Virus record (IMG/VR): IMGVR_UViG_3300027857_000054
Location: 1 to 26,951 of that record
Strand: one strand, 5' to 3'
Origin: a virus
DNA length: 26,951 nucleotides
Shown here: positions 1 through 26,951 of the stretch, piece after piece
Layout: every line of letters begins with the position of its first letter
How positions within the stretch are numbered: position 1 is the stretch's first letter
Translations under genes and position numbers: made by a program
Notes under the pieces: generated by a model
Database searches by the model: none
Seen by the model: only the letters and a program-made list of their open reading frames with translations
What the model was told of the DNA's origin: nothing

Positions 1-1170
1 CGGGTTCCAACCGACACGACGAATGACGACACGGACATCGCCGACCTGATCACCGAAGCGCGCGAGCAGTGCGAGCTGATCACCAATTGCGCCTTGGTGC
101 GATCCAGCTACGTGCAGTATCTCGACAACTTTCCGGGATGGCACCGCGAGTTCGACAGCTACGGAACCACCGGAGCAAATGGCTTCCCCGCCTTTCACGA
201 TGGCTTCGGCTACAACCGGCACGGCCGCTGGAAGGGCGAAATCAAAATCAAGCGTCCGCCACTGGTCCAGGTGCAGAGCCTCTGGTTCATAGGCACCGAC
301 GGCCGTCCGTACACGCTCAACCCCGGCCAGGACTTCGTCGTCGACGTGGCCAGTCAGCCCGGGCGCATTCGCCCCATTCCCTACACCATCTGGCCGCTCA
401 CGCTGCATGTGCCCGCGGCCGTCGCAATCCGCTACGTGGCCGGCTACGCGCCGAACAGCGACGGAGTAGCCGCGGGGCAGACCGCAGTCAGCGAACCGGA
501 GAGCGATTCGCAGGGCTTGAATCCCACCTGGCAACCGGGCGCGACTTACAAGCAATACCAGTTCACCGAGGACCTGAACTCCAATCTCTGGATTCAAACC
601 GCATCGCCAACGGGAGTCAGCGGAGCAGGACGGCCCAACTTTGAAGCGCAAGCCATTGGCGGCGTAATCGCGAGCGATGGCAGCGCAGCCTGGCTGAATG
701 TCGGCCCGGTGCGCGGCTTCTGGACGCCCGGCACAGCCTACAGCGGGCAACAGCAGTATGTGCTTCTGGACTTCAACTCCAACCTGCAGTTGCTGAATGT
801 CTCAGCACTGATCAGCCAGACCATCCAGGCCTACTCGCTGCAGAGTGTGGGCACCTCGCCGTTGAACTGGGCGACGACGCTCGGAGGCCTGACGACCGAC
901 AACGGCGTGGCCGGAGCCTGGCGGTGTCTCGGAGCTTACAACGCGCTCGGCAACACGCAACTCTCGCCGCCGAATTCTCCGGAGCAGCAAGCCGCGGTGA
1001 CTGTCGATTGGACCTTGCCCAAAGTGGTCACGCGGGCGATCAAGGTGCTGGTGCATCACTGGTACTTCAACCGCGAACCAGTAGCGAGCGGAAGCGTGAG
1101 CAAGATTCCGCTGCACGTCGAAGACATGCTGGGCGCGGTGCACATTGAAGACTTCGCTCCCACTCCGTAA
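1..1170 (+). CDS. Head-tail connector, phiE125 gp8-like, with inserted W/G repeat domain (5' partial)
   Basis: The frame is open from base 1, so the true start lies upstream of the window. The N-terminal part (about bases 1-470) reads like the phiE125 gp8 / gp6-like connector family: an acidic 'DIADLITEAREQCE' helix, a hydrophobic 'PPLVQVQSLWF' strand, and a 'WPLTLHVPAAVAIRYVAGY' strand. The last 50 residues (WTLPKVVTRAIKVLVHHWYFNREP) match the usual C-terminal helix that packs in the connector ring below the portal. Between them lie about 150 extra residues (bases 529-933) made of two copies of a motif with pattern W-x-P-G-x-x-Y ... D-x-N-x-N-L ... D-G/N-G ... W-x-x-x-G. A related pair occurs in the tail tip protein at 14680-16821. 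The insert probably forms a surface decoration on the connector; that role is inference. Confidence 0.75.
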   Translation, partial: RVPTDTTNDDTDIADLITEAREQCELITNCALVRSSYVQYLDNFPGWHREFDSYGTTGANGFPAFHDGFGYNRHGRWKGEIKIKRPPLVQVQSLWFIGTDGRPYTLNPGQDFVVDVASQPGRIRPIPYTIWPLTLHVPAAVAIRYVAGYAPNSDGVAAGQTAVSEPESDSQGLNPTWQPGATYKQYQFTEDLNSNLWIQTASPTGVSGAGRPNFEAQAIGGVIASDGSAAWLNVGPVRGFWTPGTAYSGQQQYVLLDFNSNLQLLNVSALISQTIQAYSLQSVGTSPLNWATTLGGLTTDNGVAGAWRCLGAYNALGNTQLSPPNSPEQQAAVTVDWTLPKVVTRAIKVLVHHWYFNREPVASGSVSKIPLHVEDMLGAVHIEDFAPTP

Positions 1171-1221
1171 GCGAAAGAAGCAACAACAAATTCCGTTTTT
1201 CCCAAACAGGAGAACTCACCC

Positions 1222-1671
1222 ATGAAAAGCTCGAAGCATTCCCCGTTGCAAAAAGCGATCGCGATCGCGCTGCTGTTGCTGATCACCAGCATCGCGGCCT
1301 TCGCCACACCCACGGCACTCTCGACGCAAGTGCTGATCCAGAACAACGCTACGGTCACGGCCGGGCAGCTGGCCATCACCTTCGCCGCCTGTGACAACAC
1401 CAACGGAAACAGCTTCACTGCGACCGGCCGCGAGATCCTGATCGCGCAGAACACGGATGCCAGTCCGCACACTTTCACGGTCACGCCGGTGGCGGATCCC
1501 TACGGCGGAACGAACACGACCTTGACGACCTATTCTCTGGCGGCCACCGGCTCGACCGGTTCCTATAGCGCGGTGCAGATGAAATATCTGATCGGCTGGG
1601 CCTCGGCGGGCGTGGTGAATCTGACTTGCACCTCGAACCTGATCAAGTTCGCCGTCCTGCAATACAACTAG
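1222..1671 (+). CDS. Small virion-type protein with Sec signal peptide
   Basis: 149 aa. The start is fixed by an AGGAGA Shine-Dalgarno about 9 nt upstream of the ATG. Residues 1-28 form a classical signal peptide: charged start (MKSSKHSPLQK), hydrophobic core (AIAIALLLLITSIAA), and an AFA cleavage motif before TP. The mature part is beta-rich, with 'NNATVTAGQLAITFAACDN', 'GREILIAQNTDASPHTFTVT', 'VADPYGG' and a final 'IKFAVLQYN'. From memory this layout (GNSF.ATGRE.LL.QNTD... ADPYG... IKFAVL) resembles small phage structural or decoration proteins found near connector genes. Those normally lack a signal peptide, so export of this copy is odd. It sits between the connector and the adaptor genes and is probably co-transcribed with them. 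The family assignment is tentative. Confidence 0.7.
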   Translation: MKSSKHSPLQKAIAIALLLLITSIAAFATPTALSTQVLIQNNATVTAGQLAITFAACDNTNGNSFTATGREILIAQNTDASPHTFTVTPVADPYGGTNTTLTTYSLAATGSTGSYSAVQMKYLIGWASAGVVNLTCTSNLIKFAVLQYN

Positions 1672-1736
1672 GCGTGCCCCTTCCTCGTCTCAGTGCGCGG
1701 CCGCCGGCTCCCGGTCAGTACACCAACCGGGGCGCC

Positions 1737-2057
1737 ATGATTCGCTGGATCACTTTCTACAACCCGCCGAATCCCACAGCCGGAGTACTTGCCAATCCAT
1801 TCGTCGCGAGCTGGGCAGCGATGCGCTCGCTCACGGCGCAGGAGATGGACAAAGCGCAGCAGATCGCGCAGCGCGTGAACTGGTTATTCACTGTTCCCTA
1901 TCAGCCGGGAATCAAGGAATCGATGCTGATCGGGATGAACGAGGCGGGCACGCTGCGCACGTTTCAGATCGGCGGCATCGACGACGTCGACGGGCGACAG
2001 ATCGAGCTGCGCATCACGGCCTATGAAATCAACCAGAACGCCGGCAGCGCCAGCTAA
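1737..2057 (+). CDS. Head-tail adaptor (SPP1 gp16 / HK97-type joining protein)
   Basis: About 106 aa from the ATG at 1737. It fits the Phage_H_T_join layout: an N-terminal strand 'RWITFYNPP', a 'WAAMRSLTAQEMDKAQQIAQRVNWLFTVPYQPGI' segment (the conserved region with bulky residues before a beta strand), then 'TFQIGGIDDVDGRQIELRITAYEI' at the C-terminus. Proteins of this family close the capsid below the connector ring and dock the tail. The Shine-Dalgarno at 1737 is weak. An in-frame GTG at 1674, two bases after the preceding stop, would add 21 residues and cannot be excluded, because family members usually have a few residues before the first strand. Confidence 0.7.
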   Translation: MIRWITFYNPPNPTAGVLANPFVASWAAMRSLTAQEMDKAQQIAQRVNWLFTVPYQPGIKESMLIGMNEAGTLRTFQIGGIDDVDGRQIELRITAYEINQNAGSAS

Positions 2058-2069
2058 AAGGAAAACTCC

Positions 2070-3398
2070 ATGAAGATTCGTTCTCGTTATCTCGTTCCAC
2101 TCGGGATCCTCGTCTACTTCTTGCTGTGCATGGTGCCTTCCAGCCAAGCGCAGTTGCCCGTACTGCCGGCGCCCGCTCCCTTTCAGATGGGGATTAGTTG
2201 GCCCGCACTCACGGCGGGAAGCGGGTCCTTGGGCGCATTCAACGTCACCGGTTTCCGCTACTTCTCGATCGATTGGGTGGTCAACGGAGCGGTCGGTTGC
2301 ACCGTCACGCTCGATGGCAACACCGGTGTGGGCGGCTCTTACTCGACGGGATCGATTATCTCCTCGCAGACCTGCGCTTCGTCCGGCAATTTCACCACTT
2401 CGAGTGCGGTGGAGAATGCCCAGGCACAGCTGAGTTACACGGTCAGTGGGACGGGCAGCGTGACCTTCACGGTGCGCGGCTACGCGAACAATCCCACGAC
2501 GAGCAGCAGCGTCAGTGGGAGCGTGATCGCAACGCAATCTTCCGGTTCGAACCTGCACGTGAACGTGGACAACAATGGCGCCACGGCTGCAGGTGCGTTG
2601 ACCTCTGCGTCGTCTTCCTCGTGCACCGGAGCTGCGGGAGCAAATGGCATCGCGGTCTCCACGATCGGGGCCGGTTCGGTGGGAATCAACATCCTGATCT
2701 CGGGCGCCACGAACAATACCGTCCTCGGCTTCTATTACTCGATGGACGGCACGAACTATATTGCCGTGCCATCGAACGTGGTCTTTCCCAAGGGCGGAGG
2801 GGCCTCAGTCACTGGAACGGCGACCGGCATCACAGCCGGATCCACAGTGCAATTCGAGGCGTCGCTCGGCAACGCCGCTTCCTTCATGGTGTGCGGACCG
2901 ACCACCGCTTCGGCCACGGCGACCGTCACGCTACAGGCTTCTCTCGCCGCAACCGGAATCGGCGCCGAGAACCTGCTTCTGAATGGCGTTCCAATCCTAA
3001 GCGTGGGCGGTCCCGGCGCTGTCCAGGTCCTTCCCAGCATGCCGGTTCCTACAAACGCCGGCGGCTCGCTGCAAGGACTGACGCAGGTTAAATTCACGAC
3101 CAATGCTGGAACAGTTGCGGGCGCGGTCATCAAGAACGCCTCGGGGAACTTCTATTCCGTCACCATCAACAATCCCAACGCCTCGATCTGTTTCCTGGAG
3201 ATTTTCAACGCCACGACGGGACAGGTGCCAGGGACGGCGGTCGCGAACATCGTCATTCCTGCGACGTCCTCGTTCACTTTTTCGCTGATTCCCTACTCGG
3301 AAAACTTTGCGACGGGAATCGCTTTCACCGGTGCGACCGCAGCGGATGGTGCGACTGGCTGCACGTCGGCGATGACAGGGACGGCCTACATCCGATGA
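2070..3398 (+). CDS. Secreted beta-rich protein with phage virion C-terminal domain
   Basis: 442 aa with an AAGGA ribosome-binding site. Residues 1-27 are a signal peptide (MKIRSRYLVPL, hydrophobic LGILVYFLLCMV, cleavage after SSQA). The mature chain is rich in Gly, Ser, Thr and Ala, with alternating beta-strand patterns and about eight cysteines, several of which could pair as disulphides. Residues about 320-440 (AVIKNASGNFYSVTINNPNASICFLEIFNATTG ... IVIPATSSF ... FATGIAFTGAT) follow the pattern of a small domain seen in many phage virion surface proteins ('V.K...G.lY...v.N......yl..fd...G... P.....P.......F.nGia.a.T'). The ATG of the next gene overlaps its stop codon (ATGA), so the two are translationally coupled. 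It may be a decoration or adhesion protein; why it carries an export signal is unexplained. Confidence 0.7.
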   Translation: MKIRSRYLVPLGILVYFLLCMVPSSQAQLPVLPAPAPFQMGISWPALTAGSGSLGAFNVTGFRYFSIDWVVNGAVGCTVTLDGNTGVGGSYSTGSIISSQTCASSGNFTTSSAVENAQAQLSYTVSGTGSVTFTVRGYANNPTTSSSVSGSVIATQSSGSNLHVNVDNNGATAAGALTSASSSSCTGAAGANGIAVSTIGAGSVGINILISGATNNTVLGFYYSMDGTNYIAVPSNVVFPKGGGASVTGTATGITAGSTVQFEASLGNAASFMVCGPTTASATATVTLQASLAATGIGAENLLLNGVPILSVGGPGAVQVLPSMPVPTNAGGSLQGLTQVKFTTNAGTVAGAVIKNASGNFYSVTINNPNASICFLEIFNATTGQVPGTAVANIVIPATSSFTFSLIPYSENFATGIAFTGATAADGATGCTSAMTGTAYIR

Positions 3399-4840
3399 AA
3401 CGACTATTCGCACTTTTCGCCTTCCTGCTACTGCTGGGGACGAGTTCAGGGCGCGTCACCAAGGACGCCAGCTATCGGTGGCTGATGGTTACGCCGGTCT
3501 CAAGCCCCTCCAACGCGCTCACGCGATCGCTCGCACCCTGGATCGACGGCTTTTTGATTCAGGTGCACGCCGCCGACACTAGCGTGGGCTTTATCGCAAC
3601 CGATACCACCAGCTGCAGCACGGCGCCATGCACCCAAACCAATAGCTTCGCCTCGCTCGATTCGGCGATGGCCGGCACCAACGGCTTCGCCACGCTCACC
3701 GGCTGTGGATCAGCCTTGCACAACAACGCCGGGCATGCCTGCTATATCGCCTTTGAGCTTTCGCCGATCAGTAACCCCAATATTTTCAACCAAGACACGC
3801 CCGCATGGGTCTTCAGCCAGGCCTGGGCGACGACGGTTGGCTCCGCAGTCCAGGATTCGATTTTCTGTTCTAGCCTTCCGCAGAACGGCAGCGCTAACCC
3901 CCTGCCGCCGGCGAGCGCGGTCGCTAACCTGAACACGAACAACTGCGGCGCGGGCAGTTCGGCCTGCACCACGGCAACGCTTAGCGGAGGCGCCCCCGCC
4001 TGGTGGGAACCAACGTATGCGGCGTTTCAGAAGGGATGGGTGCAGCAGTTCTTCACCTATCTGAGCACGGCGTCGTATCTGTCGCAGGTGAAATATTTCA
4101 CGGTGTCAATCGGGATAGGAACCGAGAATTCCTTCATCTGTGAGACGGCGAGCGGAGTCGCCGGCACGCTCGCCGAATCCATTGTCGTGCCTGCCACGGA
4201 CGCGGGACTGAAGACCGCATCGCAGAATGCACTCACCAGCTATTTCAATTACGTTGCCGCTCTGCGTTCCAGCCTCGGGCTAAATTTTTCTTTAATCGCC
4301 AGGTTCGCTATGGCAAATACGCTCACGAGTGGTGTAGCTACCGATCCGACCTGGGCGGTCGCGCAAGTGGCCAACATCATCGGGAATCCGAACGCTGGCG
4401 TCGGATGGAACGGCTATAAGAACTACAGCGGGGTCAACGGAAGCGATTGGATCAACATCGTGGGGGCGACGGTCAACTGCGTGCCGGCAAATTCTCCACC
4501 CTGCAACTCGAACAATTTTTCCAAAGCGCTTCCGAGTGTCTACGGCAAACCGAAGTACATCATCTCGCAAAACTGCAACACATCGAACCCCGGCGGCGGA
4601 CTTGCTAACTGCGATGACGCTTCCCAATCAGGAACTGGAGCCCAGCCGGACACACTCTGGCAATGGTTCACTCTCGTCGGTGCCTCGGGCGCGAACGTGA
4701 TCGAGTTGAATCCAAAAGATGTGCAGTGCATCGCGAACCTCTCGCCCATCTCGCCATGCGCCGGGGGTAATGCCATTCAACTGGCCTACCAGGGCGCGGC
4801 GCTGGCCTGGGGGCGTGGATTTATTCCGATCAACCACTGA
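3395..4840 (+). CDS. Secreted protein, possibly glycosidase-like TIM barrel
   Basis: 481 aa, overlapping the previous gene by 4 bp. It begins with a short signal peptide (MKRLFALFAFLLLLGTSSG). About 14 cysteines occur in close pairs such as CSTAPC and SPPC, typical of an oxidised extracytoplasmic protein. The order of segments (early 'WIDGFLIQVHAAD', 'HACYIAFELSPI', 'WWEPTYAAFQKGWVQQFFTYLS', 'VKYFTVSIGIGTE', 'LNFSLIARFAMAN', 'KPKYIISQNC', 'SGANVIELNPKD', final 'YQGAALAWG') looks like successive beta strands and helices of a TIM barrel. This suggests, but does not prove, a glycoside-hydrolase-like fold; I cannot assign catalytic residues. With its neighbour it forms a two-gene secreted cassette set inside the head-tail joining module. 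Confidence 0.65.
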   Translation: MKRLFALFAFLLLLGTSSGRVTKDASYRWLMVTPVSSPSNALTRSLAPWIDGFLIQVHAADTSVGFIATDTTSCSTAPCTQTNSFASLDSAMAGTNGFATLTGCGSALHNNAGHACYIAFELSPISNPNIFNQDTPAWVFSQAWATTVGSAVQDSIFCSSLPQNGSANPLPPASAVANLNTNNCGAGSSACTTATLSGGAPAWWEPTYAAFQKGWVQQFFTYLSTASYLSQVKYFTVSIGIGTENSFICETASGVAGTLAESIVVPATDAGLKTASQNALTSYFNYVAALRSSLGLNFSLIARFAMANTLTSGVATDPTWAVAQVANIIGNPNAGVGWNGYKNYSGVNGSDWINIVGATVNCVPANSPPCNSNNFSKALPSVYGKPKYIISQNCNTSNPGGGLANCDDASQSGTGAQPDTLWQWFTLVGASGANVIELNPKDVQCIANLSPISPCAGGNAIQLAYQGAALAWGRGFIPINH

Positions 4841-4841
4841 A

Positions 4842-5273
4842 ATGCTTCTTCCCGGCCTCTTTTCGCAGCTGACCTCACCGGCAGCCATTGCGGTGCAGAA
4901 AGCTCTGGCCTCTCCGCCAGAGCTGGCGGTTTTCATTACGGCCGCCACCAAGCAACCGCCGCGGCCGTTCCTGGTGATGAATCGAGTCGGCGCGCCGCCG
5001 GCCGGCGCCACACAGGATGGCATCAGCCAGCTGATCGATGGCGAGGTCCAGTTCGATTCCTATGCCGACACTCCGCAAGCGGCAGAGACACTGTCACACG
5101 CGGTCCGCGACTATCTGATGACGACATTCAACGCCGGCGCGCTGCCGGACGGCACGACCATCCAGTTTGTCGACGTCACCATGGATCACGACGAGCCTTA
5201 CGAAGAAGGCGGCATGGGCTATCTCTATCGTGCGCTCTTGCGCTTGAAAGCCTTTTACACCGAAGCCTCATGA
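4842..5273 (+). CDS. Tail terminator / completion protein (DUF3168-like)
   Basis: 143 aa from the ATG at 4842, one base after the preceding stop; the frame is open further upstream but only inside the previous gene. The N-terminal amphipathic helix (LFSQLTSPAAIAVQKALAS) is followed by 'RPFLVMNRVGAPP', then 'GEVQFDSYADTPQAAETLSHAVRDYL'. That is the characteristic DUF3168 pattern in which a beta strand (V-Q-F/I-D-x-Y/W-A) leads into a helix containing A-x-x-L-x-x-A-V-R-x-x-L. Proteins of this family cap the tail tube at the head-proximal end and stop polymerisation. Its position before the tube genes, with a 4-bp ATGA overlap into the first of them, is the standard siphophage order. Confidence 0.75.
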   Translation: MLLPGLFSQLTSPAAIAVQKALASPPELAVFITAATKQPPRPFLVMNRVGAPPAGATQDGISQLIDGEVQFDSYADTPQAAETLSHAVRDYLMTTFNAGALPDGTTIQFVDVTMDHDEPYEEGGMGYLYRALLRLKAFYTEAS

Positions 5274-5695
5274 CCAACGCCCGACCAGGCTACGGCTCGA
5301 AGTTTTTCATGTCGAGCGATAACGTGCACTTCACGCCGGTGGCCCAGTTGAAGAGCTTCATTCCGCAGGGCTCGCGGCAGACCGTCGTCGACCAGACCAA
5401 TGTGCTCACGCCCGACAACTTCTCGCGGCCGCTGGCGGTCCACATCGACTCCGGCGACATTGACCTGGTCGGAATTCTGGATCCGGCAAATACGGAGATC
5501 CTGCAGCTCGGGACAGCGCATGCCAGTCTCGCGCTCTATTACTTCCAGATCGTGCTGACCGATGGGACCGAGTACACGTTTCAAGGCCTGGTGATCGAAT
5601 ACGTGCCTTTCACTGTCACCTACAACAAGGCCATGGGCTTCAGCGCGAAGATCCGCATCTCGGGCGCCCTCACCGGGCCCGCCGGCACCGCTTAG
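5270..5695 (+). CDS. Tail tube protein, paralogue 1
   Basis: 141 aa. Its segments parallel the next gene: 'RPGYGSKFFMS' with 'YPGYGSHLASG'; 'VAQLKSF' with 'IAQLKKF'; 'YYFQIVLTDG' with 'YFWKITLTNG'; 'FTVTYNKAMGFSAKIRISG' with 'AEYNKAITFSGAIKIVG'. The pattern (early PGYGS, central 'D.V...GI.DPAN', a beta hairpin ending YNKA..F...I.I.G) fits siphophage major tail tube proteins, which assemble as hexameric rings around the tape measure. This copy begins directly with MTNARPGYGS and has no membrane segment. Two tandem tube-like genes could mean one forms the tube and the other a specialised ring, or that both are mixed in the tube. Confidence 0.72.
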   Translation: MTNARPGYGSKFFMSSDNVHFTPVAQLKSFIPQGSRQTVVDQTNVLTPDNFSRPLAVHIDSGDIDLVGILDPANTEILQLGTAHASLALYYFQIVLTDGTEYTFQGLVIEYVPFTVTYNKAMGFSAKIRISGALTGPAGTA

Positions 5696-5737
5696 AAAAA
5701 AGCATTTCCCGACACAACTTCCGAAGGAGACACTCTT

Positions 5738-6304
5738 ATGCAACTCGCACTGCTCGTTTTCGCCTTGCTGCATCCGTTCACTGTGATCGCGCTGGTTGCA
5801 CTGGCCGCGATCGCCGCGCACGCCAAAGCCATCGTCGCCGGGATCCTGACGGCGCTGGCCTCGGGCGCGCTCTTTGGCACAACCATCGCCTATCCCGGAT
5901 ACGGCTCGCATCTGGCCTCCGGAGGGACGCTAGGAACCAGCTACACCAACATCGCGCAGCTCAAGAAGTTCAACTTTTCGGGGCTGAAGGCTGAGTTCGA
6001 CGACATCACCAACCTCGACTCGCCCTCGATCTTCAAAGAGTGGATGAAGACCATTGTCGACGGCGACACCGTGCAGTATGACGGCGTCATGAATCCCGCC
6101 GATCCGACGACCCAGGCTCTACTCTCCAATATCGCCACGCCCGGGTCCGCCGCACTCTACTTCTGGAAGATCACGCTGACCAACGGGTCGACGCTGGTGT
6201 TCACCGGCTACGTGCAGGACTTCAAATTCGGCGCCGAGTACAACAAGGCCATCACGTTCTCGGGCGCGATCAAGATCGTCGGCAACGTCACGGCCACCTG
6301 GTAA
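5738..6304 (+). CDS. Tail tube protein, paralogue 2, with hydrophobic N-terminal extension
   Basis: 188 aa; a good AGGAG site about 8 nt before ATG 5738 fixes the start. Residues about 1-48 are almost entirely hydrophobic (MQLALLVFALLHPFTVIALV, then AHAKAIVAGILTALASGALFG), enough for one or two membrane passes. Residues about 50-188 are a tail tube domain: 'YPGYGSHLASGG', 'YTNIAQLKKFNFSGLKAEFDDITNLDSP' (the I.......KFDDITNLDSP motif is typical of tube proteins), 'LYFWKITLTNG', and 'FGAEYNKAITFSGAIKIVG'. Tube proteins normally have no membrane segment, so the extension is unusual and may be processed, act as a membrane anchor during assembly, or be a fused small protein. It lies between paralogue 1 and the tail assembly chaperones. 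Confidence 0.75.
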   Translation: MQLALLVFALLHPFTVIALVALAAIAAHAKAIVAGILTALASGALFGTTIAYPGYGSHLASGGTLGTSYTNIAQLKKFNFSGLKAEFDDITNLDSPSIFKEWMKTIVDGDTVQYDGVMNPADPTTQALLSNIATPGSAALYFWKITLTNGSTLVFTGYVQDFKFGAEYNKAITFSGAIKIVGNVTATW

Positions 6305-6318
6305 GCGAGGGAATGGAA

Positions 6319-6957
6319 ATGTCGGAGACTTTGCTTCGTCCGCAGCCCGTCGAACTCTCGATCGCCGGCCAGGCCTGCAAGCTGTCCTACGGCATGCATG
6401 CGGTCGTGCTCTACCAGCGCGAGACGGCGCGCATCGAGCGCAGCCGGCCGCATCCTCCGGATCCCGATCCGCGCTGTGCCTGCGGTTCACGCAAATCCCA
6501 GCATGTCGGTCCAGGGCTGATCCGGATCGGCGGCGACACGGGGAAAGAGGAATTGCTCTGCCCACGCTTTCGCGCCGAGGATCCGCTGCTGGGCGACAGC
6601 CTTTTCCTCTATGAAAGCTGGATCAAGATCGACCTGAACTTCGATCCGGAGCGCTGGATGGCGTGCCTGTGGTGCGGGTTGCACGAACGTCAAGCGGACG
6701 GCAGTTGGCGCGCGCCTTTCTCGTTGGAGGATCTCGGCGAGAAGCTGGGACTCTGCGCCGATACGCGCAGCATCACCGGGAAAATGTTTGAGGCCTTGTC
6801 GGCCTGGATGCCGAAGGAGAAAGAACCGAAGGAGAAAGAAGTCCCAAACGCGGCAGCGCCGGGAGAGCCGGCGCCGGCCGACGCGAGCCTCCCGATCTCG
6901 ATAAACTCTGGGCCCGTGCCCGCGGCCGCTATGGCTTCACCCGCGACCAGTTCCTGA
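6319..6957 (+). CDS. Tail assembly chaperone (lambda G-like), zero-frame product
   Basis: 212 aa. The GAGGG at 6307-6311 is spaced correctly for ATG 6319 (MSETLLRPQP) and not for the ATG at 6313. Position (after the tube genes, before the tape measure) and content (a beta-rich start 'PVELSIAGQACKLSYGMHAVVLY', a helical 'FSLEDLGEKLGLCADTRSITGKMFEALSAWMP', then an acid/basic tail) match the G-type chaperone that coats the tape measure during tail assembly. An insertion with cysteines (CACGS ... LCPRF) could bind a metal. A fraction of ribosomes should slip at 6843-6849 to make a longer GT-type product. The Pro/Ala-rich residues after the slip site appear only in the unshifted form. Confidence 0.75.
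   Translation: MSETLLRPQPVELSIAGQACKLSYGMHAVVLYQRETARIERSRPHPPDPDPRCACGSRKSQHVGPGLIRIGGDTGKEELLCPRFRAEDPLLGDSLFLYESWIKIDLNFDPERWMACLWCGLHERQADGSWRAPFSLEDLGEKLGLCADTRSITGKMFEALSAWMPKEKEPKEKEVPNAAAPGEPAPADASLPISINSGPVPAAAMASPATSS
6843..6874 (+). promoter_or_regulatory. Programmed -1 ribosomal frameshift signal
   Basis: The heptamer CCCAAAC (6843-6849) is in the correct phase (C CCA AAC), so both tRNAs can re-pair on CCC AAA after a one-base backward slip. Six nucleotides downstream a stem begins: GCGCCGG (6856-6862) pairs perfectly with CCGGCGC (6868-6874) around a 5-nt GAGAG loop. Slippery site, spacer length and GC-rich stem match the signals used for tail assembly chaperones of long-tailed phages. 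The -1 frame is then open to 7334. Confidence 0.85.
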
Positions 6958-7334
6958 GCTGCTCGCCGCACGAGTTCGATCTGCTGCTGCAGGACGAGAT
7001 CGAGCAGCAACGCGATCGCATCTACCCGGCGGCGCTGATTTGTTCCGTAATCGCGAACGTGAACCGCGATGCCGAGCGGCGGCCGGAGCCCTGGCAGCCC
7101 GCGCACTTCATGCCGGGAGCGAAGAGCGAAGAGGACGAGATGCGGGAATTCGCCGAGGCGGTCATGCGCGGCGAGAAGTTCGAGACGGATCCCGAGGATC
7201 TCGATCGCTTCAAGCGGGAAATGGAGCGAACATTCGGACAACGCACCGATGAGGGGACTGGCATCACGCGCGGCAATTTGATTTGCGCGCCGGGCGAGAT
7301 TGTTCGCACCCGCGCGGGCGAGAGACCGGTCTGA
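6849..7334 (+). CDS. Tail assembly chaperone, frameshift extension (T-like part)
   Basis: This is the -1 frame entered after the slip at 6843-6849. It adds about 161 residues, giving a fusion of roughly 338 aa. The early part is Gly/Arg-rich linker, then 'PPDLDKLWARARGRYGFTRDQFLSCSPHEFDLLLQDEIEQQ', which carries the short helix-turn-helix pattern common to T-type extensions (y.f...qFl..tp.Efd.ll..e). 'LICSVIANVNRD' and a C-terminal 'PWQPAHFMP' follow. The frame has no good start of its own before 7059, consistent with expression only by frameshifting. In lambda-like tails the GT product is made at a few percent of G and binds the tape measure and the tube subunits. Confidence 0.75.
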   Translation, partial: RGSAGRAGAGRREPPDLDKLWARARGRYGFTRDQFLSCSPHEFDLLLQDEIEQQRDRIYPAALICSVIANVNRDAERRPEPWQPAHFMPGAKSEEDEMREFAEAVMRGEKFETDPEDLDRFKREMERTFGQRTDEGTGITRGNLICAPGEIVRTRAGERPV

Positions 7335-7341
7335 AATAAAA

Positions 7342-7590
7342 ATGCTCGACATCAACGGCCAGGAGCTGCGCAAAGGCGGGCTTGCTTCCCTGCTCTGCGA
7401 GATCCTCGAAGTGGAAGCCGATCACGTGCGCATCCGCGTAATGAACTCCGACATGGAAATGGCCGTCGGCGCGAAGCACGACGAAGTTCTCGGTGGCATG
7501 GTCGCCGATTCGGAGCTGACCGCCTTTTGTGAAGATTCGCCGCAAACTAGCGATGACCAGGCGGATGGCCTGAAGGTGGGGTTCGAATAG
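7342..7590 (+). CDS. Small phage protein of unknown function
   Basis: 82 aa from the ATG at 7342; the frame is open to 7300 but the region upstream of 7334 belongs to the chaperone extension. There is no strong Shine-Dalgarno (upstream is GAAATAAAA). The N-terminal half (MLDINGQELRKGGLASLLCEILEVEADHVRIRVM) alternates like a small beta barrel; the C-terminal part is acidic. The gene is packed between the chaperone and gp10-like genes with 2- to 7-bp gaps, so it belongs to the tail operon. I do not recognise a family. Confidence 0.6.
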   Translation: MLDINGQELRKGGLASLLCEILEVEADHVRIRVMNSDMEMAVGAKHDEVLGGMVADSELTAFCEDSPQTSDDQADGLKVGFE

Positions 7591-7592
7591 AA

Positions 7593-8150
7593 ATGGCGGA
7601 CGGGCTGACTGTCACCGGAGTGCGGGGGCTTGAGGATCTGTTGCGGCGTCTCGATCAGGTCCCGCTCGCGCTTTCGCGCCAAGTGGCGCGCGACGCCCTC
7701 GAGGAAGCCGGCGAAGTGATCCAGGCAGCCGCGGAGGCCTCGGCGCCGCGGCGCTCGGGCGACCTGGCCGACGACATTATCGTCAAGGTTCAGGTCTCCG
7801 GAGACTTCCGCCAGAATCGCGTCCTGGTCGGACCTGGCTATCCCGGTCCGGGATTGAAGACGCGCAAGCGCGGAAAGTATGCCGGCAAACAAGATTCGAC
7901 GACTTCTCCGGGCGTGTACGCACGATTCGTGGAAGGCGGCCACGGCATGGCTGGTTATTCCTGGGCCTCGCGCTTCGGATCCGCGAAACAGCGGCGCCGG
8001 ACCGGCCGCGAGATTGAATTCGGATCGCGCGACGTTCCCCCGCATCCCTGGCTGAAACCTGCCTTCGATTCTTCGGCCGATGCCGCCGTGCAGGTCCTCG
8101 CCGATCGCACCAAAGAAGCGCTCGATCGCATCGACACGTTAGTAAGGTAG
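7593..8150 (+). CDS. HK97 gp10-like head/tail component
   Basis: 185 aa. It shows the gp10 pattern: 'VTGVRGLEDLLRRLDQVPLALSRQVARDALEEAGEVIQAAAEASAPRRSGDLADDI' (an amphipathic helix with paired A residues, then the signature A-P-x-x-S-G-D/x-L), a beta strand 'VLVGPGYPGPG', 'YARFVEGG' (the family's Y..f.E.Gt motif) and a C-terminal 'PPHPWLKPAF' followed by a last helix. The family joins the head completion ring to the tail in HK97-like phages. Here it lies after the chaperones instead of before the tail terminator, a slightly unusual order. Confidence 0.78.
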   Translation: MADGLTVTGVRGLEDLLRRLDQVPLALSRQVARDALEEAGEVIQAAAEASAPRRSGDLADDIIVKVQVSGDFRQNRVLVGPGYPGPGLKTRKRGKYAGKQDSTTSPGVYARFVEGGHGMAGYSWASRFGSAKQRRRTGREIEFGSRDVPPHPWLKPAFDSSADAAVQVLADRTKEALDRIDTLVR

Positions 8151-8236
8151 AATGCGGAACATTATGCTGACCGTTCAGATCAACTTCGAAGATGGAGTCG
8201 AAGAAAAGATTCGGCGAGCGCTGGCCACATTCCTTG

Positions 8237-8503
8237 CTACGGCTCAAGTTCGACCGACAGATCCACGATCAACTGAATCTGCGCGTAAGGAAAAAACAGA
8301 ACGATCTTCTGTGGCAGATCGAGCTTCTTCGGCTTCTCCAGTTCGGCGGATGCCGGACGACCGACGAGCGACTCGATCAGATTTTCGCCCTCGACCCAGA
8401 TCCCGCCAGTCTCGACAGCATTGAGCGTTATAAAGTGAATTCGAGTACCTCCGACCAGCATCATCAGCAACTGCTTCCCTGTTAGGTCATCGAGTCTCAT
8501 CAT
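8237..8503 (-). CDS. Small minus-strand protein of unknown function
   Basis: 88 aa, read against the tail operon. Its sequence has the hydrophobic alternation of a folded beta-rich protein ('LLMMLVGGTRIHFITLNAVETGGIWVEG', 'KIVLFFPYAQIQLIVDLSVEL'), whereas the two plus-strand frames in the same stretch are Arg/Ser/Gln-rich and unnatural. The segment 'HFITLNAVETGGIWVE' recalls short hypothetical proteins in which G-G-I-W-V/I-E is conserved; I cannot name the family. There is no clear Shine-Dalgarno before the ATG. It faces the gp10-like gene and lies 54 bp before the tape measure gene, as expected for a moron inserted between structural genes. Confidence 0.55.
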   Translation of the reverse strand: MMRLDDLTGKQLLMMLVGGTRIHFITLNAVETGGIWVEGENLIESLVGRPASAELEKPKKLDLPQKIVLFFPYAQIQLIVDLSVELEP

Positions 8504-8557
8504 GGCGCCGAATTATGCCGCTAGCGCTTTTCGCTCGCATAGAGCAGAAAGACCCCT

Positions 8558-10756
8558 GTGAGCACAACTCTCGCAACCATTCTGGTCGGCCTGGGCTACG
8601 ACCTCTCTGCGCTTGAAAAAGGCGCGCCGGAAGCCTTCCGGCTCGTCAACCAGCACACCCTCGGCATGTCGTCCGAGATGAAGCGCAACGCGCGCGAAGG
8701 CGCCGAAGCTTTCCGCAGCATCGACGAGATGATTGGCATCCACATCAATCGGCCGATGACGCGGCTCCTGGTCGAAACCTTCCCGGCATTCGGAAAGGCT
8801 CTTTCGAGTGTTCTGGGCGGACTCGCCGGCGGTGCGGTCGTCTTCGCCGGAGTGGAGCTCTTCGACAAGGTCACTACGAAGATCACGGAGGCGCGCGCGG
8901 CCCAGGAGAAACTGGCCGAGTCCTCCAAAACAGCCAACGAGACGATCGGCAATGTTCTCGGCGGCATCCAGAAAAAGGTTTTGGAGCTCACCAGCAACGA
9001 TAAGATGTTGCGTATTCGGCTCGAAGGAGCGGAAGAAGCCAGACAGGGGATCGATCAGATCGCAAAAGCGCTCGCTGCCGAGCAAACGGCCGCAGAAAAG
9101 GCAAACGGCTTCTGGACGCGACTGACGGTCAAAACGGCGGATTTCTTTGACCACGTCTTCGAGGGCTGGACGGAAATTATCGACCTGTTCGGCAAAATGA
9201 ATGGCATCAACGGGCCCAGCGCGCACGATGCAGCTTTCGGCACCCAAAGCCTTGCCAACATGAAGGATACGCTGAACGATATGCGTGATGCCTTCGACGA
9301 GGCGCTCAATTCCGACCGGTTCAAAGGGACGCACGAGGCCATGACTCTCGCGCAGCGTGATGTCCAAATCGCAACCGACTACTTGCACGACATGCAGGCT
9401 GCCGGAGACAAAGCCGGAATTACCCTAGCCCAAAACGCGCAAAGGTTCTATCAGAGCAGTTTGGATGTGCAAAAGGGCGTCGCGACATTGGAAAAAGCCG
9501 AGAAGGCCAGAGCCGCCGAGGAAGAACTCAAGAAAGAAGTCGCCGCCATCCAGGCAGCCGATGCTGCCACCGAAAAGTGGGCGGAGAGCCTGAAGAAGGC
9601 CTACGAAGCAGCGCAGCCGCCCAAGGATCAGTACGCCGCCCTGGACGCCGAAGTGAAGAAAAACGTTATCTCGCTGACCAACGAATGGAATCGGATCGGG
9701 CCGATCTCCTTCCATTTGAAGTATGACGGGAAGTCGCTGGAAGAAGTCGAGCAGCAGATGGTAGCTTTGTTCAAGATCACGCCTCCCACGATCAATGTGC
9801 CGATTCCACCGATCGCAAACGCGCCTAACTTCGTCCCATCTGCAGCGGCGCTTCGGACTCTTGGCGCTGGTGGAACTGCCGCTGGAGAGCTCGCCGCATT
9901 CCAGGCGGATGAGTCCGCGAAGGATAGACTGGCAGCGCAGGCTTTCGCTGACCTACTGACGCCGGCCGATAAATACAATCTCACGCTCGCCAAGCTGGAC
10001 GCGGCATTGAAAGACGCTAATGGCAATTTCATAGCCGGCGCTCAGGGCCAGGCGGCATATGCTGCAGCCGTACAGAAGGCACGCGAAGAACAGGAGCGCG
10101 AGGAGCGCGCGATGGTGAGAGCGCGCGATGGCCTCAAATCGTTCATCGCCGAACTGAAGGAGCAGGGCAACGCAGCACAATTTACCTACGACATGCTGAA
10201 CAAGGGCCTTCAGGGATTCGAAGATGAGACGGTCAAGGCACTCACCGGAGCAAAGACCAGCTGGAGAAGTTTCTTCCTTGAACTCGACCAGATGGCGATG
10301 AAGTTCCTGCTCAACAAGATTTTTAGCTCCTTGTTGAGCGGCGCTGGCAACAGCGGTGGTGGTGGGCTGGGGGGTTTCTTCTCGTCGCTATTCGGTGGAG
10401 GAGGCGGAGCAGCCGCTGGCGGAGCAGCTAGCGGTGGCGATTGGGCAAGTGTGAGCAGCGTGCTTTCCGATGTCGGCATTGCCGGCTTCGCGGCCGGTAC
10501 CGACTCGGCTCCAGGCGGACTCGCCTGGGTGGGCGAACAAGGACCGGAACTCTTGAACTTGCCGGCCGGGTCTTCGGTGACACCGATGAGCGCGATGCGT
10601 CCCGGTGGAATTACGCTGCACAATCACATCGACGCGCGAGGAGCGGAGATCGGAGTGGAAGAAAAGATTTCCAGAGCCCTCTCGGCAAGTTTGCCGCAAA
10701 TGGTATTTCGTGCCGTGGTGGAGAGCGCGGAAGTGCAGCGGCGGACGGCGCACTAA
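8558..10756 (+). CDS. Tail tape measure protein
   Basis: 732 aa from a GTG start (Met at 8558 preceded by a weak AGAAAGA). The protein is long and mostly helical, with coiled-coil stretches (for example residues about 100-180 and 290-350) and a hydrophobic segment near 'LSSVLGGLAGGAVVFAGVELF' (residues about 85-105). A Gly-rich region lies at about 590-625. The C-terminus ends in 'FAAGTDSAPGGLAWVGEQGPELLNLPAGSSVTP', the typical G...VGE.GPE...LP.G..V.P signature of tape measure proteins. At about 0.15 nm per residue it would set a tail near 110 nm. It follows the chaperone genes, whose products should coat it. The stop overlaps by 4 bp the 3' end of the opposing gene. Confidence 0.9.
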   Translation: MSTTLATILVGLGYDLSALEKGAPEAFRLVNQHTLGMSSEMKRNAREGAEAFRSIDEMIGIHINRPMTRLLVETFPAFGKALSSVLGGLAGGAVVFAGVELFDKVTTKITEARAAQEKLAESSKTANETIGNVLGGIQKKVLELTSNDKMLRIRLEGAEEARQGIDQIAKALAAEQTAAEKANGFWTRLTVKTADFFDHVFEGWTEIIDLFGKMNGINGPSAHDAAFGTQSLANMKDTLNDMRDAFDEALNSDRFKGTHEAMTLAQRDVQIATDYLHDMQAAGDKAGITLAQNAQRFYQSSLDVQKGVATLEKAEKARAAEEELKKEVAAIQAADAATEKWAESLKKAYEAAQPPKDQYAALDAEVKKNVISLTNEWNRIGPISFHLKYDGKSLEEVEQQMVALFKITPPTINVPIPPIANAPNFVPSAAALRTLGAGGTAAGELAAFQADESAKDRLAAQAFADLLTPADKYNLTLAKLDAALKDANGNFIAGAQGQAAYAAAVQKAREEQEREERAMVRARDGLKSFIAELKEQGNAAQFTYDMLNKGLQGFEDETVKALTGAKTSWRSFFLELDQMAMKFLLNKIFSSLLSGAGNSGGGGLGGFFSSLFGGGGGAAAGGAASGGDWASVSSVLSDVGIAGFAAGTDSAPGGLAWVGEQGPELLNLPAGSSVTPMSAMRPGGITLHNHIDARGAEIGVEEKISRALSASLPQMVFRAVVESAEVQRRTAH

Positions 10757-11286
10757 TTCCAACTGCCGGCGCCGAAAAGGTCTGAGTTGAAAATGTAGTC
10801 ACCATTCAGGCTTTCGCAATCCTCTAACTTTGTATCGACGTGTCCTTTGGGCGTAAAAAACACGATCTGATGGTCGCGATCATATTCGGCGCAATGCTCG
10901 CCATCGTACCGCAGGCACTTTTTCGTTTGCCAGGTCCATGTCCAGGCGCTTCCATTGTCCGCGAAATCTTGCTTCTCGGAAGGAGCACCGAGCGCACTGA
11001 GAACCTCGTCTTTGGTCATTCCCCGGAAGAAGCAGTGATGGTTTTTCGCTCTGGTGATTGCCCTGTTCCACTTCGATGAAGGCACCGAACTGCGGAAGTT
11101 ATCTGCCTTGTCCCGATCAATGACCTGATCCCAGTCAGTGGCCGCAGAAGCAGATTCATGGTGGGGCGAGGCTATCCATCCTAGGAGGCCAATCACGCCG
11201 AGCGTCGCCCCCAAGAGAAGCGAGAGCAGGATAAGAGCTAGCAGCACTTTTACAGTGATAGAAAATACTTCTGAGAAAGTGGCCAT
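10753..11286 (-). CDS. Membrane-anchored BamE/SmpA-like protein (moron)
   Basis: 177 aa from the ATG at 11286, which has GGAGG about 10 nt upstream; an upstream in-frame start at 11334 lacks such a site. Residues about 8-38 form a transmembrane segment (VFSITVKVLLALILLSLLLGATLGVIGLLGWI). The outside part contains 'FFRGMTKDEVLSALGAPSEKQ' and then 'WTWTWQTKKCLRYDGEHC', the M-T-x-x-E-V-x-x-x-L-G-x-P pattern of the BamE/SmpA fold. Five cysteines could form disulphides outside the membrane. It is transcribed against the tail genes and lies between the tape measure and a minor tail gene, a position typical of prophage morons expressed during lysogeny. A role in altering the host envelope is inference. 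Confidence 0.75.
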   Translation of the reverse strand: MATFSEVFSITVKVLLALILLSLLLGATLGVIGLLGWIASPHHESASAATDWDQVIDRDKADNFRSSVPSSKWNRAITRAKNHHCFFRGMTKDEVLSALGAPSEKQDFADNGSAWTWTWQTKKCLRYDGEHCAEYDRDHQIVFFTPKGHVDTKLEDCESLNGDYIFNSDLFGAGSWN

Positions 11287-11375
11287 CGATGACTGACCTC
11301 CCGGCGCCGAGCATGATTTCACGGCGCGCACCATTCAGCAAACGGCCCGATCGGGCAGGAGACTAAAGACCCCAA

Positions 11376-12419
11376 ATGGCATACGAGATCTTCGACGGCT
11401 TCGATCACTACGACGCCTCGCACGCGTTTTGGGACACGCTCGTCGGCACCCCCAGTTTTTCGACGAGCTTTGCGCGCTTCCCGGCCGCTCCGAATTGTGT
11501 GGCCAAGGGGGTCAACTTCGGCAGCTCGGTATCGGCAACCAAGAATCTCGCTGGCAATCGGGCAGGATTGGTGGTCTCGACCGCGTTCATGCTCAGCGCC
11601 CTTCCCGCCACCGGAAACGAAGAGATCATCCACTTCAAGGACAGCGGAAACACTCAGACCATGTTTGCGATCTCGCCGAGCGGCCAGATCGTCATAATCT
11701 GCGGGTCCACGGTCGTGCAGGGGATCACCGCATCGGGGATTATCTCCCCGGGCGTTTACTACTTCGTGGATATCGTGATCACCTTCGCTTCCGGCACGGG
11801 AACCTGTTCGGTGTATCTGAGCACCCCCGCCGGCGGCGGTCCGATCCTGGCCCTGACTGGCATCAACACGATCAACACCGCGAACAGCTGGGCAAACCAG
11901 GTGCAGATCGGAGAGTTGAATGGCCGCTCGATCAATGTGCAGTTCGATGACTTCCACTGCTTCACGAATTCCGGCGGGGTTCCGAATGCGGCGCTGGGCG
12001 AGGGGACGCGGATCCTCACCAAGATGCCCAACGGCGCCGGCTATGCCACAACGCTGACGCCGAACGGCGCCGCGGCGAACTGGCAGTGTGTCGATGAAGT
12101 TCCGCCCGATGACGATACGACTTACGTTTCCGCCGCCTCGTTCCCGCTCACCGAAGGCTATGCGGTGGGCGCCGCCGGCTTCACCGGCGTCGTGAATGGG
12201 GTGACGCGCAAATCGCGGATCCGCAAAGACGATGCATCGGCGCACACGTTCACGAATGGCGTCCGATCCAGTTCGACCAATGTGATGAGTTCTCCGGCGA
12301 ACGTGCAATCGACCTATGCCTGGCTCGATGCGTTCTTCGCACAGGATCCCGCCACGAGCGCGGCCTGGACCGCCGCTGGCGCAGATGCGGCACAACCCAT
12401 CATCTCGGCGGCTTCTTAA
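11376..12419 (+). CDS. Minor tail / virion surface protein, lectin-like
   Basis: 347 aa. The start 'MAYEIFDGFDHYD' and the run of beta strands ('STAFMLSALPATGNEEIIHFKDSGNTQTMFAISPSGQIVIICGST', 'GVYYFVDIVITFASGTGTCSVYLST', 'NVQFDDFHCFTN') resemble a concanavalin/LamG-type sandwich. The second half ('NWQCVDEVPPDDDTTYVSA', 'GAAGFTGVVNGVTRKSRIRKDD', 'PATSAAWTAAGADAAQPII') follows a pattern I know from phage tail proteins, where 'N.q.VDE.p.D.dTtYV' begins a conserved C-terminal domain. It is followed without any gap by the next gene (TAA then ATG). It probably sits at the tail tip or side and binds a surface glycan; that function is inferred. Confidence 0.65.
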   Translation: MAYEIFDGFDHYDASHAFWDTLVGTPSFSTSFARFPAAPNCVAKGVNFGSSVSATKNLAGNRAGLVVSTAFMLSALPATGNEEIIHFKDSGNTQTMFAISPSGQIVIICGSTVVQGITASGIISPGVYYFVDIVITFASGTGTCSVYLSTPAGGGPILALTGINTINTANSWANQVQIGELNGRSINVQFDDFHCFTNSGGVPNAALGEGTRILTKMPNGAGYATTLTPNGAAANWQCVDEVPPDDDTTYVSAASFPLTEGYAVGAAGFTGVVNGVTRKSRIRKDDASAHTFTNGVRSSSTNVMSSPANVQSTYAWLDAFFAQDPATSAAWTAAGADAAQPIISAAS

Positions 12420-13163
12420 ATGGCACAGAGGTCGACGCACGAAGCGACTGTCATATCGGCCGCAGTTTCGACCGGAAAAACGCGGTCGACGCACGAAGCG
12501 ATTCTGATCTCAGTCACGACCCCTTTTATGTCGATTACCTATCCGATCACGCCGCCGGCCATCGCCGGTCTCGGTCCGCAGGACTTCACGATGTCTGAAG
12601 TGAACGTCGTGGGCGAAACCGAATCGCCCTTCACGCTCGGCCAGCAGGTGCAGCAGTGGCTCGGCCAGCAGCTGCAGATCGAGGCCAACCTTCCGCCCAT
12701 GCTCTACGCCCAGGCGGAGCAATGGATTTCGTTTCTCGGTTCGCTGCTCGGAAAGTACGGCACCTTTTTGATGGGCGACTACAACCGCCCCACTCCTCAA
12801 GGCCCGCTGAGCGGATCGCCGGTATCGAGTGGAAGCGCCAACACCGCCGGCCTGAACCAGATGAGCATTCGCGGCGCGGCGAGCAGCATCACCAACTGGG
12901 CGATAGCTGGCGACTACATTCAACTCACTGTGAGCGGTAATCCGCAGCGGATCTACAAAATTCTGCAAAACGCCTCGACGGACGGGGCCGGCAACGTGAC
13001 CCTGCAGATCTTCCCTAACATCCGCGAGAACATTCCGGACGGCACGCCGCTGATCACCACGAATTGCAAAGGCACCTTCCGCCTGCAGGAGAACACGACG
13101 AAGTGGAAAGTGGACAAGAACAAGGTCTACTCGATCAGCTTCAAAGCCAAAGAAGCAATCTAA
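12420..13163 (+). CDS. Minor tail protein with N-terminal tandem repeat
   Basis: 247 aa, starting directly after the previous stop codon. Residues 4-35 hold two copies of an 18-residue unit beginning RSTHEA and continuing with V/I-I-S; such 'T...V.V...' repeats are seen at the N-termini of some phage tail proteins. The remainder ('LGQQVQQWLGQQLQIEANLPPMLYAQAEQWISFLGSLLGKYGTFLMGDYNRPTPQG', then 'YIQLTVSGNPQRIYKILQNASTDGAGNVTLQIFPNIRENIPDGTPL', 'WKVDKNKVYSISFKAKEA') has a helical middle and a beta-barrel C-terminus similar to distal tail-type proteins that join the tube to the tip. The next gene overlaps the stop by one base (TAATG). Confidence 0.65.
   Translation: MAQRSTHEATVISAAVSTGKTRSTHEAILISVTTPFMSITYPITPPAIAGLGPQDFTMSEVNVVGETESPFTLGQQVQQWLGQQLQIEANLPPMLYAQAEQWISFLGSLLGKYGTFLMGDYNRPTPQGPLSGSPVSSGSANTAGLNQMSIRGAASSITNWAIAGDYIQLTVSGNPQRIYKILQNASTDGAGNVTLQIFPNIRENIPDGTPLITTNCKGTFRLQENTTKWKVDKNKVYSISFKAKEAI
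12430..12501 (+). repeat. In-frame 54-bp tandem duplication
   Basis: The 18-mer GGTCGACGCACGAAGCGA occurs at 12430-12447 and again at 12484-12501, exactly 54 bp (18 codons) apart, inside the minor tail gene. The bases between the identical cores are diverged, so the duplication is not fresh. Confidence 0.85.
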
Positions 13164-13336
13164 TGGCAGCGACGGAAAAACAGATCGAAGCCGCGGCCGA
13201 GCGCGCCTATCAGGCATTTTGCGCTGCCCCTTCGCGCGTGTATTTGCCGCTGCAAACCAAGACCTGGTCCGAGCTGCCCAACGTTTTGAAGGATGCCTGG
13301 AAAGCCGCGGCCGCCGCGGTGCTCGCTTCCCAGTAA
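13163..13336 (+). CDS. Small helical phage protein
   Basis: 57 aa, from an ATG that shares its A with the preceding TAA. The sequence (MAATEKQIEAAAERAYQAFC, then YLPLQTKTWSELPNVLKDAWKAAAAAVL) is helical and Ala-rich, with W-x-x-L-P...L-K-D-A-W, a motif common in short phage proteins of unknown function. It is followed by another TAATG overlap, so three tail genes are linked by overlapping stop and start codons. Confidence 0.6.
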   Translation: MAATEKQIEAAAERAYQAFCAAPSRVYLPLQTKTWSELPNVLKDAWKAAAAAVLASQ

Positions 13337-14256
13337 TGCCGCGCTCCCTTTCAGCCGCCATGCTTGCCGCGATCGCCGCCAAGACGGTGACCATCGCGCA
13401 GTTCGCGCAGATCGCCTTTGCCGACAATACGCTTTATCTGTTCAATGGCGTCGGAACGATCACACCCGCCGGTCCTCCCGCGAATCCGGCCTCGACCTTT
13501 CCCTACGGTCAGACCTTCACCGGTCTCGGTTGGCTGGCGAAGGTTTCGGCGATCCCACAGACGACCAAGGTTCAGGCGCAGAACATCGTCCTGAGCTTGA
13601 GCGGGATTCCATCGAGCCTGGTCAGCGAGGCGATCGGTCAGGTTCGCATCACCGGAACGGTGACAATCTGGTACGGCTTTTTCGATCAGTCGAGTGGCGC
13701 ATTGCTCGCGGATCCGGCGCAAGTGTTTTCGGGATCGATCGATGTTCCAAGCCTCAACGATAGCGGGGGTACTTCGACGATCTCGCTCAGCTGCGAGAAC
13801 ACGCTGCTTTCCTTGAATCTGGCGCCGAACCGGCGATTTGACGATGCCGACCAGCAGATCTATCTGCCAGGCGATCTCGGATTTAGCTTCGTTGATAAGC
13901 TTTCCAACTTGCAGTTGTTCTGGCCGGCGCCGTCTGCTTCGGGAACGCCCTATCCGCTCAGCATTGTCGTCACACCGAATCCCGCTGAGGTTGCGGTGGG
14001 AGGATCAGCGCAGTTGACTTTGACGATCAACTACTCTGATGGCACGCATAACAGCGGCAATGCCGGCCAGCCATCGGGAACCGCACATATCTCGAGTACG
14101 AACACAAAAGTTGCGACGGTCGACGGCAATGGCTTGATCACGGGCGTCAGTCCTGGAGTTTGTTTAATGATTCAACGTCTGACTATCTTGAGCTCCCCGG
14201 GCGGCCCACCGGTCTCGATTTCGCGGGCTGCCGGCGTGGTCATCGTGCATTCATGA
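13336..14256 (+). CDS. Minor tail protein, DUF2163-like, with C-terminal Ig-like domain
   Basis: 306 aa. Residues 1-205 follow the pattern of DUF2163-type minor tail proteins (lambda L neighbourhood): 'SAAMLAAIAAKTVTIAQFAQIAF', 'TFTGLGWLAKVSAIPQTTKVQAQNIVLSLSGIPSSLV', 'VTIWYGFFDQSSG', 'FSGSIDVPSLNDSGGTSTISLSCENTLLSLN', 'RRFDDADQQIYLPGDLGFSFVDKLSNLQLFW'. Residues about 212-275 are a bacterial Ig-like (BIg2) domain: 'LSIVVTPNPAEVAVGGSAQLTLTINYSDG', 'STNTKVATVDGNGLITGVSPG'. The last 30 residues after GVSPG do not continue the Ig strand pattern well, so the domain may have been cut or shifted in frame near 14155. The stop overlaps the next ATG (ATGA). Confidence 0.7.
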   Translation: MPRSLSAAMLAAIAAKTVTIAQFAQIAFADNTLYLFNGVGTITPAGPPANPASTFPYGQTFTGLGWLAKVSAIPQTTKVQAQNIVLSLSGIPSSLVSEAIGQVRITGTVTIWYGFFDQSSGALLADPAQVFSGSIDVPSLNDSGGTSTISLSCENTLLSLNLAPNRRFDDADQQIYLPGDLGFSFVDKLSNLQLFWPAPSASGTPYPLSIVVTPNPAEVAVGGSAQLTLTINYSDGTHNSGNAGQPSGTAHISSTNTKVATVDGNGLITGVSPGVCLMIQRLTILSSPGGPPVSISRAAGVVIVHS

Positions 14257-14678
14257 CACTGCAACGACTTCCAGACTGGCGCTTTCGGCTCGGCCAGATC
14301 ATCGAAAGCGCGCGCGAACTCGAATTCGAGTGGGGAATTTTCGATTGTGCGTTGCACGTGTGCAACTGTATTCGCGCGATTACCGGAGTAGATCCGGCCG
14401 AGAAGTACCGCGGAACCTACTCCGATGAAGCCGATGCGGCGCGGATCTACGGATCCAGTTTCGCGGATTTCATTGCGAACCAAGTGGCTGCACTGGGCAT
14501 GAATGAAGTGCCGGTCACCTTCGCGCGGCGCGGCGACGTGGTTCTCGTCGACAACAACACGGCACAGGGCTGCGTCGGCGTCGTGAGCATGGATCCGCGC
14601 TTTGTCTCCTGTGCCGGAGAAAAAGGGCTAATTTTGGTTCCTATGGTGCGATGGAAGCGGGCATGGCGGGTCGGGTGA
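14253..14678 (+). CDS. Tail assembly protein, DUF6950-like
   Basis: 141 aa from the ATG at 14253, in ATGA overlap with the preceding gene; the open frame further upstream (TTG at 14160) overlaps coding sequence and is unlikely to be used. The pattern 'LPDWRFRLGQIIESARELEFEWGIFDCALHVCNCIRAITGVDPAEKYRGTYSDE' is characteristic of the DUF6950 family: W-G-x-x-D-C, then G-x-D-P/x ... R-G-x-Y. 'RRGDVVLVDN' and 'GCVGVV' follow. Members lie just before the central tail tip gene and resemble the NlpC/P60-type assembly protein K, with the D-C pair at the corresponding catalytic position. It may help assemble the tip or cut peptidoglycan during DNA entry. Confidence 0.75.
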   Translation: MTLQRLPDWRFRLGQIIESARELEFEWGIFDCALHVCNCIRAITGVDPAEKYRGTYSDEADAARIYGSSFADFIANQVAALGMNEVPVTFARRGDVVLVDNNTAQGCVGVVSMDPRFVSCAGEKGLILVPMVRWKRAWRVG

Positions 14679-14679
14679 G

Positions 14680-16821
14680 ATGAGCAAAACTGTCGCAGAA
14701 GTGGGGTTGATTCTCGGCGGGCTGGCGCTGGGCGGCGTCGCAGGTCTGGCCTATTTCGGCTTTATGGCCTTCGGAATGTCGGCAGGCACCGCCGTTATGC
14801 TAGGTGGCATTGGTGTCAGCACTGCGCTTTCGGGCGTTGGTCTTGCTCTTCGGCCGACACTGAAGCCGCTGCTCACCAATGGAAACGTTTCATTTCAGAA
14901 TGGCATTTCCCCTCGCCGCGTGGGATATGGCCAGGTCGAGATTGCAGGGGTTCTTACTTATGCGACTTTTCCTGCTGGCCAAAATCAGGCGACTACGAGC
15001 GAGTTTTTGCATCTGGTCTATACCCTTTTTGGCCATCAGATCACCAGCTTCGATGGAATAATAATCGACGGAGTGCCTTACAACTTCGGCACGGATATTT
15101 TCAATGACTCTTCCCTGCCTGATACACCCTGGCAGGTCCATCCTGCTGCTTCCGGGGTCATGAACGACTTTTACTGGCAACACATGTTCTTCGAGTTCGA
15201 CGTGGGCAATCCAGCGAACCACGTGCAGCCCTTTCCGAATCTGGCGAATGCAGATTCGGCATGGACCAGCGCTTTTCAACAGAACGGCTGCGCCAAGGTT
15301 CACGTGATCTTGCGCTCGGACAGTGCCTGGACCGCGGTATTCCCCAATGGCCATATCCCCAACATCCAATTCTTGTGCACTGGGAAGAGACTTATCGATC
15401 CGCGCGTGGTCACTGCCTGGCAGGCGAGCACAAATTATCCGCAGTACAGCCGCACCGTCGACAACAATGGCTTCATCTGGTTTCAGCAAGCTGCGGGAGT
15501 GCCGAGCAGCGGTACCGTTCGGCCGAACTTTGAAGGCTTCGACGTCGCCGGCGACACTCTGACCGACAACACCTGCACCTGGTACAACACGGGCTGGACT
15601 CTGACCGGGGTGTACAACGGCAACCCGTTGCCACCGCAGCTTGCTGCGGGACCCTTCGGAACTCGCGCAATTCTGGTCAACGACGGATGGCAGCCTGGTC
15701 CGGGCATTTCCTACGGTTCGGGAGCGGTGGACAAGTTAGTCATCGAAGCTCCGACTGGATATCTCCAGTTGCTCACCGCTGCCGGAACGCCTGCGACTGC
15801 ACATCCATTCTTCGCGACGGCGGTGGGCGCTACCACTACCGATGGCACCGCGACCTGGACGTGTCTCGGGCGCTCGACGCACGCGCTGAACCCCTCTAAC
15901 CCCGCCCTGATTGTTAACGACTACCTGCAAGATTCTGATTACGGCATGGGGACCTCCGCAGCCTCGATCGACACCGCTTCCGTCATCGCGGCTGCAAACG
16001 TTTGCGAAGAGCAGGAACTCATCATCTGGAACGCCGACAACACGCTGGTTTACGAGAATCTCTACTCGTGCAACGGCATGTTCGATCACAGCTCGACCCG
16101 CGGCAACGTGCTGCAGGCCTTGTGCGGCTCGATGGCGGGCTGGGTGATTCCCCCTGGCGATCAGTGGCACGTTTTCGCCGGCGCCTATATTACGCCGACG
16201 GTCTCGCTGACCGACAACGATCTGCGTGGGCCGATCAAAGGCGACTTCCGGCTCTCGAAGCGCGATGTCGCCAACGGAGTAAAGGGAACCTACAATCCAT
16301 CCTTTCTTCCCACGAACCCTGGAGCGATCCAAAGCCTGACTCAAATTCCCGGTACCTGGCAATCACAATCTTTTCCCTCCTACCAAGCGAACGGCATGGC
16401 CGGCAAACCGAACTACCTGAATACCGAGGATTCTGGCCAGGTCATCTGGCAGGACGCGAACTTCGAATTCACGACTTCGGTCTGGATGGCGCAGCGCTTA
16501 GCGAAGATCACACTCATGCGCTTGCGTTTCCAGGAGACGTTGACACTGCCTTTTAAGCTCACCGCCTTCCAGCTCGAGGCCGGCGACACATTCTTCTTCA
16601 CCCACGCGCGGTGGGGAATTAATGGCGCTGTCTATGAAGCCGCGCAGTGTTCGCTCGTGATGGAGACCTCCGGAAAGGATTCTTCGCCGGTTGTCGGAGT
16701 GGACATCGTCGCGCGCCAGGTGGATCCCTCGATCTACAGCTTCACCGCGCCAAGCTCGTCGACCAACTACGGGGAGTACTCGCCTTATGGAGTAACTGGC
16801 GTGATGACAGGAGTGGAATAG
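14680..16821 (+). CDS. Central tail tip protein (lambda J-like), short form with W/G repeats
   Basis: 713 aa. The hydrophobic N-terminus (GLILGGLALGGVAGLAYFGFMAFGMSAGTAVMLGGIGVSTALSGVGLAL) and the following 'RVGYGQVEIAGVLTYATF' are typical of J-like host-specificity proteins. 'FLCTGKRLIDPR' and later 'NPALIVNDYLQDSDYGMG ... IDTASVIAAANVCEEQ' match the tail-tip domain that forms the core of the tip. Residues about 247-305 and 337-396 are two W...G...D-G...W repeats like those in the connector at 529-933, here inserted between J-domain segments. The protein lacks the long C-terminal fibronectin and receptor-binding region of lambda J, so receptor binding probably lies elsewhere. It ends 3 bp before the opposing immunity gene. 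Confidence 0.8.
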   Translation: MSKTVAEVGLILGGLALGGVAGLAYFGFMAFGMSAGTAVMLGGIGVSTALSGVGLALRPTLKPLLTNGNVSFQNGISPRRVGYGQVEIAGVLTYATFPAGQNQATTSEFLHLVYTLFGHQITSFDGIIIDGVPYNFGTDIFNDSSLPDTPWQVHPAASGVMNDFYWQHMFFEFDVGNPANHVQPFPNLANADSAWTSAFQQNGCAKVHVILRSDSAWTAVFPNGHIPNIQFLCTGKRLIDPRVVTAWQASTNYPQYSRTVDNNGFIWFQQAAGVPSSGTVRPNFEGFDVAGDTLTDNTCTWYNTGWTLTGVYNGNPLPPQLAAGPFGTRAILVNDGWQPGPGISYGSGAVDKLVIEAPTGYLQLLTAAGTPATAHPFFATAVGATTTDGTATWTCLGRSTHALNPSNPALIVNDYLQDSDYGMGTSAASIDTASVIAAANVCEEQELIIWNADNTLVYENLYSCNGMFDHSSTRGNVLQALCGSMAGWVIPPGDQWHVFAGAYITPTVSLTDNDLRGPIKGDFRLSKRDVANGVKGTYNPSFLPTNPGAIQSLTQIPGTWQSQSFPSYQANGMAGKPNYLNTEDSGQVIWQDANFEFTTSVWMAQRLAKITLMRLRFQETLTLPFKLTAFQLEAGDTFFFTHARWGINGAVYEAAQCSLVMETSGKDSSPVVGVDIVARQVDPSIYSFTAPSSSTNYGEYSPYGVTGVMTGVE

Positions 16822-16824
16822 CTT

Positions 16825-17214
16825 TTAGTTCATCGGCCCTTGTGGCGGGCGCATGCCATGGGAGTCGGATGCTCCATGCGGCGCGCGGAATGAATCACCA
16901 CAACTCGAACAGAAGCCCGCGTCGGCAGGGGAATAGCGGCCGCATCTTGCGCAAAGCTTAGCCGGCGGCGGGTTGGCCGCGGCTGTTTGCTGAATTGTTG
17001 GTGGAGAGTCCTCTACCATGAGCGCCCAGCACAAGGCGACGACCCAACCAATAAGTGTCCACCCGAGGAGTAAGTCAAGCGCGGCAATGCTGCCTAACTG
17101 GCGCTTGTTCCATGCAACCATGATGGGGATCACATAGATAAAGCCCATGACGAGAATCGCGATCATAGCGAAGAACGGCTCAGGATCCGACAGCACAGCC
17201 AGCGCAAGCTCCAT
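16825..17214 (-). CDS. Superinfection immunity membrane protein with C-terminal zinc ribbon
   Basis: 129 aa from ATG 17214, preceded by GGAGGA about 7 nt upstream. The frame runs further up to 17250, but that part lies in the insertion sequence and is not native. Two transmembrane helices (residues about 14-33 and 45-66) contain 'VIPIMVAWNKRQLGSIAALDLLLGWTLIGWVVALCWAL', a very good match to the superinfection immunity family (PF14373; P..vA..rk......I..lNllLGWTliGWvvALvWAl), which resembles phage T4 Imm. After a Pro/Ala linker comes a C4 zinc ribbon (CARCGRYSPADAGFCSSCG). Members sit in the inner membrane and block DNA entry by related phages. The opposite orientation to the tail genes fits expression in the lysogen. 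Confidence 0.85.
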   Translation of the reverse strand: MELALAVLSDPEPFFAMIAILVMGFIYVIPIMVAWNKRQLGSIAALDLLLGWTLIGWVVALCWALMVEDSPPTIQQTAAANPPPAKLCARCGRYSPADAGFCSSCGDSFRAPHGASDSHGMRPPQGPMN

Positions 17215-17235
17215 AGCGAGTTCCTCCATTTTTTT

Positions 17236-17256
17236 GGGAATTATATACATGAGTCC
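17236..17256 (+). repeat. Left terminal inverted repeat of the 1,533-bp IS
   Basis: 21 bp identical to the reverse complement of 18748-18768. The stop codon of the 41-aa gene uses its innermost base. Reading outward (minus strand) it contains TATAAT, a consensus -10 hexamer, about 10 bp from the IS end. Confidence 0.9.
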
Positions 17257-17381
17257 TAGCCTGACTTTTTCGCCGCTCGCTTCTCTCGCCGTACCCGGCG
17301 CTTCGCGGCTTTCGTCTTTGGCTTGGGCTTGTAAGTCAAAACCGCGTCAACGAGTGTGTCCAGTTCGCGTGGGGTTTTCAT
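17256..17381 (-). CDS. 41-aa basic protein encoded at the end of the IS
   Basis: Starts at ATG 17381 in ATGA overlap with the transposase stop, with AAGGAG about 9 nt upstream. The sequence has a short acidic-hydrophobic helix (MKTPRELDTLVDAVLTY) followed by a strongly basic Lys/Arg tail (KPKPKTKAAKRRVRREKRAA). Its stop codon reaches into the left inverted repeat, so it is part of the IS. The unrelated-looking second IS1595 element carries a 40-aa protein with the same two-part layout (21802-21924). A DNA-binding accessory role in transposition is inference. Confidence 0.65.
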   Translation of the reverse strand: MKTPRELDTLVDAVLTYKPKPKTKAAKRRVRREKRAAKKSG

Positions 17382-18307
17382 GTGGTAAGCTCCTTGTACG
17401 TGAGCCGCTTTCCGCTGATCGCTCCGACGAAACTGTCCAGCCGCTCGAACGTGTGATTCTTGACGTTGCCTTCGTTCAACCGCCACGCGAACTCGTCCGT
17501 ATAGCGTCCTGTGTGCTTGGGGCTGATGTGGTGATAGACGCCATACACGCCGCGTTTCAGGACTGCCCACACGCTTTCAATGCTGTTCGTGCTGGCCGCG
17601 CCCCTCGCATACTCTCCCGCCGAATGGTTCACCGCGTCATGGTGAAAAAATAGACCGTCCAGATCGCTGAACATCAGATGCTCGTCGGTGTAGAGTTGCG
17701 TCCCCAGTTCGACGTTGGTATGGATTCGTTCCGTGGCGGTTTGCAGGTTTCGTTCTTTCATCGGAGCAAGGAGCGTGCGTCCGCCACGTTCCCGCATTCC
17801 AAGCACGGCAGTTTTACCAACAGGCCCGCGTCCGGCGCGGAGTTTCTTGTGCTCATGCTTGTTTGCTTCCTTGCCACCGATAAAACACTCGTCAAGCTCT
17901 ACCACGCCTTTCAGTTTCTCCATGACGGCGGGAGTCGAGCACGCCTCACGCAGGCGGTGGAGAACAAACCATGCCGACTTTTGCGTAATGCCGATCTCCT
18001 TCGCCAACTGCAAGCTAGAGATTCCCTTGCGGGCGGTCACGAGCAGATACATGGCGTAAAGCCACTTGTGCAGCGGAACCTTGCTACGCTCGAAAATGGT
18101 TCCGGTTCGCACAGTGAAGTCGAAATTCCCACAAGAGTTGCAGCGGTAGAAGCCGATCCGCTTACGGGTTGTAATCCTCTCATTGCTCTTGCAGTTTGGA
18201 CAGGTCACGCCGTTAGGCCAGAGGCGCGATTCCAAGTAGAGCCTAGCGGCTTCCTCATCCGGGAAGGCTTGAAAGAGTTGGAAAGTGCTGATGGTGCTTT
18301 TGCTCAT
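17378..18307 (-). CDS. IS1595-family transposase (ISXO2-like), full length
   Basis: 309 aa. The N-terminal domain has a C4 zinc ribbon (CPNCKSNE ... YRCNSCG) followed by 'FDFTVRTGTIFERSKVPLHKWLYAMYLL' and the helix-turn-helix 'GISSLQLAKEIGITQKSAWFVLHRLR', the standard IS1595 arrangement. The catalytic core shows 'VVELDECFIGGKE' (first Asp), 'LYTDEHLMF' (second Asp), and 'STNSIESVWAVLKRGVYGVYHHIS' with the N-S-I-E-S motif (third acidic residue), then 'GRYTDEFAWRLN'. All motifs are intact, so the enzyme may be active. The gene abuts the upstream passenger gene (TAA directly followed by ATG) and is probably transcribed from the promoter at 18687-18715. Confidence 0.92.
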   Translation of the reverse strand: MSKSTISTFQLFQAFPDEEAARLYLESRLWPNGVTCPNCKSNERITTRKRIGFYRCNSCGNFDFTVRTGTIFERSKVPLHKWLYAMYLLVTARKGISSLQLAKEIGITQKSAWFVLHRLREACSTPAVMEKLKGVVELDECFIGGKEANKHEHKKLRAGRGPVGKTAVLGMRERGGRTLLAPMKERNLQTATERIHTNVELGTQLYTDEHLMFSDLDGLFFHHDAVNHSAGEYARGAASTNSIESVWAVLKRGVYGVYHHISPKHTGRYTDEFAWRLNEGNVKNHTFERLDSFVGAISGKRLTYKELTT

Positions 18308-18667
18308 TTAGCTCACCTGCTCCTCTTGCTGCGAGGGGTCGCCACCTTGATCGAGGATCGTTCGGTACTGTTTTTCCGTGAGACCGTAAGGGTTGCATTT
18401 CTCGCACTCGACCGCATTCTGAATGCTGATGTGTTGTGGATGTTGGCCGAGTTCGGCAACGCTGATGTTCTCGTCCTCCAAGCTGTAACCCAGAATCTCT
18501 TCTGCTCGCTGCTGGCTGCATTCTTTGTATCCCTGACCGAATGGGTCGGCAGGAGCGGTAAATCCGTCTGGTTCGGAGTCCAGGTTGCTGGCCACAGAGT
18601 AGTTGCCGTTCTCGTCAACCGCCATCACGAAAGTCTCTTCGCCGTTTTGTTTTTCGTAATATTTCAT
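18308..18667 (-). CDS. IS passenger protein of unknown function
   Basis: 119 aa from the ATG at 18667, with GGAGG 5 nt upstream; longer in-frame starts (18679, 18715) overlap the promoter. The sequence is acidic with a central part 'YKECSQQRAEEILGYSLEDENISVAELGQHPQHISIQNAVECEKCNPYGLTEKQYRTIL'. The 'ECEKCNPYGL' contains a CxxC pair that might bind metal. The gene ends directly at the transposase start, so the two are coupled. I do not recognise a family. Being inside the inverted repeats it moves with the element. Confidence 0.65.
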   Translation of the reverse strand: MKYYEKQNGEETFVMAVDENGNYSVASNLDSEPDGFTAPADPFGQGYKECSQQRAEEILGYSLEDENISVAELGQHPQHISIQNAVECEKCNPYGLTEKQYRTILDQGGDPSQQEEQVS

Positions 18668-18686
18668 GACATCCTCCATGCTCGTA

Positions 18687-18715
18687 ATATTACATGAGTC
18701 CCTTGCGGGAGTCAA
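18687..18715 (-). promoter_or_regulatory. Sigma70-type promoter of the IS operon
   Basis: On the minus strand TTGACT (18715-18710) is followed after exactly 17 bp by TAATAT (18692-18687), close to consensus, and the first gene starts 20 bp further on. The -10 region lies in an inverted copy (18689-18702) of the inner half of the right terminal repeat, so transposase bound there could repress its own promoter. Confidence 0.75.
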
Positions 18716-18747
18716 GAACTATATTCGGCGTGGAATGAAGGAGTTAG

Positions 18748-18768
18748 GGACTCATGTATATAATTCCC
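18748..18768 (-). repeat. Right terminal inverted repeat of the 1,533-bp IS
   Basis: Perfect 21-bp inverted copy of 17236-17256, reading outward on the plus strand as GGACTCATGTATATAATTCC plus C. An additional subterminal inverted copy of its inner half (ATTACATGAGTCCC, 18689-18702) lies about 45 bp inside, across the -10 region of the IS promoter. Confidence 0.9.
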
Positions 18769-18849
18769 ATTTTTTGCCCTACGGATATCGGCGCTGCAGC
18801 AGCTCGCCGTCGACGTCGACCTGGTCCTCGAGCTCCGGATCCGCGTAGG

Positions 18850-19053
18850 CTAAGATTTCCGCTTCTTGCCGAGATAGAAATTCCGAATGCGGCCGCCGTC
18901 GCGCCACACCAGATACAGATATCGGCCAGCTTTTATGCGGATGCTCGCACGCGCGTAACTGCTTCGCCATCCCTCGCGAACGCGAACAAAGATTTCGGGA
19001 GTTTCCACTTTTACCCTACGCCTGGTTGCGATCGCACTTTTCGGTTTTCTCAT
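18850..19053 (-). CDS. Small basic minus-strand protein
   Basis: 67 aa from the ATG at 19053 (a longer reading from 19104 adds 17 residues without a better ribosome-binding site). The C-terminal half 'KVETPEIFVRVREGWRSSYARASIRIKAGRYLYLVWRDGGRIRNFYLGKKRK' contains Y-L-x-W-R-D-G-G-R-I-R-x-F-Y-L-G-K, a short strand-turn-strand pattern found in many small bacterial proteins of unknown role. Before the IS insertion it would have lain about 150 bp upstream of the immunity gene on the same strand, so they may once have been one transcript. Function unknown. Confidence 0.55.
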   Translation of the reverse strand: MRKPKSAIATRRRVKVETPEIFVRVREGWRSSYARASIRIKAGRYLYLVWRDGGRIRNFYLGKKRKS

Positions 19054-19106
19054 GGGATTTTTCCAGATCCGGGGAATGTAGGGCAAAAGCATAGCACAGA
19101 CCACTT

Positions 19107-19538
19107 ATGAAAATTGACGTCTATCGTCTCATCGAAACCGATCGCTCGATCATCGGCCGCGTCACTGTCGATGGGCAGCAGCTCTGTTTCGATCTGGAGC
19201 CTTCGCGCCTCCATCCCGTGCACGCCGGCCATCCCTGCATCCCGGCCGGGATTATGTACAAGGTCAAGCTCACGCTGAGTCCGCATTTCGGCTACATCAC
19301 CCCGGAACTGCAGGACGTTCCCGGCCGAACCCACATTCGCTTCCACAAGGGCAACAAGCCCGAAGATTCACTGGGCTGCACGCTGGTGGCAATGAGCCAC
19401 GGTCTGGCGCCGGACTGGGTGAGCGACAGCAAGGATGCGTTCGAGGCGCTGATGAAACTTTGTGAAGCGGCCGAGGCGCGCGGCGAGGAGATCACCGCGG
19501 AATATCACGAATTGCCACAACAAGGAGCACAGTCATGA
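19107..19538 (+). CDS. DUF5675 protein, probable lysis-associated factor
   Basis: 143 aa. Sequence features of the DUF5675 family are clear: 'IDVYRLIETDRSIIGRVTVDGQQLCFDLEPSRLHP', 'HPCIPAGIMYKVKLTLSPHFGYITPELQDVPGRTHIRFHKGNKPEDSLGCTLVA'. The I-P-A-G-x-Y, the D-V-P-G-R-x-x-I-x-x-H-x-G-N and the S-L-G-C motifs are conserved; a His and a Cys in these places make a YkuD-like or related cell-wall activity plausible but unproven. Phage copies usually lie beside the holin gene, as here: the next gene overlaps by 4 bp (ATGA). The upstream Shine-Dalgarno is weak. Confidence 0.8.
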   Translation: MKIDVYRLIETDRSIIGRVTVDGQQLCFDLEPSRLHPVHAGHPCIPAGIMYKVKLTLSPHFGYITPELQDVPGRTHIRFHKGNKPEDSLGCTLVAMSHGLAPDWVSDSKDAFEALMKLCEAAEARGEEITAEYHELPQQGAQS

Positions 19539-20089
19539 GCTTCAGTTCTGTCGTTCACAAAGTAACCCCATGGATCGCCACCGCTGCCAGCATTGCGGCT
19601 CCCGGCGCCGCGCCCATCATTCAGCTCGCCGCGAAAGCGCTGTCGGGCGGCTTGAACACTTCCGTCCCGCCCAATCCGCAATCCATTGAAGCCGCGATTA
19701 CTACCGCGATGGCAACTCCCGATCAGCTCGCGACTCTGAAAAAGATCGATGACGATTTTGCGGTGCAGATGCGACAGATTGGTTTCCAGGAGTTAGAGGA
19801 CCTCACCAAAATCGACGCGGATGACCGGGCCGACGCGCGCGCCATGCAGGTGCAGACCAAATCGAAGACTCCCACGATGCTGGCGTGGGCTGCGGTGTTA
19901 ACGCTGCTCGCCTGTATCTACATGCTGGGTTTTCGCACGCTTCCCCCGACCGGGCACGACGTGCTGATGATGCTGCTCGGAACCGTGGCCGCGACTTACA
20001 AGGATGTGTACGGGTATTTTTTCGGCAGCTCCGCCGGCAGCGATCGCAAGACTGAGTTGCTGTCGCAGACTCCGCCCATTCCGAAATGA
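19535..20089 (+). CDS. Holin, GTA-type 3TM family
   Basis: 184 aa. The N-terminus is moderately hydrophobic (VHKVTPWIATAASIAAPGAAPIIQLAAKAL). A central helical stretch (LKKIDDDFAVQMRQIGFQELEDLTKIDADDRADARAMQ) leads into transmembrane segments 'TPTMLAWAAVLTLLACIYMLGF' and 'GHDVLMMLLGTVAATYKDVYGYFFGSSAGSDRKTELL'. The D-R-x-D-A-R, the 'KDVYGYFFGSSAGS.RKT' ending and the TM layout match the 'holin of 3TMs for gene-transfer release' family. It would open the inner membrane at lysis. It is translationally coupled to the DUF5675 gene. Confidence 0.8.
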   Translation: MSFSSVVHKVTPWIATAASIAAPGAAPIIQLAAKALSGGLNTSVPPNPQSIEAAITTAMATPDQLATLKKIDDDFAVQMRQIGFQELEDLTKIDADDRADARAMQVQTKSKTPTMLAWAAVLTLLACIYMLGFRTLPPTGHDVLMMLLGTVAATYKDVYGYFFGSSAGSDRKTELLSQTPPIPK

Positions 20090-20133
20090 TCTCGTAGTTC
20101 TGCTGGAAAAATTCAAGAAGGGGAATTTCAATC

Positions 20134-20349
20134 ATGGGTCCAACTACAGTTGTCGTGCTCGCTCTCGTCGGCGTCGCGTTCTTTGTCGCCGGCGTCGTCT
20201 TCCACAAGTACGTCGTCTCCGAAGCCACAGCCATCAAAGATCACGTGAGCGATGAAATCGCCGAAGTGCGGCTCGACGTGAGCGGCGAGATCTCGAAGCT
20301 CCGCGAGGCTGTTTCCTCGGTGCTCTCGAAGACCGCCGCGAAGATCTAA
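20134..20349 (+). CDS. Small single-TM protein, lysis module
   Basis: 71 aa with AAGGGG upstream of the ATG. Residues 4-28 form one membrane helix (TTVVVLALVGVAFFVAGVVFHKYVV); the rest is an amphipathic heptad-like helix (AIKDHVSDEIAEVRLDVSGEISKLREAVSSVL). The architecture suits an i-spanin-like or holin-accessory protein, though nothing identifies one of these specifically. It ends in a 4-bp overlap with the convergent gene. Confidence 0.65.
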   Translation: MGPTTVVVLALVGVAFFVAGVVFHKYVVSEATAIKDHVSDEIAEVRLDVSGEISKLREAVSSVLSKTAAKI

Positions 20350-20735
20350 CTGGCTTCCTTCAGCCGCCGCGGCGGTGGAAGGATTTCGGGCTCCGGGAGT
20401 GCGGCGCACAGATCGGCATCGCCGATTCGTCCTTCGCGCTCGATGATCAGCTCGAACATTTGCTGGAACGCATCGTGCACCTCGGGGCGCTGCGTCCCGG
20501 TGAGTTTCGAGATCATCTCGAAGGCCGCGACGTTGAAGAAGTCATGCTGAGGCGGACCAGGCCGGATCCCGAGCACCATCGTGCAAGGTGGGCAAATGTA
20601 GATCACCGGTGCGGATGCCTTGCGGCGCGGCTTCATTCCCGCGGTCTGGCAGAACATAAAAACCGCCAGCGCCTTGTCGCTGACCTCGATCGGAGCACCG
20701 CACCGCCGACAGCATGTTCGTTCCCTCGCTGGCAT
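20346..20735 (-). CDS. Zinc-finger protein of unknown function (moron)
   Basis: 129 aa from the ATG at 20735, with GGAGGG about 7 nt upstream. Four cysteines (CCRRCG near residue 9 and CPPC near residue 52) could bind one zinc in a split ribbon. The remaining sequence ('FFNVAAFEMISKLTGTQRPEVHDAFQQMFELIIEREGRIGDADLCAAL') is helical. It faces the lysis genes and has tandem palindromes just upstream of its start, which may regulate it. Function unknown. Confidence 0.65.
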   Translation of the reverse strand: MPARERTCCRRCGAPIEVSDKALAVFMFCQTAGMKPRRKASAPVIYICPPCTMVLGIRPGPPQHDFFNVAAFEMISKLTGTQRPEVHDAFQQMFELIIEREGRIGDADLCAALPEPEILPPPRRLKEAS

Positions 20736-20756
20736 CGTAGAACCCTCCGTCACGCA

Positions 20757-20778
20757 TGCTAGCACGGTGCTAGCACGC
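20757..20778 (-). promoter_or_regulatory. Tandem palindromic operator candidates
   Basis: The perfect palindrome TGCTAGCA occurs at 20757-20764 and 20768-20775 within two 11-bp direct repeats (TGCTAGCACGG, TGCTAGCACGC). Spacing of 11 bp places both on one face of the helix. They lie 22 bp upstream of the start codon at 20735. Confidence 0.5.
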
Positions 20779-20845
20779 GAATTACGGGGTTTTCAGGGTC
20801 TCGGGGCCGGACTCAGGATGGTACACAGTAGGATCGAACGTAGTG

Positions 20846-20871
20846 ACCACGAGTATTCACTTTACACAAAT
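20846..20871 (+). repeat. Left inverted repeat of the tRNA-carrying transposon
   Basis: 26 bp matching 22857-22882 in inverted orientation with mismatches only at positions 8 and 18 (G for T at 20853, T for G at 20863). It lies 80 bp beyond the 3' end of the tRNA gene. Confidence 0.85.
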
Positions 20872-20951
20872 TGCGTTAGACTCAAAGTTGCCGTGACAGG
20901 GCGTACCTTGACAATGCCGCGAGAATGTCGCAAGCTGAGAACCGAAAAGAT

Positions 20952-21039
20952 TGGCGGAGGGCGGGGGGATCGGACCCCTGTTCCCAGTCAGGAACTCCCG
21001 TTTATAAGACGGGTTCTAGCCGCCAGCTAGTCGCCCTCC
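20952..21039 (-). tRNA. Class II 8/4 'allo-tRNA', anticodon UAU, CCA encoded
   Basis: 88 nt. The acceptor stem has 8 pairs: GGAGGGCG (21039-21032) with CGCCCTCC (20963-20956). Next come one A, a 4-bp D stem CTAG/CTAG with a 7-nt loop CTGGCGG, then AA. The anticodon stem is CCCGT/ACGGG with loop CTTATAA, so the anticodon is TAT (21006-21004). The long variable arm is GTTCC/GGAAC with loop TGACTG. The T stem has only 4 pairs (GGGG/CCCC) around TCCGATC. G73 and CCA (20954-20952) are encoded. Position 8 is G, paired in the acceptor stem, not the usual T8. An 8+4 acceptor branch is the 'allo-tRNA' form reported in Acidobacteria and phages. Variable arm and G73 point to serine charging, while UAU would read the isoleucine codon AUA. 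It lies inside the transposon. Confidence 0.85.
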
Positions 21040-21060
21040 ATCTACATGGATGGGTACCAT

Positions 21061-21114
21061 GGGCCGCGTTCAGTTTGATTTTCCCTAGACAAGAACTTCT
21101 CTCTGACGCGGCCC
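21061..21114 (-). ncRNA. Structured leader upstream of the tRNA (hairpin with repeated loop)
   Basis: GGGCCGCGTTCAG (21061-21073) pairs with CTGACGCGGCCC (21103-21114) with one bulged T, a 12-bp stem. The 29-nt loop contains TTTGATTTTCCCTAGACA (21074-21091), an exact copy of 21667-21684, which is the predicted 5' leader and ribosome-binding site of the 153-aa gene. There is no T-run after the stem on the minus strand, so it does not look like a terminator. It would sit about 20 nt 5' of the tRNA in a transcript from the upstream gene. A role in tRNA processing or regulation is speculation. Confidence 0.45.
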
Positions 21115-21205
21115 TTTGTGTTATGGCCTTCCGGACGGTGCCCCGTGATACGGTCGGCTACAAACCCTCCTCATGGTTGTTTCTCCCTGAAAACTTGCCA
21201 TGGCT

Positions 21206-21667
21206 TTAGGATGCCGCCTCTGTTGCGGGTTTCGCGGCAGTCTGCCATTCGTAAACGTTAGGGCTTCCACCCTTCCCCTTGTTGACGACTCTGAGTTCGC
21301 CTTTCTTCACTAGAACGTAAAGCGCATCTCGAATCGCCTTGATGGGATCGGCTGCGCCGCCAAACGGAAACGCGCGAAGGCGCTCACGCATCTTCTCGAC
21401 CGTAAAGCGCTGCATAGTTGATCTGGTAGCTCGAATCGCATCGCGCAGCCCGTTTGCGTTTGGTGGTCCGATGGACACGATTGTAGGATTCTTCCTCGGT
21501 GACTGTGGGCGCTCTGCGTCTGAAAGAGCGTGTTGGACGCGCTGCGCTCTTTCCGCGATCTGCAGCATCTCGCGAAGCAACTTGGCTCGCGCTTCGCAAG
21601 CCTTTATCTGTTCGCGAATTTCGGAGGGACTGAGAGTGATGTGGTCTGCTGCTTGAATAATAGGCAT
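21206..21667 (-). CDS. Transposon passenger protein with C-terminal winged-helix-like domain
   Basis: 153 aa from the ATG at 21667, with AGGGA about 8 nt upstream; a GTG at 21685 would remove the leader. Residues about 10-50 form a long helix (SPSEIREQIKACEARAKLLREMLQIAERAQRVQHALSDAE), then a linker. The C-terminal 60 residues ('GLRDAIRATRSTMQRFTVEKMRERLRAFPFGGAADPIKAIRDALYVLVKKGELRVVNKGKGGSPNVYEW') have the order helix-helix-helix-wing with a final 'GEL..V..G.GG.P..Y.W', as in winged-helix DNA-binding domains. It is transcribed from a good promoter at 21691-21719 and lies upstream of the tRNA on the same strand with no obvious terminator between. Function unknown; a regulatory protein is the simplest guess. 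Confidence 0.65.
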   Translation of the reverse strand: MPIIQAADHITLSPSEIREQIKACEARAKLLREMLQIAERAQRVQHALSDAERPQSPRKNPTIVSIGPPNANGLRDAIRATRSTMQRFTVEKMRERLRAFPFGGAADPIKAIRDALYVLVKKGELRVVNKGKGGSPNVYEWQTAAKPATEAAS

Positions 21668-21684
21668 TTGATTTTCCCTAGACA
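21667..21684. repeat. 18-bp leader repeat, copy 2 (copy 1 at 21074-21091)
   Basis: TTTGATTTTCCCTAGACA is identical at both places, in the same orientation, 593 bp apart. Copy 2 covers the predicted transcription start, the ribosome-binding site and the first base of the start codon of the 153-aa gene; copy 1 lies in the hairpin loop before the tRNA. Chance identity over 18 bp at this distance is very unlikely. Confidence 0.8.
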
Positions 21685-21690
21685 CGATTC

Positions 21691-21719
21691 AATGTAGCCG
21701 AAGTCGCCTAGGTCGTCAA
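21691..21719 (-). promoter_or_regulatory. Sigma70-type promoter of the passenger gene and possibly the tRNA
   Basis: On the minus strand TTGACG (21719-21714), 17 bp, then TACATT (21696-21691). Transcription would begin near 21684, exactly where the 18-nt repeated leader starts, 18 nt before the ATG at 21667. Confidence 0.65.
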
Positions 21720-21801
21720 GGGTGATCGCGTCGAGGTCGAGGTGACGGTCGTGGCGACCACTGACGATTTGGGGGATGCTCGCGGGTGGTAGACTGGCGC
21801 G

Positions 21802-21924
21802 GTGAAAGCCGACAAGGGACAATTCGATGAAGTGTTGCGTCGGATGCTAGGGCGCAGTCCGCAGAAAACCGCTGATATACATAAGCCCAAGAAAAAAGTG
21901 AAAGCTACTCGGAAGTCAGCCTAG
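21802..21924 (+). CDS. 40-aa transposon-associated basic protein
   Basis: GTG start at 21802; sequence begins VKADKGQFDEVLRRMLGR and continues with a Lys-rich tail (KPKKKVKATRKSA). An acidic-amphipathic helix followed by a basic tail is the same plan as the 41-aa protein of the first IS. The reading is in the only sensible frame of a 100-bp gap and its 3' end overlaps the 3' end of the transposase on the other strand by 20 bp. A TAGACT hexamer 7 bp before the GTG would make a leaderless message possible. Confidence 0.6.
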   Translation: MKADKGQFDEVLRRMLGRSPQKTADIHKPKKKVKATRKSA

Positions 21925-22832
21925 CGAAGGTCAACGGCTTAAATCCCGCCAAGCGGCGGACCGTCTCTAAGAATGCGCCGTCATCGGCACGCCGATTGAA
22001 GCGGTAACTGAATTCATTTAGATATCGCTGCAAGTGCTTTATCGAAACCGCATGGAATGATCCCGTCAAACCCCGTTTGAAGAGCGAGAATGCTGATTCT
22101 ACCGTGTTGGTGTGAACCTCGCCACGCACGTAAATTTTGTCTTTGTGCTTGATGGTTTCGTGCTTCGATCCGTGGATTCCCGCTCCCATCATGGCGCGAG
22201 GGTAAGCGTGCCATTCGTCCGTCACTATCATTTTGACACTGGGATCAATGTGTTTCTCGATCTGCTCAGAGAGATTATCGGATGAATTACTTTCGATCTG
22301 GATCAGGCGAAGTTCGCCGCCGCGCCTCACGAATGCCCATGACTACATCCTTCGATTTGAGCTTTCCTGTGTGGCCGCGTTGTTTTCCTCCCACATAGGT
22401 CTCATCCACTTCAACGACTCCGCCGAGTTTCGGTATTGCGCCTTCGGCCATTGCTTCGCGGATACGATGATTGAGATACCACGCGGTCTTGTAGCCGCCG
22501 ATTCCCAGGTCACGTTGTAATTGCTTCGCGCTGATCCCTTTTTTAGCATTCAGCACGAGGGCGATTGCTTGGAACCAAACTATCAGCGGCAGATGAGTGT
22601 CATGGAAAATCGTGCCAGACGTAGGCGTGAACTGATTGTGGCAGGATTTCTCCACACAGAGATAGAACCACTTCCGCCGATTCTTTGAGTCAGCCTTGCG
22701 ATCGACTCGCTTTACCTCCTTGCTGCCGCAGGCAGCGCAGCGCACGACTCCATCCGGCCAGCGCATCTTCCCGATATAGGCCAAGCACTGTTCGTCAGTC
22801 GCGAACTTCTCGTAGGCTTCTCGGATGTTCAT
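21905..22832 (-). pseudogene. IS1595-family transposase, frameshifted
   Basis: Two adjoining minus-strand frames together give one transposase of about 308 aa. The first (22832 to about 22332) has the zinc-binding site (CAACGSKE ... LCVEKSCHNQF), 'GISAKQLQRDLGIGGYKTAWYLNHRIREAM' and the first catalytic Asp (VVEVDETYVGGKQRGH). The second (from about 22330) has 'VTDEWHAYPR', 'YVRGEVHTNTVESAFSLFKRGLTGSFH' and the 'YLNEFSYRFNRR' motif. Removing one base, C at 22331 on the minus strand, restores 'GIVRRGGELRLIQIES', which fits the family at this place. So the frameshift is a single-base insertion or a sequencing error. As read, the enzyme is inactive unless ribosomes shift. Confidence 0.85.
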
Positions 22833-22856
22833 GAAGCCATCCTAGCCCACTATTTC

Positions 22857-22882
22857 ATTTGTGTCAAGTGAATAATCGTGGT
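22857..22882 (-). repeat. Right inverted repeat of the tRNA-carrying transposon
   Basis: Inverted partner of 20846-20871, 24 bp upstream of the transposase start codon. Followed by the duplicated target TAGTGA(CC). Confidence 0.85.
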
Positions 22883-23036
22883 AGTGACCTTCGTTTCGTC
22901 ACCAGGCGCGCATTGCTGGATATCGCCACGCTCTCTCCGCTAGATTGAAAGCTTACCGAAGTACACAGGGGCCGTCCGCGACAAAAACCACTGGCCACAA
23001 CCCAGGGCTCTTTTCCCCAGACGGTCCCGCTGAATC

Positions 23037-23558
23037 ATGACTGCTGCCGCTAAAACTCTCGCGCTTCCCGAAGTCGATCTCAACTCCTCACCCAACGCCG
23101 AGCAGATCGACGAGTACGCCGAGGAATACCACCGCCTCGACAAAGTTCTTGCCGCAGCGAAGATCGAATTTGAGAAGGTCAAAAAAGCTGAAGGCGCGGA
23201 ACTCAATAAGCTGCACGTCGCGCTGATCGAACTGGTGCGGGCCTTCGGCGGCAAGCACGCGGAGAAATCGAAAATTCTCCACGGCATCGCCTGGGAGCTG
23301 ATGGCGACCTTCGGCCAATCGCATGGGATCGACTCAACTGCGGTAGAACGCTTCCGCCTGGCGCTGAAGGACGCCGGCAAAACCAAGCTGCTGAAAAAAC
23401 TCTTCACCGAAGAAAAATCCTACCGTCTGGCGGATAACGCAGCCGAAGTTCTGAAGGCGGAAGGGAAGTTGCCCGACGATCTTGCCATGGCCGCGCTCGC
23501 CTGCTTCACCTTCACCCCATCCACTCCTCGACTCGAAGTTCGCCCCAAGAAGTGCTAG
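23037..23558 (+). CDS. Helical phage protein of unknown function
   Basis: 173 aa, first gene to the right of the transposon. Residues 20-50 form a charged coiled-coil-like helix (EQIDEYAEEYHRLDKVLAAAKIEFEKVKKAEGAELNKL). Residues 60-110 ('VALIELVRAFGGKHAEKSKILHGIAWELMATFGQSHGIDSTAVERFRLAL') and the rest are also helical. The composition is reminiscent of phage early proteins that modulate host nucleases, but I see no diagnostic motif. No strong Shine-Dalgarno is visible. Confidence 0.65.
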   Translation: MTAAAKTLALPEVDLNSSPNAEQIDEYAEEYHRLDKVLAAAKIEFEKVKKAEGAELNKLHVALIELVRAFGGKHAEKSKILHGIAWELMATFGQSHGIDSTAVERFRLALKDAGKTKLLKKLFTEEKSYRLADNAAEVLKAEGKLPDDLAMAALACFTFTPSTPRLEVRPKKC

Positions 23559-23570
23559 GATTCTGGCCAA

Positions 23571-23876
23571 ATGACCGCCGAAGTTAAATACTATCTCGAC
23601 CTGGACGATGTGCTAGCGGTCCGACTGGAATGTTCAGCCTGTCACATTAGCAGCTCTTTTCCGGTCGCGACACTGAGACGCACTCCTCACGAATGCCCAC
23701 ACTGTAAGGCCGATTGGGTTACCCCACAAACCTCGGAAGAAGAAGCCATCAGCCGACTACTCTCCAGTTTGCGAACTGCGGCAGAAGCCCTGAGAAACAG
23801 GCCGTTCAAACTGACTTTGGAAGTGAAGTGTGATGCACCCGCCCGAAATCCGCTGCCGCCGGCGAGTTCCCGTTGA
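23571..23876 (+). CDS. Zinc-ribbon protein, paralogue 1
   Basis: 101 aa. Residues 20-50 hold a C4 site (LECSACHISSSF ... HECPHCKADWV). The flanks, 'MTAEVKYYLDLDDVLAVRLEC' before and 'AISRLLSSLRTAAEALRNRPFKLTLEVKCD' after, align with the next gene (shared MT.E.K, L.D, EC, CP.C...W, final L.LE/LEFE). It is a small phage early protein; its function is not known. TGATG overlap links it to paralogue 2. Confidence 0.65.
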   Translation: MTAEVKYYLDLDDVLAVRLECSACHISSSFPVATLRRTPHECPHCKADWVTPQTSEEEAISRLLSSLRTAAEALRNRPFKLTLEVKCDAPARNPLPPASSR

Positions 23877-24190
23877 TGACCGTCGAACATAAATTGCTGG
23901 TCGGACTTGAAGACATCCAGGGGATCGTCTTTGAGTGTCGCAACCCGGAAGAGCGCTGTACCAGCCGTGTTCATGTCTCCCCTGATGCCGCCAAAATTCC
24001 GGCGCACTGCCCGAGTTGCGGGGTGGAATGGATCAGGCTCGATAGACTGGCCGAGATCAAAGTCAGTTCGTCCACCTGGGTAAATTTCGTGCAAGCCATT
24101 TCAACCCTTCGCGCCCGCGAACTCGCCTTGGACCTCGACAAGCCGAAGTTTCGCATCCTGCTCGAATTCGAAGATCCGCGCTCGCTGTAA
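23876..24190 (+). CDS. Zinc-ribbon protein, paralogue 2
   Basis: 104 aa from the ATG at 23876, which overlaps the preceding stop (TGATG). It is similar in plan to paralogue 1: 'MTVEHKLLVGLEDIQGIVFEC', then 'HCPSCGVEWIRL' with the second Cys pair intact, and 'FVQAISTLRARELALDLDKPKFRILLEFED'. The first pair is changed to C...C with six residues between (ECRNPEERC), so zinc binding may be altered. Both genes probably arose by tandem duplication. Confidence 0.62.
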   Translation: MTVEHKLLVGLEDIQGIVFECRNPEERCTSRVHVSPDAAKIPAHCPSCGVEWIRLDRLAEIKVSSSTWVNFVQAISTLRARELALDLDKPKFRILLEFEDPRSL

Positions 24191-24210
24191 TTCCTGCCTC
24201 GCGGTTTTTT
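24176..24210 (+). terminator. Possible terminator after the zinc-ribbon pair
   Basis: CCGCG (24176-24180) pairs with CGCGG (24200-24204), directly followed by six T. The stem is only 5 bp and starts inside the gene, so this is a weak candidate. A second T-rich run lies at about 24215-24227. Confidence 0.35.
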
Positions 24211-24321
24211 CCGTTTTTTTGTTTTTCCTGCCCTGCAGTGTCTCCGCTGTAAATCCTGTTTCGATCCCGTTCGGCTTTGGCAGTTGACTTGCGATTTTTC
24301 CTTAGCGGAGCAGGGGAGAGC

Positions 24322-24344
24322 GCGAGAGGGGGAACCCCTCTCGC
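24322..24344. terminator. Strong 10-bp hairpin in the early intergenic region
   Basis: GCGAGAGGGG (24322-24331) pairs perfectly with CCCCTCTCGC (24335-24344) around a GAA loop. Downstream on the plus strand is TACAAAAATTGCTTTT, not a clean T-run, so it may be a terminator or a structural element of the replication origin. The whole 24191-24621 stretch has no credible gene. Confidence 0.55.
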
Positions 24345-24446
24345 TACAAAAATTGCTTTTGACGTTTCAGGATCGCGCGAAGCGCCTCCGCAATATCTCT
24401 ATCCATGAGAAAGAACCTTAATAACCCTAAAACCTAAACCTTTTGG

Positions 24447-24526
24447 GTGACGACGTGTCGCGGCGACATATCGTCGCAGGTGACATATCGTCGCGGGCGA
24501 CAAGCTGTCACGGGTGACACTGGTCA
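24447..24526. repeat. Tandem 15-bp palindromes: iteron or operator array
   Basis: Four units of the form GYGAC-N5-GTCRC lie at 24447-24461, 24463-24477, 24480-24494 and 24497-24511, with a degenerate fifth at 24514-24526. Unit starts are 16, 17, 17 and 17 bp apart. The two inner units share the centre ATATC. Regular spacing, dyad symmetry and the place just upstream of the replication-type genes suggest an initiator or repressor binding array. Confidence 0.75.
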
Positions 24527-24621
24527 TACCGCTCGACGGGGAATCCGAATCGCCATCGTTTTCCACAGAAAGCTGTGGATTGCTGTTGACGGCGTAATGC
24601 GATTACTGTAGGTTGGGCGGC

Positions 24622-24912
24622 ATGGAAACGCGCATCTGTGCTGCCGACGACTGCAAAAAGGCCTTCACGCCCGAACTTGACTGGGAAAAATTCTGCTCCC
24701 GCAAGTGCGCGAATCGCGTCCGTGTGCGGCGTTATCGCGCGAGGCATCGTCTCGGAATGTCCGACCCGCCCCCGCCTCCGCCCGATCCCAAGGGCCCGCA
24801 ACGCGACGATCAATATGCGGAAGCAGGTATTCTGTTAACCGCCCGCCGCCGCCCCGCCGCTGCCGTTTCTGCCACTAATTCCGAGCCAAGGAGCCGCGCC
24901 CTTGCTGCGTAG
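24622..24912 (+). CDS. Treble-clef zinc-finger protein
   Basis: 96 aa from the ATG at 24622 (an upstream TTG at 24613 is less likely). Residues 4-42 'RICAADDCKKAFTPELDWEKFCSRKCANRVRVRRYRARHR' are a standard C-x5-C...C-x3-C finger with a basic helix, a type common in phage and plasmid proteins next to replication genes. The C-terminal half is Pro/Ala/Arg-rich and disordered. It follows the palindrome array and could bind DNA there; that is inference. Confidence 0.65.
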   Translation: METRICAADDCKKAFTPELDWEKFCSRKCANRVRVRRYRARHRLGMSDPPPPPPDPKGPQRDDQYAEAGILLTARRRPAAAVSATNSEPRSRALAA

Positions 24913-24941
24913 CCTCTTGACACGGCTGCTAAAAGCGCTGG

Positions 24942-26396
24942 ATGCCACTTTCTCTCATCCAGCCCTTCAGCCTGCGTGTGCTCTCCCACCTAACGGCGGC
25001 GTTATCTCAGGAATGCGATCCCTGGATACGCGACGACCTAAAGATCGCATGCCGGACGGTTCTATATGCCGCGCGCGGCGATGCCATCGAGTGCTCGCCC
25101 GACGTGCTGGCCTCTTACGAAGTTTTGGGGATACACCCCACAAAAGTTTGGCCCGCAATTCAGGCGCGGCGAAAGGCGCTTGGGTTGTGCGAGGAAACGG
25201 GCGCGCCGCCCGTGCCGAAGAAACCGGCGCAGTCAGTCAAGCTCTGGTATGACAAAAGCGCGAGAGCCGTAAACTCTCGCGCCGGTGGGACAGTTGATCT
25301 CCGCGATCAAACGAACAGTGTGCCTATGGCAGCACCGTCGATAGCCGCATTATTCCCCAACCCGGCGCAGCCGTCCAGTGCAAAAACGCGCGAGTTCACG
25401 CTCGATGAAATCAAGCGGATCGTGGGCTATTCGGGCGCTCCCGGCTCCATTTGCGCTCTGACAATTTCCGCCTTGCGCGCGCGTGGTGAATGGCCAAATC
25501 AGAACGGGCCTGCCACAACCGTGCTCTCGGTGGCCATCCTCGGGATGATGCTCGAAGGCGTCTGCTGCCGGAGAACAGTGCAGCGCCGCATCAAGCGCGC
25601 CGTACAACTCGGCTACTGGCGCCGCGTGCACGATGCGAACTCCTGGAGCAACTGCCCCAAGTGCGGCAAGAATCGCACTGCCGCAAAATGCGATGCGTGT
25701 CCCTATCGCGGGCGCAGCAAGGACGAAAGCGGCAAGTGGACCGGCGAATTCATGCGGGTGCCCGTCTACGAATTCGATGTACATAAGTTCCGCTCGGCGC
25801 AGCGCTGCCGCGAGATCCGACACTTCGAAGTTCGGAGCTACGCCGAACTCAAGGCCGCAAATCGTCCGAACGTGCGCGAATGGCCGACCGGCAAGCCGCC
25901 GGAGAACACTCCCCCACCGAAGGCCCCAGCTCCGGCACGCCCGCAAGAGCAACCGCAGCGCAAGACGGCAGAACACCAGAAGGTTCGAACCGTGGTCGAG
26001 ACGGAGATCTCCGGTCGCGCGACGCAACTAGCCCAGCGCGTCTATGAAGTCTGCGGTCTGGCGGACATCGGTGCGATCGCGCAGATCGCCATCTCGATTG
26101 TGGCGGAGGCGAAATTTCGCGGAGTAGAGCTTGAGGAAGCGGCGAAGCACATCGCCGACTGCGGTGTGCGCGATCAGAAAAACGGGATCACGTTGACGCG
26201 GTTCTACTTCCGCGATTCCAAGTGGAGGACCAGCCATGGCGGACGACAAACTTCAGCGGCGGCAGAGCGAGCTGAGCACAACAAGAGGTCTATCTTTAAC
26301 GGCCTCCTCCGAAACTATCGCGATCCAGGTCCACCTGACGGCGATGAACGCGAAGATGACCCTGGACGAAGAGGGCCTCCTGATGGCGGAGTTTGA
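24942..26396 (+). CDS. Replication-initiator-like protein with winged helix and zinc ribbon
   Basis: 484 aa. Residues about 145-230 carry a DNA-binding region: 'TLDEIKRIVGYSGAPGSICALTISALRARGEW', then 'ATTVLSVAILGMMLEGVCCRRTVQRRIKRAVQLGYWRRV', the typical last helix of a winged helix that reads out DNA. A zinc ribbon (CPKCGKNRTAAKCDACPY) follows at about residues 238-255. A Pro-rich linker and a helical domain (RATQLAQRVYEVCGLADIGAIAQIAISIVAEAKFRGVELEEAAKHIADC) come next. This order resembles lambda O-like initiators, and the next gene resembles a helicase loader. It probably binds the array at 24447-24526. There is no clear Shine-Dalgarno; the function is inferred from layout and context. 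Confidence 0.55.
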   Translation: MPLSLIQPFSLRVLSHLTAALSQECDPWIRDDLKIACRTVLYAARGDAIECSPDVLASYEVLGIHPTKVWPAIQARRKALGLCEETGAPPVPKKPAQSVKLWYDKSARAVNSRAGGTVDLRDQTNSVPMAAPSIAALFPNPAQPSSAKTREFTLDEIKRIVGYSGAPGSICALTISALRARGEWPNQNGPATTVLSVAILGMMLEGVCCRRTVQRRIKRAVQLGYWRRVHDANSWSNCPKCGKNRTAAKCDACPYRGRSKDESGKWTGEFMRVPVYEFDVHKFRSAQRCREIRHFEVRSYAELKAANRPNVREWPTGKPPENTPPPKAPAPARPQEQPQRKTAEHQKVRTVVETEISGRATQLAQRVYEVCGLADIGAIAQIAISIVAEAKFRGVELEEAAKHIADCGVRDQKNGITLTRFYFRDSKWRTSHGGRQTSAAAERAEHNKRSIFNGLLRNYRDPGPPDGDEREDDPGRRGPPDGGV

Positions 26397-26820
26397 TCGC
26401 GTTTTCTCGCGCGAGTCTCCGGATGCGATCCAATGGGCGTTTCAGATGTGGCGCGAGAAGTCTCCATTTTTTCCGGCCCTCTCCGAGATGATCGCGCTGG
26501 TAAAGGAGTTCAAGCGCGGCCAGCGTGAGCAGGCGGAGTTGAAGGCGCGGCTCGATGAAAAGTTTTTGCTCGAAGAGAGGCGGCGGCAAGGGCAGGTTCC
26601 CGATTTCCCTGAAGTGATCAAGGAATTGAAGGTGATCGCTGAGCGAGTCCAACCCGAATGGGCAGAACGAGAGAAGCGATTCAAGCAGCGGATCGAAAGA
26701 ATCTCACTGGCGGCCGCGACGCTCGATCTGACGCCGGAACAAATTCGAGAGCGCCGTGCCAGGGAACTGGCAGAAATGAAGCGCTATCGTGGCCACAGCG
26801 ACAACGAGTTTTCGGAGTAA
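26236..26820 (+). CDS. Helicase-loader-like (lambda P type) replication protein
   Basis: 194 aa; GGAGG lies 7 nt before ATG 26236, a strong start even though it gives a 161-bp out-of-frame overlap with the preceding gene. 'LLMAEFDRVFSRESPDAIQWAFQMWREKSPFFPALSEMIALVKEFK' (residues about 48-93) has the W-x-x-x-S-x-F-F-P-x-x-S-E-I pattern of phage replicative helicase loaders and DnaT-like proteins. The rest is a long charged helix. A shorter start at 26344 or 26356 would avoid most of the overlap but has no Shine-Dalgarno. Confidence 0.6.
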   Translation: MADDKLQRRQSELSTTRGLSLTASSETIAIQVHLTAMNAKMTLDEEGLLMAEFDRVFSRESPDAIQWAFQMWREKSPFFPALSEMIALVKEFKRGQREQAELKARLDEKFLLEERRRQGQVPDFPEVIKELKVIAERVQPEWAEREKRFKQRIERISLAAATLDLTPEQIRERRARELAEMKRYRGHSDNEFSE

Positions 26821-26830
26821 AAAGCAAAAC

Positions 26831-26853
26831 GGCGCGGAATGGCGTTCCGCGCC
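26831..26853. terminator. 9-bp hairpin after the replication genes
   Basis: GGCGCGGAA (26831-26839) pairs perfectly with TTCCGCGCC (26845-26853) around TGGCG. No T-run follows on the plus strand; A-rich sequence precedes it (AAAGCAAAAC), which reads as a G-rich start and weak T-run on the minus strand. It may be a transcription stop or processing site. Confidence 0.4.
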
Positions 26854-26904
26854 GCCGGTTCAGATGTTTTCACCCCAGACCGCCCAGAGTACGGAGGAAA
26901 ACGA

Positions 26905-26951
26905 ATGGCAACTACAGCAGCATCATACCGCAGCACGCAAGCTTCCCACCA
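26905..26951 (+). CDS. Unidentified gene, 3' truncated by the window
   Basis: ATG at 26905 with GGAGGAAAACGA immediately upstream, an excellent Shine-Dalgarno; the frame (MATTAASYRSTQASH) is open to the last base. Only about 15 residues are visible, too few to identify it. Confidence 0.6.
   Translation, partial: MATTAASYRSTQASH

What the first reader, a model, noticed from the sequence alone, without database searches (positions are those of the whole stretch)
20952..21039. Transposon-borne 8/4 allo-tRNA with a UAU anticodon and a serine-type body
Seen in the sequence: an 88-nt minus-strand tRNA with 8-bp acceptor and 4-bp T stem, long variable arm, G73, encoded CCA and anticodon TAT. A normal tRNA-Ile(UAU) is class I with 7/5 stems and a short variable loop. 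Established knowledge: tRNAs with 8/4 or 9/3 acceptor branches ('allo-tRNAs') were described in metagenomes, notably in Acidobacteria, and tested examples are charged with serine and act as missense or nonsense suppressors; SerRS recognises the long variable arm and does not need the anticodon. Inference: this tRNA would put serine at AUA codons. It is cargo between the inverted repeats of an IS1595-family element, so a decoding change would move with a transposon. I know of no described transposon carrying such a tRNA.
Basis: partly seen in the sequence, partly recalled or inferred. Interest (0 to 1): 0.92.

Follow-up and report, generated by a model that had tools for sequence, protein, structure and literature searches.

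The report
Transposon-borne tRNA matched to its transposase
A family of jumping genes in soil Acidobacteria carries its own serine-type transfer RNA, whose anticodon matches unusual codons kept at fixed places in the element's own jumping enzyme, which suggests the element rewrites part of the genetic code to control itself.

Summary
The tRNA is real and at the stated coordinates: 88 nt, minus strand, anticodon UAU, 8/4 acceptor/T-stem fold, G73, long variable arm. It lies between the terminal repeats of an IS1595-family element inserted in a phage; two related phage contigs lack the insert. It is not random cargo. In 37 related Acidobacteria elements the transposase and a UAU (30) or UAA (7) class II tRNA are the shared parts, while other passenger genes differ.

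New finding: the transposase gene is matched to the tRNA. At one fixed codon ('S-x-KHLQRYL') UAU elements have ATA (27/30), UAA elements have TTA (7/7) and tRNA-less relatives have neither (0/64). In UAA elements TTA fills 13/13 readable Leu codons at two sites but 1/168 elsewhere. I conclude that the element's tRNA reads dedicated AUA/UUA codons in its own transposase, probably as serine.

The residue is not settled. The tRNA body and scattered ATA sites favour Ser, but the most conserved sites are ambiguous. Association of allo-tRNA(UAU) with a transposon-related ORF was already reported (Mukai 2017, via review PMC7609411); the two-anticodon family and the codon coupling are, as far as I can find, new. 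The window's own transposase is frame-broken.

The parts
20952..21039 (-). 8/4 class II tRNA, anticodon UAU, G73, encoded CCA (allo-tRNA UAU)
   Evidence: ARAGORN; RNAfold; covariation in 17 homologues
20835..20871 (.). terminal inverted repeat, tRNA-side end of the element; inner core matches family motif GATTATNCACTTGACACA with 2 mismatches
   Evidence: family end motif
22857..22893 (.). terminal inverted repeat, transposase-side end; core motif exact
22287..22832 (-). first part of IS1595-family transposase (zinc ribbon and start of DDE domain); frame broken before its end
   Evidence: Pfam PF12760 and PF12762; intact homologues
21905..22330 (-). second part of the transposase (rest of DDE domain), in another frame
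   Evidence: Pfam PF12762 E 8e-24
22040..22042 (-). ATA codon at the fixed site 'S-[x]-KHLQRYL' (column B): ATA in UAU elements, TTA in UAA elements, neither in tRNA-less relatives
22581..22583 (-). ATA codon at 'LPL-[x]-VWF' where relatives have T/D/S/H/E/Q
22434..22436 (-). ATA codon 133 of the transposase, shared with L005 and L018; relatives have G/S/P/K/R
22226..22228 (-). ATA codon in 'VKM-[I]-VTDEW', a hydrophobic (Ile-like) column
22839..22867 (-). promoter-like site for the transposase (TTGACA, 17, TAGGAT) whose first hexamer lies in the terminal repeat
   Evidence: consensus match only
21206..21667 (-). passenger ORF, 153 aa, no Pfam match; not shared with other elements
21074..21094 (.). 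21-nt repeat TTTGATTTTCCCTAGACA.., copy upstream of the tRNA
21667..21687 (.). second copy of the same 21-nt repeat, at the start of the passenger ORF

Best explanation
This is an IS1595-family transposon that carries its own serine-type tRNA as a working part. The tRNA (UAU in this branch, UAA in a sister branch) is made from the element, acts in trans, and reads AUA (or UUA) codons kept at fixed positions of the element's own transposase mRNA, most probably inserting serine where the host's tRNAs would insert isoleucine (or leucine). The transposase would then have its intended sequence only in cells where the element's tRNA is expressed, a built-in translational control that ties the enzyme to an intact element. 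Shown here: tRNA structure, position inside the ends, systematic presence, matching of codon to anticodon. Inferred: charging with Ser, decoding in the native host, and the control function. The window copy has an intact tRNA but a frame-broken transposase, so it is probably a decayed copy.
For: (1) UAU or UAA class II tRNA in 37 related elements (ARAGORN; covariance model), inside the end motif wherever both ends are readable, in either orientation and at variable distance from the end; other passenger genes mostly unrelated. (2) Column B: UAU elements ATA 27/30; UAA elements TTA 7/7; tRNA-less relatives 0/64; contigs cut before the far end also follow (ATA 4, TTA 2). Codon 4: ATA 22 and TTA 6 in the matching classes. 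(3) In UAA elements TTA is 13/13 readable Leu codons at those two sites and 1/168 elsewhere. (4) Tree: tRNA presence changes at least 8 times; in 6 well-supported independent pairs column B follows the tRNA in 5.1 on average and never goes the other way. (5) ATA does not behave as a normal Ile codon in UAU elements: first profile test Ile -18 (n=58) while ATC +261, ATT +71; ATA reads as Ile in UAA elements and tRNA-less relatives, TTA reads as Leu in UAU elements. Outside the three most conserved columns ATA scores best as Ser (S over I +18.8, n=38; +7.7 one per column; 0 of 10,000 draws of true Ile codons reach it). (6) Serine-type body: long variable arm and G73 in nearly all, including the UAA ones (bacterial tRNA-Leu needs A73, general knowledge); allo-tRNAs tested from Silvibacterium insert Ser regardless of anticodon (PMC7609411).
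Against: Over all ATA codons of UAU elements the nearest-neighbour test favours V/I over S (S-I -74, n=109), because columns 60 and 406 are I/V/M-like; no relative has Ser at column B (mostly Ala, also P, V, K, H, T), so the residue there is open. Three UAU elements (L055, L147, L152) lack ATA at B. The UAA branch is a single switch on the tree, and the independent-pair sign test has median p 0.06. In an IS1-like family whose members sit near UAU allo-tRNAs, ATA is enriched (30/101 against 36/363 Ile codons) but lies at I/V-like columns, and one ATA site is conserved in 10 of 25 members with no tRNA found, so a conserved rare codon alone is not proof. Several allo-tRNAs of this type lie near no IS1595 transposase. 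E. coli could not use the UAU group in translation. The window copy's transposase is broken.
Confidence: 0.6

Rival explanations
1. Rare-codon helper: the tRNAs are charged with the standard amino acid (Ile for UAU, Leu for UAA) and simply supply or gate translation of rare codons in the transposase, like the bldA leucyl-tRNA of Streptomyces.
For: Codon 4 is an Ile codon (ATC, ATT) in some tRNA-less relatives and the columns 60 and 406 are I/V-like. In IS1-like elements near UAU tRNAs ATA sits at I/V positions.
Against: tRNA-Ile is class I and tRNA-Leu needs A73 (general knowledge); these have long variable arms and G73 even with UAA. Column B is Ala/Pro/His/Thr/Val in tRNA-less relatives, not Ile or Leu. 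Sparse ATA codons score as Ser, not Ile. A helper tRNA gives no reason for the same C-terminal site to be ATA in one branch and TTA in the other.
Confidence: 0.17
2. Trans-acting mistranslating or addiction tRNA: it puts Ser at AUA in host or phage mRNAs, or serves as a decoy for tRNA-cutting toxins; the transposase codons merely adapted to its presence.
For: The review reports a toxin-antitoxin or mobile-element hypothesis for this group. Some elements carry defence-like passengers (Abi_2 in L087). AUA is rare in the window's phage genes (12 of 312 Ile codons), so harm would be tolerable.
Against: Adaptation to a mistranslating tRNA should remove AUA from the transposase, whereas it is enriched (20% of Ile codons against 8.5% in tRNA-less relatives) and fixed at particular sites. 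No conserved partner gene other than the transposase.
Confidence: 0.1
3. Non-translational structured RNA: a tRNA mimic that regulates the element through host tRNA-binding proteins or as a guide-like RNA.
For: The UAU group failed in E. coli translation and some proposed shapes are irregular. A regulatory RNA next to a transposon end has precedents (general knowledge).
Against: The anticodon loop is among the most conserved parts, the anticodon switches UAU to UAA together with the codon, CCA-type 3' ends are kept in many, and position and orientation within the element vary.
Confidence: 0.1
4. Degenerate relic or chance tRNA-like sequence.
For: The window's transposase is frame-broken, and a pseudogene of this group is on record.
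Against: Compensatory changes across 17 homologues and systematic recurrence in 37 elements.
Confidence: 0.03

Closest known systems
Allo-tRNAs, in particular the UAU group (Mukai et al. 2017, as reviewed in PMC7609411)
   Same: 8/4 acceptor/T-stem, long variable arm, serine identity elements, UAU anticodon, Acidobacteria and soil metagenomes; one pseudogene overlapping a transposon-related ORF was reported
   Different: Here the tRNA is intact, lies within defined IS1595 ends, recurs as a shared part of a whole element family with 8/4 and 7/5 members and UAU or UAA anticodons, and is matched to codons of the transposase. The original paper was not available to me, only the review.
IS1595 family transposons (ISXO2-like transposase, PF12760/PF12762)
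   Same: Zinc-ribbon plus DDE transposase, terminal inverted repeats, passenger genes allowed
   Different: Described passengers are protein genes (general knowledge); I found no account of a tRNA as a standard component
Phages with suppressor tRNAs and recoded stop codons (e.g. code-15 crAss-like phages; PMC9523058, PMC10879173)
   Same: A mobile element carries a tRNA that changes the meaning of codons in its own genes
   Different: Those recode stop codons across many genes; here a sense codon is used at a few fixed sites of one enzyme in a 2-5 kb transposon
bldA tRNA-Leu(UUA) control in Streptomyces (general knowledge)
   Same: A rare codon gates expression through one tRNA
   Different: Chromosomal tRNA with standard meaning, not a transposon part

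Membership tests
Allo-tRNA (8/4 type) | 12-bp acceptor branch split 8 + 4 | tested here: met
   (pair 8-82 in 17/17; 7/5 alternative never forms)
Allo-tRNA (8/4 type) | long variable arm with SerRS identity elements (G73, class II) | tested here: met
   sequence
Allo-tRNA (8/4 type) | non-Ser anticodon | tested here: met
   UAU
Allo-tRNA (8/4 type) | charged with Ser and active in translation | not testable with these tools
   needs aminoacylation or proteomics; UAU group reported inactive in E. coli
tRNA-Ile(UAU), ordinary | class I, 7/5 fold, A73 | tested here: not met
   G73 in sequence
IS1595 transposon | zinc-ribbon and ISXO2-like DDE transposase | tested here: met
   (frame-broken in this copy; intact in relatives)
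IS1595 transposon | terminal inverted repeats enclosing the genes | tested here: met
IS1595 transposon | 8-bp target duplication in this copy (a usual footprint of the family, not needed for membership) | tested here: inconclusive
   no equal 8-mers next to the repeats, but the exact outer ends are uncertain and the copy may be old; the filing rests on the transposase and ends
Self-recoding mobile element | own tRNA matched to codons of own gene | tested here: met
Self-recoding mobile element | changed amino acid at those codons | tested here: inconclusive

The most novel reading that the evidence does not exclude
A transposon family that privately reassigns a sense codon: each element encodes a seryl-tRNA (AUA in one branch, UUA in another) that must be present for its own transposase to be made correctly, so that tRNA and transposase co-evolve as a lock and key inside a 2-5 kb element.
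Probability: 0.5. Interest if true: 0.93.

Novelty: new variant of a known kind. Interest (0 to 1): 0.85.

Why it matters
Allo-tRNAs with sense anticodons have had no known native target. A fixed codon in a transposase that switches with the anticodon gives them one, and makes the question testable with one gene and one tRNA. If right, it is a natural case of a sense codon given a private meaning by a very small mobile element, a form of transposition control not described before as far as I can find, and a possible route by which code changes spread.

Tried and rejected
Rfam scan gave nothing. Searches with the passenger ORF in viral and genome collections found only the same phage or nothing, so it is not a common partner. 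blastn of the whole element against phage and plasmid records: no match. Relic/chance rejected. A cis DNA role of the tRNA gene rejected because orientation and distance to the end vary. A clean 'ATA = Ser everywhere' claim was tested and not upheld: the three conserved columns are ambiguous. The IS1-like family was examined as an independent replicate: ATA enriched with the tRNA, but at I/V-like sites, and one ATA site is conserved without a tRNA, so it does not confirm the Ser reading. L018 was first grouped with the UAU carriers; the covariance model finds no tRNA there, so it was moved to the tRNA-less set. A phylum-wide sample was too dilute (6 of 396 genomes), so the order-level sample was used. 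The original NAR paper could not be read.

Full report
OBSERVATION. The strand folds with an 8-bp acceptor stem, 4-bp T stem, 5-bp anticodon stem and a 6-bp variable arm. On an alignment of 17 homologues this 8/4 fold keeps 95.9% of cells paired, with double-sided changes in 17 of 26 pairs and none of 500 shuffles reaching that; the alternative 7/5 fold loses the G8-C pair, present in 17/17, and gains a T-stem pair that never forms. The base after the acceptor stem is G and CCA is encoded.

SURROUNDINGS. A 37-nt inverted repeat pair (20835-20871 and 22857-22893) encloses, on the minus strand, an IS1595-family transposase in two overlapping frames, a 153-aa passenger ORF and the tRNA. The window is a record of a viral collection. 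In two related phage contigs (L256, L257) homologues of the genes on either side of the element are under 100 nt apart, so the element is an insertion. No 8-bp target duplication is visible. The transposase is frame-broken in the window and in the near-identical contig L002; intact copies exist in many relatives.

THE FAMILY. A search with the conserved end of the transposase brought 80 genome loci and 8 viral loci, mostly Acidobacteria. The closest ones carry class II tRNAs close to the transposase with anticodon UAU or UAA. Their ends share the motif GATTATNCACTTGACACA. A sample of 397 genomes of the order added more: 36 genomes hold a close transposase, and ARAGORN plus a covariance model found the tRNA inside most elements. 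In all, 30 elements with UAU and 7 with UAA were compared, with 64 related transposases for which no such tRNA was found; 6 further elements are cut by a contig end. The tRNA lies on either strand and from about 60 to over 2,000 nt from the far end. Few passenger families recur, each in two or three elements. So the transposase and the tRNA are the shared parts. Both 8/4 and 7/5 bodies occur; nearly all have G73.

CODON AND ANTICODON. In the aligned transposases one codon, in 'S-x-KHLQRYL', is ATA in 27 of 30 UAU elements, TTA in 7 of 7 UAA elements, and neither in 64 relatives without the tRNA; six elements cut by a contig end follow the same rule for their branch (Fisher p 9e-24, not corrected for kinship). 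Codon 4 is ATA in 22 UAU elements and TTA in 6 UAA elements. In UAA elements TTA fills 13 of 13 readable positions at these two sites but only 1 of 168 other leucine codons. On a tree built without these columns the presence of the tRNA changes at least eight times, and in six supported independent pairs the codon follows the tRNA in 5.1 on average and never goes the other way (median sign-test p 0.06). The UAU/UAA difference itself is one event on the tree.

WHICH AMINO ACID. Two profile tests ask what residue ATA stands for. In the first, ATA in UAU elements does not look like Ile (-18) although ATC (+261) and ATT (+71) in the same genes do, while ATA in UAA elements and in tRNA-less relatives looks like Ile and TTA in UAU elements looks like Leu. 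In the second, with more data, ATA outside the three most conserved columns scores best as Ser (S over I by 18.8 log units for 38 codons; by 7.7 counting each column once; 0 of 10,000 draws of true Ile codons reach it), for instance at 'LPL-x-KWF' where relatives have T, D, S or H and the window has ATA. The three conserved columns pull the other way: two are I/V/M-like, and the third is mostly Ala in relatives, never Ile, Leu or Ser. The tRNA body argues for Ser, and tested allo-tRNAs insert Ser whatever their anticodon (PMC7609411). My reading is Ser with about 60% probability; mixed decoding by this tRNA and the host's own AUA reader is possible.

A SECOND FAMILY. Scanning the same genomes with the 8/4 model showed further allo-type tRNAs not next to IS1595 transposases. 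Some lie near an IS1-like transposase (PF03400) whose genes are rich in ATA (30 of 101 Ile codons against 36 of 363 in relatives without the tRNA), one site being ATA in four of five carriers and a non-Ile residue in all relatives. But most ATA sites there are I/V-like and one is conserved without any tRNA found. This supports a link between UAU tRNAs and ATA-bearing transposases and weakens a simple Ser reading.

MECHANISM. Most likely the element makes a tRNA that acts in trans on its own transposase mRNA, reading AUA or UUA at fixed sites and inserting Ser, so that a correct enzyme appears only when an intact element supplies the tRNA. Matching and systematic presence are shown; charging, decoding and control are inferred.

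KNOWN OR NEW. The tRNA belongs to the allo-tRNA UAU group of Mukai et al. 2017, for which a transposon-related overlap and a mobile-element hypothesis were already stated (the original could not be read). I found no account of a transposon family with a tRNA as a standard part or of codon-anticodon matching with a transposase. The nearest functional parallel is phages with suppressor tRNAs that recode their own stop codons.

Noticed in passing
window 17378-18307 (-): A second, intact IS1595-family transposase (PF12762 E 2e-40) in the same phage; a 93% identical copy of part of it lies in viral contig L086 next to the allo-tRNA element there.
   Followed up: no
window 22287-22330: Frame break in the transposase of the tRNA element, also present in the near-identical contig L002; intact copies exist in relatives.
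   Followed up: partly
L190, L193, L200, L236, L238: UAU allo-tRNAs near an IS1-like transposase that is rich in ATA codons; in most the tRNA lies 0.2-2 kb upstream on the opposite strand.
   Followed up: partly
L051:5471-5546 and L145 (tRNA pair 0.2-0.4 kb after the transposase): A second small tRNA-like gene (anticodon CGC or GGC, no long variable arm) directly before the UAU tRNA; the two copies look alike.
   Followed up: no
L005:5533-5607 (-) and L086:5528-5603 (-): A class I tRNA-Asp(GUC)-like gene on the opposite strand inside the same elements.
   Followed up: no
L061:6335-6420: Class II tRNA with anticodon GUC downstream of a more distant IS1595 transposase.
   Followed up: no
L189:6057-6142 and L194:6042-6127: Allo-tRNAs of the same body with other anticodons (UAC and GCA) and no close IS1595 transposase nearby.
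   Followed up: no
L240:3808-3897: Leu-like tRNA with an amber anticodon (CUA) just upstream of an IS1-like transposase; no internal stop codon in that transposase.
   Followed up: partly
L053:5315-5392: ARAGORN reports a tRNA with a four-base anticodon (ggcg) about 120 nt after an IS1595 transposase.
   Followed up: no
window 21056-21119: Hairpin with a G+C-rich stem (GGGCCGCGT/ACGCGGCCC) whose loop holds the 21-nt repeat shared with the start of the passenger ORF; lies just upstream of the tRNA.
   Followed up: no
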